Positions 1 to 64,000 of a DNA stretch of 64,000 bases are shown here, one piece after another. How positions within the stretch are numbered: the first letter of the stretch is position 1; each line of letters starts with the position of its first letter. The notes beneath the pieces were generated by a model. The model made no database searches. It was not told where the DNA came from and saw nothing but the letters and a program-made list of their open reading frames with translations. The stretch covers positions 1,488,001 to 1,552,000 of the forward strand of contig NZ_JACTAG010000001.1 of assembly GCF_014763045.1 (NCBI RefSeq), in the 5' to 3' direction. A program made the position numbers and the translations under genes. The stretch comes from Sulfitobacter aestuariivivens (GTDB taxonomy: Bacteria > Pseudomonadota > Alphaproteobacteria > Rhodobacterales > Rhodobacteraceae).

Positions 1-35
1 AGTCCGGTTGGATCAACGGTATCGAGCAGGGCCAT
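1..35 (-). CDS. Start of an unidentified gene cut by the window edge
   Basis: A reverse-strand ATG at 35 opens a frame that runs off the left edge (first residues MALLDTVDPTG). An AAGGAA ribosome binding site lies just upstream on the reverse strand (about 45-51), so this is probably a real start. Only 11 codons are visible. The residues recall the N-terminus of class V aminotransferases I remember from roseobacters, but that is only a memory match and the function should be left open. Confidence 0.45.
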   Translation of the reverse strand, partial: MALLDTVDPTG

Positions 36-115
36 GGCCGGTTCCTTCTTTAGGGTGTGTCTTCTGATAGGAAACCTTTGGGAAGATGGCAAAGTCTATC
101 TCGGTATACGGTCGC

Positions 116-571
116 TCAGATCGGCCCCGGTCGCCGTTCTTCGCTCAGCAGCACATTGGCCTCAACTTCCCCGGCGCCAGGAAGCGTCATGATCCGACGC
201 CGCAACACCCGCTCGAAATCCGGCAAGTCACGCGCCACGACGCGCAAGCGATAATCGTAGAGACCCAACACATGTTCCACGGTCTGAACCTCGGGGATGG
301 CAACGACCGCGCGTTCAAAATCCTCAAGGCTGACGCGGCCCTTGGTGGCAAGCTTGACACCCAGGAACACTGTGACCCCAAAGCCCAGCTTTTCCGCATC
401 CAGCCGCAAGCGTCGGCCTTTGATGATGCCCGCTTCCTCGAGCCGTCTGATGCGCCGCCACGTGGCAGGTTGTGACAAGCCCATCCGCCGCCCCAGCGCT
501 GAGGCGCTTTGCGTGGCATCGCGCACCAGCGCCCGGATCAGGTCCCGGTCAAGATCGTCGAGGTCTGTCAC
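116..571 (-). CDS. Lrp/AsnC family transcriptional regulator (second of pair)
   Basis: 151 residues, the usual length for Lrp/AsnC proteins. The N-terminus (about 1-60) is a winged helix-turn-helix with a recognisable RMGLSQPATWRRIRRLEEAG segment. The rest is the RAM ligand-binding and oligomerisation domain (VEHVLGLYDYRLRVVARDL). Members bind DNA as dimers or octamers and respond to amino acids. The start overlaps the stop of the neighbouring Lrp gene by 4 nt, so the two are one translationally coupled unit. The pair is divergent from ilvC, which suggests control of branched-chain amino acid metabolism. The effector cannot be read from the sequence. Confidence 0.9.
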   Translation of the reverse strand: MTDLDDLDRDLIRALVRDATQSASALGRRMGLSQPATWRRIRRLEEAGIIKGRRLRLDAEKLGFGVTVFLGVKLATKGRVSLEDFERAVVAIPEVQTVEHVLGLYDYRLRVVARDLPDFERVLRRRIMTLPGAGEVEANVLLSEERRPGPI

Positions 572-1023
572 AGCGGCAACGCCTCTTCGGCCTTGATCCG
601 CGCCACCTGCATGAGTGCTTCGATGTCTGCGATGTGGGGCAGCGTCAGGATACGGTCACGGTAGATTTGCTGGTAGTGCCCCATATCCCGTGCAATGACG
701 TTAAGCCGCACGTCCACTCGGCCCAAAAAGGTTTGTATCTCAATGACCTCGGGCACCTCGCGCGCCGCAGCCTGAAAGGCATCAAACGCATTGCCTTGCG
801 TCTTATCAAGTGTGATCCGCAAACTGACTTCGACCGCATAGCCCAACGCAGCCCAGTCGATCACGGCCCCCACCCCTTGCAGAATGCCCGCATCCTGCAT
901 CCGGGCAATTCGCCGGGCAGCCCGGCCGGCAGTCATGCCGCAATGTGCTGCCAATTCACCGGGCGAAAGCGTCGGCTCCGCCTGCCAATAGCGCAGAAGC
1001 CGCCGATCCTGATCATCAAGCAT
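568..1023 (-). CDS. Lrp/AsnC family transcriptional regulator (first of pair)
   Basis: 151 residues with an N-terminal winged helix (LLRYWQAEPTLSPGELAAHC) and a C-terminal RAM domain (IQTFLGRVDVRLNVIARDM). It is the promoter-proximal gene of a two-gene leftward operon; its stop overlaps the next start. It and its partner are clearly homologous but well diverged, so they could form a heteromer, as paired Lrp proteins do in some archaea and bacteria (inference). The 132-bp gap to ilvC carries a dyad (1104-1124) that could be the operator for this pair. Confidence 0.9.
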   Translation of the reverse strand: MLDDQDRRLLRYWQAEPTLSPGELAAHCGMTAGRAARRIARMQDAGILQGVGAVIDWAALGYAVEVSLRITLDKTQGNAFDAFQAAAREVPEVIEIQTFLGRVDVRLNVIARDMGHYQQIYRDRILTLPHIADIEALMQVARIKAEEALPL

Positions 1024-1086
1024 GATTTACTCACTTTTTGCGTATTGTGCGAATGACTTTATTCACCCTTTCTAAAATACCTATAA

Positions 1087-2178
<1,092 letters not shown>

Positions 2179-2191
2179 GCCCCAGAATTAG

Positions 2192-2222
2192 GAAGGGCCC
2201 GGTCGTTCCCACCGGGCCCTTC
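2192..2222 (+). terminator. Terminator hairpin after ilvC
   Basis: A perfect 12-bp GC-rich stem (GAAGGGCCCGGT with its complement) and a 7-nt loop lie 13 bp after the ilvC stop. The T-run is weak (TTCTGACTTT), but position and stability support a terminator. It may also end leftward reading from 2245. Confidence 0.8.
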
Positions 2223-2244
2223 TGACTTTGCGATCATCCTGGTC

Positions 2245-2415
2245 TCAGACGTCCGCCGGTTTCCCGGTGGATGATTTGTCTGAGGCCAAGGTCGATTTTG
2301 GCGCGTTCGGGTCTGCCATGCGTTCCTCGGTCTTGCGCTTGCTTGTCATGGCAAGCACGATCCCGATGATCAAAGTAAAGAGCGCGAGCAGGCCGACAAG
2401 TAACGTCCAGTCCAT
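2245..2415 (-). CDS. Small single-span membrane protein
   Basis: 56 residues. I took the ATG at 2415 because a GGAGG site lies upstream with good spacing and the longer frame has no such site. Residues 4-24 form one hydrophobic helix (LLVGLLALFTLIIGIVLAM), followed by a charged hydrophilic tail rich in K, S, D and P. No family recognised and no function can be given. It stands alone between the ilvC terminator and a rightward permease gene. Confidence 0.6.
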   Translation of the reverse strand: MDWTLLVGLLALFTLIIGIVLAMTSKRKTEERMADPNAPKSTLASDKSSTGKPADV

Positions 2416-2627
2416 GTGTCTGCCTCCGTTCTCTGGTTTCGTTGAAGAAACAACACGAATTCCACGGGATCGGTTCCCCTGAAAGATTGTCGCAGGCCAA
2501 AACATACTTCGATCTTTAACGAAGTGGTTGCCATTGACCTTGCGCCTCACTGCAATAGGTCTGCGCGACCTGATCAAAGAAAGCCCCATCATGCACCTCT
2601 GCGTCCTTACGCCAGCGCTGTCCTGAC

Positions 2628-3548
2628 ATGACAGCCGCACCGAACATCACCTGGAAAAGCTGGCTGATGGTGATGTCTTTGGCATTTGTTTGGGGCGGCA
2701 CCTTTATGGTGACCGAACTGGCGTTGCGGGGGATCACGCCATTCTGGCTGGCCGCCTCGCGGATCGGGTTTGCCGCATTGGTGATGACAAGCATCTGGGC
2801 AACGCGCGGATTTGCGCTTTTTGAGCGGCGTCTGACCCGGGGCGAGATCATATCGGTCCTGATTATCGGCGCGGCCAGCAGTGCGGTGCCGTTTTCGCTG
2901 CTGGCGTGGGGGCAGCAGCATGTAACATCTGGTTTTGCCGGTGTTTCAATGGCCTCATCGGCGCTGATCGTCTTGCCACTGGCGCATTTTCTGGTTCCGG
3001 GGGAACGGCTGACCCTGCGGCGGGTCGCGGGATTTGCAATCGGCTTTTGCGGCGTGGCGATACTGATCGGTGGTCAGGCCCTGGAAAGTGCGGGCAGCGC
3101 GCTGGAAATGCAGGGCCGCATTGCCTGTGTCGCAGCATCAGCCTGCTATGCCACCAGCGCCGTGCTGATGCGCCGCCTTCCACCGGTCGATCCGATCGGG
3201 CTGGCAACGGTTGTCTTGATTGTTGCGACCACGTTGATCGTGCCTGCAGCTCTGGCTGCCGAAGGCGTGCCGCCCCTGCCGGATGGCCAGACGCTGGCAA
3301 TATTGGGATTTCTTGGTCTGATACCGACGGCGGCTGCAAATCTGTTGCGCGTACTGGTCATCCGAAGCGCAGGACCGGTATTCATGAGCCTCGTGAACTA
3401 TCAGGTACCGGTCTGGTCGGTGGTTCTGGGCGCCCTAATCCTGAGCGAGCCGCTGCCCTCTTCAATGTTGTTTGCGATGTCGTTCATTCTGGCCGGCGTG
3501 GCGCTAAGCCAGCTTGACGCGCTCAAAAGCTTGTTCGCGCGGTCTTAG
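2628..3548 (+). CDS. DMT superfamily permease, EamA family
   Basis: 306 residues with about ten hydrophobic helices arranged as two EamA repeats (roughly 12-145 and 155-295). The first helix carries the common [11 protein letters not shown] signature and the second repeat ends [20 protein letters not shown]. Members export amino acids, metabolites or other small molecules through the inner membrane; the substrate is not predictable. The last 4 bp overlap the convergent glmM stop, so the two transcripts meet here without a visible terminator. Confidence 0.88.
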
Positions 3549-4885
3549 ACAACCGCGCTGACTGCGTCGACAACACTGTCGACCGCCTGCTCCATCAACG
3601 CGGCATCCTCGTGCTCAGCCATGACGCGTACCAGTGGTTCCGTGCCAGACTTGCGGATCAGCAATCGGCCTGATCCGGACAAATCAGCCTCGGCCTGGGC
3701 GATGGCCTGTTGAACCGATGCGGTTTCAAGCGGTGTCGCCCCTTCGCCGTACCGCACATTTTTCAAAAGTTGCGGCACCGGTTCAAACTGATGCATCAGC
3801 GCCGAAGATGGGTTATCGCTCCGCACCATTTCAGCAAGAAACTGCAGCCCGGCCATCAGGCCATCCCCGGTGGTGGCGTGATCCATCATGACGATATGGC
3901 CCGATTGTTCGCCCCCTAGATTGAACCCGCCTTCGCGCATCCGTTCAACCACATAGCGGTCACCGACCCCTGTACGTTCCAGCCGCAAACCCTTGCCCTG
4001 CAGAAAGCGTTCCAGGCCAAGATTGCTCATGACCGTGGCAACCAGCGCGTCCCCGCGAAGACGCCCGTCGGCGGCCCAGCGCGCCGCCATCAGCGCCATG
4101 AACTGATCACCATCCCCAACATTGCCCTTCTCATCGATGAGGATGACCCGGTCTGCATCGCCGTCAAGACAGATGCCCACATCAGCCCCATGGGCTACCA
4201 CGGCCTCTGCTGCAAGTTGGGGGTGCGTGGATCCGCATCCGTCATTTATATTATGCCCATTGGGCGCCACCCCTACCGGCACAACGGTCGCGCCCAATTC
4301 CCAAAGGGCCATTGGTGCGACGGAATAGGCCGCCCCGTTGGCGCAATCGATCACCACCTTCAAGCCGTCGAGGCGCATTTGGCGCGGGAACGAGGATTTG
4401 ACCCGCTCAATATAGCGAAAGCGGCTGTCGTCGATCCGCTTGGCGCGTCCAATCTCGGCGGCACCGGCCGGTTCGACTCCGGCAGCCACCAGCGCTTCGA
4501 TCTCGGCCTCGACTTCGTCGGACAACTTAAAGCCGTCAGGGCCAAAGAATTTGATCCCATTGTCATGTGCCGGATTGTGACTGGCTGAGATCATCACCCC
4601 AAGATCGGCCCGCATCGAACGGGTCAAAAGCCCGACCGCCGGTGTGGGCACCGGGCCCAGCAAGAGCACATTCATCCCCATCGATGTCAGCCCGGCGGTC
4701 AGTGCATTTTCGAACATATAGCCCGAAAGACGGGTGTCTTTTCCGATAACAACGCGGTGTACCCCTTTGGATTCACTGCGAAAGTATTCGCCGACCGCCA
4801 TGCCGATACGCAAAGCCATGTCTGCGGTCATCGGATAGGTATTGGCTGTCCCGCGAACTCCGTCTGTGCCGAATAGCTTGCTCAT
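3545..4885 (-). CDS. glmM: Phosphoglucosamine mutase
   Basis: 446 residues. Interconverts glucosamine-6-phosphate and glucosamine-1-phosphate on the way to UDP-GlcNAc, needed for peptidoglycan and lipopolysaccharide. The start [12 protein letters not shown] is the family N-terminus, so I dropped the ten residues before it. The phosphoserine loop [16 protein letters not shown] lies near 100, the metal loop DGDADR near 240, and the sugar loop GGEQSGHI near 330. Its ATG overlaps the folP stop (ATGA), making folB-folP-glmM a coupled operon. Confidence 0.97.
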
Positions 4886-5904
4886 GACTGCTCTCCTCTG
4901 ATCGCGGCCTGCCACAGCGCGATCGCCTGATGTGTTTGCGCAACATCATGCACACGAAACACCTGAACGCCATGGTTCAGTGCTGCCAGTGCGACCCCGA
5001 TGGAACCGGGCGCGCGGTCTTGCGGGTCAGGCGCGCCGCCGACCGCCCCAATAAAGCGCTTGCGCGATGCACCAAGCAAAAGCGGGACGCCAAGGCCATG
5101 GAACAGCGACAGCCGTGCCAACAGTGCCAGATTGTGGTCGATTGTCTTGCCAAAGCCGATGCCCGGGTCAGCTATGATCCGCCCGCGCGGAATGCCAGCC
5201 GTTTCTAGTTCATCAATGCGTTTTTCAAGAAAATCAAAGACATCCAGCAGGACATTGTCATAGCGCGGATCCTCTTGCATGACCGAGGGGTCTTGAGGCC
5301 CGTGCGTCACGCAGACAGGTACCTGTCGTGCGGCACACATCGCCATAAGGGCCGGATCATGGGTGAAACCGGACACATCATTCACCAGCGCGGCCCCTGC
5401 TGAAATGGCCGAAGCGGCGACGGCGGATTTGCGCGTGTCTATGGATATTGGCAGCGATACACCGGCCGCGTTCAAGGCATCGATTACAGGTGTGACGCGG
5501 CTGATCTCTTCTGCATTTGGTATTGTTTCGGCCCCGGGGCGGGTCGATTCACCCCCAATATCTAGAATGTTTGCCCCGGCGGCCTGCATTGCGAGGCCAG
5601 CCGCGCAGGCGTCTGCCACAGCGGCATGTTTGCCACCGTCCGAAAAGCTGTCCGGAGTGGCGTTCAGGATGCCCATCATCTGTGGCGCGGCAAAGTCGAG
5701 GCCGCAAATGTCGGGACGTCTGTCACACAGCCGGGCCAGCACCGCTTCGGGCACATGGTCGGCTGACACGATCCGTGCCACATCGCTGCGTGATAACAGC
5801 TCAACATGGGTGAACCAGCCCCATCCACCGGCAAGTGAAAACGCATCAGAAGGACGCGCTGTATCTACTTGAACTATGGGGCGAAAATATCTGGTATCAC
5901 TCAC
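4882..5904 (-). CDS. folP: Dihydropteroate synthase
   Basis: 340 residues with a GTG start at 5904. I chose it because it overlaps the folB stop as GTGA, while the longer open frame antisense to folB has no family similarity. The enzyme joins p-aminobenzoate to dihydropterin pyrophosphate in folate synthesis and is the sulfonamide target. The TIM-barrel motifs are clear: [30 protein letters not shown], and [11 protein letters not shown]. About 75 N-terminal residues precede the barrel and have no assigned role. Confidence 0.95.
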
Positions 5905-6824
5905 AAATTTGCCTGATCCGAAGGTATCGTCCGAAGCGGTACTGAGGCACTCTTTGGCACATCTGCCCCAATCACCAACATCTCTTGCGCATCGAAGGTT
6001 GCCGCGAACCATGCGGCCAGCGCAACTGCATCGCTCGGCTGCACGGAAGGAGTGTCGACGGAATCCAGCACAATTTTGGACGGGGCCCAGACACTGGTCT
6101 GGCCATTTCTGATCGCCCAATCCAGCTCTGTGCGCGTCTCGACAACCACGCAGCGATCATCCTTTGAGGCCAGGACCCAGGCATTCTGTTCAATAGCCAG
6201 CAAATCAATGCGCCGCTGCGCCATCTTGTGGGCCACTTGCGGCGCGGGCTTATCATCGGCCCCGACACAGATAATCAAAGGGCGGCCCAACAACGCGAGC
6301 TGATCAAGCCAGCCAGTCAGATGAGAAGACGCGATGGCATCATTGCTGAGAAAGACAAGCTCGGGTTGCGGTGCGTCTTCGGGGGTCACCTCAGATATCG
6401 GGGCAGCGTCGCGCGCGCGCACGATCTCGACCCCCAAGGCACCCGGTCCCCGATCCAGCTTTTCGATGCGCACAAAGGCCCGCTTCGCCTGCGGCTCCAG
6501 CAATATCCTCTCAGCGACCCGCTCAGCCAGCGTTTCCAGAAGGGCAAGGCGTTCGACTGCCAGTTCGGCGGCAATCGCCTCGGTCACGCGGTCATAGCTC
6601 AGGATGCGGTCCACATCATCGTCAATGGGGCCGGTAAGGGGTTGCACTTCGACCACGACGTTGAAGCAGATCCGCTGGGTGACCCCGCGCTCGGCCTGAA
6701 AGGCCCCTATCTCCACCTCGACGATATGGTCGCGTAGGGAAATGCGATCAAGCGGATCAGGCCCTGCCATGGCATCCGCCCGTTCGGACGGATGGGCAAA
6801 GGCAAGTCGGACATCATTGGACAT
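5901..6824 (-). CDS. folB: Dihydroneopterin aldolase with C-terminal extension
   Basis: 307 residues, more than twice the usual FolB length of about 120. The FolB domain spans roughly 25-140 (DRISLRDHIVEVEIGAFQAE, LSYDRVTEAI, LLETLAERVAERIL, then IEKLDRGPGAL). It cleaves dihydroneopterin to the hydroxymethyl pterin used next by pyrophosphokinase and FolP. The remaining 160 or so residues form a separate domain I do not recognise (LIICVGADDKP, CVVVETRTELDWAI). First gene of the folB-folP-glmM run; the ribosome binding site before 6824 is weak, so a nearby alternative start is possible. Confidence 0.88.
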   Translation of the reverse strand: MSNDVRLAFAHPSERADAMAGPDPLDRISLRDHIVEVEIGAFQAERGVTQRICFNVVVEVQPLTGPIDDDVDRILSYDRVTEAIAAELAVERLALLETLAERVAERILLEPQAKRAFVRIEKLDRGPGALGVEIVRARDAAPISEVTPEDAPQPELVFLSNDAIASSHLTGWLDQLALLGRPLIICVGADDKPAPQVAHKMAQRRIDLLAIEQNAWVLASKDDRCVVVETRTELDWAIRNGQTSVWAPSKIVLDSVDTPSVQPSDAVALAAWFAATFDAQEMLVIGADVPKSASVPLRTIPSDQANL

Positions 6825-6905
6825 GGCGCAGGCTCGTTCATGGTGCGGTAGGGCAAGGTGCCCATGCCGCGCAGCTTTATCAGCCTCGGCCCTACTGGAC
6901 CAGCA

Positions 6906-7547
6906 TCAGTTGGAGGCTGTGCGCCATGTGTGCCGATAAAACAGGTGCACGCCAATCTTCGTGGTGCGGGTGTAGACCCGGCTCCAGCGCGGCCGAACGG
7001 CGGTTGTGTGATAATGCGTGGCCCCGTCAGTCAGCTGCGGTGCCTTCCCGTCCATGATCGCACGGGCAACCTTGCTGACGCGTGCGAATGCGCGAGGTTC
7101 TGCAATGACTTCGGCGTAGCCGTCACAGGTATAGGTGAACTGGCATTGGTACTTTTTGCCGGTGCCCTGATTGATGACCCCACAAAGCGAGCTTGGGAAG
7201 CGTTTGCTCTTGACCCGGTTCATAATCACCTCGGCCACTGCAAACTGTCCTTTGACAGTCTCGCCGCGCGCCTCGAAATAGAGCGCCTCGGCCAGACAAC
7301 GCCATTGTTCAGAACCTTTGGCCTTGGGTTGGGCATCGATCCAGGCACGGGTGAAGTTCACCCCGCCCGCCGTCGCAGCAGCAGGAACCAACATGGACTT
7401 CAGGCGTTTGTCCCCAGTCGCAGCAAGGCCGGATGCCTCAATCATTGCCAGTTCTCTGGCCTCTTCGGAACTTGCAAAAAGCGAGGCTGGCAGCAACGCT
7501 GTGACCACAATTGCGGCCGCAATAAATTTTTTTTGGAACCAACGCAT
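6906..7547 (-). CDS. SleB-type cell wall hydrolase, secreted
   Basis: 213 residues. The start at 7547 is preferred over two upstream ATGs because a GAGG site lies 6 nt before it and it gives a clean signal peptide (MRWFQKKFIAAAIVVTALL). The C-terminal half is a Hydrolase_2/SleB domain: CLAEALYFEARGE with the catalytic glutamate, VAEVIMNRVKS, and two cysteine-bearing loops. Members cleave peptidoglycan glycan strands; in non-spore-formers they work in wall remodelling. It stands alone between folB and the PPDK-like gene. Confidence 0.88.
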   Translation of the reverse strand: MRWFQKKFIAAAIVVTALLPASLFASSEEARELAMIEASGLAATGDKRLKSMLVPAAATAGGVNFTRAWIDAQPKAKGSEQWRCLAEALYFEARGETVKGQFAVAEVIMNRVKSKRFPSSLCGVINQGTGKKYQCQFTYTCDGYAEVIAEPRAFARVSKVARAIMDGKAPQLTDGATHYHTTAVRPRWSRVYTRTTKIGVHLFYRHTWRTASN

Positions 7548-7676
7548 GTCGGGCCTCATTTTTGACATAATCATCGGATGCGCCTAACCAATTGGAAACC
7601 TTAGGTAAAGCCCAGCGGCCAGATCACGCAGAATCTCGCTGATCAGTACAAATTGTTGGGGTTGGCGCCCGGGGTG

Positions 7677-10244
7677 CTACCCGATCTGGTCTGAAATGGC
7701 CAATTGGGCCGCCGCCAGTCTTGCTACCGGAACGCGAAACGGTGAGCAAGAAACATAGTCAAAGCCCGCCGCGCGGCAAAATGCAATCGATTCGGGGTTG
7801 CCGCCGTGCTCGCCACAAATGGACAATGTGACGTCTGGTTGGGCGGCGCGGCCCCGCTCAGCACCCAGCTGCAGCAGCTCACCGACACCGTCGATGTCGA
7901 GCATATGAAACGGGTCTTCGGGATAGACGCCCTGTTGCACGTAATCCGACATGAAACGTCCCGCGTCATCGCGTGAGAGCCCGTATGTCATCTGTGTCAG
8001 ATCATTCGTTCCAAAGCTGAGAAAGGCACAGTTCGGTGCAATTTCTCCGGCCCGCAGGGCGGCGCGCGGTGTCTCGACCATGACCCCCAGACGATAGGTA
8101 AAGTCGGCCTCGCGTTCAGTGCGCACTGCGGCGGCAATGGCATCGACCGCGGTCTTGACCAATTCAACCTCGCGCCGTGCCGTTACCAGCGGGATCATTA
8201 TCTCCGGCACTACAGGGTCGCCGTCGCGGCTGGCCTCGATCGTCGCCTCGAAAATCGCGCGCGCCTGCATCTCGTAAATCTCAGGCACGGTGACGCCAAG
8301 TCGCACCCCCCGCAGGCCCAGCATGGGGTTATATTCGGACATTGCCTCGATCCGGCGGGTGACGTCGGAAAGTTTTAAGCCCAGCGCATCTGCCAGTTCG
8401 CGCTGGCCTGTTTTGCTGGTCGGCAGAAATTCATGCAGGGGCGGGTCAAACAGACGGATGCAAACCGGTTGCCCCTGCATGATCGCAAAGAGCTGAATAA
8501 AGTCTTCTCGTTGCATGGGCAGCAGCCGCTCAAGCACCGCACGCCGGTCGCTCCCAGTTTCGGCAAAAATCATTTCGCGCATCACCGTCAACCGGCCCGG
8601 CTCAAAGAACATATGCTCTGTCCGGCACAGACCGATCCCATGCGCGTTGAAATTACGCGCAGTTTGGGCATCGGCGGGGGTGTCGGCGTTGGCACGAATG
8701 CCGATATCAGCGGCGTCCTCGGCCCAGGCCATAAGCCTGTTGAAGGTATCATCCAGCGCCGCTTCGTGGAGCTTGGCCGCGCCGGCCAGAACCTGGCCTG
8801 TCGTGCCGTCGAGGGTGATCTCGTCGCCCGCATTGAAGACACGGCCATCCGCAGCAATGATCTGCTGTTTGCTCAGGTTGAACCGCATGTTAGAGGCGCC
8901 CACCACACAAGGCACCCCAATGCCCCGCCCGATCACCGCTGCGTGGCTGGTGATCCCGCCACGCTCTGTCAGGACAGCGTGGGCAGCGTGCATGCCGCGA
9001 ATGTCCTCGGGCGAGGTTTCACGCCGGACCAGAATGCAAGGCTCCGCCCGGGCATTGCTGGCCTGTGCCTCGGTGGCTGAAAAAACGATGCGCCCGGTCG
9101 CGGCACCGGGGCTTGCGGCAATGCCACGACCGATCACATCACGCTTAGTGCCGGTGTCGATCTGGCGGTGCAGCAATTCCGTCAGTGTGCGCGGCTGCAC
9201 GCGCATCAAGGCTTCCTGTTGAGAGATGATACCATCATCCGCAAGGGCCACGGCAATGCGCACGGCGGCGCGCGATGATCGCGCAACGCGCACGCCGTCA
9301 AGAATGTGCAGGTCCCCGTCGTCGATGACAAACTCTACCTGCATTTCTTCGCGCAGACGTTCGCGCATCAAACGCGCGTGGGTTTGCAATTCAGCAAACG
9401 CGTTGGGTGCCAGTTCCTCCAGAGACGGGCCCCGCGGATCACGGGTCAGATAAACCGCGTCCGCATCGCCTTCCAAGGCGTCCCTTCCCTGACTTTGGCT
9501 CAGATACCGTCCGGTGATCTGGGGCGACCCGGTTTCACTGTCCACCAGTTGCAGCACGCCTGACCCAGACAGGCCTGCCCCCACCCCGAAAGCCATCTGC
9601 TGCACGACCAGGCCCAGGCCGGCATCTGCTGGCGCGCCTTTGGCCTGGCGCAAAAGGCGCGCGGTGGTGCCTTCCCATTCACGCGCCATTGAGCGCAGGA
9701 CACCGGCCAGTTGCGTGGCGGGGTCCTGTGGAAATTCCTCTTCTGTTTCAGCCTCATAGGCGCGAAGGGTTTCTTGCAACGCTTCACGCCCGTCACCTTC
9801 CACATCGTCAAACATATCCGGGTCAAGGCGCGCAACATGAATCGCGTAGCTTTGCACAAACCGGGTATAGAGGGCTGCGGCGGGGGCCTCTCCCATAGAG
9901 GTAGAGAACTGATCGAACAGCCGGTCGTTGATGCCGATGTTCAGCACCGCCCCCGGCCCGCCCCAGTCGGGGTCTTCGCTGGACGGGCGCACGCAAAGCA
10001 ACGCATCCTGCGAGAATTGCGCGACGACTCCGGCGATATCTGGCAGCTCTCCGGCAGCAATATTGTGGACCGCGTCAAAAGACAGCGCCACAGTACGCGG
10101 AACCGGCAGATCAAGACGCACAAGGCGCTGCAAGCACTTCGCCCGCCCGCCGTGAGTGGCGTTCGTGATGGGCGCTGTCTGCGTGACCAGTGTGGTATGC
10201 GGATTATTCTGCACTGCGGCACCAAATCGTTTCAGGCGCAGCAT
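7677..10244 (-). CDS. PEP-utilising enzyme related to pyruvate, phosphate dikinase (divergent N-terminus)
   Basis: 855 residues with PPDK domain order: nucleotide-binding region (1-340), phosphohistidine domain with LTERGGITSHAAV (His434), and a PEP/pyruvate barrel (about 500-850) with GLCRTEHMF, SFGTNDLTQMTYG and the catalytic ICGEHGG cysteine. The phosphotransfer and PEP ends look intact. The ATP-grasp part is not canonical: the N-terminal lysine/glycine loop is replaced by NATHGGRAKCLQR, and the usual LQTR motif reads LDGVR near 316. It may not be a normal dikinase. It lies 41 bp downstream of glyS, probably in the same transcript. Confidence 0.82.
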   Translation of the reverse strand: MLRLKRFGAAVQNNPHTTLVTQTAPITNATHGGRAKCLQRLVRLDLPVPRTVALSFDAVHNIAAGELPDIAGVVAQFSQDALLCVRPSSEDPDWGGPGAVLNIGINDRLFDQFSTSMGEAPAAALYTRFVQSYAIHVARLDPDMFDDVEGDGREALQETLRAYEAETEEEFPQDPATQLAGVLRSMAREWEGTTARLLRQAKGAPADAGLGLVVQQMAFGVGAGLSGSGVLQLVDSETGSPQITGRYLSQSQGRDALEGDADAVYLTRDPRGPSLEELAPNAFAELQTHARLMRERLREEMQVEFVIDDGDLHILDGVRVARSSRAAVRIAVALADDGIISQQEALMRVQPRTLTELLHRQIDTGTKRDVIGRGIAASPGAATGRIVFSATEAQASNARAEPCILVRRETSPEDIRGMHAAHAVLTERGGITSHAAVIGRGIGVPCVVGASNMRFNLSKQQIIAADGRVFNAGDEITLDGTTGQVLAGAAKLHEAALDDTFNRLMAWAEDAADIGIRANADTPADAQTARNFNAHGIGLCRTEHMFFEPGRLTVMREMIFAETGSDRRAVLERLLPMQREDFIQLFAIMQGQPVCIRLFDPPLHEFLPTSKTGQRELADALGLKLSDVTRRIEAMSEYNPMLGLRGVRLGVTVPEIYEMQARAIFEATIEASRDGDPVVPEIMIPLVTARREVELVKTAVDAIAAAVRTEREADFTYRLGVMVETPRAALRAGEIAPNCAFLSFGTNDLTQMTYGLSRDDAGRFMSDYVQQGVYPEDPFHMLDIDGVGELLQLGAERGRAAQPDVTLSICGEHGGNPESIAFCRAAGFDYVSCSPFRVPVARLAAAQLAISDQIG

Positions 10245-10285
10245 AGGCGGATTGGGCGCGCAGGCAAGCCCGCAGGTTCAGGGGC

Positions 10286-12508
10286 TTAGCCCTCGACTTT
10301 TGTAAGGTCCGCCACCGATGTGCAGATGCTGCGGATGCGGCTGAGCAGGTTCAGCCGGTTGCGCCGCACGGTGCCATTATCGGCATTCACCTGAACGGCA
10401 TCAAAGAAGGCATCAATCGGTGCGCGCAGGGCCGCCATGGCGGACATCGCTGTCGTGAAATCCTGGCGCGCCATTGCCGGTGTGATCTTGGCCTCTGCCG
10501 CGTCAAGGGCGTGAAAAAGGGCGCGCTCTTCGTCCGTTTCTGCAAATCTTACGTCCGCGCCGTAGGAGTATTCGACGCCATCCGCCTCTTCGGCCTGGCT
10601 GAGGATGTTGTTTGCACGCTTGAAGCCCTGGATCAGGTTCTCGCCGTCGTCTGTATTGAGGGTTTCGGAAAGGGCCCTGGCGCGTTTGACCAAAAGCGTC
10701 AGGTCGTCATTGCCCTCCATCGCGATACAGGCGTCAATGATGTCATGGCGGACGCCCTGATCGCGCAGGTAGACCTTAAGCCGGTCGTGAAGGAAGGAGA
10801 GGAGGTTCTTGGACTTATCCGGCACCTGTTCCCCAATGTTTCTTATCGCTGTTGCCGTAGTCCCCGCCTCATGCCGGTCCATGACAGTTCGGAACGCCGC
10901 ACCAAAGACGCCGTGCTCCGCGATTTCCCTGACAAACTCTTCGATCGGACCGTTGTCCAGTTCTGGAACGGCCATGCCCTTGTTGCGCACCAACTGCGAG
11001 TCAATGAACCGATCGAGGGCAAGACCCAGATCATTCTCGACCAGAATTCTTATGACCCCCAGCGCCGCCCGCCGTAGCGCATAGGGGTCCTTGCTGCCGG
11101 TCGGTTTCTCATCAATTGCCCAAAACCCGGTCAGCTTGTCGATCTTCTCGGCCAGCGCCACAGCCACCGATACGGGTGCCGTGGGTACATCATCAGAGGG
11201 CCCCAAGGGCGCGTAGTGTTCTTTGGCAGCATTCGCTACGGCATCGCTCTTGCCAGCCGCCTTGGCGTAATAACTTCCCATAAGCCCCTGTAATTCGGGG
11301 AATTCATAAACCATTTCCGAACTGAGGTCGGCCTTCGCCAGGCGCGCAGCCTCTTCTGCCTCATCGGGATCCGCGCCCACCAGCGGGGCCAGTTCGCGGG
11401 CCAGAACAGCCATGCGTTCAATCAGTTCGGCTTGCGTGCCCAGCTTGCTGTGGAAGGTCACGTTTTCAAGGTCTTGCACCCATTGGTTCATGTCGGCCTT
11501 TGCAACGCGCAGATCGTTTTCCCAAAAGAACTTGGCATCTGCCAAACGTGCCGACAGCACCTTTTCATTGCCCGCCAAAATGGTCGCGCCCTCATCCGCA
11601 GTCTCGCGATTGGCAACGGTGATAAATTTCTCAATGCGATTGGTCTTGGGGTTTTTGACGGAAAAGAACTTCTGATGCTCGCGCATGGACGTTTGTAGAA
11701 CCTCTGGTGGCAGCCCAAGAAAATCGTCAGCGATTGGCCCCATCAACGTGACGGGCCACTCCACCAGACCTGAGACTTCGGCCAGAAGCCCTTGATCTTC
11801 CACCACTTCGAGGCCCTGCGCGAACGCGAGATTGGTTCCATCATGCCAGATGGTTTCGGCGCGATCGGCTGGGTTCAGCACCACATAGGCACGCTTGAGC
11901 TTGGCCTCGTAATCCTCAAAACCCGACACTGTGATCTGTCCCGGCGCCATAAATCGGTGACCCTGTGTGGCGCGTCCAGCGGTGATGCCATCTACCGTCA
12001 TCGGGACTACTTCTGCCCCTTCTTCAGTAGTGATCAATGCAATGATGGAATGCAGGGGACGGACCCATTTCAACGCGCCATCCCCCCAGCGCATGGATTT
12101 GGGCCATGGGAAATTTCGAATGGTCTGTTCGAGTACCTCGGCGATGATTTCTGCGGCAGGTCGCCCTGGCTTTTCGATCCGCGCGAAAAGCACGTCGCCC
12201 TTGGGGGTCTCGCGTGTCTCAAGCTGGTCGCGGGTGACACCGGCACCGCGCAAAAAGCCTTCAATGGCCTTCTCAGGCGCGTCAGCTTTTGGGCCCTTGC
12301 GGTCTTCGACTACGGCTGGGCTTGCGGCCAGCATGCCCTCAAGGGCCAAGGTCAGCCGGCGAGGGGTAGAGAAGGAAACCGCATGCGCGTAGGTCAGGCC
12401 TGCAGTCACCAAGCCGTCGGTGACCAGCTTTTGCAGGTCTTCCGCTGCACGGCGTTGCATCTGGGCAGGGATTTCTTCAGAGAAAAGCTCAATCAGCAGG
12501 TCTGGCAT
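10286..12508 (-). CDS. glyS: Glycyl-tRNA synthetase beta subunit
   Basis: 740 residues, slightly longer than the E. coli subunit (about 690). The start MPDLLIELFSEEIPAQMQ is the family N-terminus and an AAGG site precedes it. It binds tRNA-Gly and completes the alpha2beta2 enzyme with GlyQ. It is not adjacent to glyQ: a DUF1206 gene and a 175-residue membrane-anchored protein sit between them, all read leftwards. The C-terminus carries the anticodon-binding DALR-like helices (ALRAPIDAFFDAVQVN). Confidence 0.97.
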   Translation of the reverse strand: MPDLLIELFSEEIPAQMQRRAAEDLQKLVTDGLVTAGLTYAHAVSFSTPRRLTLALEGMLAASPAVVEDRKGPKADAPEKAIEGFLRGAGVTRDQLETRETPKGDVLFARIEKPGRPAAEIIAEVLEQTIRNFPWPKSMRWGDGALKWVRPLHSIIALITTEEGAEVVPMTVDGITAGRATQGHRFMAPGQITVSGFEDYEAKLKRAYVVLNPADRAETIWHDGTNLAFAQGLEVVEDQGLLAEVSGLVEWPVTLMGPIADDFLGLPPEVLQTSMREHQKFFSVKNPKTNRIEKFITVANRETADEGATILAGNEKVLSARLADAKFFWENDLRVAKADMNQWVQDLENVTFHSKLGTQAELIERMAVLARELAPLVGADPDEAEEAARLAKADLSSEMVYEFPELQGLMGSYYAKAAGKSDAVANAAKEHYAPLGPSDDVPTAPVSVAVALAEKIDKLTGFWAIDEKPTGSKDPYALRRAALGVIRILVENDLGLALDRFIDSQLVRNKGMAVPELDNGPIEEFVREIAEHGVFGAAFRTVMDRHEAGTTATAIRNIGEQVPDKSKNLLSFLHDRLKVYLRDQGVRHDIIDACIAMEGNDDLTLLVKRARALSETLNTDDGENLIQGFKRANNILSQAEEADGVEYSYGADVRFAETDEERALFHALDAAEAKITPAMARQDFTTAMSAMAALRAPIDAFFDAVQVNADNGTVRRNRLNLLSRIRSICTSVADLTKVEG

Positions 12509-12575
12509 GGGCGCACCTTGGTCCTATTGGTGCGCCGGACCTAACAAGGCGCGCGCGCAGGGTCCAGAGGATGCG

Positions 12576-13406
12576 TCAGCTGACGGCTTCTTTTGCCAGG
12601 GTTTTGACGTCGCTGCCGCTGATCCGGGGGATGACGCGGTATTTCGCCTCGACAAAGTTGTAGAGCGCAAAGGCCAGTAACCCCAGCCCGGCAATGCCCA
12701 GCAGGAAACGACCAAAGGCCATGTCGCGCAGGCTTTGCAGCGCTTGCCCCAGACCGCCCGCCTGTGAGGCATCGGAGTTCAGCGCGGCGAACCCCAGCGA
12801 TACGGCGACCAGCGCCAGCAAGCCGCCGTAGATAATCAGCCCACCCATGAGCACCGGTTCCGCGTCGCGGGTAAAGGTGGAGGATTCGAGGTGGTCCTTG
12901 TAGGACCCGCTCCACCCTTTATAGGCGTAGTAAATGCCAGCCCCCAGCATGATCAGCGCCGCAGCAGCGACAAGATAGCGACCTGCAGGCATCGACATCA
13001 GCTTTTGCGTCCAATCCTCTGCGGCACCACCGGAGCCTGCATTGCCGCCCCCCATGGCCAATGACAAAACTGATACACCGATGATGCCGTGCAGGACGCC
13101 CGTCACGACCTGACCCGCGCGTGCGATCAGGCCCTTACCATCTGTGCCGTGATCTTCCACGTCCGCCGCGCCAGCGACGATGCGCCAGATCATATAGGCG
13201 AAAAGACCAAAGCCAATGATCCACAGCGCGGTTACACCCCAAGGCTGGGCGCGTAGGGTGGCCAGCGCATCCTTGGTGCCCGAGGCCTCATTGGAGTTCA
13301 GTGCTGCGGCGAAGGCCAGCGCACCCACGGTTGTGTAAATCAGCCCGCGCGCACCATAGCCGGCGCGCATGATCCATTTCAGTCCTTCGTGGGATTTCTC
13401 AGCCAT
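12576..13406 (-). CDS. DUF1206 integral membrane protein
   Basis: 276 residues starting MAEKSHEGLKWIMRAGYGARG, chosen for the strong AGGAGG site. Three repeats of a two-helix unit are visible, each opening with a glycine-rich ARAGYGARGLIY-like segment (about 15, 100 and 190), as expected for DUF1206. Six transmembrane helices in total. The family's function is not known. It sits between glyS and the 175-residue gene in the glycyl-tRNA synthetase cluster. Confidence 0.85.
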   Translation of the reverse strand: MAEKSHEGLKWIMRAGYGARGLIYTTVGALAFAAALNSNEASGTKDALATLRAQPWGVTALWIIGFGLFAYMIWRIVAGAADVEDHGTDGKGLIARAGQVVTGVLHGIIGVSVLSLAMGGGNAGSGGAAEDWTQKLMSMPAGRYLVAAAALIMLGAGIYYAYKGWSGSYKDHLESSTFTRDAEPVLMGGLIIYGGLLALVAVSLGFAALNSDASQAGGLGQALQSLRDMAFGRFLLGIAGLGLLAFALYNFVEAKYRVIPRISGSDVKTLAKEAVS

Positions 13407-13477
13407 CTGCGCCTCCTGTCGGTCAATAGGACAGCGCTTGAGCGGGGGAGTTTGTTCCCGAATGGATGTGGGCGCAG

Positions 13478-14005
13478 TCAGTTCTGCGGTTCTGGCAGGG
13501 CCGGGCATACCTCGCCCACAACAGTGCCGTCATACGCCTTTTTGCCGCAATCGTTCAGGTCGTGCCAAGAATAGCCGCGTCCGTCGTCGGTGATTGCGAC
13601 AAAACGGTCAACGCCGAAGTGCACATTTTTCTGCCCCAGGAATGTCAGCGCCGTGCCTGCGGCCAGTTCCGCCCCGAGCGCTGCTGCATCAAAGCAGCCG
13701 AACCACCCTGGCGCGTTGCGGGGGGTGACGCCTTCAACCATCACATAGGTTTCCGTCAGCAGTGCAAGGCTGAGATCGATGGTGAAACACGCGCGGTAGC
13801 GGATCGGAGAGCTGTCAGCATCGATGCCCTGAAAGCTATCGGCAGGTATCAGCTCCGGCATGCCCGTAGACAGCGACACAAGCTGCACATCAGCGCCATC
13901 CGCCGCGATTTCTTCATAAAAGCCATAGACCTGCAGGTAGTAGAGGCCGGCCCCAGCGATGAGAGAAGCGATCAAGATGACGATCCCTATGATCTTGCCG
14001 CTCAC
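13478..14005 (-). CDS. Membrane-anchored conserved protein (DUF6446-like)
   Basis: 175 residues with a GTG start at 14005 that overlaps the glyQ stop as GTGA, so it is translationally coupled to glyQ. A single N-terminal helix ([21 protein letters not shown]) is followed by a periplasmic domain with cysteines near 83, 119, 157 and 169 ([27 protein letters not shown]). It resembles a family I remember as DUF6446 from Rhodobacteraceae, always next to glyQ; that name is from memory. Function unknown. Confidence 0.75.
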
Positions 14006-14940
14006 GCCGCATCCTCGGTTCGGCCGCCGGCGCGGGTGTCGACAAAGGCATCCGCGCACATCTTGGCAAGGGCGCGCACCCGGCCGATATAGGCCTGGCG
14101 CTCCGTCACACTGATCACACCGCGCGCATCCAGAAGATTGAACATATGGCTTGCCTTGATGCACTGATCATAGGCCGGATGCGCCATGATGATGCGTTTT
14201 CCGGTTTTGGGATCTGTCGCGGGCTGATCAAGGATTGCCTTGCAATGGGCCTCGGCTTCTTCGAACTGGCGCAGCAAAACGTCGGTGTTCGCCGTGTCAA
14301 AGTTCCAGCGGGCGTATTCCTCTTCCGTTTGCTTGAAGACGTCTGCGTAGGTCAGCGGAATGGGGGCGTCTGGGTCATTGAACGGCATGTCCATCACGTG
14401 ATCGACGCCCAGTACATACATCGCCAGACGCTCCAGGCCATAAGTCAGCTCGCCCGAGACAGGGTGGCAGTCGTGCCCACCAACCTGTTGGAAATAGGTG
14501 AACTGGCTGACCTCCATACCGTCACACCAGACTTCCCAGCCCAGCCCCCATGCGCCCAGCGTAGGGCTCTCCCAGTCGTCCTCGACAAAGCGAATGTCGT
14601 GCAGATCCATGTCGATCCCGATCGCTTCGAGCGAGCCAAGATAAAGGTCCTGCAGGTCAGGCGGGCTGGGTTTGATCAGAACCTGATACTGGTAGTAATG
14701 CTGCAACCGGTTGGGGTTCTCGCCATAGCGCCCGTCCGTCGGCCGCCGCGACGGCTGCACATACGCGGCTGTCCAGGGTCGACTGCCAAGCGAACGAAGG
14801 GTGGTTGCAGGGTGGAAGGTCCCGGCACCAACTTCCATGTCATAGGGCTGCAGGATCGCACATCCCTTGGACGCCCAATAGGATTGCAGGGCCAGAATAA
14901 TCGCCTGAAAAGACCGGGGGGCCGCGGTGGTTTGTGACAT
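14002..14940 (-). CDS. glyQ: Glycyl-tRNA synthetase alpha subunit
   Basis: 312 residues, the normal length. Class II synthetase catalytic subunit that activates glycine and charges tRNA-Gly together with GlyS. Signature segments are [45 protein letters not shown] and [18 protein letters not shown]. It is the first gene of a leftward run glyQ, DUF6446-like, DUF1206, glyS, PPDK-like. A GGGA site precedes the ATG. Confidence 0.98.
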
Positions 14941-15095
14941 GGGATTTCCCTTTGACGCTGCGCGCCTTTCCTAGTGGTGTGGCAGGGCGGGGTCAATTGC
15001 CAGCTTTCCGGGTCAATGGCCCTTTATCGCATGGCATTTCCGCCGAATTCCTGATTACCTACGGGGAATTCAGAATCTTGCGAGCAGATGTGACG

Positions 15096-16871
15096 ATGAC
15101 CCGATTTTTCCTGGCCGTGCTGGCCGTTGTGTTAAGCTATTCCGTTTCCACCAATGCGCATGCCCAATCGGCAGACGAGGTTGTCTGGGTGCAGATCGAG
15201 GCGCAGCCTTCGCTGGCCGCTGCGACAGATCGCGCGCGGGCCTATTCGACCCTTCTGCAGGATGTGAACGGGTTTGCGCTGGGTGGTGGGTGGTACGGCA
15301 TCGCTGTGGGTCCCTATCGCCGGGCCGATGCGGAACTGGTGCTGCGCCAGTACGTAAGCGAAGGCTTGGTCCCGCGCGACAGCTTTATCCAGCTTTCCAG
15401 CAGGTTTCGCGGGCAATTCTGGCCGGTGGGTGCCAATGTGCTGAACCGCGGGGTGCTTGAGGCACCGGAAAATGTACCCACAACTACCCCGGCGCAACCG
15501 GCACAGGAACCTGCGGCAGAGACGGTTGAAGTGACCCCGCCGGAACCCTCTGACGAGACGCCCGCACAGGCGCGCCGCTCCGAACGATTGCTGAATGCAC
15601 AGGAACGCCGCGACTTGCAGATCGCCTTGAAGTGGGCCGGATTTTACACAGCCGCTATCGACGGGGCCTTTGGGCCGGGCACGCGCAACTCAATGCGTGC
15701 CTGGCAGGGGGCCAATGGCTACGAACTGACTGGCGTGCTGACCACACAGCAGCGCGCGGCACTGATCCGACAGTACAACGCCGTTCTTGATGGGCTGGGC
15801 TTGCAGATCGTGACCGACGCCAAGGCCGGGATTGAGATGATCATGCCCACCGCCGAAGTCGGACTTGAAAAATACGAGCCGCCATTTGCGCACTACAATA
15901 GCACCGGTGATATCGGTGCAAGGGTTCTGCTGATCAGCCAGGAAGGCGATCAGGACACGCTTTTTGGGCTTTACGAGATCATGCAGACGCTTGAAATCGT
16001 GCCGTTGAACGGACCGCGCGAGAGGCGCAATGCGTCTTTCACGCTTAAAGGGCAAAACAGTCGGATCGTCAGCGAAACTCAGGTGTGGCTTGAAGGCGGG
16101 CAGATCAAAGGTTTCACCCTGATTTGGCCTGCTGGGGACGAGGGACGCCGGGCGCGCGTCTTGCAAGAGATGTCCAAGAGCTTTCTGCGGCTTCCAGGTG
16201 TGATGGATCCGGCGGAAGGCAACAGCCAGGACCAATCAATCGATCTGGTCGCAGGGCTTCAGATCCGGCAACCCAAGGTTGCCCGTTCAGGATTTTTCAT
16301 CGACCAGAAAGGAACGGTCGCGACCACCGCAGAGGCGGTGCAATCGTGTGGCAGGCTGACAATTGACGGTGATACCGAAGCAGAGGTACTGACGGCGGAT
16401 GCCGCGCTTGGCATTGCTTTGCTGGCGCCCAAATCAACGCTGGCGCCTTTGTCTGTGGCGCAGTTCACCGTGGTGGCACCCCGCCTGCAATCGGAAATAT
16501 CTGTGGCCGGGTTTTCGTATGAGGGCGTTTTGAGTGCGGCAACGCTCACGTTCGGAAAGCTTTCCGATCTCAAGGGGTTGCAAGGCGAAGCGGATGTCAG
16601 CCGGTTGACCCTGGACGCACAACCCGGGGATGCGGGGGGGCCCGTGTTCGATGCCAGCGGTAACGTTATGGGCATGTTGATGAGCCCAAAGGAAAACGCG
16701 CGGCAACTGCCCGGCGACGTCAGTTATGCCCTGGAAAGCGCGGCGATTGCAGAAGTCGCCAGCCGATCGGGGTTGAGCCTGATTGCGGCAGAGCGCACCG
16801 GGGCGATTGCCCCTCGTGATCTGGCGATTGCAGCACAAGGCATGACTGTATTGGTCAGTTGCTGGGAATAA
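15096..16871 (+). CDS. Secreted peptidoglycan-binding protein with an inactive trypsin-like domain
   Basis: 591 residues. I start at 15096 because it opens a signal peptide ending NAHAQ; upstream codons have no such feature. Order: SPOR-like region (about 28-110, WYGIAVGPYRRADAE), proline-rich linker, peptidoglycan-binding domain (about 168-225, LQIALKWAGFYTAAIDGAFG), an unassigned domain, then a trypsin-fold C-terminus (about 395-590). The protease triad is lost: the histidine position reads TAEAV (Glu413) and the serine motif is GDAGGP (Ala513), while an aspartate (D435) remains. It is probably a binding or scaffold protein in the periplasm. Confidence 0.82.
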   Translation: MTRFFLAVLAVVLSYSVSTNAHAQSADEVVWVQIEAQPSLAAATDRARAYSTLLQDVNGFALGGGWYGIAVGPYRRADAELVLRQYVSEGLVPRDSFIQLSSRFRGQFWPVGANVLNRGVLEAPENVPTTTPAQPAQEPAAETVEVTPPEPSDETPAQARRSERLLNAQERRDLQIALKWAGFYTAAIDGAFGPGTRNSMRAWQGANGYELTGVLTTQQRAALIRQYNAVLDGLGLQIVTDAKAGIEMIMPTAEVGLEKYEPPFAHYNSTGDIGARVLLISQEGDQDTLFGLYEIMQTLEIVPLNGPRERRNASFTLKGQNSRIVSETQVWLEGGQIKGFTLIWPAGDEGRRARVLQEMSKSFLRLPGVMDPAEGNSQDQSIDLVAGLQIRQPKVARSGFFIDQKGTVATTAEAVQSCGRLTIDGDTEAEVLTADAALGIALLAPKSTLAPLSVAQFTVVAPRLQSEISVAGFSYEGVLSAATLTFGKLSDLKGLQGEADVSRLTLDAQPGDAGGPVFDASGNVMGMLMSPKENARQLPGDVSYALESAAIAEVASRSGLSLIAAERTGAIAPRDLAIAAQGMTVLVSCWE

Positions 16872-16898
16872 GGGGTCATCCGGCTTGCACGGATCCCT

Positions 16899-18488
16899 CT
16901 ACCCCAGAATTTCCGGTGTGATGTAGATCAGAGTTGGTCCATCGGCCTTGAAAGCGTCGTGCACGGCGCTTTGCATCTCTTCCAGGGTTTGCGGTGCGGT
17001 GGCCCCTGCCCCAAAGGCCTGCGCGAGTTTCACAAAATCTGGATTACGCGCCACGACTGCGTTGGGTGCTATCTGGGCGCTGACCATGCTTGCTTCGATT
17101 GCCCCAAGCTTGCCGTTGTCCCAAAGGATGATGGGCAGGCTTAGCCCCAGTTCCACAGCTACGCCAAGTTCCTGCATCGTATAATGAAAGCCGTAGTCCC
17201 CGGCGATGGCCATGGTGGGCAAACCGGGCCGTCCCACGGCACCGCCAATAGCGGCGGGCAATGCATATCCCAGCGTGCCAAAGCCGTAGGGGTGGTGCCA
17301 GTGGCCCGGGCGGTCCATGTCCCAGACCTCCTTGGCGGCATAGGCGAATTGGGTCATGTCGGAATAGATCATCGTGCCGTCTGGCAGGCATGCCTTGAGA
17401 GCGTCGCAGATGGTGGGAATGCCGGGGTATTCGGCATCAACTTCTGCCGCCCAGCGGGCCCGCGACCGGGCAATTTCTTCGGCGTTCCAATCTGTGGCAG
17501 GTGACGTTCCCGGAAGCGTTTCCGCCAATGCGGCCAGGAATGCGCCCGCTTCGGCCTGAATGGGATGGTCGCAGCGTTGGCCATCTGCCAACACCGCCGT
17601 TTCCAGATCGATACGCACAAGTGGCCCGCTGTTTCCAAGTGCGTCGCGCCAGATGTCCACCTGTGCCAATTCGGTGCCCACCGCAATAATCAGGTCGGCA
17701 TTTTGGATCGCGGTCATGCTATCAGGTTTTGCGAGATAACTTCCGAATGCCAGCGGGTTGTCCGGCCCTACGATACCCCGCCCCGCATAGGTGGTAAAAC
17801 TGGCCGCGCCGGTGGTTTTCAGGACCAAACGCGCAGGGTCGGCGGCATTCGCTGCACCGCCACCAAAGATAAAAAGCGGTCGTTTTGCCTCAGCCAGCAA
17901 CGCAGCCACCTGTGCCACATCACCAGCAGAGAACGTCAACGGGGGCGCAGGAGCAAGTGGCTTGGGTGGCGTATCAGCCTGCGCTTCAAGCACAGAAATT
18001 GGCACCTGAAGATGTTTGGAACGCGGCCGCTCTGTGCTGAATTCGGCGAAAGCCCGATCGACAAGCTGATAGGCTGCATCTGCCGTGCGCGCCTCTTCCG
18101 ACCAATCGCACACTGTCCCAGCCGCAGTCTGCTGATCTTTCATCTGGTGTAGCTGCCCCCGGGTTGCAGCCGTTTCATCCAGACAGCTTGAAATCACCAG
18201 CATTGGTACACTGTCGGAATAGGCCTGCCCCATGGGCGTCATGATGTTGCACACTCCCGGCCCCGTAATCACGTAAGCGACACCCGGCCGCCCCGTCGCA
18301 CGTGCATAACCATCGGCCATGAACCCTGCGCCCTGTTCATGCCGGGCGAGAACATGGGCGATCCCGGCCTCTTCAATGCCGCGATACATTTCCTGATTGT
18401 GCACGCCGGGAATGCCAAAGATGACATCGACGCCACGGTCTTTGAGCATGTGAGAAATTTGTGCACCAAGCGGACGGGTTTCAGGCAT
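16899..18488 (-). CDS. Thiamine diphosphate-dependent decarboxylase (acetolactate synthase / guanidino-oxopentanoate decarboxylase type)
   Basis: 529 residues; the ATG at 18488 overlaps the trkH stop (ATGA). The three domains of the ThDP decarboxylase/synthase family are visible: PYR domain with the activating glutamate in LARHEQGAGFMADGYA, a central domain (PLFIFGGGAANAADPARL), and the PP domain with AGDYGFHYTMQELG and a following DN. The metal motif is GDYG...DN rather than GDG...NN. Similar roseobacter proteins are annotated as large acetolactate synthase or 5-guanidino-2-oxopentanoate decarboxylase; no small subunit (ilvH) is next to it, which argues against a biosynthetic acetolactate synthase. 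Confidence 0.8.
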   Translation of the reverse strand: MPETRPLGAQISHMLKDRGVDVIFGIPGVHNQEMYRGIEEAGIAHVLARHEQGAGFMADGYARATGRPGVAYVITGPGVCNIMTPMGQAYSDSVPMLVISSCLDETAATRGQLHQMKDQQTAAGTVCDWSEEARTADAAYQLVDRAFAEFSTERPRSKHLQVPISVLEAQADTPPKPLAPAPPLTFSAGDVAQVAALLAEAKRPLFIFGGGAANAADPARLVLKTTGAASFTTYAGRGIVGPDNPLAFGSYLAKPDSMTAIQNADLIIAVGTELAQVDIWRDALGNSGPLVRIDLETAVLADGQRCDHPIQAEAGAFLAALAETLPGTSPATDWNAEEIARSRARWAAEVDAEYPGIPTICDALKACLPDGTMIYSDMTQFAYAAKEVWDMDRPGHWHHPYGFGTLGYALPAAIGGAVGRPGLPTMAIAGDYGFHYTMQELGVAVELGLSLPIILWDNGKLGAIEASMVSAQIAPNAVVARNPDFVKLAQAFGAGATAPQTLEEMQSAVHDAFKADGPTLIYITPEILG

Positions 18489-19936
18489 CAGGCCCTCCAG
18501 AAAGAAACAGTGAGAATGACGTAGACGGCCATCAGTTCCAGCCGACCAATCAGCATCGCGATGCTGAGGATCCATTTGGCCGTATCGTTGAGACTGCCGT
18601 AGTTGCCTGCAGGACCGATGATGTCCCCCAGCCCGGGGCCAATGTTTGCCAGTGCGGCGGCGGCGCCCGAAACCGAGGTGATGAAATCAAGCCCGGTCAG
18701 GTTCAGCGCCACAGCGACAAGGCCCATGGTGACCACAAAGAACATGAAGAACGACATGACCGAACTCAACACATCCTGGCCAACCGGGCGGCCGTCATAG
18801 CGCGGCGTAAAAATGCCGTGAGGCGAGCGAATGCGCAGCAGTTGCGCCCGAATGGAGGCGATCAGAAGCTGATAACGGAACACCTTGATCGAACACGACG
18901 TAGAACCCGCGCAGCCCCCGATAAGGCCGATGAAGAAGAAGAGGCCGATCAGGAACGGACCCCATTGCATATAATTGGCTGAGGCATAGCCGGTGCCAGA
19001 TATGATCGACGTGATGTTAAAGAGTGACTCGCGCAATGACACTTCCCAATGGCGCGGCGCGGTTTGGTGCAGCGCAAAGGTGCAGACCACAACCAGAAGC
19101 AGCACCATCGCAAGGAACGTCCGCACCTGAGAGTCGCGATGCAGCGCCATCGGATTGCCGTTGATCAACTGGACGTAACGCACAAAGGGCAAGGCCGCGA
19201 GTATGATAAAGATCGTTGCCACATATTCTGCCGGACCGGAAAACGCGCCAAATGATGCATCATAGTTTGAAAAGCCGCCCGTCGACACAGTCGTGAGTGC
19301 GTGCACGGTGGCGTCAAAGGTGTCCATGCCCACGGCCAGATAGCTCAGCACACAGGCCATGGTCAGCCAGACATATATGACAGAGATCTGGGTGGCGATC
19401 TGACCGGCACGCGGCAGGATCTTACCCATCGTATCAAACCCTTCGGATTTGAAGATCTGCATGCCTCCGACCCGCAATTCGGGCAGAAATACCATCGCCA
19501 CGACGATAATACCGATCCCGCCCAGCCATTGCATGATGCCCCGCCATAAAAGCAGCCCCTTAGGCATATCATCCAGACCGCTGAGCACGGTGGCACCGGT
19601 GGTTGTCAGGCCGGACATGGCTTCGAAAAAAGCGTCTGTAAAATTTGACCCGGTCGCCCCCAGCATGAAAGGCAATGCTCCGAAAAGTGGCAGCATCAGC
19701 CACACGCCGGTTGTCAGTAGGAAAGTCTGCTGGATATTGAGGCCTTCGCGTACGCCATTGGAACAGGCCAGCGCGATCAGTCCGCCCCCTAGCGTGGTGA
19801 TGATGCCCGCTTCGACGAAGACGTGAGTGTGCCCGCGCCCTTCGGCAAGATCAACCAGCATAGGCAGGACCATAAACGCCCCAAGGACCGCCACCAGCAG
19901 GCCAATTACATATCCAACGGGTCGCAGGTCCAACAT
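18488..19936 (-). CDS. trkH: TrkH-type potassium uptake transmembrane protein
   Basis: 482 residues starting MLDLRPVGYVIGLL; the longer frame adds 30 residues without membrane character. Four pore loops of the TrkH/KtrB fold are readable: SGLTTTGATVLSG, VSTGGFSNYDASFG, IISGTGYASANY and IGPGLGDIIGP, each with the filter glycine. It moves K+ across the inner membrane and normally needs the NAD-binding TrkA, which is not in the window. Its stop overlaps the next start, so it and the ThDP enzyme are co-transcribed. Confidence 0.95.
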   Translation of the reverse strand: MLDLRPVGYVIGLLVAVLGAFMVLPMLVDLAEGRGHTHVFVEAGIITTLGGGLIALACSNGVREGLNIQQTFLLTTGVWLMLPLFGALPFMLGATGSNFTDAFFEAMSGLTTTGATVLSGLDDMPKGLLLWRGIMQWLGGIGIIVVAMVFLPELRVGGMQIFKSEGFDTMGKILPRAGQIATQISVIYVWLTMACVLSYLAVGMDTFDATVHALTTVSTGGFSNYDASFGAFSGPAEYVATIFIILAALPFVRYVQLINGNPMALHRDSQVRTFLAMVLLLVVVCTFALHQTAPRHWEVSLRESLFNITSIISGTGYASANYMQWGPFLIGLFFFIGLIGGCAGSTSCSIKVFRYQLLIASIRAQLLRIRSPHGIFTPRYDGRPVGQDVLSSVMSFFMFFVVTMGLVAVALNLTGLDFITSVSGAAAALANIGPGLGDIIGPAGNYGSLNDTAKWILSIAMLIGRLELMAVYVILTVSFWRA

Positions 19937-20044
19937 GGGGGCAGCGTTGGCTTTTGCGTCAAGCAGTGTCAAGCGGTTGGAGCAAGGGTTCTTGCCATAT
20001 GAGTGGCGCAGTTTGCCTTGCCCCAACCGGATTGAGCGCGTGGC

Positions 20045-20296
20045 TCAGTGCCAGAAAAGATCGCGAAAGACGTGGTGCACGATCTCTTCGCGACGCAGGC
20101 CCAGCTTTGAAAGCTCGGCGTCAGATCTTGCCTGCAGACGTTCCACCTGTTCAAGCCGGTGATAGGCTGTTGAGTTGACGACCATGGCGGTGCCGATGCT
20201 GGCAAAAAAGCCGGTCACGGTTTTAGCGGCGTTGCCGAGAAAACCAGAAATGTTTGATGCCACATGAGATGGCGCGGATGTATTCAGATAGGCCAT
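20045..20296 (-). CDS. DUF1127 small protein
   Basis: 83 residues. The C-terminal half contains the DUF1127 pattern (YHRLEQVERLQARSDAELSK followed by LGLRREEIVHHVF), arginine-rich and helical. The N-terminus is a longer hydrophobic/small-residue stretch than in short members. DUF1127 proteins have been linked in other alphaproteobacteria to phosphate or RNA turnover and carbon-source adaptation (from memory); the role here is unknown. A GGTAATAAA stretch precedes the ATG, so the ribosome site is moderate. Confidence 0.8.
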   Translation of the reverse strand: MAYLNTSAPSHVASNISGFLGNAAKTVTGFFASIGTAMVVNSTAYHRLEQVERLQARSDAELSKLGLRREEIVHHVFRDLFWH

Positions 20297-20409
20297 TTTA
20301 TTACCTTGGGTTTGAGGGGATTTGTCCCTGCCCATCAGATAGGGCGTGCTGCAGCGCAGCAGAACCGACACTATTGCATAGCCGCGTCCCTTGGCGTGCA
20401 AGTCTGGTA

Positions 20410-21624
20410 TCAGTGTTGGACCGCGTCTTCCCTGCCCCCGAGCACCATGTAGAGCACCAAACACACCGCGATGACCCCAGCCAGACCCGCGAAGGCAAGC
20501 CGGTATTGATCCGCCACCTGCCAGTCCCACGAGGCCCCGATGTCAAGCAACGCACCAAAAGTGATCTGCAGCACAGGAATGGCTGCCACCGACACCAGTG
20601 CCAGCAGTGTCGATGCCCGCCCGAGCATGTGATCGGGGACCGCATGGCGCAACTCCGCTCCAAGCGGGATATAGAATTGCTGGAAGAAGATCATACCCAA
20701 CAGCAACGCGATTGGCACTGCACGCCCGACCGGCCCCACCCCGGCCAGGATGGTCAGGCTGACAACTGAACACGCGGCACCCCAAAAGATGACTGTGCGA
20801 CGGGAGCGCGCCTTGCGGTCCAGGACGCCAAATATGTACCCCCCAAGGATCGTCGCCAGAAAAAAGACCAGCAGCACGGCACCTGCGGTATCAGGCTGCA
20901 GCCCCAGCGCATCCTGCAGAAACGGCCCACCCCAAAGGCCCGTTATGGTCGTGATCGGGCCAAAAGTGACCACTCCCAAGACCAGAACGCGCCAGATCGC
21001 CCGTTGACGCAGCAGGCTGATGTAGCCTTCCTTGGGCGTCTCTGGTGCGGGCGGTGTGTCATGCGGAGCACCGGGGCGCACCGCGCGCCAGATCGCCAGT
21101 GACAGGATCACCGTCAGCGCCGCTACCGCGCCAAAGACCAGCCCCCAGGGCAGCCGCGACAGAGCAAGGGCAAGCGGATATGTTCCCAGCAATCCGCCGA
21201 TCCCGCCCAGCGTCACCACCAAACCGCTCATGTATCCGAAATCTTTCGCGCTGAAATTGCGCGCAATAATCACGTGGGTCGCAGCACCCATCGACGCCAG
21301 GCCGATCCCAATCAGAACACGCGATATCAGCGCTGTTTCGTAAGTAGACGCGCCAGCAAAAAGGGCCGTGCCCCCCGCAACCAATCCCATGCAGACCGCC
21401 AGAACCTTGCGCGGGCCAATGCGATCCAGCGCGCTGCCGAAGGGGACCTGAACGGCAATCGTGGCAAAGAACATCGCCGAGACCAATCCCGCGACAGTAG
21501 CGGCTGATATTCCGAAGCTGTCCATCAGGATCGGCGTGAAGACAGAGCCGGATGCGCGGTGGAACTGGCCCAGCGCAAAGATGGCCACGCAGACCAGAAG
21601 AACAATGAATTGCCGGGAAGTCAT
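20410..21624 (-). CDS. MFS transporter
   Basis: 404 residues with twelve predicted helices. The loop after helix 2 reads GSALDRIGPRKVLAVCMG, the MFS A-motif variant, and helix 4-5 has the GIGLASMGAATHVIIARNF segment. A cytoplasmic charged loop (about 185-215) divides the two halves. Substrate not predictable. It stands alone; the gene on its right is divergent. Confidence 0.88.
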   Translation of the reverse strand: MTSRQFIVLLVCVAIFALGQFHRASGSVFTPILMDSFGISAATVAGLVSAMFFATIAVQVPFGSALDRIGPRKVLAVCMGLVAGGTALFAGASTYETALISRVLIGIGLASMGAATHVIIARNFSAKDFGYMSGLVVTLGGIGGLLGTYPLALALSRLPWGLVFGAVAALTVILSLAIWRAVRPGAPHDTPPAPETPKEGYISLLRQRAIWRVLVLGVVTFGPITTITGLWGGPFLQDALGLQPDTAGAVLLVFFLATILGGYIFGVLDRKARSRRTVIFWGAACSVVSLTILAGVGPVGRAVPIALLLGMIFFQQFYIPLGAELRHAVPDHMLGRASTLLALVSVAAIPVLQITFGALLDIGASWDWQVADQYRLAFAGLAGVIAVCLVLYMVLGGREDAVQH

Positions 21625-21726
21625 GGCGCGAGATTACGGGGGCCAGCTGCGGATTTGCAAGACGCGGGGAACCGGCGCAGGTGATGTGGGGTTTGTCTGG
21701 GAGTCCAATTCCTGAGGAGACACGGT

Positions 21727-21888
21727 ATGTCAGACGACAAGAAAGATGCGCGCCCGGACGTGGCCAAGGATAACCAACCACAAAACCCCAAGGGACCAAA
21801 GGAAAAGTGGCACAATCCCGAAGCGACGTTGGGGGATGCCCCAGCCAGTGACCCAAATGCGGAAAAGCGCAGCCGGGTAAGCGACTGA
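21727..21888 (+). CDS. Small hydrophilic protein
   Basis: 53 residues starting MSDDKKDARPDVAKDNQP, too short for most ORF filters. A good GAGGAG site lies 6-7 nt before the ATG. The sequence is rich in D, K, P, N and E with no hydrophobic segment and one tryptophan (EKWHNPEATLGDAP), so it is likely intrinsically disordered. No family recognised. It lies between the divergent MFS gene and convergent folE2. Confidence 0.6.
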   Translation: MSDDKKDARPDVAKDNQPQNPKGPKEKWHNPEATLGDAPASDPNAEKRSRVSD

Positions 21889-21928
21889 TATCGGTCGCCG
21901 GGCACTAACGTCTATTGGAAGAATGCGA

Positions 21929-21953
21929 GCCGGGATCTCTTATGTTTCCCGGC
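21929..21953. terminator. Weak hairpin between convergent genes
   Basis: A 7-bp stem (GCCGGGA with TCCCGGC) and an 11-nt loop lie between the 53-residue gene and convergent folE2. There is no clear T-run on either side, so a terminator role is only suggested by position. Confidence 0.35.
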
Positions 21954-21990
21954 CCGCGTTGGTTGAAAGAAAAAGGGGATACAGCAGCGC

Positions 21991-23085
21991 TTAACCGACG
22001 TGAAAGAGCGTATTGAAAAGCTTGGGATCAATGCTCTGCATTTCAAAGGTCGGTCCTTCGGTCAGAACGCTGATCGCATCGTGGCTGTGCAGGCTTTCCT
22101 GATGGCTCGCAATCACGCGGAAATCGCCGACACGAGGCTCATTCTCCAACTGCTCAGCGAACAGGCGCGCGGCGTCTTCGACAAAGATCGGATTGGCCGC
22201 GTTGAGTTCCGCGAACGCCTGCTCGTCCTCGCGCTTGACCATGACTTGGGTTTCGGTCGGAACGGCGCGACGGCACGCTTCGATCAGGTCTTCGAACCAG
22301 ATGAGCGGCGCACCCTCTTCCATTGCCACGGACACCCGCGCGACAGAGCGCTGCGAATGCGGCGTGGCCAATTGCCCACGGGTGGCGCGGGCGTGCTCTG
22401 AGAGTTCAAGCGAACAAGGACAGGTCGACGAATAGACATAGTCGAGATGCATTATCCTCTGGCGCACGCCATTCATCTCGACCAGTTCGAGCGAGATGTC
22501 ATAATACTGATATCCCGACAGACCAGAACGCAGGCTTTCGATCTTCATCGGGAAGGAGAACCGCATCTGTATACGCGCATCAAAGCTTTCTAGATCGGTT
22601 TTGTAGTCGTCCAGTGCCCGTTCGATCACTTCAAAGCTGAAGGTCTGCTCAGCGTGCTTGTAAAAGCTGCGCATGATGCGGGACATGTTGATCCCCTTCT
22701 TGTCCGCCTCAAGGCTGACGGAGCCGGTGATCGACGTCTCTAGAGTCAAATCACCGTTGTCGCGGGTATGGAATCCTATTGGCAGGCGAAAGTTGGAAAT
22801 GCCCACGTGCTGAATCTGCCGCTTTGACCCACGGATCAGACTGGACGGGCCATTCTGAAGGTCTGGCAACGTCGCCTTGTAATGCGCGCAGGCTTTGAAA
22901 TCCTCCGGATATGTCCGGTCGAATTCGGGATAGTCGCCCCGATTGGTCAGCACCCTGCGGATTGCAGGGTCCAGCGCGTCAAGCTCAGCGGTAGAGGCGC
23001 CTTTGGCCCAAGTTCTGAGCGTTTCCAGCGCCGCTTCGGCAGCGTCACGGTCCGGGCCTTGATTGACAGGCGTTATGATCGTCAT
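21991..23085 (-). CDS. folE2: GTP cyclohydrolase I, FolE2 type
   Basis: 364 residues. Converts GTP to dihydroneopterin triphosphate, the first step of folate synthesis, and works without obligate zinc unlike FolE. Signature features are VSLEADKKGINMSR, the tunnelling-fold core MRFSFPMKIESLRSG, and the metal-site motif STCPCSLELSEHA with the conserved cysteine. Folate genes folB and folP are elsewhere in the window. The ATG sits 300 bp from metZ. Confidence 0.95.
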   Translation of the reverse strand: MTIITPVNQGPDRDAAEAALETLRTWAKGASTAELDALDPAIRRVLTNRGDYPEFDRTYPEDFKACAHYKATLPDLQNGPSSLIRGSKRQIQHVGISNFRLPIGFHTRDNGDLTLETSITGSVSLEADKKGINMSRIMRSFYKHAEQTFSFEVIERALDDYKTDLESFDARIQMRFSFPMKIESLRSGLSGYQYYDISLELVEMNGVRQRIMHLDYVYSSTCPCSLELSEHARATRGQLATPHSQRSVARVSVAMEEGAPLIWFEDLIEACRRAVPTETQVMVKREDEQAFAELNAANPIFVEDAARLFAEQLENEPRVGDFRVIASHQESLHSHDAISVLTEGPTFEMQSIDPKLFNTLFHVG

Positions 23086-23394
23086 GGTGTGGCCCCCTCG
23101 TGGTGCACACTTCTACATAGTCAGGTCAGCCGGATTATCCAACTTACCTACACATATACGTGTCCCGCGCGGATCTGGATCACGGAAAGGACGTCAGATT
23201 TCCGGTGTTTGCGACATCCGGCCCGGACAAACCGGCTTTTTGGGCGGCAGTAGTGATCAGCCCCGTCCCCAGCACAACGTACGGGCCTGGCGTGACACAC
23301 CGCGACGTCAGCGTCTGATCCGCCGGGTCCATATGCCTCATGCCGCTGCAATCACTAGGCCATGCCCCAAGGGCAGACACCGCGCAAACCAGGC
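23086..23394. other. Intergenic gap between folE2 and metZ
   Basis: About 309 bp. One reverse-strand frame (23180-23380, or shorter from MRHMDPADQTLTSR) would encode a 40-66 residue peptide with VVLGTGLITTAAQKAGLSG. It has no convincing ribosome site and no recognised family, so I do not call it a gene. It probably holds the folE2 promoter. Confidence 0.4.
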
Positions 23395-24585
23395 CTAAAC
23401 TTCACTCGCCACCCGCAGGGCCTGAAGAATATCTGCCTTGAGATCGGTTGCATCCTCCAATCCCACCGATATGCGGACCAGACCCTCGGTTATCCCCAGA
23501 TCCGCGCGCTGCTGGTCGCTCAGCCGCTGATGGGTTGTTGTTGCCGGGTGGGTCAGGATTGTTTTGGCATCCCCCAGATTGTTGGAAATGACGCCAACCC
23601 TGATGGCATTGAGAAAGGCAAATGCAGCAGGTTTTCCGCCCTTCAGATCCAGCGAAAGCACGGTACCGCCCTTGCCCATCTGGCGTTGCACAAGTGCGTT
23701 TTGCGCATGACCTGCAAGGCCAGGGTAGATCGTGCGGACCAGTGCGTCATGGCCGTCGATTGCCTCCGCGAGCGTCAGCGCGGTGTCGGCCTGGGCATTG
23801 ACCCGCAGGCTCATGGTCTCAAGCCCTTTGAGCATCACCCAGGCCGTGAATGGCGACATGGAACCACCGGTATGCTTCATGTAGGGTTCGACCGTCTTGC
23901 GAATGAATTCCCGTGTCCCGAGAATTACACCGCCCAAAGCCCGCCCCTGCCCATCCATGTGTTTCGTTGCGGAATAGATGACCACATCAGCGCCCTGTTG
24001 CAGCGCGCGTGAAAAGACCGGAGTGGCAAAGACATTGTCCACCAAAACCAGCGCCCCATGGGCATGGGCCAGCTTCGAAATCGATTCGATATCAACCACT
24101 TCGAGCGTTGGGTTCGCAACGGATTCAAAAAATACCGCCTGCGTGTCCGGGCGTATGGCGGCCTCCCATTGGGCCAGATCGGTGCCGTCCACAAAGGTCA
24201 CCTCGACCCCAAACCGGGTCAGCACCTCTTCGAGCACGTAAAGACATGACCCAAAAAGCGCACGTGCCGATACCACGTGGTCACCGGCTTTCAGCATCGA
24301 GGTCAGCGCGCCTGAAACCGCCGCCATTCCCGAGGCTGTGGCAAACGCATCTTCGGCCCCCTCAAGGGCGGCGATGCGTTCTTCAAACATCGCCACAGTG
24401 GGATTGCCGTAGCGTGCATAGATGAATTCATCCGGCCCACTATCAAGGAATCGCGCCTCGGCGTGTTCAGCGGTTTCGTAGACAAACCCTTGGGTGAGAA
24501 AAATGGCCTCGCTCACTTCGCCATATTGGCTGCGGCGGGTGCCGGCATGCACGGCCTTGGTGCGGTCCTGCCAGTCATTGGTCAT
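23395..24585 (-). CDS. metZ: O-succinylhomoserine sulfhydrylase
   Basis: 396 residues. PLP-dependent enzyme of the Cys/Met metabolism family that makes homocysteine from O-succinylhomoserine and sulfide in methionine synthesis. The PLP lysine lies in YSATKHMDGQGR near 210, the phosphate loop in TASGMAAVSGAL near 85, and the N-terminus TKAVHAGTRRSQYGE is typical of metZ. The leader carries a SAM-II riboswitch and a terminator, consistent with methionine control. A GGAAGGA site precedes the ATG. Confidence 0.95.
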   Translation of the reverse strand: MTNDWQDRTKAVHAGTRRSQYGEVSEAIFLTQGFVYETAEHAEARFLDSGPDEFIYARYGNPTVAMFEERIAALEGAEDAFATASGMAAVSGALTSMLKAGDHVVSARALFGSCLYVLEEVLTRFGVEVTFVDGTDLAQWEAAIRPDTQAVFFESVANPTLEVVDIESISKLAHAHGALVLVDNVFATPVFSRALQQGADVVIYSATKHMDGQGRALGGVILGTREFIRKTVEPYMKHTGGSMSPFTAWVMLKGLETMSLRVNAQADTALTLAEAIDGHDALVRTIYPGLAGHAQNALVQRQMGKGGTVLSLDLKGGKPAAFAFLNAIRVGVISNNLGDAKTILTHPATTTHQRLSDQQRADLGITEGLVRISVGLEDATDLKADILQALRVASEV

Positions 24586-24617
24586 TGTATGTCCTTCCGG
24601 CCCGCCTGGCGGGCAAT

Positions 24618-24654
24618 AAAAAAACCCCGAACGCGGTCAAGCGAAAGGGGCTTT
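24618..24654 (-). terminator. Attenuator-type terminator in the metZ leader
   Basis: Read leftwards, GAAAGCCCC, a 3-nt bulge and CGC pair with GCG, a 3-nt bulge and GGGGTTTT across a 6-nt loop, followed by a run of seven T (24618-24624). It sits between the SAM-II aptamer and the metZ start, so it can end transcription before the gene. Together they suggest SAM-dependent premature termination; the switching partner is not proven. Confidence 0.8.
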
Positions 24655-24660
24655 CTCCTG

Positions 24661-24713
24661 ACCTTTTAGCAGATTGTTTTACGTGGCCCGCAATCCGGTA
24701 ACAAATCACCACG
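24661..24713 (-). ncRNA. SAM-II riboswitch (metZ leader)
   Basis: Read on the reverse strand, P1 is CGTGG (24713-24709) paired with CCACG (24686-24682), with TGATTT after the first arm, the conserved ATTGC before the second, and the 3' GCTAAAAGGT (24670-24661) that forms the pseudoknot. This order and the conserved positions match the SAM-II (metA-type) aptamer as I remember it. It lies upstream of metZ, a classic SAM-II target in alphaproteobacteria. Confidence 0.88.
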
Positions 24714-24881
24714 ACAGGCGGTGTACGCCTGTGCGAGAATGTCGTCAATGGGGTCGTAAGGCGGGCACCCTGCCCAATGATTTGTTCTGAATGCCGGGTT
24801 CAGAGCACCCCCGACATTTTCCTTTCGACATTCTACGCGTTCTCGGCGACGTTCTTTGAGAGAGTTTCAACAGGACGCATC

Positions 24882-25577
24882 ATGACCATTGATCTTTACT
24901 ATTGGCCCACGCCAAACGGCTGGAAAGTTTCGATAGCTCTTGAAGAGATGAGCCTGCCGTACGCCACCCACCTCATCAATATAGGCAAGGGAGATCAATT
25001 TAATCCGGCGTTCCTGAAAATTGCACCTAACAACCGGATGCCCGCGATCACAGATCCGGACGGACCGGACGGCGCACCAGTTTCGATCTTCGAATCCGGG
25101 GCGATCCTGCAATATCTCGCACGCAAGACAGGCACGTTTTGCGGCAATACCGAACGAGAGCGTATTGCCGTGGATCAATGGTTGATGTGGCAAATGGGCG
25201 GGCTGGGGCCAATGGCAGGTCAGGCCCATCATTTCTTGAAATATGCGCCGCACATGGATCCACCAAACGACCTGCCTTACGCCAAGGACCGCTATCGCTC
25301 TGAAACCGGTCGGCTTTATGGTGTGCTCAACCGTCAGCTCAAACACAACGAATACGTTGCGGGCAATTTCATATCGATCGCTGATTTCGCTTGTTGGGGT
25401 TGGGCGTCGCTATGGGAGGGTCAGCAGCAGACGCTGGAGGACAAGCCGCACATGGCGCGCTGGTTGGAGGTGATGTGGAACCGACCCGGCGTGCGTGCGG
25501 GGCGTGCGCTCCACGCAGAAAAGCGTGCCGATTTTGCCAAGGACAAAGACGCGCAGGCACGGTTGTTCAAGAAGTAG
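24882..25577 (+). CDS. Glutathione S-transferase family protein (YfcG/Ure2-like)
   Basis: 231 residues. I start at MTIDLYYWPTPNGWKVSI, since the upstream frame lacks thioredoxin-fold similarity. The N-terminal thioredoxin domain (1-90) has PTPNGWKV, the cis-proline motif NRMPAI, and SIFESGAILQYLA; the helical C-terminal domain follows (VDQWLMWQMGGLGP, FISIADFACWGWAS). Nu-class relatives reduce disulfides or peroxides with glutathione. It stands divergent from metZ. Confidence 0.88.
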   Translation: MTIDLYYWPTPNGWKVSIALEEMSLPYATHLINIGKGDQFNPAFLKIAPNNRMPAITDPDGPDGAPVSIFESGAILQYLARKTGTFCGNTERERIAVDQWLMWQMGGLGPMAGQAHHFLKYAPHMDPPNDLPYAKDRYRSETGRLYGVLNRQLKHNEYVAGNFISIADFACWGWASLWEGQQQTLEDKPHMARWLEVMWNRPGVRAGRALHAEKRADFAKDKDAQARLFKK

Positions 25578-25666
25578 GGCGGCGGGGTCAGGAATTCCTG
25601 CCTTTACCTAACGTCGCTCAACGCGTTAACTGTTTGATATTTATCCACGTTGGTTTTCCGCGCAGC

Positions 25667-26371
25667 ATGATTGATTTCATCTTCTCTCCTGGATTTCTGG
25701 TTTATCTCGCCGGGGCTTGCTATGTACTTGGCCTGCTGATCATCAATCAGATCGTTCTGCGTCTCCTCGTTCTGCTCGGCACGTTCCTATACATCATCTA
25801 CTACGCGGTTGTGGCGGCTGAACCCTTGTGGGAAGCCATCTATATCAGCCTCTTTATCGGCGCAGCAAATGTGATTGGCCTGTTTAGCTTGCTAGCACGC
25901 AATTCCCGGTTGGCGATCCCGCGGGCGCACCGCGATATCTACAGTCACTTTCCGACCCTGCCCCCCGGTGACTTCCGCACTCTGATGAACCATGCCAATC
26001 GGCGTATCGCTGACGACATAGTGCCGCTGACGTCGGAAGAGGCTCCGCTGACGCGGCTCTTTTACGTTATCTCCGGCACCACCATTGTGGACAAGAACGG
26101 CGACCGGTTCGAGCGTCCCGCAGGAGCGTTCGTGGGCGAAGTCGCGTACCTCACCGGGCAGCGCGCATCTGCCACCACGATGCTCGCACCGGGTAGTGAA
26201 TTCCTGGAATGGTCCGCATCGGATCTGGCGTTGATGTCTGCTCGGTCAAGCCGGTTCAAACTGGCGCTTGAGGCGGTACTTTCGTTGGATCTGGCCCGTA
26301 AAATGTCCACCTCTGTTGCCCCGATGGAGGCAACGTGGCGGCCCGAGCTGACCGTGGTTACAGAAACCTGA
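25667..26371 (+). CDS. Popeye-like membrane protein with a cyclic-nucleotide-binding domain
   Basis: 234 residues. The ATG at 25667 starts the membrane part; upstream codons overlap the GST gene. Three hydrophobic helices (about 5-70) precede a cNMP-binding beta-barrel (about 110-215). The phosphate-binding cassette reads GEVAYLTGQRASATT, keeping the Glu and Arg that contact cyclic nucleotides, so binding is plausible. The three-helix plus barrel layout is that of Popeye/POPDC proteins. Function in bacteria is unclear; two adenylate cyclases lie 20 kb away in the same window. Confidence 0.75.
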   Translation: MIDFIFSPGFLVYLAGACYVLGLLIINQIVLRLLVLLGTFLYIIYYAVVAAEPLWEAIYISLFIGAANVIGLFSLLARNSRLAIPRAHRDIYSHFPTLPPGDFRTLMNHANRRIADDIVPLTSEEAPLTRLFYVISGTTIVDKNGDRFERPAGAFVGEVAYLTGQRASATTMLAPGSEFLEWSASDLALMSARSSRFKLALEAVLSLDLARKMSTSVAPMEATWRPELTVVTET

Positions 26372-26378
26372 GCCGTGC

Positions 26379-26999
26379 TCAGGCGTCATCTTTCTCTGGC
26401 GAATGGTCTTGAAAAAGGCGGGCCTGAAACATGAAAAACCCAAAGAGTGCAGCGGTCAAACCGAATGTCTTAAAGTAAACCCAGGTCTCTGTAGTAAAAG
26501 TGCGCCAGACGATTTCGTTCGCCAGCGCCAGCCCGAAGAAAAAGAGCATCAGTCGTTTCGTCAACTTAATCCATCCTGCATCATCAAGTGGCATCATCTC
26601 TTCCATCACGTACTTCAGATAAGATTGCCCGCGCAGCACCCCCACGGCCAGCAACCCCCCGAAGAGTAGGTAGATCATCGTCGGTTTCATCTTGAAAAAC
26701 CGATCATCGTTAAGCCAAACCGACAGCCCGCCAAACAGCACGACCAAAATCACGGTCGCCACCTGCATACGTGCCAGCTTGCCCGTCAGCATCCACATGA
26801 TTCCCGTGGTCAGCACCAAAAGCGGAATGAACGCGGCCGTGACAACGATAAAACCGTCATAGTCGGTGCCACCGATGGTGAAGGTGTTATCCTTCAGCCG
26901 CAGGTAAGCCACGAAGAACAGCAGGATCGGGCCAAACTCCAGGGCCGATTTCAGAAAAGGGTTAATCTCTTTGCGTGCGCTCACCGGGCTCTCCTTCAT
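26379..26999 (-). CDS. yciB: YciB / inner membrane-spanning septation protein
   Basis: 206 residues with about five to six helices and the family segments LEFGPILLFFVAYL, KPTMIYLLFGGLL and GWIKLTKRLMLFF, then ANEIVWRTFTTETWVYFKTF. YciB (IspZ, intracellular septation protein A) spans the inner membrane and has been tied to cell envelope and division. Its ATG overlaps the stop of the EamA gene upstream, so they are coupled. Confidence 0.92.
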   Translation of the reverse strand: MKESPVSARKEINPFLKSALEFGPILLFFVAYLRLKDNTFTIGGTDYDGFIVVTAAFIPLLVLTTGIMWMLTGKLARMQVATVILVVLFGGLSVWLNDDRFFKMKPTMIYLLFGGLLAVGVLRGQSYLKYVMEEMMPLDDAGWIKLTKRLMLFFFGLALANEIVWRTFTTETWVYFKTFGLTAALFGFFMFQARLFQDHSPEKDDA

Positions 27000-27901
27000 C
27001 CACCCATCTCAACTATCACAGCGCCCAGTGCAATCAATGCCATCAGCGCAATGCGGCGCGGTCCGACGGTCTCTTTCAAGAAAACCACCCCGATCAACGC
27101 GGCAAAGACGGTTGAGGTTTCGCGCAGAACCGCTGCCTCCCCCACCTTGTCAAGGCGTGTTGCCAGCATGATCGCACCAAAGCTGAGAAAGGCCACGATG
27201 GCGCCCAGAACCCCCCGGGACATCAACGGCCCGATCGCCGGCGCTGCGACACCCAATCGCTGCCACCGCACGGCAGCAATGAAGGGCATCACCGCACCGT
27301 CAATCATGAAAAACCAAGCCAGAAAGGTGAACGGATTTTCCGTAGCCCGGATGCCATAGGCATCATACGTAGTGTAAAGCGCCACAAAAAGGCCCGTCAG
27401 CACCGCAATGCCCAAGGCCGCATTCAGCGTATCGCGCTGCGCTTCAAGCTTGACCATGTTGTAGACGGCCAGCCCGAATATCCCCGCCAAAAGCACGGCA
27501 ACCCCGGCCCATTGGGTCAGCGTAAAGCGTTCGTCAAAGATGAGGTAGGCGCCGATAACAGCAAAGAGCGGCCCGGTTCCGCGCACCACAGGGTAGACAA
27601 CTGTGTAGGCCCCTTTGGTATAGGCCCAAGCTTGCAGGCATTTGTAAACAATGTGAATCGCCCAGGCGACAGCGAAGATCAGCCACATATGTGGCTCAGG
27701 CCAGGGAACAACAAAAAGCGCAAAGGGAGCCGCCATCAGACAATAGCAAACGTCAATCGCCCCGCGCGTAAGCCACGGATCGTGCCGCCCCTTTTGCAAC
27801 GCTCCAAAAACTGCATGCAAAAACGCCGCCATGATTGCCAGCCAAAAGGCTACGGTATGACCCGATGTCGTTCCTTCGATACTGAGAAGCCAGTCGGTCA
27901 T
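26996..27901 (-). CDS. DMT superfamily permease, EamA family
   Basis: About 301 residues from the ATG at 27901; a GTG at 27952 would add 17 residues with no membrane character, and neither start has a strong ribosome site. Ten helices in two EamA repeats, with VYPVVRGTGPLFAVIGAYLIFDE at the end of the first and VLRETSTVFAALIGVVFLKE at the end of the second. The substrate is unknown. Coupled to yciB. Confidence 0.85.
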   Translation of the reverse strand: MTDWLLSIEGTTSGHTVAFWLAIMAAFLHAVFGALQKGRHDPWLTRGAIDVCYCLMAAPFALFVVPWPEPHMWLIFAVAWAIHIVYKCLQAWAYTKGAYTVVYPVVRGTGPLFAVIGAYLIFDERFTLTQWAGVAVLLAGIFGLAVYNMVKLEAQRDTLNAALGIAVLTGLFVALYTTYDAYGIRATENPFTFLAWFFMIDGAVMPFIAAVRWQRLGVAAPAIGPLMSRGVLGAIVAFLSFGAIMLATRLDKVGEAAVLRETSTVFAALIGVVFLKETVGPRRIALMALIALGAVIVEMGG

Positions 27902-28088
27902 CGGTGTGGTAAATGCAGCTTTGCCACACCAAACCAATATGCCCTGCCGCACGCGGCTGATATGAGTTTAGTTGGAAAGATGAAGAGGGCCCATGGGTCT
28001 TTGTCTTTCAAATCAGATTCGCATCCCGCAAGAACCATATCCGGTTCGCCTGACAGCGTTTTTGACGCGTGCCAGGTTATGCCGGTTG

Positions 28089-29837
28089 TCATCTGTCAAA
28101 TCCGACAAGGGCATCCGCAAACTCTTCTGGGTCGAATGGTGCCAGATCATCGATCTGTTCACCAACGCCGATGGCGTGAATGGGCAGGCCGAATTTGTCG
28201 GCCAACGCCACCAGCACGCCACCCTTTGCAGTACCGTCCAGCTTGGTCATGACAAGGCCGGAAACATCTGAGATGTCCTGGAACACCTTGACCTGGCTCA
28301 GCGCATTCTGCCCCGTGGTCGCGTCGAGGACCAGCAAGGTGTTGTGCGGTGCGGTTTCGTCTTTCTTGCGGATAACGCGGACGATCTTTGCCAATTCCTC
28401 CATCAGGTCACTGCGGTTCTGCAGTCGGCCTGCGGTGTCGATCATCAGCAGATCAGCCCCATCTCGCTGTGCCTGCTCCAACGCATCAAAGGCGAGGCTG
28501 GCAGGGTCCGTGCCCTGCGGCGCGGTCAGCACCGGCACCCCTGCCCGTTCGCCCCAGACCTGCAGTTGTTCCACCGCAGCAGCCCGGAACGTATCGCCTG
28601 CGGCAATCACCACTTTCTTACCGGCGGCACGAAACTGACTGGCGAGTTTGCCGATGGTCGTTGTTTTGCCTGAGCCATTCACACCCACAACCAGCACCAC
28701 TTGCGGCGTCTTTGGATAAAGCGGCAGGGGCCGGGCAACGGGTTCCATGATACGCGCGACTTCGTCCGCCATCAATTTTTTGATTTCAGCCACCGATAGT
28801 TTCTTGCCAAAACGGCCCTCGGCCATGTTGGCTGTCACCCTAAGGGCGGTATCCACCCCCATGTCAGCTGTGATCAAAAGCTCTTCGAGCTGTTCGAGCA
28901 TGTCGTCATCCAACGTCCGCCGGACAACGGTCTTGGGCGCGGAGCGACCAATAAGGCGGCCCAGAAGTCCAGGCTTGCTTTCGGTCTCGGACGTATCTTG
29001 GTCAATGAGATCCGGGGCGACGGGTGTCAGCGTGGTACGCAAGGGGGCGGTTTCGCGCGGGGGGTTTGCGCGCTGCACCTCTTCCTGCGCCTTTCGGGCC
29101 GCTTCTTCGACCTGCGCCTCTTGGCGGCGCGCCTCTTCGGCAGCTTTGCGTGCGGCATCTTCTTCGACGGCGCGAGAGGCTGCTGCCTCTGCCTCCGCCT
29201 GCCGGGCCGCTTCGGCCGCTGCAGCACGGGCTGCTTCGGCCACGCGCGCGGCGCTCTCTGCCTCTTGTCTTTGTATTTCTTCTTCGGCTTCGCGTTCAGC
29301 GCGGGCGGCAGCTTGCAGGGCTGCCTCTGCCGCGGCGTCATCAGCGGCCTGCTGCGCGGCTTCTTCATTGGCTTGCCGGGTGGCTTCATCAGCGGCCTCT
29401 TGGGCGGCGCGAAGGGCCGCTTCTTCAGCAGCTTTCTGGGCCTCGGCACGCTGGACCTCGGCGGCTTCAGCTTCGACTTGACGTGCCGCTTCGGCCCCTA
29501 GGCGTTCAGTTTCAGCCTGACGCGCGGCCTCAGCGGCGTCTGCGGCGGCCTGCGCTGCAGCTTTCTCTGCGGCCCGGGCTTCTGCCAGCCGCTGTTCTTC
29601 CGCCAATCGCTGCTCTTCTGCCAATCGCTGTTCTTCGGCCAAACGCTGCTCTTCAGCCAATCTATCCGCTTCGGCCGCGCGCGCCTCCTGGAGGACCTGC
29701 TCTGCCGCCTCGGCCTCTTGGGCCGCCGTATCGATCGTTTCCTCTTCACCGCCCTCGCCAACAATGGCTTCAAGGCCTTCGTCGATCTTGCTGGAGGACT
29801 TGAACAGCCGCTCTTTGAGTTTCTTGAAAAATGCCAA
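28089..29837 (-). CDS. ftsY: Signal recognition particle receptor FtsY with a long EA-rich N-terminal region
   Basis: 582 residues with a TTG start at 29837: the family begins with AFFKKLKERLF directly after it, and a GGAG site is upstream. A long Ala/Glu coiled-coil-like A domain (about 25-260) replaces the usual short acidic region and includes a perfect run of hexapeptide repeats. The NG domain follows: GVNGSGKTTTIGKLA (P-loop), DTFRAAAVEQL, DTAGRLQN and TKLDGTAKGGV. It docks ribosomes carrying SRP to the inner membrane. Confidence 0.95.
   Translation of the reverse strand: MAFFKKLKERLFKSSSKIDEGLEAIVGEGGEEETIDTAAQEAEAAEQVLQEARAAEADRLAEEQRLAEEQRLAEEQRLAEEQRLAEARAAEKAAAQAAADAAEAARQAETERLGAEAARQVEAEAAEVQRAEAQKAAEEAALRAAQEAADEATRQANEEAAQQAADDAAAEAALQAAARAEREAEEEIQRQEAESAARVAEAARAAAAEAARQAEAEAAASRAVEEDAARKAAEEARRQEAQVEEAARKAQEEVQRANPPRETAPLRTTLTPVAPDLIDQDTSETESKPGLLGRLIGRSAPKTVVRRTLDDDMLEQLEELLITADMGVDTALRVTANMAEGRFGKKLSVAEIKKLMADEVARIMEPVARPLPLYPKTPQVVLVVGVNGSGKTTTIGKLASQFRAAGKKVVIAAGDTFRAAAVEQLQVWGERAGVPVLTAPQGTDPASLAFDALEQAQRDGADLLMIDTAGRLQNRSDLMEELAKIVRVIRKKDETAPHNTLLVLDATTGQNALSQVKVFQDISDVSGLVMTKLDGTAKGGVLVALADKFGLPIHAIGVGEQIDDLAPFDPEEFADALVGFDR
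29590..29661 (-). repeat. Four 18-bp tandem repeats inside ftsY
   Basis: Four consecutive 18-bp units (29590-29607, 29608-29625, 29626-29643, 29644-29661) differ only at a few positions and keep the frame. Each encodes a six-residue unit of the LAEEQR type. The near-identity at DNA level suggests recent slippage expansion. Confidence 0.9.
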
Positions 29838-30043
29838 GGCAGGACACTCCGCGCCAGTTTTCCCTGACTTATAGCCTGTGTCCTTGGGATGGAAGGCGCG
29901 AAGTGTCGGCGGACTTGCTCTTACGGGCCACGCCCGCACGTTGCAGGTCTATCCCCAGCAAAGCTAACACAGATCTGGGCCGGTCATCAGGTAACTTTCT
30001 GACGAGAGGCCCCGAAGCCGCGCGCGGGGCGCAGCTCAAGATC

Positions 30044-30670
30044 TCAAGCCAGTGACACCGAGGCAAGGATGGCAACAGCCACCCAATAAAGCGGCCAGAT
30101 CAGAATGTTCGCGGCCCGCTCGAAAGGGCCGCCCTTGGCTAGGATGAACGTCTGCAGCCCCAGCAGAGTATCGGATGCCATGAAGAGCACGGCGCCGATG
30201 ATGACCATAGGGCTTTGCGTGGCAAGAGCGGCCACACCCATGGTCATGATGATGGCGATGTAAATCGCCACCGGCAGGCGCAGTTCACCAGCCCGGCCGA
30301 GCAGGACGCGGATCATGAATAGGGCGTGCAAAGACATCGCAAGAACAGCAAGTCCCATAGACACGGAATTGAGCTGGTCAGGTGTGGCCCCTAATTCCAA
30401 GACGAATACGGCGATCCAGGCCAGGTGGCCCAGTGCGAAACTGATCAGTCCTGCCAGAAAAAAGCGTTCGCCGGAGCGGGACAGGAACACGTCCCCCAGG
30501 CTGCACAGCGCGAGTGCCGCCGCCACGAGGGGCGCACTCAAAACAAGCGCCAGAACCACAAGAGGAACCAGTGCCAAGCTCTTGACACTGCTGCGAAACC
30601 ACGAAGTGCCTTCGCGCAGGGAGAACCCCCAGTAAAGCAAGGCAGACGCCCCGCTTATAGCCCACAGCAA
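30044..30670 (-). CDS. Lysoplasmalogenase-like membrane protein (YhhN family)
   Basis: 208 residues with about eight helices. Family landmarks are SLGDVFLSRSGERFFLAGLISFALGHL (acidic loop conserved) and LFMASDTLLGL near the C-terminus. YhhN/TMEM86 proteins hydrolyse lysoplasmalogens in animals; the bacterial role is less certain. Starts 5 bp after the NuoEF-like stop, so it is co-transcribed with it. Confidence 0.85.
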   Translation of the reverse strand: MLWAISGASALLYWGFSLREGTSWFRSSVKSLALVPLVVLALVLSAPLVAAALALCSLGDVFLSRSGERFFLAGLISFALGHLAWIAVFVLELGATPDQLNSVSMGLAVLAMSLHALFMIRVLLGRAGELRLPVAIYIAIIMTMGVAALATQSPMVIIGAVLFMASDTLLGLQTFILAKGGPFERAANILIWPLYWVAVAILASVSLA

Positions 30671-30674
30671 GGTC

Positions 30675-32375
30675 TCAGACCTCGTCCGGGAAATGCTTCA
30701 TTGTCAGCCGGATCGGATTCGGAGCCGCCTGCCCCAACCCACAGATAGACGCGTCGATCATGGCGGTTGAAAGCTCTTCCAGCAGCCCCTTGTCCCAGTG
30801 ATCTGCTTGCATCAATTTGACCGCTTTTTCGCAGCCCACCCGGCAGGGTGTGCACTGGCCACAGCTTTCATCCTCAAAGAACCGAAGCATGTTCAGCGCA
30901 GCACCGCGAGCGCTGTCGTGATCCGACAGAACGACAACAGCTGCGGAGCCGATGAAAGAGCCATGCGGCTGCAGCGTGTCAAAATCCAGCGGAATATCAT
31001 TCATCGACGCAGGCAAAAGCCCGGATGAAGGGCCACCCGGCTGATACGCCTTGAAAGAATGACCTGCTACCATCCCACCAGATGCCGCGATCAGATCCAT
31101 GATAGTCGACCCCGCGGGCAGCACATACATGCCCGGCTTTGCCACGCGGCCCGAAACAGAATAGCTGCGCAGCCCCGTGCGCCCGTTTTTCTCAGTACTG
31201 TTGAGCACCTCAGGCCCTTCGCGGCAAACACGGGCGACCCAATGCAAGGTCTCTACGTTGTGGACCAAGGTGGGGGCGCCAAAGATGCCGACCTGCGCCA
31301 CAAAAGGCGGGCGGTGGCGTGGCAGACCGCGTTTGCCTTCTATGCTTTCGATCATCGCACTTTCTTCGCCACAGATGTAAGCTCCAGCGCCGCGCCGCAG
31401 GTCGATGTAACCCGGCTCTACAATAGCTGCGTCTTCCAGTGCCTTGATTTCACGTCGCAATATTTCCAGAACGGCGGGATATTCGTCACGCATGTAAATA
31501 TATGCGCGGTCCGCCTCCACTGCCCAAGCGGCGATCAACATGCCTTCTAAGAACAGATGCGGCATACGCTCAAGATACCAACGATCCTTGAAAGTGCCCG
31601 GCTCGCCCTCGTCGCCGTTCACTGCTAGATAGCGTGGTCCGGCATTGGCCCTTACAAAACCCCACTTCTTGCCGGACGGGAAACCGGCCCCGCCCAGACC
31701 GCGCAAGCCCGAGGCCAGCACGGTTTCCTGCACGGCCTCCCAGTTGCCGTTGGTGCGCAGGTCTTTCAGGGTTTCGTACCCACCTTCGGCAACATAGGCA
31801 TCATACCCTTCGTAGGCAGGTACATGCACGTGGGTGTCGCCCGTAGCGATGGCGGCATCGACCTTTTCAGGTGTGGCATGGTCGATGTGGTTGTGTCCGA
31901 TCTCAAGCACCGGAGCGGTATCGCACCGGCCCATGCAGGGTGCCCGCAAAACACGCACTTCAGAGGCATCAAGCCCATCTTCCAATGCTTTTTTCAGCTG
32001 CTGTGCCCCGGCCAATTCACAGGAAAGCGAATCGCAGACACGGATCGTCAACGCTGGCGGCTTTGTCGCGCCTTCCTTGACCACATCGAAATGGGCGTAA
32101 AATGTCGCGACCTCATACACCTCAGCCATCGACATGCGCATCTCTTCGGCAAGCGCGCGCAGGTGTGCAGCAGAAAGGTGACCATACCGGTCCTGAATAA
32201 GGTGCAGGTGTTCAATCAACCGATCGCGATCGCGCGGCAGGCCATCAAGCAACGTGCAGATCTCTTCCCACGCCTGATCCTCAAGCTGACGGCCCTTGGG
32301 GTGATGCCGGCCCTTGCCCTTGCCGGATTTCCAGACACCTTTGCCCGAATTCTTTGACTGTCCGTCCAGCGCCAT
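30675..32375 (-). CDS. Fused NuoE-NuoF diaphorase subunit (formate dehydrogenase beta-like)
   Basis: 566 residues; MALDGQSKNSGKG at 32375 has a purine-rich site upstream. The NuoE-like part (about 35-170) has the four cysteines of a [2Fe-2S] cluster (C114, C119, C147, C151). The NuoF-like part has the NADH/FMN motif GLGGAGFPSGKKW (about 227-239), NGDEGEPGTFKDR, and the [4Fe-4S] motif ESCGQCTPCRVGC (C505, C508, C511). This fusion matches the beta subunit of NAD-dependent formate dehydrogenases such as Methylobacterium Fdh1B. No catalytic alpha subunit is next to it: the next gene is YhhN-like. Confidence 0.88.
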   Translation of the reverse strand: MALDGQSKNSGKGVWKSGKGKGRHHPKGRQLEDQAWEEICTLLDGLPRDRDRLIEHLHLIQDRYGHLSAAHLRALAEEMRMSMAEVYEVATFYAHFDVVKEGATKPPALTIRVCDSLSCELAGAQQLKKALEDGLDASEVRVLRAPCMGRCDTAPVLEIGHNHIDHATPEKVDAAIATGDTHVHVPAYEGYDAYVAEGGYETLKDLRTNGNWEAVQETVLASGLRGLGGAGFPSGKKWGFVRANAGPRYLAVNGDEGEPGTFKDRWYLERMPHLFLEGMLIAAWAVEADRAYIYMRDEYPAVLEILRREIKALEDAAIVEPGYIDLRRGAGAYICGEESAMIESIEGKRGLPRHRPPFVAQVGIFGAPTLVHNVETLHWVARVCREGPEVLNSTEKNGRTGLRSYSVSGRVAKPGMYVLPAGSTIMDLIAASGGMVAGHSFKAYQPGGPSSGLLPASMNDIPLDFDTLQPHGSFIGSAAVVVLSDHDSARGAALNMLRFFEDESCGQCTPCRVGCEKAVKLMQADHWDKGLLEELSTAMIDASICGLGQAAPNPIRLTMKHFPDEV

Positions 32376-32571
32376 CTTGGCCCCCTTCTTTGATCTTGCC
32401 GCGACCCTATCAAATCGCGGAGCCTCCCTGCGACCGAAAAGCGACGCCTGCGCTTCGCTTTGCGCGCATTCTGTCCGCGCGCGGCAAGTGCCCGACTGCA
32501 CGTAGCACTCCCGCTGTCACACCCTTGCCGGGCCGCTGGCACTGGCCCGGACTTTCTGGCAATCTTCGGAC

Positions 32572-32967
32572 ATGAGGATATTTGCACTGATCATCGCGCT
32601 GCTGACCGCCCTGCCTGCTTTGGCACAAGACCGCATGTCAGCAGCAGAATTCGATGCCTACACCAAGGGAAAGACTTTGTTTTATGGTCGAAACGGTGCG
32701 GCCTATGGTGCTGAAGTCTATCATGGAAATCGCCGCGTTCAGTGGTCCTTTCTGGATGGCGAATGCAAGGAAGGGCACTGGTACGAGGAGGCAGGACTGA
32801 TTTGCTTTGTTTATGAAGATACCCCTGATCCGCAATGCTGGTCTTTTACAAAAGGCGCGCGTGGATTGATTGCGCGGTTCGAGAACGATCCCGCCTCTAC
32901 CGCACTTTACGAAGCGCAAGACGTTGGAGAGGAATTGCTGTGCCTAGGTCCCAAGGTGGGAGTGTGA
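32572..32967 (+). CDS. Secreted conserved protein, tandem paralogue 1
   Basis: 131 residues with a signal peptide (MRIFALIIALLTALPALAQ). Cysteines at 64, 78, 89 and 123 (EGH-, GLICFVYE, PQCWS, CLGPKVGV) fit two disulfides in the periplasm. It shares GLICFVYE, PQCWS and CLGPKVGV with the next gene and its stop overlaps that gene's GTG start. Family not recognised. Confidence 0.75.
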   Translation: MRIFALIIALLTALPALAQDRMSAAEFDAYTKGKTLFYGRNGAAYGAEVYHGNRRVQWSFLDGECKEGHWYEEAGLICFVYEDTPDPQCWSFTKGARGLIARFENDPASTALYEAQDVGEELLCLGPKVGV

Positions 32968-33356
32968 GGGCGCTTTTCGTCGCATTGGTCGCACTTGCCG
33001 CGCCCGTGCTTGCTGAACCGCTTGATACGGAAGAGAAATTTGAAGCCTACGTTGGCGGTCGCACCATGTTTTTTCACTTGGGTGACGGACGTATCTATGC
33101 ATCGGAAAGCTATTTGGAGGATCGCAAGGTGCGGTGGTCCCGCGCGCCTGGCGACTGTCTGGACGGAGATTGGTATGAAGATGACGGGCTGATCTGTTTT
33201 GTGTACGAAAATAACCCGGAACCGCAATGCTGGTCAGTAGAGCTGACACGTGGTGGGCTCAAAGCGACGTCCGTGCGGGGGCTGACCCCGCTCACAATCT
33301 TTGAAGCCGGTGACGGCGAACCGCAGGAGTGTCTGGGCCCGAAAGTGGGGGTTTGA
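32964..33356 (+). CDS. Secreted conserved protein, tandem paralogue 2
   Basis: 130 residues from the GTG at 32964, which overlaps the first paralogue's stop (GTGA). An N-terminal signal sequence (RALFVALVALAAPVLAE) is followed by the same cysteine pattern as paralogue 1 (DCLDGDWYE, GLICFVYE, PQCWS, CLGPKVGV). About half the residues are shared, pointing to an old tandem duplication. Function unknown; likely periplasmic. Confidence 0.75.
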   Translation: MRALFVALVALAAPVLAEPLDTEEKFEAYVGGRTMFFHLGDGRIYASESYLEDRKVRWSRAPGDCLDGDWYEDDGLICFVYENNPEPQCWSVELTRGGLKATSVRGLTPLTIFEAGDGEPQECLGPKVGV

Positions 33357-33404
33357 CGGGCAGTTTGGCATCTGAGTTGGTGCCAAAGCGTATGTGAGGG
33401 ACGC

Positions 33405-34955
33405 TCAAAACAACGACCCTTGATCGGGCGGATTGCCCCTCTTTTTGGATGGAGCCGTCGCGACCTTGCCGCCCGCTACATCCATGCGCCCATCGGCAAA
33501 CTGAATCTCCAAAGCACCGGCTTTTTTCGCGACCTTGGCGGACGTAACAACGCGACCTTCACTGCGCACGACAGCAAAGCCGCGCTCAAGTGTCGCCTCG
33601 TATCCAAGTGTATTGAGCACCCTGCCGCGCGCTTCAATCTGTTTTTGCCAACTGTCGATCTGTCGCGCGCCGGCAGCAGAAAGGCGCGCGGTCAGATCTT
33701 CAAAGCGCTGCCGCTGCCGCGCACTTTCGCTAGCCAGTGTGTCAGGGCGAAAGCGGCGGCTGATGGCGGCCAGCGCATCGCGGCGCCTGCTGACTGACCG
33801 TTCCAAAGCAGGGGAAAGTCGCGTTCCAAGCCCGCTCACTGCGCGCTGTCCTTCGGCGACACGGCGCGACAAGGTTGCGGGTCGCAGTAGTCCCGAAACG
33901 TCTGACAATCGGACCCGCCTGCGTTGCACGCCGGTCATCAACGACGGGCCCAACTTTTCGACGGCCCGGTCCAGCCGCTGTCGCGGTGTGTCAAGCAAGG
34001 CATCCGGTCGCGGCAAGGCCCGCGCCATATCCCGCAAGCGCTGGTCGCGACGGCTTAGCCCCTGGCTTAGCAATTGACCCATGCGGGCCCCCTGCCCCTC
34101 AAGCCCCGCGGCAAGTTCGTGTCGCACGGGCACCGCCAGTTCTGCAGCAGCGGTTGGTGTGGGCGCCCGCTTGTCAGACACAAAGTCGATCAGGGTGGTA
34201 TCCGTCTCATGGCCCACGGCTGAGATCAGCGGAATGTCGGAAGCAGCGGCAGCGCGGGCCACGATTTCTTCGTTGAAGCCCCACAGATCTTCGACAGACC
34301 CACCGCCACGAGCGACGATGATCAGATCAGGCCGGGGCAGCGCACCACCGGGGGACATTGCATTGAAGCCGTCGATGGCGCGGGCCACCTCCGGTGCGCA
34401 GGCCTGTCCCTGAACCGCAACCGGCCAAACCAACACCTTGCGCGGGAACCGGTCCCGCAGACGGTGCATGATGTCGCGGATCACGACCCCCTGCAGCGAG
34501 GTCACAACGCCAATGATGTCAGGGAGGTATGGCAGGGGTTTCTTTCGGGATTCGTCAAACAACCCCTCTGCCGCCAGCGCCTTTTTGCGCTTTTCCAGCA
34601 GCGCCATAAGCGCCCCCTCGCCCGCAATGGTCAGTCGCTGGGCATTGAGCGCGAATTTGGACTGAAAGCCGCTGGCGGTCATCTTACCTTCGGCGACGAC
34701 CTCTGTCCCTTCCTCGGGGATCATGCCAAGTGCCGGAATCTGACCTTTCCAGGTCATGCACGACAGCACTGATCGGTCGTCCTTGAGGTCAAAATAAAGG
34801 TGCCCCGAGCGCGCCTGAACCACGCGCCCCACCTCGCCCTTGATGCGAACCCAGCCCAGCTCGGCCTCGACCAGTTTCTTAACCGAACCGGCAATTTCCG
34901 AGACGGTGAATTCGGGTGTGTTGGATCCCGGTTGCGGATCGTCGAGAAGGTCCAT
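33405..34955 (-). CDS. xseA: Exodeoxyribonuclease VII large subunit
   Basis: 516 residues. The start MDLLDDPQPGSNTPEFTVSE at 34955 is preferred over a 159-residue longer frame, since that extension runs antisense into purD. OB-fold (about 17-110, VRIKGEVGRVVQARSGHLYF), then the catalytic core DIIGVVTSLQGVVIRDI, VARGGGSVEDLWGFN and ISAVGHETDTTLIDF, and a helical C-terminus. Degrades single-stranded DNA with XseB, which is not next to it. Divergent from purD. Confidence 0.95.
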   Translation of the reverse strand: MDLLDDPQPGSNTPEFTVSEIAGSVKKLVEAELGWVRIKGEVGRVVQARSGHLYFDLKDDRSVLSCMTWKGQIPALGMIPEEGTEVVAEGKMTASGFQSKFALNAQRLTIAGEGALMALLEKRKKALAAEGLFDESRKKPLPYLPDIIGVVTSLQGVVIRDIMHRLRDRFPRKVLVWPVAVQGQACAPEVARAIDGFNAMSPGGALPRPDLIIVARGGGSVEDLWGFNEEIVARAAAASDIPLISAVGHETDTTLIDFVSDKRAPTPTAAAELAVPVRHELAAGLEGQGARMGQLLSQGLSRRDQRLRDMARALPRPDALLDTPRQRLDRAVEKLGPSLMTGVQRRRVRLSDVSGLLRPATLSRRVAEGQRAVSGLGTRLSPALERSVSRRRDALAAISRRFRPDTLASESARQRQRFEDLTARLSAAGARQIDSWQKQIEARGRVLNTLGYEATLERGFAVVRSEGRVVTSAKVAKKAGALEIQFADGRMDVAGGKVATAPSKKRGNPPDQGSLF

Positions 34956-35024
34956 GCCTGCGCCTTGTGTCCTGCGTCGCTGCACCTTAGAACGCGCATC
35001 AATCAAGGCCAAGGGAGCGCGCAC

Positions 35025-36305
35025 ATGAATATCCTGATCCTCGGCTCCGGCGGGCGCGAACATTCTCTTGCCTGGGCGGTGATGCAAAACCCCAAATGCG
35101 ACAAACTGATTGTGGCGCCAGGCAATGCCGGGATTGCCGCCATTGCCACCTGCGCAAGCGTTGACGTGATGAATGGGCCGGCGGTGGTTGGCTTTTGCGA
35201 GGAAAACGCGATTGATTTCGTCATCATCGGGCCCGAGGCGCCGTTGGCCGCTGGCGTGGCGGACGAATTGCGCGACGCCGGTTTCAGCGTTTTTGGCCCC
35301 TCGGCGGCAGCAGCGGCTCTGGAGGCATCCAAAGCCTTCACCAAAGAGATCTGCGATGCGTGCAACGCCCCGACGGCGGCCTATGGGCATTTTACGGATG
35401 CGCAGGCTGCGCGGGCTTACGTGACGCAACAAGGTGCCCCGATCGTGATCAAGGCCGACGGATTGGCCGCCGGCAAAGGCGTCATCATTGCCATGACGGA
35501 TGCAGAAGCAATGGATGCAATCGACACGATGTTCGATGGCACCTTTGGTGACGCCGGGGCTGAGGTCGTGATCGAAGAGTTCATGGAAGGCGAAGAGGCA
35601 TCGTTCTTTGTGCTGTGCGATGGCGCCGATGTGTTACCCATTGGCACGGCACAGGACCACAAGCGAGTGGGCGACGGCGATACCGGTCCGAACACAGGTG
35701 GTATGGGTGCCTATTCTCCTGCGCCGGTGTTGACTGATCAAATCGCCGAACGCGCGCTGAACGAAATCATTCGCCCGACGATGGCGGAAATGGCGCGACG
35801 CGGGATGCCCTATCAGGGGGTGCTTTACGCGGGTCTGATGATCAAGAACGGCCTGCCCCGGTTGGTAGAATACAACGTGCGTTTTGGCGATCCTGAGTGT
35901 CAGGTCCTGATGATGCGGCTGGGCGCGCAGGCATTTGATCTGATGCATGCGGCGGCTGAAGGGCGCCTATCGGACATGCAGGTAAACTGGGCTGACGATC
36001 ATGCGATTACCGTCGTGCTCGCGGCAGACGGCTATCCCGGCCCCTATACCAAGGGGTCGATCATCAAAGGGTTGGACGGGATTCCGGAAGACAGCAAGAA
36101 CATGGTCTTTCATGCAGGTACAGCCATGCAAAATGGATCAATCGTCGCCTCGGGCGGGCGCGTCCTGAACGTGACGGCGCGCGGCGATACCCTCGCTGAC
36201 GCGCATGAACGGGCTTACGCGATGATCGACCAGATCAACTGGCCACAGGGCTTTTGCCGTCGCGACATTGGCTGGCGCGCCTTGCACGGCCACGCCGCCG
36301 AGTAG
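35025..36305 (+). CDS. purD: Phosphoribosylamine-glycine ligase
   Basis: 426 residues, the normal length. ATP-grasp enzyme that joins glycine to 5-phosphoribosylamine in purine synthesis. The start MNILILGSGGREHSLAW is the family N-terminus; an AAGGGAG site precedes it. Other landmarks: IGPEAPLAAGVADEL, VIKADGLAAGKGVI, PNTGGMGAYSPAP and EYNVRFGDPECQ. Divergent from xseA. Confidence 0.97.
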   Translation: MNILILGSGGREHSLAWAVMQNPKCDKLIVAPGNAGIAAIATCASVDVMNGPAVVGFCEENAIDFVIIGPEAPLAAGVADELRDAGFSVFGPSAAAAALEASKAFTKEICDACNAPTAAYGHFTDAQAARAYVTQQGAPIVIKADGLAAGKGVIIAMTDAEAMDAIDTMFDGTFGDAGAEVVIEEFMEGEEASFFVLCDGADVLPIGTAQDHKRVGDGDTGPNTGGMGAYSPAPVLTDQIAERALNEIIRPTMAEMARRGMPYQGVLYAGLMIKNGLPRLVEYNVRFGDPECQVLMMRLGAQAFDLMHAAAEGRLSDMQVNWADDHAITVVLAADGYPGPYTKGSIIKGLDGIPEDSKNMVFHAGTAMQNGSIVASGGRVLNVTARGDTLADAHERAYAMIDQINWPQGFCRRDIGWRALHGHAAE

Positions 36306-36513
36306 CTGAAGGGCGACCGAAAGGTGATCTAGCTGAACGGATCAGACCAGTTGATCCAGGCCCTTCGCAACGGGCAATGCGTAGTGATCATCGAAACATT
36401 CACCTCAAGAAACCTCAACCCAGGTGATCTTTGGGTGCAGCGCAAGTAAGTCCGACTCAACCGCAAAACGAGCGGAATTCGGGTTTGATCTGACTGAAAC
36501 CAATGTTGGGGTT

Positions 36514-36599
36514 TGGTGCGGTCGGAGAGACTCGAACTCTCACGGGTATTACCCCACAGCGACCTCAACGCTGCGCGTCTACCATTCCGCCACGACCGC
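36514..36599 (-). tRNA. tRNA-Leu, anticodon GAG
   Basis: Reverse-strand tRNA with acceptor stem GCGGTCG/CGACCGC, T-loop TTCGAGT, anticodon stem CAGCG/CGCTG and loop TTGAGGT, so the anticodon is GAG (complement of 36564-36566). A long variable arm (GTGGGGTAATACCCGT) marks it as class II. The CCA end is encoded at 36516-36514. Confidence 0.95.
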
Positions 36600-36663
36600 A
36601 TGCCATGAGGGTAAAACGCACATAGCCAAATAGGCACGCCACCTCAAGGCCAAATCGTCCAGT

Positions 36664-36695
36664 AAAAACCCCCGCCGCAATGCCTGCGGCGGGGG
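36664..36695 (-). terminator. Terminator after the PG-binding gene
   Basis: A perfect 10-bp stem (CCCCCGCCGC with its complement) and a 7-nt loop are followed, on the reverse strand, by TTTTTACT. It lies 27 bp past the stop at 36722 and so ends the leftward transcript before tRNA-Leu. Confidence 0.9.
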
Positions 36696-36721
36696 CCCTG
36701 TTTCGAGGCTGTGTGTCGGCC

Positions 36722-38074
36722 CTATTCGCTGATGGAGAAGGTCGGCACGCCTGACCCGGCAGTTGAGGCCGGCACAACCGGTGTAATCATCGCAGCAGAG
36801 CCGTTCATGCGCTGGCTCGCCTTGCGGATCAGCTCTGTCCGCTCTGGCTGTCCAGGGACGAAAACCGCTGCGGCCCCGCTATCGGCGGCGGCAAGGCCTG
36901 CTTCGTACCAGCTTGTCGCCATGTCCGGGCTCTTGGCCGGACCGAACCCTTGGCTCAAGTGATGGCCCATCAATTCGCCATAAACCCTGTCGCCCAGTGC
37001 ATAGAGCAACAAGGCCGAGCCAACGGCCACGTCCATGTTGTCCGTCCGGTAGCCGACGCCAAGGCAGATCTGCGCAGTCCCTTTAAGCTGCGCCGGGGCC
37101 ATCCCCGTAGACAGAACAAAGGCAGAGGCATCGGCGGCCACTGCATCTCGCGGCTTAGCCGACAAGGATGCTACCTTGTCCTTCAACGCGGGGCCGAAAC
37201 CGCCACATTGTTGGGCGATCTGATCAGGCGTGAAGCCCTGGATCTTGCTGACCAGTTCCTCGGACTTGGCAATAGCGTAGGTCCGCGCAAGACAGAACTG
37301 TTCGTTCAGCGCCACGTTAGGGTCCGTCATGCTGGCCAGTGTCACAAAGCCACCGTTGGTGTTGGTGATCAACGACACCGTGTTGCAGTGAGACGCCAGT
37401 GAAGCTTGTGTGCCCGCGCCCATGAAGTTGGGCAGCGCGCCTGATGACGTGGCTTGCGGTGCGACCGCAGCCGCTAATGCCGTGGCACCGGCAAGGGGCT
37501 GCGCGGCGGGTGCTGTGGCAACAACCGTCGGCTGTGTGGGCTGCGGCACGGGTTGTGGCGTGACCACAAGGGTGGTGGCTGGTGCAGTGCCGGCCATTTC
37601 GGCACGGTAGGTTTTCAGCAAACCGCGCGTTCCGTCGGGATTGGCAGCAACCTGCTGCTGCACGGCATATCCGCCCGCCTGCGCGCGATTGTAGCTTGAG
37701 ATCAGCAAATTTTGCTCAAACGCAGAAAGCTGACCTGTAACAGGATAGCCCATATAGGCCTGATACTGCGATACGGCATTGCGGGTCTTGCGGCCCAACT
37801 GGCCATCAACGGCGCCTGCATCAAAGCCAAAATAATTCAGCGAGGCCTGAATATTTTTGCCTTCTTGTGTCGATGGCAAAGAGGACCGCTTTTTGCTGGT
37901 TGTGCGCCGTGTGGTGCTGCGCGTCGTGCGCCGTTGCTTTTTGGCGTTGGCGCCAACAATGCCGCCGATAATCGCGCCTGCGATAAAGTCACCAGCGTCC
38001 GCTTCGACGCGATCTGCTGGGACAATGGCCAGGGACACTGCAAAGACGGTGCCTGTTAAAATTTTCAAATACAT
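36722..38074 (-). CDS. Secreted peptidoglycan-binding domain protein
   Basis: 450 residues with a signal peptide and a glycine-rich, Arg/Thr/Ser-rich low-complexity segment (about 28-66, AIIGGIVGANAKKQRR). A peptidoglycan-binding domain follows (about 72-128, IQASLNYFGFDAGAVDGQLG). Then a proline/alanine linker and a helical C-terminal domain with paired cysteines (HCNTVSLIT, EQFCLART, AQQCGGFG, QICLGVGY). Probable periplasmic wall-associated protein; exact role unknown. Confidence 0.8.
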   Translation of the reverse strand: MYLKILTGTVFAVSLAIVPADRVEADAGDFIAGAIIGGIVGANAKKQRRTTRSTTRRTTSKKRSSLPSTQEGKNIQASLNYFGFDAGAVDGQLGRKTRNAVSQYQAYMGYPVTGQLSAFEQNLLISSYNRAQAGGYAVQQQVAANPDGTRGLLKTYRAEMAGTAPATTLVVTPQPVPQPTQPTVVATAPAAQPLAGATALAAAVAPQATSSGALPNFMGAGTQASLASHCNTVSLITNTNGGFVTLASMTDPNVALNEQFCLARTYAIAKSEELVSKIQGFTPDQIAQQCGGFGPALKDKVASLSAKPRDAVAADASAFVLSTGMAPAQLKGTAQICLGVGYRTDNMDVAVGSALLLYALGDRVYGELMGHHLSQGFGPAKSPDMATSWYEAGLAAADSGAAAVFVPGQPERTELIRKASQRMNGSAAMITPVVPASTAGSGVPTFSISE

Positions 38075-38243
38075 GGTTTCGCTCCAATGAACGTGACTCG
38101 GGATATTGCGAAAACGCTAGCACAAGGTTTCGCGCTCACCCAAATGAATCAGGAGTTTTTTCGCCCAAAAGTATTGAAATCCTTACCTCTGAGGCCGATT
38201 TTGAAGGATTAAGCCACTGTTTCTCGACGCCCGGAGCCATGTG

Positions 38244-38927
38244 ATGACGAAAAATCCAGCCCCAACCACCGCCGCAGATTCCCGGGTCGTGCAGGTCGAT
38301 ATCGTCTCTGACGTGATGTGCCCCTGGTGCATTGTGGGGTTCAAACAACTCGAGCAGGCTCTCGGCATGACCGGCACTGGCGCCTATGTGCGCTGGCACC
38401 CGTTTGAGCTTAACCCGTCCATGCCACCCGAAGGTCAAAACCTCGGAGAGCATATCGCTGAGAAGTATGGCAGCACGCCCGAACAATCCGCTCAGAACCG
38501 CGCGCAATTAACTGCGCTGGGGGAAAGTCTGGAATTTACCTTCAACTTTACCGACGACAGCCGCATCGTGAATACCTTTGCGGCGCATCAACTGCTCGAT
38601 TGGGCGCAATCGTCCGGCAAGCAGCATCCGTTAAAGATGGCTCTTTTCAGTGCCCATTTCACAAAGGGCAGGAATGTTTCGCTGGCGGATGTGCTGGTTG
38701 ATGTCGCGGCCAGTGTCGGGCTTGATCGGGTCGAAGCCGCGAACGTGCTTTCCACTGGATCACAGGCTGAGGAAACCCGCGCACGACAGCAGTTCTGGAC
38801 GTCGCGCGGAATATCTGGCGTGCCGTCCATGGTGTTTGACGGCAAATACCTTCTGACAGGGGCGCAAGGCGCCGAAACCTATGCCCAAATGCTGCAAAAA
38901 GTGGTCTCCGAAAAAGAGGCCGCTTAA
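38244..38927 (+). CDS. DsbA family oxidoreductase, FrnE-like
   Basis: 227 residues from the ATG at 38244 (GGAG site 7 nt upstream); a GTG three bases earlier is the alternative. Thioredoxin fold with DVMCPWCIVGFKQLEQAL carrying the CPWC active site, a helical insertion (FTDDSRIVNTFAAHQLLDWA) and the cis-Pro loop GISGVPSMVFD. No signal peptide, so cytosolic as in FrnE and polyketide-type 2-hydroxychromene isomerase relatives. Alone, convergent with the extensin-like gene. Confidence 0.88.
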   Translation: MTKNPAPTTAADSRVVQVDIVSDVMCPWCIVGFKQLEQALGMTGTGAYVRWHPFELNPSMPPEGQNLGEHIAEKYGSTPEQSAQNRAQLTALGESLEFTFNFTDDSRIVNTFAAHQLLDWAQSSGKQHPLKMALFSAHFTKGRNVSLADVLVDVAASVGLDRVEAANVLSTGSQAEETRARQQFWTSRGISGVPSMVFDGKYLLTGAQGAETYAQMLQKVVSEKEAA

Positions 38928-38934
38928 GTTGGCG

Positions 38935-39693
38935 TCACTGGCAAAGGCGAAAACCGCCGTTCCGCTCTTTGATATCGAGATGCAGATGATCCGCGTGGGC
39001 CGCATCCGTTCCTGGCCCCAGAACTGTGCTGAAATACAGGCAGGATCCGGCGCGTACGGTGCGTTGAAAGGCTTCGGCCATGGTGCCTTCACGCTCGCGC
39101 GGCTCAACGCGCACCGGGTCCCCCTGTGAAAAGCGGAATGCCATGATATCTATCGCGTTGCCAAAACTGTGCTCGGACAATTTTCCGTCCGCAGCATTGT
39201 TGCGTCTGCGGCAGATATACCCTGATCCCTGATCGATCCCGCTCAGCACGCCGCGTTCGGGCATTTGCCGCGCGGCGGGCACCACCACATCTGCCACCCA
39301 CTGACCTAACGCGGCCGCAGTTTCGCATCGCAATTCGGCGGCGGGTGTGACATCGACACCCGGCACGATGCTGCTGACAATCACCGGATCGGCAATGCCG
39401 CAAGCGGCATCCTCGGGATCGCTGCGGGGGGGGCCGGGAACAAAGATCGTGCCCAAAGCGTCGAGTTTTTCCAGACAAGCGGCCTGGCCGCCGGGATCGG
39501 CGACAACCTGTGCGGTGTCCGGCGTGGACGCCGCAGCGTCGGCCGACTCCGCTTCGATCTGGTCAAGGCGGTCTTCGGGGTCCGGGCGTTCTGGCGGAGT
39601 TGCCGACGTTTCAGGCGGCGTGACGGTCTGTGCTTGGGCCATGCCGACCGGCGCGATAAGCCCCAAGGCAAGGACAAGGGCAAGGCGCGTCAT
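38935..39693 (-). CDS. Extensin-like C-terminal domain protein, secreted
   Basis: 252 residues with a signal peptide ending AQAQ, then a Pro/Glu/Asp/Thr-rich linker (about 22-68). The C-terminal Extensin-like_C domain has SEHSFGNAIDIMAF and AHADHLHLDI, the His/Asp/His pattern of M15-like metallopeptidases. It probably acts on peptidoglycan stems. The start overlaps the upstream L,D-transpeptidase stop (ATGA), so the two form one wall-remodelling operon. Confidence 0.85.
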   Translation of the reverse strand: MTRLALVLALGLIAPVGMAQAQTVTPPETSATPPERPDPEDRLDQIEAESADAAASTPDTAQVVADPGGQAACLEKLDALGTIFVPGPPRSDPEDAACGIADPVIVSSIVPGVDVTPAAELRCETAAALGQWVADVVVPAARQMPERGVLSGIDQGSGYICRRRNNAADGKLSEHSFGNAIDIMAFRFSQGDPVRVEPREREGTMAEAFQRTVRAGSCLYFSTVLGPGTDAAHADHLHLDIKERNGGFRLCQ

Positions 39694-40646
39694 TCCTCAA
39701 AGACCACGGAAACCCCTGCCGAAACCATCCCCGCCAGTTCTCGTGCGTCCCAATTGGTCATCCGCACGCACCCGTGGCTTTGCGCTGTAAAGAGCGCCGC
39801 AGGGTCCGGCGTGCCGTGGATCCCATAGGTTGGTTTGCTCAGGTCGATCCAGACGCTGCCAACCGGGCCATTGGGCCCCGGTGGGATTTGCAGGACCTGA
39901 TCATTCTCACCCTGCTGAAAGTTCTTGTCTGGATTGTAGGTATACGTGGGGTCAATCGCGATGCCATTTACCTCGAACGTGCCGGCCGGCGATGGAGTCT
40001 GGGAAGAACCAACGCTGACCGGGTAATTGGCGACAATCGTGCCGTCTGCCGTCTTGGCCACCAGCCGCTGGCTGGATTTGTTGACAATGATCTGTGCCAC
40101 CTCCGCTTCAGCCGGGTCCTTTGGTGCGACGACTGTAATTGTGCTGCCAGCGCTAAAGTCGCTGTCAGGATTCAGTGTTGTCAGAAAATCCACATCCATG
40201 TGAAATGCCTCGGCCAAAGCCTCAGCGGCGGTCACATATCCCAGCAGGTCCTTCTTTGCCATTTCGGCATAGTCTTCAGGGTTTTCACCAGTGAACTGAG
40301 ACAGATCGCTTTCGGTGATCTGGTGCTGCTTGACGATAGCCGATGCACCATCTCCGCCGAGCTTGTCCCAGACGGTCTGGTCAAGCACACCGTCAACCTC
40401 AAGCCCTTCGCGGGTTTCAAACGCAGATATGGCCGAGGTCGTCATTCCACCGCGATAGCCGTCGATCACCCCGGGCGAGATGTCAGCGCGGTCAAGCAAG
40501 ACCTGCACTTTAACGGCAAGCCCCGATTGCCCATCAGGCAGCGCGCCACCATTGTAATCCGCATTGCTTATCGCATCAGCCGTGATGCTGGCCTGCGCGG
40601 TCGTTGCGACAAGCAGAAAAGTGGCGGCGCAAAGAAATTTTGTCAT
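39690..40646 (-). CDS. L,D-transpeptidase with peptidoglycan-binding domain
   Basis: 318 residues with a signal peptide (MTKFLCAATFLLVATTAQA). Peptidoglycan-binding domain (about 44-100, LLDRADISPGVIDGYRGG), a LysM-like segment (about 140-172, FLTTLNPDSDFSAGSTITVV), then the YkuD domain with HGTPDPAALFTAQSHGCVRM: the catalytic cysteine is in SHGCVR. It makes 3-3 crosslinks or attaches proteins to the wall in the periplasm. Operon with the extensin-like gene. Confidence 0.93.
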   Translation of the reverse strand: MTKFLCAATFLLVATTAQASITADAISNADYNGGALPDGQSGLAVKVQVLLDRADISPGVIDGYRGGMTTSAISAFETREGLEVDGVLDQTVWDKLGGDGASAIVKQHQITESDLSQFTGENPEDYAEMAKKDLLGYVTAAEALAEAFHMDVDFLTTLNPDSDFSAGSTITVVAPKDPAEAEVAQIIVNKSSQRLVAKTADGTIVANYPVSVGSSQTPSPAGTFEVNGIAIDPTYTYNPDKNFQQGENDQVLQIPPGPNGPVGSVWIDLSKPTYGIHGTPDPAALFTAQSHGCVRMTNWDARELAGMVSAGVSVVFEE

Positions 40647-40894
40647 GGAAATCCTGTATGTTGGCGCAGTAATGCGTCTACAGAAGCAACCTCAGCCGAC
40701 GGCATCCGGTTCCGTGCCATGTCGGGTTTTTCCGCGATTTGCTTGGCGGGTATGCGCCAAGTTGATTTGGTTGCGCTGGATGTTGCAGTGATCTGCGGAC
40801 GCTAGGCGATGGTCTTCAGCTTGGCCGAAACCCTGCTAAGACTCGCGGCGGTGTGCCACTTGCTGATTAGCTCCACACCACCTAGACCAGCGTC

Positions 40895-41545
40895 ATGGTG
40901 GAATGGATCATAAGTGAAGGACTGACGGACTATCGCACCGCAGAGGCGTGGATGGAGGACCGTGCGAATGCCATCGCTGCGGGTGAGGCAGAGGAATGTA
41001 TCTGGCTGGTGGAACACCCTGCCCTCTATTCTGCCGGCACGTCAGCCAAAGCGTCAGACCTGACCGACCCTGAGCGTTTTCCAGTGTACCCGACCAAGCG
41101 CGGCGGGCAATACACCTACCACGGCCCGGGCCAGCGCGTGGCTTATACGCTGCTGGATGTGGGGACGCGCGGGCGGGATGTGCGTTGCTTTGTCCGCCAG
41201 TTGGAAGACTGGGTCATTACCACGCTGGATCAGTTCAATGTCACAGGCGAAATTCGCCCCGGGCGCGTAGGTGTCTGGGTTACCCGGCCCGAAAAGCCTC
41301 TGAACGCTGATGGGACCACCGCCGAAGACAAGATCGCCGCCATCGGCATTCGCCTGCGCAAATGGATCAGCTATCATGGCATCAGCATCAACGTGGAACC
41401 GGATCTGGAACACTTCAGCGGTATTGTTCCGTGCGGCATTACAGAGCATGGGGTGACGTCGTTGGTGGACCTTGGCTTGCCGGTGACGATGCAGGATCTG
41501 GATGTGGCTCTGAAATCAACTTTCGAGACGATCTTTGAGCAGTGA
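40895..41545 (+). CDS. lipB: Lipoyl(octanoyl) transferase
   Basis: 216 residues. Moves octanoyl from ACP to lipoyl domains. The conserved [18 protein letters not shown], the lysine in [15 protein letters not shown] and the acyl-enzyme cysteine in FSGIVPCGI are all present. The last 107 bp overlap the end of the convergent response regulator gene. The ribosome site before the ATG is weak. Confidence 0.95.
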
Positions 41546-41978
41546 GCCGCGCCTGAAGCTTTTGTTCAAGTTCATCACCCGCAAATTCTGAAAGAATTTC
41601 CACAAATTCGGTCGGTGAGATTGGCTTATCGATAAAGCACTTTACGTTCGGGTCCGCTTCTGCGCGCATATGATCAGCTGACAACAGGGACGTGGATAGC
41701 ATCACGATGACCTGCTGGATCTCACCATCAAGATCAAGCTCTGCGTATTTTTCGAGAAACTCGAACCCGCCCATGCGCGGCATATTGATATCGAGGAAAA
41801 TCAGCTCCGGCAGCGGCGCCTTGGCGGCGATCCGGGACCGCAGATAATCCAGCGCCTCAAGCCCGTCGGTTGCAACCGCGACTTCCTTAACCTGTCCGCT
41901 GCGTCGAATGAGGCGCTTGTGCAGCAAGTTGGTCACCTCGTCGTCGTCGACCAGCAGTATCTTGTTAATGTGCGGCAT
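41439..41978 (-). CDS. Single-domain response regulator
   Basis: 179 residues. Receiver domain (about 5-140) with LLVDDDE, the phospho-aspartate in [13 protein letters not shown], a Thr/Ser switch in VIVMLSTSL and the lysine in FIDKPISP. The layout is close to Rcp1-type regulators that pair with phytochrome-like kinases. There is no output domain. The C-terminal 35 residues are antisense to lipB. The start overlaps the kinase stop by 14 bp; AGGAG precedes the ATG. Confidence 0.9.
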
Positions 41979-43239
41979 GATCTGTTGCTCCTATTGGAAA
42001 TGTTGCGGTAAATGTCGTGCCTTTCCCCAACTGACTGCTGAGGTCGATGCCACCACCACTGCGCAGCAAGCGCTTGCGGATCGTGTGAAGGGCCACGCCG
42101 TTTCCTTCGGGAAACTTGTGCGCGCGACGGAAAAGACCAAAAACCTTTTCCTCATCCTCTGGCAATGTCAGCCCGGTCCCATTGTCGGACACGCACAGAT
42201 GAACGCGCCCCGCCTCGATCCAGCTGCGCAGTGACACCCTGGGTGGGACTTCGGTACGCCGATACTTGAGCGCATTACCCACAAGGTTGTCAAAAATGCT
42301 TTCAACTTCCTTGAGGCCATAAAACACTTGGGGCGCGGCGGAGAAGTCGGCAACGACCTCCGCGTTGTGGGCGGCAATTTCATTTTGCAACAACTCGCGG
42401 GTCGCACAAAGCGCCTGTTCAAATTCGATTATCTCGTGGTTTGGGGCATCGTCCGACCGCGCGCGCGCCACCTCGACCAGCGCGTCTACCTTATAGAGCG
42501 CCTGATCGCTGGCACGTTTCATGAGATCGACAAGGTCAGCTGCTTCTTCATCCAGATCATCCCGCGTCTCAAGCAGCATCTCGGCAAGACGGCAGATGTT
42601 GGAAATCGGCATTTTCAAATCATGTGTAGCGATATAGGTCATCTGCTCAAGTTCTTCGTTCGTCTCGACCAGTTCCCGGGTCCGCGCGGCAACCCTGTCT
42701 TCCAGATCGCCGGCCAGTGCAGCCAATTCACGCGTACGATCCTTAACGCGCTGCTCAAGTTCAGCGTTGGACTGCGTCAGCGCAAAACTCGCTTCCTTTT
42801 CCAGTGTGATGTCATTCGCGACACCGATATGGCGCAGCACCTCGCCATCCGGCATGCGATCAAACACCGCGTCATAGCTGCGCAGCCAAACCGTCGTTCC
42901 CTGCCGGGTGATGGCACGATACTCAAAGCTGGATGTCTCGCCATCCGGCAATTTGCCAAGCCCGGTAAAATGATCGCTCAGCGGGACCACATCATCGGGG
43001 TGAATGACCTGCCCCAGCAATGCATCCCCCATCTCGCGAATGGTATTCTGTGAATATCCCAAAAGTTCCGCGATCGATCGGTTCGCGTATTCGTTGGACT
43101 GAGATTGGTGGTTGAAAATATAGAGAATTCCCGGCGTCAGGTTGATCATCTGGCGCAGAAACTTGTTCTGATCGAACCCGTTTACTTCGGGCGTCGCGTC
43201 TGTGGGTGTTTTGTTGGTAATTTGGTTGATGTCCGTCAT
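41965..43239 (-). CDS. PAS-domain sensor histidine kinase
   Basis: 424 residues, no membrane segment. PAS domain (about 25-150, ILYIFNHQSQSNEYANRSI), coiled-coil linker (about 155-200), HisKA with the phospho-histidine in ATHDLKMPISNICRL, and HATPase with VGNALKYRR, VSDNGTGLTLP and GNGVALHTIRKRLL. It senses a cytoplasmic signal and most likely phosphorylates the overlapping single-domain regulator. Input unknown. Confidence 0.92.
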   Translation of the reverse strand: MTDINQITNKTPTDATPEVNGFDQNKFLRQMINLTPGILYIFNHQSQSNEYANRSIAELLGYSQNTIREMGDALLGQVIHPDDVVPLSDHFTGLGKLPDGETSSFEYRAITRQGTTVWLRSYDAVFDRMPDGEVLRHIGVANDITLEKEASFALTQSNAELEQRVKDRTRELAALAGDLEDRVAARTRELVETNEELEQMTYIATHDLKMPISNICRLAEMLLETRDDLDEEAADLVDLMKRASDQALYKVDALVEVARARSDDAPNHEIIEFEQALCATRELLQNEIAAHNAEVVADFSAAPQVFYGLKEVESIFDNLVGNALKYRRTEVPPRVSLRSWIEAGRVHLCVSDNGTGLTLPEDEEKVFGLFRRAHKFPEGNGVALHTIRKRLLRSGGGIDLSSQLGKGTTFTATFPIGATDHAAH

Positions 43240-43500
43240 GAATGGGGCCTTGTGTCACTCCATTCCTGTTATGCGCGAGAAATAGTGTACACGCCCTTAA
43301 CCCGAACGCGCACGCCTGCCATGCGCGGTATGAGAACGGGACAGCGCCGGTCGGCCCTGCCGGTATCAAGTTTTTCAGATGGTGCGACACACCGCCCATT
43401 GCCCCCGGCCAACGACCGCACTAAAACGTGAGCAACTTCAACGACTCTCTGCGGGCGTGCCGTTTGGCATGCGTGCGGTCACCAACCAGGAGGCAAGAGC

Positions 43501-45237
43501 ATGGCAGACGCAGCCATCCACGGCCACGACCACCATGACGAACGCAGTTTCTTTACTCGCTGGTTCATGTCCACCAACCACAAAGACATCGGTATCCTGT
43601 ACCTGATCTTCTCGGCATTGGCCGGGTTCATCTCTGTGGCCTTCACGGTCTACATGCGACTGGAGCTGATGGAGCCGGGCGTTCAGTACATGTGCCTTGA
43701 AGGCGCACGAATGTTTGCCTCTGGCGATGTCTGCACGCCCAATGGGCATCTTTGGAATGTTCTGATTACCGGTCACGGCATTCTCATGATGTTCTTCGTC
43801 GTAATCCCTGCTCTATTTGGCGGATTTGGCAATTATTTCATGCCCTTGCAGATCGGCGCGCCGGACATGGCGTTCCCGCGAATGAACAACCTTTCGTTCT
43901 GGCTTTATGTTGCGGGCACCACGCTGGCTGTGTGTTCGGTCATCATGCCGGGCGGCAACGGATTGCCGGGCTCGGGCGTGGGCTGGGTGCTCTATCCACC
44001 GCTGTCGGTGCGCGAAGCGGGCATGTCGATGGACTTTGCGATCTTCGCGGTTCACCTGTCAGGTGCCTCATCAATCCTGGGCGCGATCAACATGATCACG
44101 ACCTTCCTGAACATGCGTGCCCCCGGCATGACGCTTTTCAAGGTGCCGCTGTTTTCCTGGTCGATCTTCGTGACCGCATGGTTGATCCTGCTGTCGCTGC
44201 CGGTTCTGGCCGGTGCGATCACCATGCTGCTGATGGATCGTAACTTCGGATTTGCCTTCTTTGATCCTGCAGGCGGCGGTGATCCTGTGCTCTACCAGCA
44301 CATCCTGTGGTTCTTTGGCCACCCAGAGGTTTACATCGTCATCCTGCCCGGCTTTGGCATCATCAGCCATGTGATCGCGACGTTCTCCAAGAAACCTGTG
44401 TTTGGCTATCTGCCGATGGTCTGGGCGCTGATCGCGATTGGTGCACTGGGTTTCGTCGTATGGGCGCACCACATGTACACTGTGGGTATGACGCTGAACC
44501 AGCAGGCCTACTTCATGCTGGCCACGATGGTCATCGCGGTGCCAACAGGCGTCAAAATCTTTTCGTGGATCGCGACGATGTGGGGCGGCTCTGTTGAATT
44601 CAAGACGCCGATGCTCTGGGCGTTTGGCTTCCTGTTCCTCTTCACCGTCGGTGGCGTGACAGGCATCGTGCTAAGTCAGGCTGCTGTGGACCGCTATTAC
44701 CACGACACCTACTACGTGGTGGCGCACTTCCACTATGTGATGAGCCTTGGCGCCGTGTTCGCGATCTTCGCAGGGATCTACTTCTATTTCCCCAAGATAA
44801 CTGGCCGCATGTACCCCGAATGGGCGGGCAAGCTGCACTTCTGGGCGTTCTTTATCGGTGCCAACCTGACCTTCTTCCCCCAGCACTTCCTGGGCCGTCA
44901 GGGCATGCCGCGCCGCTACATCGACTATCCTGAGGCCTTCGCCTACTGGAACGCCTGGTCCAGCTGGGGTGCGTTCCTGAGCTTTGCGTCCTTCCTGTTC
45001 TTCTTTGGGGTCATCGCCTATTCGCTGCGCAAGGGTCCGCGGGTTACCGCGAACAATCCCTGGAACGAATATGCCGATACGCTGGAGTGGACATTGCCCT
45101 CTCCTCCGCCGGAGCATACCTTCGAAATCCTTCCAAAGCAGGAGGACTGGGACAAGTCGCACCGCTATCCCGACACCATTGAGGAATGGGCCGGTACCGA
45201 CCATCCCAGGGATGCGCAATTCGAAAGCAAGACATAG
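43501..45237 (+). CDS. ctaD: Cytochrome c oxidase subunit I (aa3 type)
   Basis: 578 residues with twelve helices. Active-site motifs are intact: [13 protein letters not shown] (CuB His and the linked Tyr), [11 protein letters not shown] (CuB ligands), and [14 protein letters not shown] (heme a3 and heme a ligands). The D-channel region [21 protein letters not shown] and the K-channel lysine in PTGVKIFSW are present. Terminal oxidase catalytic subunit of the inner membrane. AGGAGG precedes the ATG; a strong terminator follows. Other cta genes are not adjacent. Confidence 0.98.
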
Positions 45238-45256
45238 CCTTTTGGAAGGTTGACAG

Positions 45257-45287
45257 AAAAGGCCCCGCAGCACGCGGGGCCTTTTTT
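45257..45287 (+). terminator. Terminator after ctaD
   Basis: An 8-bp GC stem (GGCCCCGC with its complement), extended by A/T pairs, with a 5-nt loop and a TTTTTT run. It lies 20 bp after the ctaD stop and is a standard intrinsic terminator. Confidence 0.95.
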
Positions 45288-45394
45288 CGTTCCGCGCGGC
45301 ACGGCCCGGCTCAACCGACCCCGTCTTTGCCAGCCCTTCAATTCCGGCTACCTTGCGGCAGGCCACCCCACCCCGTCCAATAAGGACCTGCGCC

Positions 45395-45916
45395 GTGATC
45401 TATATCGCCGTCCCCATTGTGATCCTGCTGCCCCAGCTTTGGGCGGCTTGGCGTGGCAAGGGTGCCGCACTGCGCGTGTTACTTCTGTTGGCAAGCCTGG
45501 TAGCAGCATCAGGTGCGCTGGTGCTGCTTCTGAACCGCACATTCACCACGCCGACAGCTGATAACGGCGGCCTGCACGATACCTACTACGTCGTGGTCCA
45601 TTATCACTACATTCTGTCCTTCGTGATGGCCCTCGCCGCCCTGGCGCTGCTGCTTTGGAGTGCGGACACCCCGCATCGGCCCCTGCCCCGGATCACAGGA
45701 TGGCTGGCCTCCCTGATGGCATTGAGCATGACGGTCCTGCTCCTGCAGCTCTTCTCTACCCTTTCAGCGGATCGTATTGAGACCGCCACGACAGGCGCCC
45801 TCCCGCGGCTGCAGTGGATCGCAAACCTAACGTTCTCAGGCACTTTTCTGATCCTGTCCGGATTTGCTTTCCTGCATCTCTTTCACCGCCTGAACGACTG
45901 GTCAAAATCAACCTGA
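45395..45916 (+). CDS. Small membrane protein with a COX1-like bis-histidine motif
   Basis: 173 residues from a GTG at 45395; five hydrophobic segments. Residues 61-75 (HDTYYVVVHYHYILS) copy the helix X region of ctaD ([15 protein letters not shown]), keeping both heme-ligand histidines (H69 and H71) and the preceding HDTYYVV loop. The other COX1 ligands (CuB histidines, helix II heme a ligand) are absent. It directly follows ctaD after the terminator. It could be a heme-binding or assembly protein, or a decayed paralogue. Function inferred only. Confidence 0.72.
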   Translation: MIYIAVPIVILLPQLWAAWRGKGAALRVLLLLASLVAASGALVLLLNRTFTTPTADNGGLHDTYYVVVHYHYILSFVMALAALALLLWSADTPHRPLPRITGWLASLMALSMTVLLLQLFSTLSADRIETATTGALPRLQWIANLTFSGTFLILSGFAFLHLFHRLNDWSKST

Positions 45917-46168
45917 CCGGGCAATCTGGCACGCGCGCAAAGGTGCAACGGTCACACCCCTTGCATCGCGTGGCCTGATGCCGCCATACTTGCCGCATTT
46001 GGACACCGCGAGACGTATTTTGGCTCATCCAGTTTCCCCGCACTCGACGCCCGCCGATACCCAGTCTCGCAATCGGTGCAAAATCGGGTCGGCGGGTGGG
46101 CGTCTTTGGCCGGAACGGCCAAACAGACCGGCCCCGAAACCAGAACCAAGAACCTCCACAGGCCGCCC

Positions 46169-47407
46169 TTGCTTACCTCTTTCCTGACCGGCATTGCAAC
46201 CCCGCCGCGCGGGCTGACACCATCGCGCGCGCGGATGTATCTGATCGTCAAGTTCGGCTCGCTGATCGGGGCTCCGGCGCATTGGCTTTGGGCGGGGTTC
46301 TTTTGGTATCTCGACATCCCCTTTCTGGTGATCTGGAACCTGCTCTCGGGCGTCGTATTCACGGCGGTGTTCCTGTCGATCCACCGACCCGCCGCGATGC
46401 GCCCGTCGATCATCATTGCACTGCTTGAGATCCCGGCACATGCGGTTCTGGCCACGCTCTATCTGGGCATCGCACCCGCCTTCTGGCTCTTTGCGATCCC
46501 CCCCGCGATGCTGAGCCTGGGCATTGATTTCTGGCCGCGCCGCGCCCGTGCGGTCATCGCGACGGTGCTGACCCTGGTGCTGGCCATTTGCCTGACCTAC
46601 GTGGCCTACGCGGGGCCTGTGGCCGACATCCCGCAGGGGTGGATCGCCTTTTTCGCGGCCATCAACGGGTTGGGCGCAACAGGGCAGCTTGTCGTGACCT
46701 TCGGCGTCTTCGATCAGGCCGTCGAACGTACCGAGGCGCGGCTCAAGCGCGAATACGACCGCGCCGAAGGCCTGCTCAAGAACATCCTGCCCGACCCTAT
46801 CGCCCTGCGGCTGAAGGACGGCGAGACGGTCATCGCCGACGAACACAAGGAGGTGTCGGTGGTCTTTGCCGATATCGTCGATTTCACCTCTGCCAGCGCC
46901 CGGCTCAGCCCCCGCGAACTGGTCGAAACTCTCAACACCGTCTTTTCCGAGTTCGACGCGCTGGCGCTGGCGCATGGTGCCGAAAAGATCAAAACAATTG
47001 GCGACGCCTACATGGTGGTCATCGGCGTGCCTCAGGCGCACGAAACCCATGCAGAGGCCGCCGTCGCCTTGGCGGTGGCCATGCACCGCACCGCGACAGC
47101 ACTTGACCATCGGGTCCACTTCCCTGTGCGCCTGCGCATCGGCATCAACTCCGGTCCCGTGGTGGCCGGGGTAATCGGCACCCACAAATTCGCCTATGAT
47201 CTCTGGGGCGACGCGGTGAATGTCGCCAGCCGGATGGAAAGTCACGGCGACGCCAACAAGGTGATGGTCTCCGACAGCACCCGCGCCCTTCTCGGCGGCC
47301 ACTACGCCCTGAGGGACGAGGGCTTGCGCGACCTCAAGGGCAAGGGCCCCACGCAGTTCTGGTCGCTTAAACCCCAAACGGCAGATGTCAAAGGTGCAAC
47401 ATGCTGA
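46169..47407 (+). CDS. Membrane class III adenylate cyclase, first of tandem pair
   Basis: About 412 residues from the TTG at 46169, chosen by alignment with the next paralogue; GTG at 46076 and ATG at 46235 are alternatives and no start has a strong ribosome site. Six hydrophobic helices (about 25-190), a linker KREYDRAEGLLKNILP, then a class III cyclase domain: VVFADIVDFTS and TIGDAYMVV carry the metal aspartates, EKIKT the adenine-selecting lysine, and YDLWGDAVNVASRM the second base contact. Likely makes cAMP. Overlaps the next gene by 7 bp. Confidence 0.9.
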   Translation: MLTSFLTGIATPPRGLTPSRARMYLIVKFGSLIGAPAHWLWAGFFWYLDIPFLVIWNLLSGVVFTAVFLSIHRPAAMRPSIIIALLEIPAHAVLATLYLGIAPAFWLFAIPPAMLSLGIDFWPRRARAVIATVLTLVLAICLTYVAYAGPVADIPQGWIAFFAAINGLGATGQLVVTFGVFDQAVERTEARLKREYDRAEGLLKNILPDPIALRLKDGETVIADEHKEVSVVFADIVDFTSASARLSPRELVETLNTVFSEFDALALAHGAEKIKTIGDAYMVVIGVPQAHETHAEAAVALAVAMHRTATALDHRVHFPVRLRIGINSGPVVAGVIGTHKFAYDLWGDAVNVASRMESHGDANKVMVSDSTRALLGGHYALRDEGLRDLKGKGPTQFWSLKPQTADVKGATC

Positions 47408-48630
47408 TCACAGGTCTGAACCGCATCGCCAGCTTGTTCCTCGCCATCCCCAAGGGTGTCACCGGAGAAGCCGCACGCTTTTATCTGTTCCAGAAATTCG
47501 GCTATTTCATCGCAACCGGACTCCACTTCTTCTGGGCGGTCCTGTTCTTTCTCAACGGCATCCCGGTGATGGGGTACTACAACATCATCGTCTCGGCCCT
47601 GTTTCTCATTACCGGACTGGTCTGGCGCAGAATCGCCAACCCGATGTGGCTTTGTGTCCCGCTTTGGTTGATAGAAGTCCCCTTGCACGCGGCATTGGCC
47701 ACAGGCTTGACCGGCTTCGAAACCCTTTTCTGGCTGGTGCCTATTGTCGCTGCTGCAATCTCGCTTCTGTTTCACCAATGGAGCTGGACAACCCGTGCCA
47801 TGGTCGCACTGGCGTTGGTCATCTTCATGTTGGCCTGCGCGACGCTCGGTTTCTTTGTTGCGCCAAGGGCGGTGTTCAGTCCGCCCAGCGCGTATCTCTC
47901 CATGGCATCCATCGTCCTGTTCACGGTGGGCGGCATGGTCATGTACCTGGGTCTCAATCAATTCGTCGTCGCGGTGACCGAAGCCCGACTGCAGCGCGAG
48001 TATGATCGCGCCGAAGGCCTGCTCCGCAACATCCTGCCCGATGCCATCGCCTTGCGCCTCAAGGATGGCGAGACGGTGATCGCGGACGAACATGCCGAGG
48101 CCAGCGTCATCTTTGCCGACATCGTCAACTTCACCCAGGCCAGCGCCAAATTGACGCCCGCAGAATTGGTCGAAACACTCAACAAGGTCTTCACCGAATT
48201 TGATGCGCTTGCCGAAAAGCACGGCACCGAAAAAATCAAAACCATCGGCGATGCCTACATGGCCGTCGTCGGCATCCCAGAAGCGCAACAAAATCATGCT
48301 AACGTCGCGGTAGACCTCGCGCTCGACATGCTCGCAAGCGCCCGCAGGATCAGTGCCGAAACCCATTTCCCCATCGATCTGCGCATCGGCATAAACTCCG
48401 GGCCGGTCGTGGCGGGCGTGATCGGGTCGCGCAAGTTCGCCTACGATCTCTGGGGGGACGCCGTAAATGTCGCCAGCCGGATGGAAGCACACTCGGAACC
48501 CGGAACGGTGCTGATCACGGATGCGACCAAGAAACAGTTATCAGACCGGTTTACCCTGACGGATGCGGGCACGCGTGAGGTCAAAGGCAAGGGCGTTATG
48601 TCGGTCTACTCTGTCGGTCAGGCGACGTAG
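47401..48630 (+). CDS. Membrane class III adenylate cyclase, second of tandem pair
   Basis: 409 residues. Same plan as its neighbour: six helices (about 20-190, FQKFGYFIATGLHFFWAVLF), the shared QREYDRAEGLLRNILPDAI linker, and a cyclase domain with IFADIVNFTQ, TIGDAYMAVVG and AYDLWGDAVNVASRM. Metal aspartates and the ATP-type lysine (KIKTIGD) are present, so adenylate cyclase is likely. The ATG overlaps the previous stop by 7 bp, an operon formed by tandem duplication. Confidence 0.9.
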   Translation: MLITGLNRIASLFLAIPKGVTGEAARFYLFQKFGYFIATGLHFFWAVLFFLNGIPVMGYYNIIVSALFLITGLVWRRIANPMWLCVPLWLIEVPLHAALATGLTGFETLFWLVPIVAAAISLLFHQWSWTTRAMVALALVIFMLACATLGFFVAPRAVFSPPSAYLSMASIVLFTVGGMVMYLGLNQFVVAVTEARLQREYDRAEGLLRNILPDAIALRLKDGETVIADEHAEASVIFADIVNFTQASAKLTPAELVETLNKVFTEFDALAEKHGTEKIKTIGDAYMAVVGIPEAQQNHANVAVDLALDMLASARRISAETHFPIDLRIGINSGPVVAGVIGSRKFAYDLWGDAVNVASRMEAHSEPGTVLITDATKKQLSDRFTLTDAGTREVKGKGVMSVYSVGQAT

Positions 48631-48675
48631 CGGCAGAGTGCCCGATTGACGCTGACAGGTGTGACCGAATTTGTC

Positions 48676-49104
48676 ATGCTGTGGCCAACCCGTGCTCGTG
48701 CGAAAGGCCTTGCTTTGTCCCTTTTTGTTACACCGATCTATGCCGCCCTGCTGATCCTTTTGTTCCTCGTGCTCAGCTGGCGCGTGATCATGTATCGCCG
48801 CGCCAACCTGATCTCACTGGGGGACAACGATGACAAGAACCTGCGCAAGCGCATGCGCGCTCAGGCAAATTTTGTTGAATACACCCCCATCGGACTGATC
48901 CTGCTGCTTCTGGTTGAGCTTCAGGGCGCGCCAACCATAGCGCTGCATCTGCTGGGCCTCAGCCTTCTGCTGGGCCGTGTTCTTCACGCTTACGGCTTTG
49001 CCTCGACACCGCAAAAGATCCTCCTGCGTCAAGGCGGCATGGTCCTGACCTTAGCGATGCTGCTGCTCGGCGCACTTGGCCTGCTGGCCCATGCGCTGAT
49101 CTGA
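48676..49104 (+). CDS. MAPEG family membrane protein
   Basis: About 142 residues from the ATG at 48676; starts at the TTG codons 48646 or 48715 are also possible. Four helices with the MAPEG signature RRANLISLGDNDDKNLRKRM and RAQANFVEYTPIGLILLLL. Eukaryotic members use glutathione with lipids; bacterial roles are mostly unknown. It is the last gene before tRNA-Gly and the island. Confidence 0.85.
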   Translation: MLWPTRARAKGLALSLFVTPIYAALLILLFLVLSWRVIMYRRANLISLGDNDDKNLRKRMRAQANFVEYTPIGLILLLLVELQGAPTIALHLLGLSLLLGRVLHAYGFASTPQKILLRQGGMVLTLAMLLLGALGLLAHALI

Positions 49105-49188
49105 GCGCCCACGACTTTTTCACCAAAAACGCCGATTTCCCCCTTGCGAAGCGGACTGTGGATGGGTACATCCCCCTCACCCAAGGAA

Positions 49189-49263
49189 GCGGGCGTAGCT
49201 CAGGGGTAGAGCATAACCTTGCCAAGGTTAGGGTCGGGCGTTCGAATCGCCTCGCCCGCTCCA
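49189..49263 (+). tRNA. tRNA-Gly, anticodon GCC
   Basis: Acceptor stem GCGGGCG/CGCCCGC, anticodon stem TAACC/GGTTA and loop TTGCCAA give anticodon GCC (49221-49223). The T arm reads GGGCGTTCGAATCGCCT, and CCA is encoded. The 3' half is the likely attachment site of the integrase encoded 200 bp downstream. Confidence 0.95.
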
Positions 49264-49460
49264 ATGGGTCTTCTCATAGGAAATCATCACAGAACTAAGT
49301 GATTGATTTCCTAGAGAAGTCCCCAGCAACAAATCTCAGAGCTGAACATACCTGACCAGGGTATCGCACCGATTTGTTGTACAGATGTTGTACAGATCGA
49401 CCTTTTTCGGCGTATGGTTCTCCAGCAACGCTTCGAAAAATCGTACAACAAAGGTGCTCC

Positions 49461-50672
49461 ATGCCCCTGACTGATACCCAAATCAGAGCTTTGTCTCCAT
49501 CTGAAAAGCGTGTTCGCTGCTCGGACGGTGGGGGATTGTTCGTAGAAATTATGCCCTCCGGCAAAAAAGTGTTTCGGCTTGCGTATCGCCTGAACGGTGG
49601 TCAGCGCACAAAATTGATCGGAGATTATCCTCGCACTTCGCTCGCGGATGCGCGTCTCAAAGCTTCTGCATTCAAACTCGACTTGCGTAGTGATGATCCG
49701 GAAGTGGTCGCATTGGCCACACGAAAGCGTGGCTCAGAGATGCCCATCCAGACAGAAGAAGTCAGATGGGAAGACGTCGCGAACGGCTACCTTTTGCTTC
49801 GGCAGCAAAGTAGCCCAGCCGCACGAACGCTGGCGAAACTCAATAGACAGATTGCGGTGACGATTGACGCACTTGGTGATCGCCCAGTAACATCGATCAC
49901 TGCCGAAGACATTCTTGGTGTGGTCAATCCAATCGCCGCATCTGGACGCGTCGAAACTGCGCACGAAATTCGCACACGCTTTTCACAGGTCTTCCGCTAC
50001 GCAGGTGCACGCGGGTTGGTCACACATGATCCAGCAGCATTCACAATCGACGCGATGGTGCCCAGGCGAAGAGGAGAGTTCTCAGGCATCACCGACCCAA
50101 AGGAAGTGGGGAAGTTGCTGGTAGCGATAGACGTTTACCGCGAGAACAACCCAATCGTCGGAGCCGCGTTATTGCTCTCCGCCTATCTGTTCCCAAGAAA
50201 CACCGAATTACGCGGAATGCGCTGGTCAGAGATTGATTGGGGAGCGGCCCGCTGGGAAGTCCCAGGGGATCGTATGAAAATGGGTCGCGACCACATCGTG
50301 CCCCTGCCCTCCCAAGCCATCGATCTTCTCCGCTTAATCAAGAAGTATGATTTTGGTTCTGAGTTTGTTTTGCCCTCACCACGCGACCCTAAGCGCATGG
50401 TCTCAGAGATGACGTTCAATGGTGCGTTGCGCCGCATGGGATACCATTCAGATCGCCACGTACATCACGGGTTCCGCACGACCGCCAGCACCAACCTCAA
50501 TGAAATGGGTTGGAACTACGATTGGATTGAACGCCAGCTTGCGCATGTTCCAGCCAACAAAGTGCGTTCGAGCTATAACAAGGCTCAATATTTGAATGGG
50601 CGGGCAGAGATGATGCAGGCTTATGCTGACTGGCTGGACGTCTGCTTGGAAAAATCTGTCGCTGATCGCTAG
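49461..50672 (+). CDS. P4-type tyrosine recombinase (integrase)
   Basis: 403 residues from MPLTDTQIRALSPSEKRVRC, the DUF4102 N-terminus of tRNA-targeting integrases. Arm-type DNA-binding domain (1-90), core-binding domain (about 95-200), catalytic domain after 210. Catalytic residues: Arg in NTELRGMRWSEID, HGFRTTAS (His-x-x-Arg), LAHVPANKVRSSYNKAQY with the second His and the nucleophile tyrosine. It lies 198 bp after tRNA-Gly and reads away from it. It should insert and excise the island with AlpA as directionality factor. Confidence 0.92.
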   Translation: MPLTDTQIRALSPSEKRVRCSDGGGLFVEIMPSGKKVFRLAYRLNGGQRTKLIGDYPRTSLADARLKASAFKLDLRSDDPEVVALATRKRGSEMPIQTEEVRWEDVANGYLLLRQQSSPAARTLAKLNRQIAVTIDALGDRPVTSITAEDILGVVNPIAASGRVETAHEIRTRFSQVFRYAGARGLVTHDPAAFTIDAMVPRRRGEFSGITDPKEVGKLLVAIDVYRENNPIVGAALLLSAYLFPRNTELRGMRWSEIDWGAARWEVPGDRMKMGRDHIVPLPSQAIDLLRLIKKYDFGSEFVLPSPRDPKRMVSEMTFNGALRRMGYHSDRHVHHGFRTTASTNLNEMGWNYDWIERQLAHVPANKVRSSYNKAQYLNGRAEMMQAYADWLDVCLEKSVADR

Positions 50673-50762
50673 GAGATTTTGAAAAGCTGACCTAAGATCG
50701 ACCGGCCTGGGACTTCGTAACCCTTGGGCATCGCGATGCTCTTCAAACATGGAGAGATCGTG

Positions 50763-50939
50763 ATGCGGATACTATCAAAAAAGCAGTTGAAGGAGTTGGT
50801 CTTGTACTCACCTCAGCATATCGCACGAATGGAAAAAGCCGGGAACTTCCCAAAGCGGATACGCCTCGGCCCAAACCGCGTGGGATGGGTCGAAGATGAA
50901 GTGCTGGAATGGCTTCAGCCCCGGCTTGAACACCGATAG
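50763..50939 (+). CDS. AlpA-like excisionase/regulator
   Basis: 58 residues from the ATG at 50763 (GGAGAG 7 nt upstream). MerR/AlpA helix-turn-helix: LSKKQLKELVLYSPQHIARM, then GNFPKRIRLGPNRVGWVEDEVLEWL. AlpA proteins control integrase direction in P4-like elements. It lies 90 bp after the integrase and before the retron. Confidence 0.85.
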   Translation: MRILSKKQLKELVLYSPQHIARMEKAGNFPKRIRLGPNRVGWVEDEVLEWLQPRLEHR

Positions 50940-50969
50940 CCTCTTACGGCGTTCCTCCTTAGGAGCGTG

Positions 50970-51000
50970 GGATGGCCAAGTGTGCACAACTTGGCCATCC
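50970..51000. repeat. Perfect 12-bp inverted repeat after alpA
   Basis: GGATGGCCAAGT and its exact complement flank a 7-nt loop, 30 bp after the alpA stop. There is no T-run, so it may be a terminator, a protein-binding dyad or part of the island's recombination region. Confidence 0.7.
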
Positions 51001-51185
51001 TAACCAATGATGGTCCGACACGGCGTGTTGCAGACAATAGCATCCCAAGGCGGATTCCGGACCTTCGCCGCGGCCGCACCATCGGCACCATCAAATCCGA
51101 AAGGCCACTGCATTAGCCTACTTCGAGATTTTCGACGGCCATGCCTCCGCAATTGAAATTACACTCCGTAGGGCACATGTTCCGG

Positions 51186-51213
51186 TTGCAAACATGAAAG
51201 ATATTCCGATAAG
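51186..51213 (+). promoter_or_regulatory. Candidate promoter of the retron
   Basis: TTGCAA (51186-51191), a 16-nt spacer and GATAAG (51208-51213, four of six matches to TATAAT). Transcription would start near 51220, just before the a1 repeat at 51223, which is the expected place for an msr-msd RNA. The match is modest and unsupported by data. Confidence 0.4.
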
Positions 51214-51222
51214 CTCCACCTA

Positions 51223-51348
51223 GCTTGCGGATAGATCTTTCCGCTGTGGTTCGCAGCGGGTGAAAAAATTGTTCGGAGGAATTGCTCCTTCGTCATCTTT
51301 GCAACATTGTTGGAAATCCGTGGGTTTGCTCAACGAGTATCCGCAAGC
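51223..51348 (+). ncRNA. Retron msr-msd noncoding RNA
   Basis: An 11-nt perfect inverted repeat bounds it: a1 at 51223-51233 (GCTTGCGGATA) and a2 at 51338-51348. Inside, two stem-loops form the msr: a 6-bp stem at 51241-51246/51254-51259 and a 7-bp stem with one G-U pair at 51274-51280/51286-51292. The msd hairpin uses 51309-51312/51331-51334 and 51314-51318/51323-51327. The G at 51234, right after a1, is a plausible 2'-branch guanosine. It ends 22 bp before the RT start, as in known retrons. Layout resembles the Ec67 msr, with two short hairpins; that comparison is from memory. Predicted msd is short (about 45 nt). Confidence 0.82.
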
Positions 51349-51370
51349 GACTTAAATTGGTGACTTCTTA

Positions 51371-53092
51371 ATGACGACCATGGTTTCTAGGCTTCAAGCA
51401 TGTATTGGTCGTTCCGACCTTTCGAGCCTTCTAGGATTTAAGCCCAAAGCATTTGCGTATGTACTGTTTCATGTTGCCGATGCTGAAAAATATACCGATT
51501 TTGAAATCCCGAAAAAAAACGGCGGAGTTCGGGTCATCTCCGCTCCCATACCACAACTGAAACTCTTACAGTCGAGACTGTCAGAGTGCTTACAAACTTG
51601 TTTGGCAGAGATTGAGAAGGCAGACGGCGTAAAGGAGAGCTGCGCCATTTCTCACGGGTTCCGCAAGGGTCGTTCAATTTACTCGAATGCAGAAGTGCAT
51701 AAGGGGCGGCGCTGGGTCTTCAATATTGACTTAGAAGACTTTTTCCCGAGCATCAACTTTGGACGAGTTCGTGGCTACTTTATCAAAAACAAGAACTTTG
51801 CGTTGAGTCCAGATGTCGCGACTGTCATCGCACAGATCGCATGTCACAAAAACGCCCTTCCTCAGGGAAGCCCTTGTTCACCGGTAATTTCGAATTTGCT
51901 AGCCCACATGTTGGACATGCGGATCAGTCGAATAGCTAAGAAAGCGCGATGCAGTTATACTCGATATGCTGATGACCTGACGTTTTCATGTAGTAAAAAA
52001 TTATTCCCAGATGGCATAGCACAACTGAGCCAAGCCGATCAGGGTGTCTGGATTCCTTCTGACAAACTTAGGCACACAATATTTTCGTCGGGTTTCAAGA
52101 TTAACAAGTCTAAGACAAGAATGCAGGTGTATTGGTCTAGGCAAGATGCAACAGGTTTGGTGGTCAACGCGAAGGTCAATGTCCCGAGAGAATACGTAAA
52201 AACAGCCCGAGCACAATGCCACCAACTGATCACCAAAGGGTCGGTATTCAATAAAGAAGAGTTATGGGGACAAGATGTTAAAGTACCATACGACCCGGCC
52301 AAATTGCAGGGGAAGCTAAGTCACATCTTCAACATCAAAGGCCAAGACCTAAATTTTGAACGACAAAAAGGCTCACTAAAAACGTGGCCAAACTTCTATC
52401 GCGATTACAGGTCGTTTCTAGACTATCAAAGTTTTGGAAGCAGTCCCAAACCGGTGTTTTTGTTTGAAGGAAAGACAGACAACATTTACATTCGGTGCGC
52501 TTTGAACTCGCTAGCAGCGGACTATCCAGAATTAATCTCAGACGGCGCGCCAAAACAACTCATGGTCCGCCTTTTTAACTATTCAAGGCCTACCAATGCC
52601 GTTCAACAACTGGCTGGTGGAACAGGCGATCTCCAACTTCTTATAAACAACTATGAGTTACGGCTCCGAGGGTTTTCTGCTGCAACGTTGGCTTTTCCAG
52701 TTATCTTAGTTGTCGACAACGATAAGGGTTCAACAGACCTGTTTAAAGCCGCCGGGAGCAAGTCAGATACCAAGGCGAAAGTTGATGGATCACAACCGTT
52801 CTATCACATTACGAAGAACCTTTATCTCGTACCGACACCCACACCGAAAGGGATGGTAGAAAGCTACATTGAAACCTTTTTGCCCAACAGCGTTCTAAAA
52901 AAGAAGCTGGGGAAAAAGACGTTTCACCTTCCGGAAAAAGGATTTGATGTCACGAAACACTTTGGAAAGGTGCTGTTGGCTGAGCAGATCGTTCAGCGTC
53001 AACAAAAAGCTATCAGTTTTGTTGGCTTCAAGCCACTCCTCGATAACATGCGGGCTGCTATGCAGGACTACGCTGCAAAGATGGCACCATGA
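51371..53092 (+). CDS. Retron reverse transcriptase fused to TOPRIM (Ec67 / RT-TOPRIM type)
   Basis: 573 residues. RT domain (about 30-300) with the catalytic FNIDLEDFFPS (Asp120), PQGSPCSP (164-171) and YADD (199-202). Retron-specific marks are NAEVH (106-110, the NAxxH motif) and ATGLVVNAKVNVPREY (260-275), where VTG reads ATG. The C-terminal region (about 360-480) is a TOPRIM domain: LFEGKTDNIYIRC (Glu366) and VILVVDNDKGST (Asp449, Asp451), all acidic residues kept. It makes the msDNA from the adjacent ncRNA; the TOPRIM part is the likely toxic effector of abortive infection. No strong ribosome site is seen before 51371. Confidence 0.93.
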   Translation: MTTMVSRLQACIGRSDLSSLLGFKPKAFAYVLFHVADAEKYTDFEIPKKNGGVRVISAPIPQLKLLQSRLSECLQTCLAEIEKADGVKESCAISHGFRKGRSIYSNAEVHKGRRWVFNIDLEDFFPSINFGRVRGYFIKNKNFALSPDVATVIAQIACHKNALPQGSPCSPVISNLLAHMLDMRISRIAKKARCSYTRYADDLTFSCSKKLFPDGIAQLSQADQGVWIPSDKLRHTIFSSGFKINKSKTRMQVYWSRQDATGLVVNAKVNVPREYVKTARAQCHQLITKGSVFNKEELWGQDVKVPYDPAKLQGKLSHIFNIKGQDLNFERQKGSLKTWPNFYRDYRSFLDYQSFGSSPKPVFLFEGKTDNIYIRCALNSLAADYPELISDGAPKQLMVRLFNYSRPTNAVQQLAGGTGDLQLLINNYELRLRGFSAATLAFPVILVVDNDKGSTDLFKAAGSKSDTKAKVDGSQPFYHITKNLYLVPTPTPKGMVESYIETFLPNSVLKKKLGKKTFHLPEKGFDVTKHFGKVLLAEQIVQRQQKAISFVGFKPLLDNMRAAMQDYAAKMAP

Positions 53093-53119
53093 ACTGCGAA
53101 GTTGCAACATTGAGAGGTC

Positions 53120-54220
53120 TTAGAATGGGATTTCATCATCCAACGATCTACTGCTTGAAGAAATCTCCGAAACCTCAATTTTCCCCGAAGTCAGTGAAAA
53201 GCTAGCCTCAGAACTTCCAGCTATTCGATGACGCCGAGCGATCTTCTGTGCTGCGGGGGTGAAAGGCTCGTCGCCTTCGGTAGTCACTAGTCCGACCTCA
53301 ATGTAATAACTCATCAATCGGTCTAGATTTGTTTTCGAAATTTTGAATTTGCCTGAAGTATCAATTCCGGAAACCTCACCAGCCAAGGCGGAACCAATTG
53401 CGATGCACGATTCGTCTTCGTCAATATGGTAAAAATATTGATCGTTCCAATCGTTTACACCCCACTTCAGATTGCCGTGGAAGACTGTAAAGGCTGATAT
53501 CCAACTACATTCGATCTTGGCATAACTTCCAGCGCTTGGGGCGGAAGCGTAACCACCTGATTCAGTTGCGGGCATCAAATCCAAGCCGACCAAGTCATTG
53601 GCTTCAGGTATTTCCGGCAGTGGGACGTCAATCTTCAATCGGCCAAGGGCCTCCTTGAAGGCTCTGTTTTCTTTGCGCACTAAATGAAGTTCTTCTAGCG
53701 CTTCCAAACTCGCAGTTGTGTCTCCTCGCACCCAACCGACTCTGGGCTTAGTCGCTTTTGCATTGTCGAGTGCCTCGCGCACAGCGAGTTTTAATCCCTC
53801 CACTGACTTCCAAGTTTTTCGCAAACGACCTTTTTCAGCTTCCGCAATAAAATCCTTCAAACGTTTCTTGCCAGAGGATGTTTCCTCAGATTTGTCGGCT
53901 TCAATGCGCCCGGGTTCTTCGTGAAGCATCACCAATATTGGGATTCCCTTTGAGGCAGCGTATCGAAATTCTTTGTGGGTGTAACTAATACCATCTTCCG
54001 CAACCGAGCCGTATCGGCCAGCGATAATGAGGATGTAGTAATCACATTGATCAATAAGTGTTTTGATGAATTCAAACTGATCTTCATCTGCGGCGGGGAA
54101 CGATTCCATCTGAACCGGAAAATCTCCAGTGCTGATAACTACATCCTGCACAGCTCGTCGTTCAACTGTTAGATCAATGAAAGTGGAGCTTATGAAAACT
54201 TGATAGCGCTTTTCGTTCAA
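53120..54220 (-). CDS. DUF4062 domain protein
   Basis: 366 residues with a TTG start at 54220, supported by a GAGGA site. N-terminal DUF4062 domain (about 5-90): YQVFISSTFIDLTVERRAVQ, then DYYILIIAGRYGSV and SYTHKEFRYA. This fold is TIR-like and often sits at the front of NTPase defence proteins. Here the NTPase is missing; a coiled/helical middle (100-200) and an unassigned C-terminus follow. Converges on the retron RT with a 27-bp gap. AT-rich like the RT. Could be a separate antiviral gene; function inferred. Confidence 0.82.
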   Translation of the reverse strand: MNEKRYQVFISSTFIDLTVERRAVQDVVISTGDFPVQMESFPAADEDQFEFIKTLIDQCDYYILIIAGRYGSVAEDGISYTHKEFRYAASKGIPILVMLHEEPGRIEADKSEETSSGKKRLKDFIAEAEKGRLRKTWKSVEGLKLAVREALDNAKATKPRVGWVRGDTTASLEALEELHLVRKENRAFKEALGRLKIDVPLPEIPEANDLVGLDLMPATESGGYASAPSAGSYAKIECSWISAFTVFHGNLKWGVNDWNDQYFYHIDEDESCIAIGSALAGEVSGIDTSGKFKISKTNLDRLMSYYIEVGLVTTEGDEPFTPAAQKIARRHRIAGSSEASFSLTSGKIEVSEISSSSRSLDDEIPF

Positions 54221-54357
54221 TGTTGTTCCTCTTCGGCGGCAATCTTAGGTTAACGCCTCATGATCTGAAAGCCAAATACTTGAAGTTCAGTCTATGTCCA
54301 TTCCCGCGTGCTGCACTGCAGCAATAGTGCGCCCAGCAAACGGCAGCAATGGGCCGA

Positions 54358-54696
54358 CTAGTTTGTCGAGTAGCAACCGTCAGTCTGCAGCACTTGCCCC
54401 TCCGACCAAAATTCCATCTTCAAATACGGTCGGAGATGCAACCGCGCAGTTGGTCCAGAATTAGGTGTGGCCGCTGTTATGACGTGTGACCCGTCGGCAT
54501 TTTCGTCAACCAAGACCCGATACTCAGTTGCGCTTGTGTCGGGATTTAGCACCAGTGTGGGTGCGCCGGGCGAATAGACCACGAGGTACTCTCTTCCAGG
54601 GTTTTCGCAAATTAGCCGAGTTTCGGCGCTAGCAGCACCGAATGGACACAGTACCATCAATGCGCACCAAGCCAACTTACGAAGATCTTGTCTCAT
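54358..54696 (-). CDS. Small secreted protein
   Basis: 112 residues with a signal peptide (MRQDLRKLAWCALMVLCPFGAASA). The mature part is beta-rich (YLVVYSPGAPTLVLNPD) with one cysteine near each end (RLICENPG and TDGCYSTN), which could form a disulfide. A GAGAG site precedes the ATG. Family not recognised; the two-ended disulfide recalls MliC-like lysozyme inhibitors only loosely. Confidence 0.65.
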   Translation of the reverse strand: MRQDLRKLAWCALMVLCPFGAASAETRLICENPGREYLVVYSPGAPTLVLNPDTSATEYRVLVDENADGSHVITAATPNSGPTARLHLRPYLKMEFWSEGQVLQTDGCYSTN

Positions 54697-54926
54697 AATT
54701 CTCTCTTCTACCAGAAACGTCTAGGAAATCTGTACATCGGCGATAAGCATGCAATCAATGTTGTAGCTCGAATTAGCGTCTTCTCACGGCAGCGATGGAC
54801 TGACTACGAATGTCGGCTATGTGGGCTGCCACCGAGGCGATGGATGACCCTAGCCGACGGCAACTCTGGGCCGTTCTTTTGAGTGTCAATTTCTGCTTCC
54901 GTCACCGCCCCGCCCTAACCTAAGAG

Positions 54927-55565
54927 CTACAGTTCAAACTGCCGTGCCAAACTCAGCGTCTCTTCCTCTTCGACACCCAGATAAAGCTGTGTCGAGGACA
55001 GCGACTTGTGGCCCAGCATGATCTGGCAGGCGCGCAGGTTGCCGGTTTTGCGGTACAAATACGCTGGTCGTGATCGTCGGATGGAGTGGGTGCCGTAGAT
55101 CTCTGGGCTGAGGCCAGCGTAGCCGATCCACTTCTTCACCAGGTTGAGGTAGGCGCGGTCGCTAATCTGCTTCTCTGGCCCGCTTCCCGGCCTTGAGCTG
55201 GTAAACAGCCAGTCGGTCGACATGAGATCCTCTGCCTCGATGTGACGCCATAGGAGCTTCTTGGTATCGCGGCAGGGTTCAAACACAATTGATGCCTGCG
55301 CGCGAGCTTTGGTTTTTGTCGGCTGCACCCGCACCTTGTCGCACAGCTCACCCGAGACCATAACATCCGTCACCCTGAGCCGCACCAGGTCAGCTCCGCG
55401 CAAACAGCTGTCGATGGCTAGCGAGAACATCACCTGATCGCGCAGCAGTGCCCGTTCGGCCAACACGCCCCTGATGGTTGTCACCTGGCGAGAGGTCAAT
55501 GCCGGTTTCGGGCCGACGATTTTGCCCCTGTTCCAGGCTGATCTCTGTTTGGATTTTTTGACCAT
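54927..55565 (-). CDS. Short tyrosine recombinase/integrase
   Basis: 212 residues made of the catalytic domain only. Key residues: Arg in SCLRGADLVRLRV, HSIRRSRPAYLY (His-x-x-Arg), MLGHKSLSSTQLYLGVE with the second His and tyrosine nucleophile. It looks intact rather than truncated, since a clear start (MVKKSKQRSAWNRG) exists. Similar short integrases are common on roseobacter plasmids and islands. It may mark a second or nested element. Confidence 0.88.
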   Translation of the reverse strand: MVKKSKQRSAWNRGKIVGPKPALTSRQVTTIRGVLAERALLRDQVMFSLAIDSCLRGADLVRLRVTDVMVSGELCDKVRVQPTKTKARAQASIVFEPCRDTKKLLWRHIEAEDLMSTDWLFTSSRPGSGPEKQISDRAYLNLVKKWIGYAGLSPEIYGTHSIRRSRPAYLYRKTGNLRACQIMLGHKSLSSTQLYLGVEEEETLSLARQFEL

Positions 55566-55940
55566 ATTTGCTTCTGCTTTTGGCCCATTATACCCTAAAG
55601 CAGAAGAATTGCGAGCACCTGGTTGAGGAAACCCTTATGTTTCAACGGCTAAGAGATGCAAAGCACTTCCGCTTTTAACAAGAAGCGGAACAAGTCTGCT
55701 AGTGGATAATTGGCGGCAATGCGGGACAAACCTGACTTTCGACTTTTGGTCTTTGCTAGCGCAGCATCGCTTTGCGTGAGCGGCAAACAATTCACTTTAG
55801 CACCGTCTAAGTCGTCGAAGCGGTCCTTGCCGACGCATAAAAATGCAGGGATGCTAACTGAGCGCTGCTGCACTGATCGCCAATCCGATCAGTAGATTAA
55901 ATTCGGCAGAATGCCCGAAGCAATAATGGCCGGATCAAGT
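55566..55940. other. Intergenic region with no convincing gene
   Basis: 375 bp between the short recombinase and the K+ channel gene. Frames of 61-74 residues exist on both strands (55649-55873 reverse, 55710-55895 forward) but overlap each other, lack ribosome sites and match no family. The stretch has the feel of non-coding repeat-like filler seen in roseobacters, which I cannot check. Confidence 0.5.
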
Positions 55941-56384
55941 CTACTCGTCGCCTTCAAAAACATCCGGCAAGACCCGCGACAAAACGCCAATGAGAAAAGC
56001 TGTACTGATCCCAAACGTCAGTAAGCCTGTGATCGCACAAAAGGTTGCGACGATCCGTGCGTCGGGACCCAAAACGATGTCACCATAGCCCAGCGTCGTA
56101 TACGTCACCGTCGCGAAGTAGAAGCTCGTTACCAAGTTCGGCAGATCGGTGATCCACAAAAATGCCACCGACCACGTCCAGATTTGCAGCGTGTGCGCCG
56201 ACACAAGCACGAATACGGCGAATGAAAGCAATGCCACCGGCTGCAGGCGCGGCCATCTGGTGGCATCAAACATACCCGCTAGTTTCGGAAAACATGGAAT
56301 GCTGAATGCGATAGTTCCGATATGTACGAGTGCGCTGAATGTCAGCAGTCCGGTTCCAAGAAGAATTTGTTGGACTGCGCCCAT
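55941..56384 (-). CDS. Two-helix potassium channel-like protein (Ion_trans_2)
   Basis: 147 residues, four hydrophobic helices. The pore loop reads FATVTYTTLGYGDIVLGP, with the K+ filter TTLGYGD between the last two helices. An AGAGGAA site precedes the ATG. No cytoplasmic regulatory domain. Probably a K+ or cation pore in the inner membrane. Divergent from the RND pair. Confidence 0.88.
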   Translation of the reverse strand: MGAVQQILLGTGLLTFSALVHIGTIAFSIPCFPKLAGMFDATRWPRLQPVALLSFAVFVLVSAHTLQIWTWSVAFLWITDLPNLVTSFYFATVTYTTLGYGDIVLGPDARIVATFCAITGLLTFGISTAFLIGVLSRVLPDVFEGDE

Positions 56385-56459
56385 AGTGTGTTCCTCTTTT
56401 TGGGTCTAAGATTAGGTCAACATGGATAGAGACACAGACTTTGATTAGGGGCAATTACT

Positions 56460-57707
56460 ATGACACGAAACGACTTGATTAGAGTTCTCAGCTTGATCGC
56501 AGCGATGGTAAGTACTAGCGCACTTGCTCAAGATGCGACCCCGCGCCCTGCCAAGGTGGCTACCGTAGTCGCGTCTGACACCGTAATTTCGCGCAAATAC
56601 CCCGCCGTTGTGTTGCCGTCGCAAGAGATCGAACTGTCGTTCAAGGTGTCGGGCCAAATCATTGAGCTGCCAATACGTGCGGCGTCTAATGTGAGCGCAG
56701 GAGACACCATCGCACAGATCGACACACGCGACTTTGAGAACCAGATTTCTCAACTCCAAAGCAGTCGTGACCAAGCTACAGCACAGCTTGAGGCCCTAAG
56801 AGCAGGCGCACGACCCGAAGAAATTGCAGCCCTAGAGGCCGCCGTTGCATCGGCCCAAGCGCAAGTAGAGCAAACAACCGATGCTTTGACACGCGCCGAA
56901 GCGTTGCTGGAGCGGGGCGTGGCCACGCGGGCGCAAGTTGAAGGTGCACAGGCAGAAGCGCGCGTAGCACAAGCGAATTTGCGGGCGCAGGAAGAGCAAC
57001 TGCGGATTGGCGAGATCGGTGGGCGTCCGGAAGAGATTGCAGCGTCTGAGGCGGTTTTGCGCGGGATCGACACCCAGATTAAGGTAGCGCGGGACAATCT
57101 GTCCGATGCGACACTGACCGCCCCTTTTGATGGCATCATCGCGCGGCGCGATATTGAGAATTTCTCAAACGTATCCGCAGGCCAAAGCATCGCCCTGCTT
57201 CAACGGTTGGAAGTTGTGCATTTGGCTTTTGATATTCCAAGCATTGATGTCACCGAACTTACCCGCAATGGACCGGGTAGCATCACCAACATTGCCACCT
57301 TTAACTCCTTGCGTGGTCAAGAGTTCGAGACCGAACTCGTAGAGTTTTCTGTGCAGGCCGACAGCGCTACACAAACCTACCGTGGTCGCGTTTCAGTGAC
57401 TGTACCTGAAGGGGCCGTTATCCTGCCCGGAATGGTTGCGAGCGTTATTTCTTCTACACAAGGATCAGCTGCGCAGGTCGCAGCACCTCTTTCCGCCATC
57501 GCAGCAGAACCCGATGGGTCACCCTTCGTCTGGTTGGTGTCGGATGATGGCAAAGTCTCTGCACAAAAGGTGTCACTGGGTGAAGCAACTGGTGCAAGCG
57601 TCGTCATCAGCGAAGGGTTGTCTGATGGCGATACCATCGTGTCAGCCGGTGTCAGCGAGATAATTGACGGCATGACCATCCGTCCGATCACACGCGTGGG
57701 GAACTGA
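56460..57707 (+). CDS. RND efflux periplasmic adaptor (membrane fusion protein)
   Basis: 415 residues with a signal peptide ending ALAQ. Order: barrel-sandwich half (FKVSGQIIELPIRAASNVSAGD), long alpha-helical hairpin (about 95-205, TRAEALLERGVATRAQVEGAQ), second lipoyl half (TLTAPFDGIIARRDIENFSNV), beta-barrel and membrane-proximal domain. It links the inner-membrane pump to an outer-membrane channel. Pairs with the pump starting 5 bp downstream. Confidence 0.93.
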   Translation: MTRNDLIRVLSLIAAMVSTSALAQDATPRPAKVATVVASDTVISRKYPAVVLPSQEIELSFKVSGQIIELPIRAASNVSAGDTIAQIDTRDFENQISQLQSSRDQATAQLEALRAGARPEEIAALEAAVASAQAQVEQTTDALTRAEALLERGVATRAQVEGAQAEARVAQANLRAQEEQLRIGEIGGRPEEIAASEAVLRGIDTQIKVARDNLSDATLTAPFDGIIARRDIENFSNVSAGQSIALLQRLEVVHLAFDIPSIDVTELTRNGPGSITNIATFNSLRGQEFETELVEFSVQADSATQTYRGRVSVTVPEGAVILPGMVASVISSTQGSAAQVAAPLSAIAAEPDGSPFVWLVSDDGKVSAQKVSLGEATGASVVISEGLSDGDTIVSAGVSEIIDGMTIRPITRVGN

Positions 57708-57711
57708 TCAG

Positions 57712-60700
57712 ATGGATTTGGCCCGTTTCGCGCTTGAAAAGCGCCTGATTTCCGCTGTTGCGACGGTGCTGATCCTGCTGGCAGGTTATTTCGCCTATAC
57801 TGCTTTGCCCCGATTTGAAGACCCCGAGTTTGTCATCAGACAAGCCCAAATCGTCACGCCTTACCCCGGTGCATCGGCTGAAGAAGTCGCCGAAGAAGTA
57901 AGCGAAGTTGTCGAAAACGCGCTCCAGCAGTTACAAGGCATTGATGAGGTGCGCTCTGTTTCCGCACCGGGTCTCAGCACAGTCACTGTTGAGTTTACGA
58001 TTGCCGCAACGCCCAGTTACACTGAGCTGGATCAGGTCTTTGCCAAGATGCGGGCCAAGATATCAGATGCAGGATCGCAACTGCCGCCGAATGCGTTGCC
58101 CAGCCAAGTCTATGATGATTTTGGAGATGTCTACGCCCAGTACTATGCGATCACAGGCGATGGCTTCACCATCACCGACCTTTATGAATACGCCAAAGAT
58201 TTGCAACGCGAATTGGTCACCGTCGAAGGCGTGTCCAAGGTTGTGTTGAATGGCGTGCAGGACGAAGTGATCTATGTCGAATATGAGCCAGCTCGGCTGA
58301 CAGAGTTGGGTCTTGCGCCCTCGCAAATCCAGCAGCTGCTCGAAGGGCAGAACCTAGTCACGCCCGCCGGATCAATCGTAGCGGGATTATCCCGTCTTAA
58401 TGTGCGACCGCAAACCGCTGTGGGCTCGATTGAAGCGATCCAAAACCTGCTGATCACGAACGCGCAAACCGGGACGTCTTTCCGTCTTGGCGACATCACT
58501 ACGGTCTCGCGTGGATTGAAAGAACCCAGCAGTTCCTTGCTGTTCCGCAACGGCGAACCTGCCATTGGCCTTGGTATCTCCAATCAGCGCGGCGGCAATG
58601 TCGTGAACATGAGCAACGCGGTCAAAGACCGCATTGCCGAACTGTTTGATGAACGCCCCATCGGCATCGACGTGTCGCCGATCTCGGATCAAGGGGCGGC
58701 CGTCAAATCATCGGTAGATGACTTTGTCGTCAACGTGGCGCTAGCTTTGGCCATCGTGGTTGGCACATTGTTGATCTTCATGGGGTTGCGATCCGGCATT
58801 TTGATGGGGGGCATCTTGCTTGTCACCATCGCAGGCACGCTATTTGGCATGTACCTTTATGGGCTGAATATGCAGCGCATTTCGCTGGGCGCGCTGATCA
58901 TTGCGCTTGGTATGTTGGTCGATAACGCCATCGTTGTTGTTGAAGGTACACTTGTACGTGTGCAGCGCGGCGAGGACGCAGCAAAGGCATCCCGGGCCGT
59001 GGTCAAGCAAACCATGTGGCCTTTGCTTGGGGGGACCGTGGTCGGCATTCTGGCTTTCTCCCCGATCGGTTTTTCCCCTGACAATACAGGCGAATATGCA
59101 GGTAGCTTGTTCTGGACTATTGGCATCGCGCTCTTGTTCTCATGGCTCGTCGCGATCTGGCTGACGCCTTACTATTGCACGGTTCTTTTGAAACAGGGAA
59201 AGGCAGATGCAGAGCCCAAAGAAAACGCGATCCTCAAGGCGTATCGGTCGTTCCTTGCGCTTGCCATCAAGGTCCGCTGGATCACTGTTGGCATCACCGT
59301 GGCGCTGTTCGTATCCGCCATCGCGATGTTCAGTGCCGTTCCCGCTGGGTTCTTCCCTTCCTCAACGCGCGATCAGTTTGTGATCGACTACTTCTTGCCC
59401 CAAGGCGCAGACATCACGCGCACCCAAGCGGACCTAACTGAAATCGCTGAACATGCGCGAGGATTGGAAGGCGTGACAGGTACCAACACAGTTGTCGGTG
59501 GCGGTCACCTGCGGTTCATGCTGATCTATGAGGCAGAGGGTGGAAACGCCGCTTATGGGCAAATCTTGGTCGATGTTGAGGACTACACCATCATCGACGG
59601 GCTACGGACCGATTTGCAGGCCCACATTGATGAGACGTACCCTGAATCCAACACCAAGGTCTGGAAATTTGTTTTGGGCCCAGGTGGCGGTTCCAAGGTT
59701 GAGGCACGGTTCTTTGGGTCTGATCCGGCGGTTCTGCGGTCACTTGCGGGTCAGGCCAAGACGATCATGTCTGACGCCGGTGCCATCGCTGTCAAAGACG
59801 ACTGGCGCGAGCAGGTTCAAGTGGTGCGTCCCGTAATAGACATCGAAAACGCACGTCGTTTGGGTCTGACGCAAGGAGAGATTTCCAACGCAATTTACAG
59901 CCACTTGACAGGCACAACCCTTGGCCTTTACCGCGAACGGGATGAGCTGCGCAACGTCGTGATGCGCCCGGTTGTGGAGGCGCGTAATGACATTGGCCAG
60001 TTGCGCGACATCCAAGTCTTTAGTGCGGCCATCGGCGGCTATATCCCGATCAGCCAAGTCGTTGACCGTTTTGCTATCGTGTTTGAGGCTGGCAACCTGC
60101 GCCGGGTCGACAGAGCGTTGGCAATCACCGCGCAGTCCGACAATGCGCCCGGTGTTCTGTCAGGCGATCTTTTCGACGACGTCAAAGGCCCCGTTGAAGC
60201 CATTCCCCTCCCTCCTGGCTACAGCATGGAATGGAAGGGCGAGTTTGGCAGCAGCCAAGAGGCCAACGCAGGCCTTGCTTCAACTATGCCGCTGGGTTTT
60301 GGTGCGATGTTCATCGTGGTATTGTTCCTGTTCAACGCATGGCGGCAGACAATCATCATCTGGTTGGCTGTGCCGCTTGCCCTAATTGGCGTGATCTACG
60401 GTCTTGCGGGCACGCAAACCCCGCTTGAGTTCATGGCAATCCTCGGCATCCTGTCGCTAACAGGCATGTTGATCAAAAACGCGATTGTCTTGATTGACGA
60501 GACGGACACCCAAATCGCCGATGGCAAGGCGCGTATGGCAGCGGTGGTCGATGCCGCCGTCAGCCGCGTGAGGCCTGTGTCCTTGGGCGTTTTGACCACA
60601 GTGCTGGGTGTTGTGCCGCTGTTGTGGGACCCTTTCTTTAAATCCCTCGCGGTGGTGATTATCTGCGGCCTGAGCTTTGCAACGATCCTGACCCTGATTG

Positions 60701-60762
60701 TTGTCCCCGCACTTTACGCAATCTTCTTTCGCGTAAGCGGCGACGAAACAGCGACCGAATAG
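57712..60762 (+). CDS. RND efflux pump permease (AcrB/HAE1-like)
   Basis: 1016 residues, twelve helices with two large periplasmic loops (about 40-330 and 560-860). Landmarks: PRFEDPEFVIRQAQIVTPYPG, the proton-relay helix GMLVDNAIVVVEG (DN instead of the usual DD), and GILSLTGMLIKNAIVLIDE. It exports hydrophobic compounds in exchange for protons, with the adaptor upstream. No outer-membrane factor gene is near. Substrate unknown. Confidence 0.95.
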   Translation: MDLARFALEKRLISAVATVLILLAGYFAYTALPRFEDPEFVIRQAQIVTPYPGASAEEVAEEVSEVVENALQQLQGIDEVRSVSAPGLSTVTVEFTIAATPSYTELDQVFAKMRAKISDAGSQLPPNALPSQVYDDFGDVYAQYYAITGDGFTITDLYEYAKDLQRELVTVEGVSKVVLNGVQDEVIYVEYEPARLTELGLAPSQIQQLLEGQNLVTPAGSIVAGLSRLNVRPQTAVGSIEAIQNLLITNAQTGTSFRLGDITTVSRGLKEPSSSLLFRNGEPAIGLGISNQRGGNVVNMSNAVKDRIAELFDERPIGIDVSPISDQGAAVKSSVDDFVVNVALALAIVVGTLLIFMGLRSGILMGGILLVTIAGTLFGMYLYGLNMQRISLGALIIALGMLVDNAIVVVEGTLVRVQRGEDAAKASRAVVKQTMWPLLGGTVVGILAFSPIGFSPDNTGEYAGSLFWTIGIALLFSWLVAIWLTPYYCTVLLKQGKADAEPKENAILKAYRSFLALAIKVRWITVGITVALFVSAIAMFSAVPAGFFPSSTRDQFVIDYFLPQGADITRTQADLTEIAEHARGLEGVTGTNTVVGGGHLRFMLIYEAEGGNAAYGQILVDVEDYTIIDGLRTDLQAHIDETYPESNTKVWKFVLGPGGGSKVEARFFGSDPAVLRSLAGQAKTIMSDAGAIAVKDDWREQVQVVRPVIDIENARRLGLTQGEISNAIYSHLTGTTLGLYRERDELRNVVMRPVVEARNDIGQLRDIQVFSAAIGGYIPISQVVDRFAIVFEAGNLRRVDRALAITAQSDNAPGVLSGDLFDDVKGPVEAIPLPPGYSMEWKGEFGSSQEANAGLASTMPLGFGAMFIVVLFLFNAWRQTIIIWLAVPLALIGVIYGLAGTQTPLEFMAILGILSLTGMLIKNAIVLIDETDTQIADGKARMAAVVDAAVSRVRPVSLGVLTTVLGVVPLLWDPFFKSLAVVIICGLSFATILTLIVVPALYAIFFRVSGDETATE

Positions 60763-60803
60763 GGGCTTGATCAGGGCAGTATGCAACGTGATGCGAGGGT
60801 GAC

Positions 60804-61859
60804 ATGAAAGCGATACGATTGCCGCTCCTTGGCCTCGCCTTTGCTGCATCCTGCACGCCGGTGCCCGACCGGGTTGCCTTTTCGACGGCGGTCCCAGCGG
60901 CCAGTGTCCAGAACATCTATGTGACGACTGGACGATTACCAAGCACCGGTGAGGTTGACCTAAAGCAGGACAGAAACGCGAAAACGCGGTTTGTAAAATA
61001 TGCTGTTTCAATCCCTCCGACCCATGCGCTTGGTCAGATCGAATGGCCAGATGAAACAGTCGACCCCAATACCGACTTTGCCGTCGTTGGCACCGATGAT
61101 CTTGAAAACAGCAAAGGGTTCATCAATCGTATCAAGGCTGAGCGCGATGACGAGGTCGCCATCTTTGTACACGGCTACAACAATACCCCATCCGAGGCGC
61201 TTTACCGGTTCGCGCAAATCGGGCATGACTTTGAAATCACATCACCGCGCATTTTGTTCGCCTGGCCCTCTGCAGGTACGGCGACGGGCTATGTCTATGA
61301 CCGTGATAGCGTGTTGTTTTCGCGCGATCCCTTGGCGGACCTTTTGACCCAGATCAGCAGGACAACGAATAAAGAAATCACCTTGATGGCGCATTCAATG
61401 GGCGCGCATCTGACGATGGAAGTGCTGCGCCAGCTTGCTATCACCGGTAGGCGGGACGTGCTAGATGATTTACGCGTTGTCGCCTTGCTTGCCCCTGACA
61501 TCGACCCGGATATCTTTCGCGCGCAGGCAAGGGCCATTGGTACGCTTCCTGATCCGTTCGTCATTATGACAAGTAGTCAAGACCGCGCCCTGAACCTGTC
61601 GGCCTTCCTGAACATTGGCCGCCAAAAAGTGGGCGACCTAAGCCGTGCTAAAGACGTGGCTGGCCTCAACATCACACTGTTTGATTTCACAGCACTGGCA
61701 GATGGCTCAAACCTTGACCATCTGGTGCCGATGACATCCCCCGCAGCCATCGCAGTCTTGCGCGACTTAGTGCGATCAGACCGCAAAGGGCGCCCTGACC
61801 TGTCGCAATTCGACATTGCCCCAGACGGCGTCATCCGCGCCCGTGCGCCGCAGGGGTAA
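60804..61859 (+). CDS. Lipoprotein alpha/beta hydrolase (DUF900)
   Basis: 351 residues. Signal ends AASC with the lipobox cysteine at 17. The DUF900 alpha/beta fold shows NIYVTTGRLPSTGE, IFVHGYNNTPSEALYRFAQ (oxyanion region) and LMAHSMGAHLTMEVL with the nucleophile serine. The usual first glycine of GxSxG is alanine. Probable envelope-attached esterase of unknown substrate. It is 42 bp after the RND pump and 3 bp before gltS. Confidence 0.85.
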   Translation: MKAIRLPLLGLAFAASCTPVPDRVAFSTAVPAASVQNIYVTTGRLPSTGEVDLKQDRNAKTRFVKYAVSIPPTHALGQIEWPDETVDPNTDFAVVGTDDLENSKGFINRIKAERDDEVAIFVHGYNNTPSEALYRFAQIGHDFEITSPRILFAWPSAGTATGYVYDRDSVLFSRDPLADLLTQISRTTNKEITLMAHSMGAHLTMEVLRQLAITGRRDVLDDLRVVALLAPDIDPDIFRAQARAIGTLPDPFVIMTSSQDRALNLSAFLNIGRQKVGDLSRAKDVAGLNITLFDFTALADGSNLDHLVPMTSPAAIAVLRDLVRSDRKGRPDLSQFDIAPDGVIRARAPQG

Positions 61860-61862
61860 GCC

Positions 61863-63071
61863 ATGCCAGAAATCATCATCCCCGCTTTCATCTCCGTCAC
61901 ACTAGGGTTTGTGGTGTTCTTTCTTGGCGTCTTCCTGACGCGCAAAATCACGGTTTTGGGGGACTACAACATCCCAGAGCCTGTCTCTGGGGGCCTCGCC
62001 GTCGCGCTGCTGACTTGGGTCTTCTTTGCACTCACGGGGCAGCAAATCACCTTTGACCTTGAGGTGCGAGACTATTTGCTGGTAGTGTTTTTCGCCACAA
62101 TCGGTCTTAACGCACAGATTTCGGACCTGTTCAAAGGCGGGCGCTTGCTCGTTTTGCTTCTGGGCCTGACCCTCGCCTTCATGCTGCTGCAAAACCTCAT
62201 CGGGTTGCTCGGTGTGACCCTGTTTGGTCTGCCCTCGGCGACTTCGGTTCTGGTCGGCTCGGCATCGCTCATCGGCGGCCATGGCACTGCCATTGCGTGG
62301 GGGCCACAGATCGAAGAGTTGACTGGCTTTGGTGCGGCACCAGAGATGGGCGTGGCCTCGGCAACACTTGGGCTGATCCTTGCGGCTGTGCTTGGCGGGC
62401 CGATTGCAAAGCGTTTGATCGACAGGAATAGTCTCAAAAGTGATCAGGCTGAAGGACCGATTGTCGGTCTTGAGTTTGAGGACAAAGAAAACCCAGACGA
62501 CCTGATCAACCACGTGAGCCTGATGCGCGGCATGCTGGCAGTACATATCGCGATCCTGTTGGGCTACATTCTGCACCTCGGCATCATTGAGGCCGGTGTG
62601 AAACTGCCGCTCTTCGTGCCGTGCCTTTTGGTTGGCATCGCGATGTCCAACACCGTTCCCTATCTCTTCCCCCAGATCGCCTGGCCCGCTCGCACCAAAT
62701 CCCTCGCGGTGATCTCAGACTATTGCCTGTCCGTGTTTCTAGCGATGTCCTTGATGGGCCTCCAGCTTTGGACCCTTGCCGAATTAGGAGGTCCGATCCT
62801 GGCTGTTCTGGTGTTGCAAGTGATCATGACCGTGGCCTTTATCCTGCTGATTTTCTTTCGCCTGATGGGCAGTAACTATCAGGGTGCGGTCCTCAGTGCG
62901 GGCTTTGCAGGGTTCACACTTGGGGCGACACCCACGGCTATCGCAAACATGTCATCCGTGACAAAACGCTATGGCCCTGCCCCGCTGGCATTTATCGTGT
63001 TGCCGCTGGTTTCGGCCTTCTTTGTTGATCTCGCGAATGCAGTGATTATCCAACTTTTCGTCAGTTTGTAG
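61863..63071 (+). CDS. gltS: Sodium/glutamate symporter
   Basis: 402 residues in two inverted five-helix repeats. GltS marks: DYNIPEPVSGGLAVALL, GSASLIGGHGTAIAWGP and, in the second repeat, GFTLGATPTAIANMSSV. It takes up glutamate with Na+ through the inner membrane. Its ATG follows the hydrolase stop by 3 bp, so the two are coupled. Confidence 0.93.
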   Translation: MPEIIIPAFISVTLGFVVFFLGVFLTRKITVLGDYNIPEPVSGGLAVALLTWVFFALTGQQITFDLEVRDYLLVVFFATIGLNAQISDLFKGGRLLVLLLGLTLAFMLLQNLIGLLGVTLFGLPSATSVLVGSASLIGGHGTAIAWGPQIEELTGFGAAPEMGVASATLGLILAAVLGGPIAKRLIDRNSLKSDQAEGPIVGLEFEDKENPDDLINHVSLMRGMLAVHIAILLGYILHLGIIEAGVKLPLFVPCLLVGIAMSNTVPYLFPQIAWPARTKSLAVISDYCLSVFLAMSLMGLQLWTLAELGGPILAVLVLQVIMTVAFILLIFFRLMGSNYQGAVLSAGFAGFTLGATPTAIANMSSVTKRYGPAPLAFIVLPLVSAFFVDLANAVIIQLFVSL

Positions 63072-63168
63072 AACAGGGCATTTATCACAGGACTAAGTCG
63101 GCGGGTTGTTATTCGTTAGGAACGTACCAGCTATTACTCATCCATATTTCAACAGAGGAATTTCGATC

Positions 63169-63450
63169 ATGAAGTATCTGGCTTTAATTGCGGCGGCCAC
63201 GCTCACCATCGGCAGCGGCTCAGCCTCTGCCCAGTCGTCAAGCGTTCGAGTTTCGCCGGGCCATTTTTGTGCTCTAAGCAAATGCGTTCGGTTTTCAAGC
63301 GATCTGAACTCTGTCTCAATTCAAGGCCGTCGCGCGGTATCAGTTGCGACATACGGTCTGCGGAAAAACCCCGTCATCTCAGCCGAGGAGTTTCGGCAGA
63401 TATTCAGCCTTGCGCTTCGCCAAAGCGGTGTGAACGGAAACAGAGGCTAG
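63169..63450 (+). CDS. Small secreted protein
   Basis: 93 residues from MKYLALIAAATLTIGSGSASA (AGAGGAA site upstream). The mature part carries two cysteines (HFCALSKCVRF) and ends KNPVISAEEFRQIFSLALRQ. No family recognised. It follows gltS by about 100 bp. Confidence 0.6.
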   Translation: MKYLALIAAATLTIGSGSASAQSSSVRVSPGHFCALSKCVRFSSDLNSVSIQGRRAVSVATYGLRKNPVISAEEFRQIFSLALRQSGVNGNRG

Positions 63451-63623
63451 ACCATTCGCCGGCCCTCGTTGCGAAGCTAGACCGCTAAATGCCTACTCTT
63501 TGCCATCGGATAGCATTTGCTTGAATGAGCTAAATCTGGTCTCACAGAGGGAAGCCACGTTGGCATTTAGTCATATCAAGGGACGCTTCAAATGCTTATG
63601 CCGAATTCGCCGAACCCTCAACG

Positions 63624-64000
63624 ATGAGCCGGTCTCAAACCCTTCTGTTTGCGTCTCTCCTGACGATTTCGGTCGTCGCAGGATGGGGTGTGGTCGACCC
63701 TGATGGTCTGGTAACCCAGTCGTCATTGGTTGTGGATCGCTATTTTGAAAGCCGTGGCTGGTTTGTCATGCTTTCCGTCTCCGCAATGCTATTCATGTGC
63801 ATTTGGCTGGCCTTCTCGCGCTATGGCAGCATTCGGTTGGGTGCAGATAATGATCGTCCCGAGTTTTCAACACCGTCTTGGATCGCAATGTTGTTCGCCG
63901 CTGGTATGGGCGTGGGTTTGTTGTTTTGGGCTGTGGCAGAACCTCTGACACACTTCGCATTTGCGCAAGAAATCATGCCTCCACCGATAGCGGCACAGCA
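63624..64000 (+). CDS. BCCT family transporter (cut by window end)
   Basis: The ATG at 63624 opens a frame that runs to the window edge (125 codons). Three hydrophobic helices are visible, and the segment FAAGMGVGLLFWAVAEPLTHF is the BCCT (betaine/choline/carnitine) signature. Substrate is probably an osmolyte or choline-type compound. The C-terminal two thirds are outside the window. No clear ribosome site. Confidence 0.82.
   Translation, partial: MSRSQTLLFASLLTISVVAGWGVVDPDGLVTQSSLVVDRYFESRGWFVMLSVSAMLFMCIWLAFSRYGSIRLGADNDRPEFSTPSWIAMLFAAGMGVGLLFWAVAEPLTHFAFAQEIMPPPIAAQ

Follow-up and report, generated by a model that had tools for sequence, protein, structure and literature searches.

Does the reverse transcriptase (RT) gene of this 64-kb window, the whole stretch of 64,000 nucleotides that was analysed, belong to a working retron? 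It could also be an RT of another class lying behind a chance repeat, or the decayed passenger of a mobile element, and the gene that faces it raises the further question of whether the two act together. Our analysis indicates that the locus is very probably an intact type I-C retron (Ec67/Eco2 family), which shares a 21.5-kb integrative element at tRNA-Gly with a Swarozyc-like gene. The retron is an ordinary further member of a known family and not something new.

An RT-Toprim fusion protein with intact motifs

The ORF at 51371-53092 on the plus strand encodes 573 amino acids, running from ATG to stop without interruption, and a single match to it is present in its own genome. Its product matches the PADLOC model RT-Toprim_I-C (PDLC02966) over residues 3-571 with 694.8 bits (E 2e-209), the NCBIfam model NF038237 (retron_Ec67_fus) with 669.7 bits against a cut-off of 450, and the Retron Ec67 protein of the PDB over residues 2-567 (E 2.2e-104). 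By sequence it belongs to the RT-Toprim proteins of PADLOC type I-C, the Ec67/Retron-Eco2 family.

The RT half (51371..52450, plus strand, about residues 1-360, the boundary being drawn from the alignment to Eco2 RT residues 1-368) contains NAEVH at residues 106-110, YADD at 199-202 and a VTG-like motif in which V is replaced by A260, giving A260-T261-G262. The Toprim half (52451..53092, same strand, about residues 361-573 with the stop) contains E366, D370, D449, D451 and E501, whose putative catalytic role is assigned after Eco2 (PMC12405507). The original prediction had given the RT motifs and Glu366, Asp449 and Asp451 at these very residues. Among 19 aligned RT-Toprim proteins, N106, H110, Y199, D201 and D202 are invariant (19/19), and so are the Toprim positions E366, D370, D449, D451, E501 and K533 (19/19); T261 is invariant as well, and G262 nearly so.

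Seven active-site positions have been named for the Toprim domain of Eco2, including D378, S513, E515 and K562 (PMC12405507). Five of the seven align, with E366, D370, D449, D451 and E501, of which D370 and E501 are the counterparts of Eco2 D378 and E515. Eco2 S513 lies opposite Y499, with a Ser one residue earlier. For K562, where PDB numbering counts an Asp, no counterpart could be placed, and the invariant lysine K533 aligns with Eco2 K546. The Toprim half evolves under purifying selection, as judged from a dN of 0.084 and a dS of 2.25 that is near saturation; in the RT half, dS is saturated.

These features bear on the idea that the retron is a decayed passenger of the element, which no longer produces msDNA or defends its host. 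Broken relatives do exist: the RT of L002 is cut and adjoined by a transposase-like ORF set, L010, L064 and L066 carry stops, and L025 is a Toprim-half remnant with the upstream RT motifs missing. Against decay stand the full-length frame, the intact catalytic motifs, the low dN/dS of the Toprim half and the fit of the upstream RNA to a covariance model built blind to it (see below). We therefore consider decay of the window copy very improbable and take the retron to be intact.

A conserved non-coding RNA upstream of the gene

Directly upstream of the gene, the arms a1 (IRa1, GCTTGCGGATA, 51223..51233) and a2 (IRa2, TATCCGCAAGC, 51338..51348), both read on the plus strand, pair as a perfect 11-bp inverted repeat around a folded RNA, as first proposed. 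The whole 64-kb window holds 3 inverted repeats of this type (arms of 11, loop of at least 60, span of at most 250). Shuffling of 51001-51370 yielded such an 11-bp repeat in 165 of 20000 cases, which is not very rare and is the point in favour of an RT of another class (group II intron, DGR or Abi/DRT) with a chance upstream repeat. On its own, the a1/a2 repeat is weak evidence, and it is the comparative evidence that is decisive.

Upstream regions of 24 I-C loci were screened for long-range complementary arms, and 21 distinct RNAs entered the alignment (A1). Omitted from it were L066 (no usable arms), L005 (identical to L004 there) and L065 (for its 229-nt span), while L002, L010 and L067 were unused for the RNA set. 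L004, L005 and L032 have an arm mismatch and, together with L065, were placed by hand. The layout is constant throughout the 21 RNAs: a1 has A as its last nucleotide and is followed by an invariant G, an A, one stem-loop, a variable stretch, GAG, and an a2 whose first nucleotide is T.

The original prediction had made its case depend on covariation in homologous upstream RNAs. Such covariation is found, with changes on both sides in 17/19 pairs of the 21 aligned RNAs: 10/11 pairs of the a1/a2 helix and 7/8 pairs of the msr stem-loop (RSL; 51241..51259, plus strand, 8 bp with a 3-nt loop in the fold of the window). Paired cells amount to 95.7% in the alignment, versus 79.7% in shuffles and 30-43% with slid partners. 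Four of five covariation measures beat the shuffles (0/500 as high); the measure of further standard pair types, over the same 21 RNAs, was not above them (364/500 as high). The a1/a2 arms were picked for pairing, so that this helix is partly selected, which is not the case for the msr stem-loop.

For a blind test, a covariance model was trained on 19 relatives, leaving out both the window and L003. Run on the window, it returned a single match up to E 1, exactly at 51223-51348 (83.5 bits, E 5.3e-19). It also matches the copy of genome G193 (E 1.4e-19) and two E. coli Ec67-type loci that were likewise outside the model, L141 (E 5.3e-18) and L142 (E 4.3e-16). On 13 loci whose RT match stops short of the Toprim half, which represent 10 places and have incomplete family labels, it gave one weak match (L017, 12.5 bits, E 0.45). 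Rfam has no match at 51223-51348. Covariation and blind recovery together indicate that the upstream non-coding RNA is real. The RT-Toprim locus L065 (3562-3790, minus strand) scores 11.4 bits on the model; its a1-a2 span of 229 nt, compared with 117-141 nt, would mean a much longer msd, if real.

Positions of the predicted msDNA were calibrated on L142, the Ec67-type retron of E. coli NCTC8623. Its core nucleotide 12 corresponds to the Eco2 branch guanosine rG15, and its core positions 46-49 have the sequence A A U G, matching Eco2 rA49, rA50, rU51 and rG52 (PMC12405507 numbering). The same offsets give an msd of 67 nt in L142, equal to the length reported for Eco2 (PMC12405507), and of 66 nt in the window. 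By this alignment, the branch guanosine (2'-5' priming G) is predicted at 51234, the invariant G that follows a1 in 21/21 RNAs, and the msd template at 51271..51336, both on the plus strand, A51336 being the first nucleotide copied.

When the retron part is compared with G193 in stretches of 150 nt, conservation peaks at 86% identity in 51246-51394, mostly ncRNA; the other stretches up to the retron stop reach 71-83%. A promoter scan gave 1 site, versus 4.0 expected, which is uninformative, and 5 terminator-like sites were counted, versus 3.6 expected.

Placement of the reverse transcriptase

A tree was computed from 37 RT cores. One of its branches separates the 16 RT-Toprim (I-C) rows from all others (support 95/99, and 97% of 200 bootstrap trees), and the RT of the window pairs with L003 of genome G193 (100/100). 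The remaining rows are 16 non-I-C RTs and five unlabelled RTs that are probably group II-like. The former were taken from 17 RTs of the same family and class of bacteria labelled by PADLOC, L031 being left out; for the latter, six loci were tried and a usable frame was present in five. The label St85like of three rows comes from NCBIfam, one of them scoring slightly below its cut-off. The tree includes a long branch (L083) and six rows of odd composition, two of them I-C. The group II maturase model scores 63.8 bits on the RT-Toprim protein, against its cut-off of 300.

The RT falls with retron I-C RTs, on which placement the original prediction had staked itself, and its assignment to the RT-TOPRIM (Ec67-class) retrons is borne out by the family models, the PDB match and the tree. 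An RT of another class behind a chance repeat is next to impossible, being ruled out by the covariation of the RNA, the blind covariance-model match and the RT tree. The reading of the locus as a type I-C retron is thus retained, and no observation speaks against its membership.

An integrative element at tRNA-Gly

The ‘roseobacter-type island’ first proposed as the setting of the retron is essentially borne out: an element of 21.5 kb at tRNA-Gly is delimited by 20-bp direct repeats, and among named relatives the nearest is a Sulfitobacter MAG, from a genus of Roseobacteraceae. The left attachment repeat (49246..49265, plus strand, 20 bp exact) lies in the 3′ end of tRNA-Gly 49189-49263. The right one (L138:6772-6791) lies beyond the window on the same contig, 21.5 kb downstream. 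Within the window itself, nothing closely resembling the tRNA 3′ end turned up; the right repeat appeared in the next 60 kb of the same contig. The related genome G1065 displays an empty site, in which this tRNA is followed directly by a terminator-like stretch and by a gene resembling (67% DNA) the gene that follows the right repeat in the source genome. Near both ends of the element there is a further, imperfect repeat (18 of 20, E 0.80), which may be an integrase arm site or may have arisen by chance.

The element carries a tyrosine integrase (49374..50672, plus strand; PF00589, PF22022 and PF13356; coordinates of the longest ORF, with a provisional start codon), an AlpA-like regulator (50763..50939, plus strand; PF05930, 39.4 bits), the retron, the DUF4062 gene discussed below, a second recombinase, an ion channel, an RND pump and, further on, a DnaG-like primase. 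The efflux genes were unusable as backbone markers, since window positions 56400-57700 were matched in 5/58 genomes of the genus, own genome included and one over 28 bases only. The Rfam family Trans44_sRNA (50729-50992, plus strand, 160.2 bits) spans the whole AlpA-family ORF, and this ‘sRNA’ may in fact be the alpA mRNA. At 46076-48630 (plus strand), two tandem paralogous genes resemble adenylate/guanylate cyclases, as read by eye from their translation.

A Swarozyc-like gene convergent with the retron

Facing the retron, on the minus strand at 53120..54220, lies a gene for a DUF4062 (TIR-like) protein (Pfam PF13271, 95.7 bits), a homologue of Swarozyc. The protein has the DUF4062 domain with TIR-like fold that characterizes Swarozyc, and it aligns over residues 3-214 with KpSwz of PDB entry 10wc (phmmer, E 3.6e-52). 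E84 is invariant in 49 aligned DUF4062 sequences, that of the window and 48 of 120 listed homologues, and stands opposite an Ala in the solved KpSwz chain. If this Ala is read as the E97A construct described for KpSwz (PMC13174449), E84 would be equivalent to KpSwz E97 and would be the putative catalytic Glu. The structure model (pLDDT 73.8, pTM 0.42) gave mostly low TM-scores in Foldseek. Its fold comparison covered mainly residues 4-159, and the solved KpSwz was absent from the best 50 matches in either fold comparison (library to April 2026).

KpSwz has been described as an NADase of abortive infection that is triggered by the phage portal, bound by its C-terminal HTH/winged auxiliary domain (PMC13174449). 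By homology to Swarozyc, the product of 53120-54220 might likewise have a portal-triggered NADase activity.

DNA similarity with G193, which belongs to another genus, begins just upstream of the ncRNA and stops just past the DUF4062 gene. It delimits a cassette of ncRNA, RT-Toprim gene and DUF4062 gene (51075..54297) with 78% DNA identity in a different context, the flanks being different. Within the closest clade, in the three loci with readable DNA, those of the window, G193 and L002, the retron and the DUF4062 gene are convergent and 26-27 nt apart; L002, from the Sulfitobacter MAG, has kept the cassette in part, with a truncated RT. A tblastn search of the DUF4062 protein against the retron loci, most of which have only about 1.5 kb of flanks, gave matches only in the own genome, G193 and L002.

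Do the two genes form one functional unit? The msDNA-RT complex could also restrain or prime the TIR-like NADase, as a second effector in trans, and such a composite immune unit would couple two death effectors to one or two phage signals. The convergent arrangement kept in the three loci, the similarity with G193 confined to the cassette and the dN/dS of the DUF4062 gene (0.060-0.067 in three comparisons) are consistent with this idea. However, KpSwz is active alone in E. coli, and DUF4062 genes generally adjoin varied defence systems (PMC13174449). Moreover, the two genes are convergent and form no operon, DUF4062 was matched at these three retron loci only, given the short flanks of most others, and these represent one lineage and perhaps one event. 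Coupling of the two appears improbable to us. The likeliest reading is that of two independent abortive-infection systems travelling together.

The main text of PMC13174449 does not mention retrons, and our literature search returned no paper containing both ‘retron’ and ‘DUF4062’. The pairing is a modest example, open to testing, of defence genes that travel jointly. Beside the G193 cassette, a 236-aa ORF (L097:526-1236, plus strand) resembles by eye a DUF4435/TOPRIM-type defence protein, with no Pfam match up to E 0.01.

Proposed function of the retron

An anti-phage role of the retron is suggested by its homology to Retron-Eco2. In Retron-Eco2, RT-Toprim and msDNA form a trimer that inhibits itself. 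The Toprim domain of Eco2 cleaves RNA, defence is lost when the active site of this domain is mutated, and phages that escape have mutated denB (PMC12405507). On the basis of this mechanism and of the five Toprim positions out of seven that align, we infer an RNA-degrading abortive system with msDNA as the sensor.

By analogy with Eco2, msDNA synthesis, the complex, the RNase activity, the trigger and the defence would proceed as follows. The RT half would copy the msd RNA from 51336 back to 51271, starting from the 2′-OH of G51234, and the product DNA, about 66 nt long, would be kept joined to the msr RNA. The complex of RNA, DNA and protein would keep the Toprim nuclease fused to the RT in an inactive state. 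If a phage activity damaged or displaced the msDNA, the Toprim domain would be released and, once free, would cut RNA, so that infection is stopped and the cell is lost.

The original prediction spoke of a functional, single-gene-plus-RNA defence system. Its RT-Toprim gene and RNA are both confirmed, whereas ‘single-gene’ has to be amended, the DUF4062 gene being conserved beside them. The anatomy of the locus is established about as far as sequence allows, and ‘functional’ is carried over from Retron-Eco2.

Relatives and comparison with known systems

The RT-Toprim family is already known, with solved structures (PDB 9i2f, 9lm3) and thousands of homologues; 7932/7995 scored candidates were homologues at E of at most 1e-3. 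Ec67-type matches above the family cut-off occur in 8/390 genomes of the order and in 6/385 genomes of the class, own genome included in both, two of the latter six being interrupted by stops. A scan of genome contigs yielded one relative, L002 (66 stretches, 1 confirmed). Matches were found in 450/72,556 plasmid records, 18 of them over at least 80% of the query, in hosts from Staphylococcus to Sinorhizobium, and in 59/50,697 phage records, all below 60% identity and 1 covering at least 80% of the query. A single-protein scan of viral contigs gave no relative (7 pattern-matching stretches, 0 confirmed). Ec67-type retrons are thus sparse yet widespread. The L095 locus is matched in 538/5426 complete E. 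coli genomes, 510 of these records at at least 99% identity. L025 (1501-2331, plus strand) is an I-C Toprim half with no RT motifs upstream of it within a stretch of 3.8 kb, either a remnant or a split-off effector.

For the genus, a retron with an NDT gene has been described in Sulfitobacter faviae (PMC10221251); the term Toprim does not occur in the accessible text of PMC12548924. The present locus provides a clean alphaproteobacterial example of type I-C, with an RNA predicted to the nucleotide. The alignment of 21 RNAs extends a common layout from E. coli to roseobacters, though Rfam is without a match to the window copy.

Likeness to Swarozyc (KpSwz, a DUF4062 TIR-like NADase; PMC13174449; PDB 10wc, 11cq and 11cv) concerns the N-terminal TIR-like domain, residues 3-214, while the C-terminal domain of the 53120-54220 protein does not align with KpSwz by sequence. 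The Ec67-family retrons of other Rhodobacterales, such as Litoreibacter arenae (P0028) and Paracoccus jeotgali (P0034), share 50% protein identity and the same domain order with that of the window. L032, whose protein agrees with P0028 over the compared part, has the same RNA layout. These retrons differ in their neighbourhood, no DUF4062 gene being present within the flanks of about 1.5 kb in the Rhodobacterales loci L004, L006 and L032.

Retron-Eco2/Ec67 of E. coli (PDB 9i2f, 9i2g, 9s1f and 9lm3) displays the same full-length RT-Toprim fusion and Toprim acidic residues, the same branch G after a1, a single msr stem-loop and an msd of 66-67 nt at equal offsets. The Ec67-type protein of L142 has 36% identity with that of the window. 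Their msd sequences differ by eye except for a common GGAGGAAT patch, and the stretch before a2 reads ACGAG in the window versus AGGAG in L142 and AAGAG in L141. The settings also differ: the window retron resides on a tRNA-Gly element, whereas at L141:3474-4317 and L142:3019-4008 the E. coli Ec67-type retrons directly adjoin a gene annotated as phage portal, the kind of protein that triggers KpSwz (PMC13174449).
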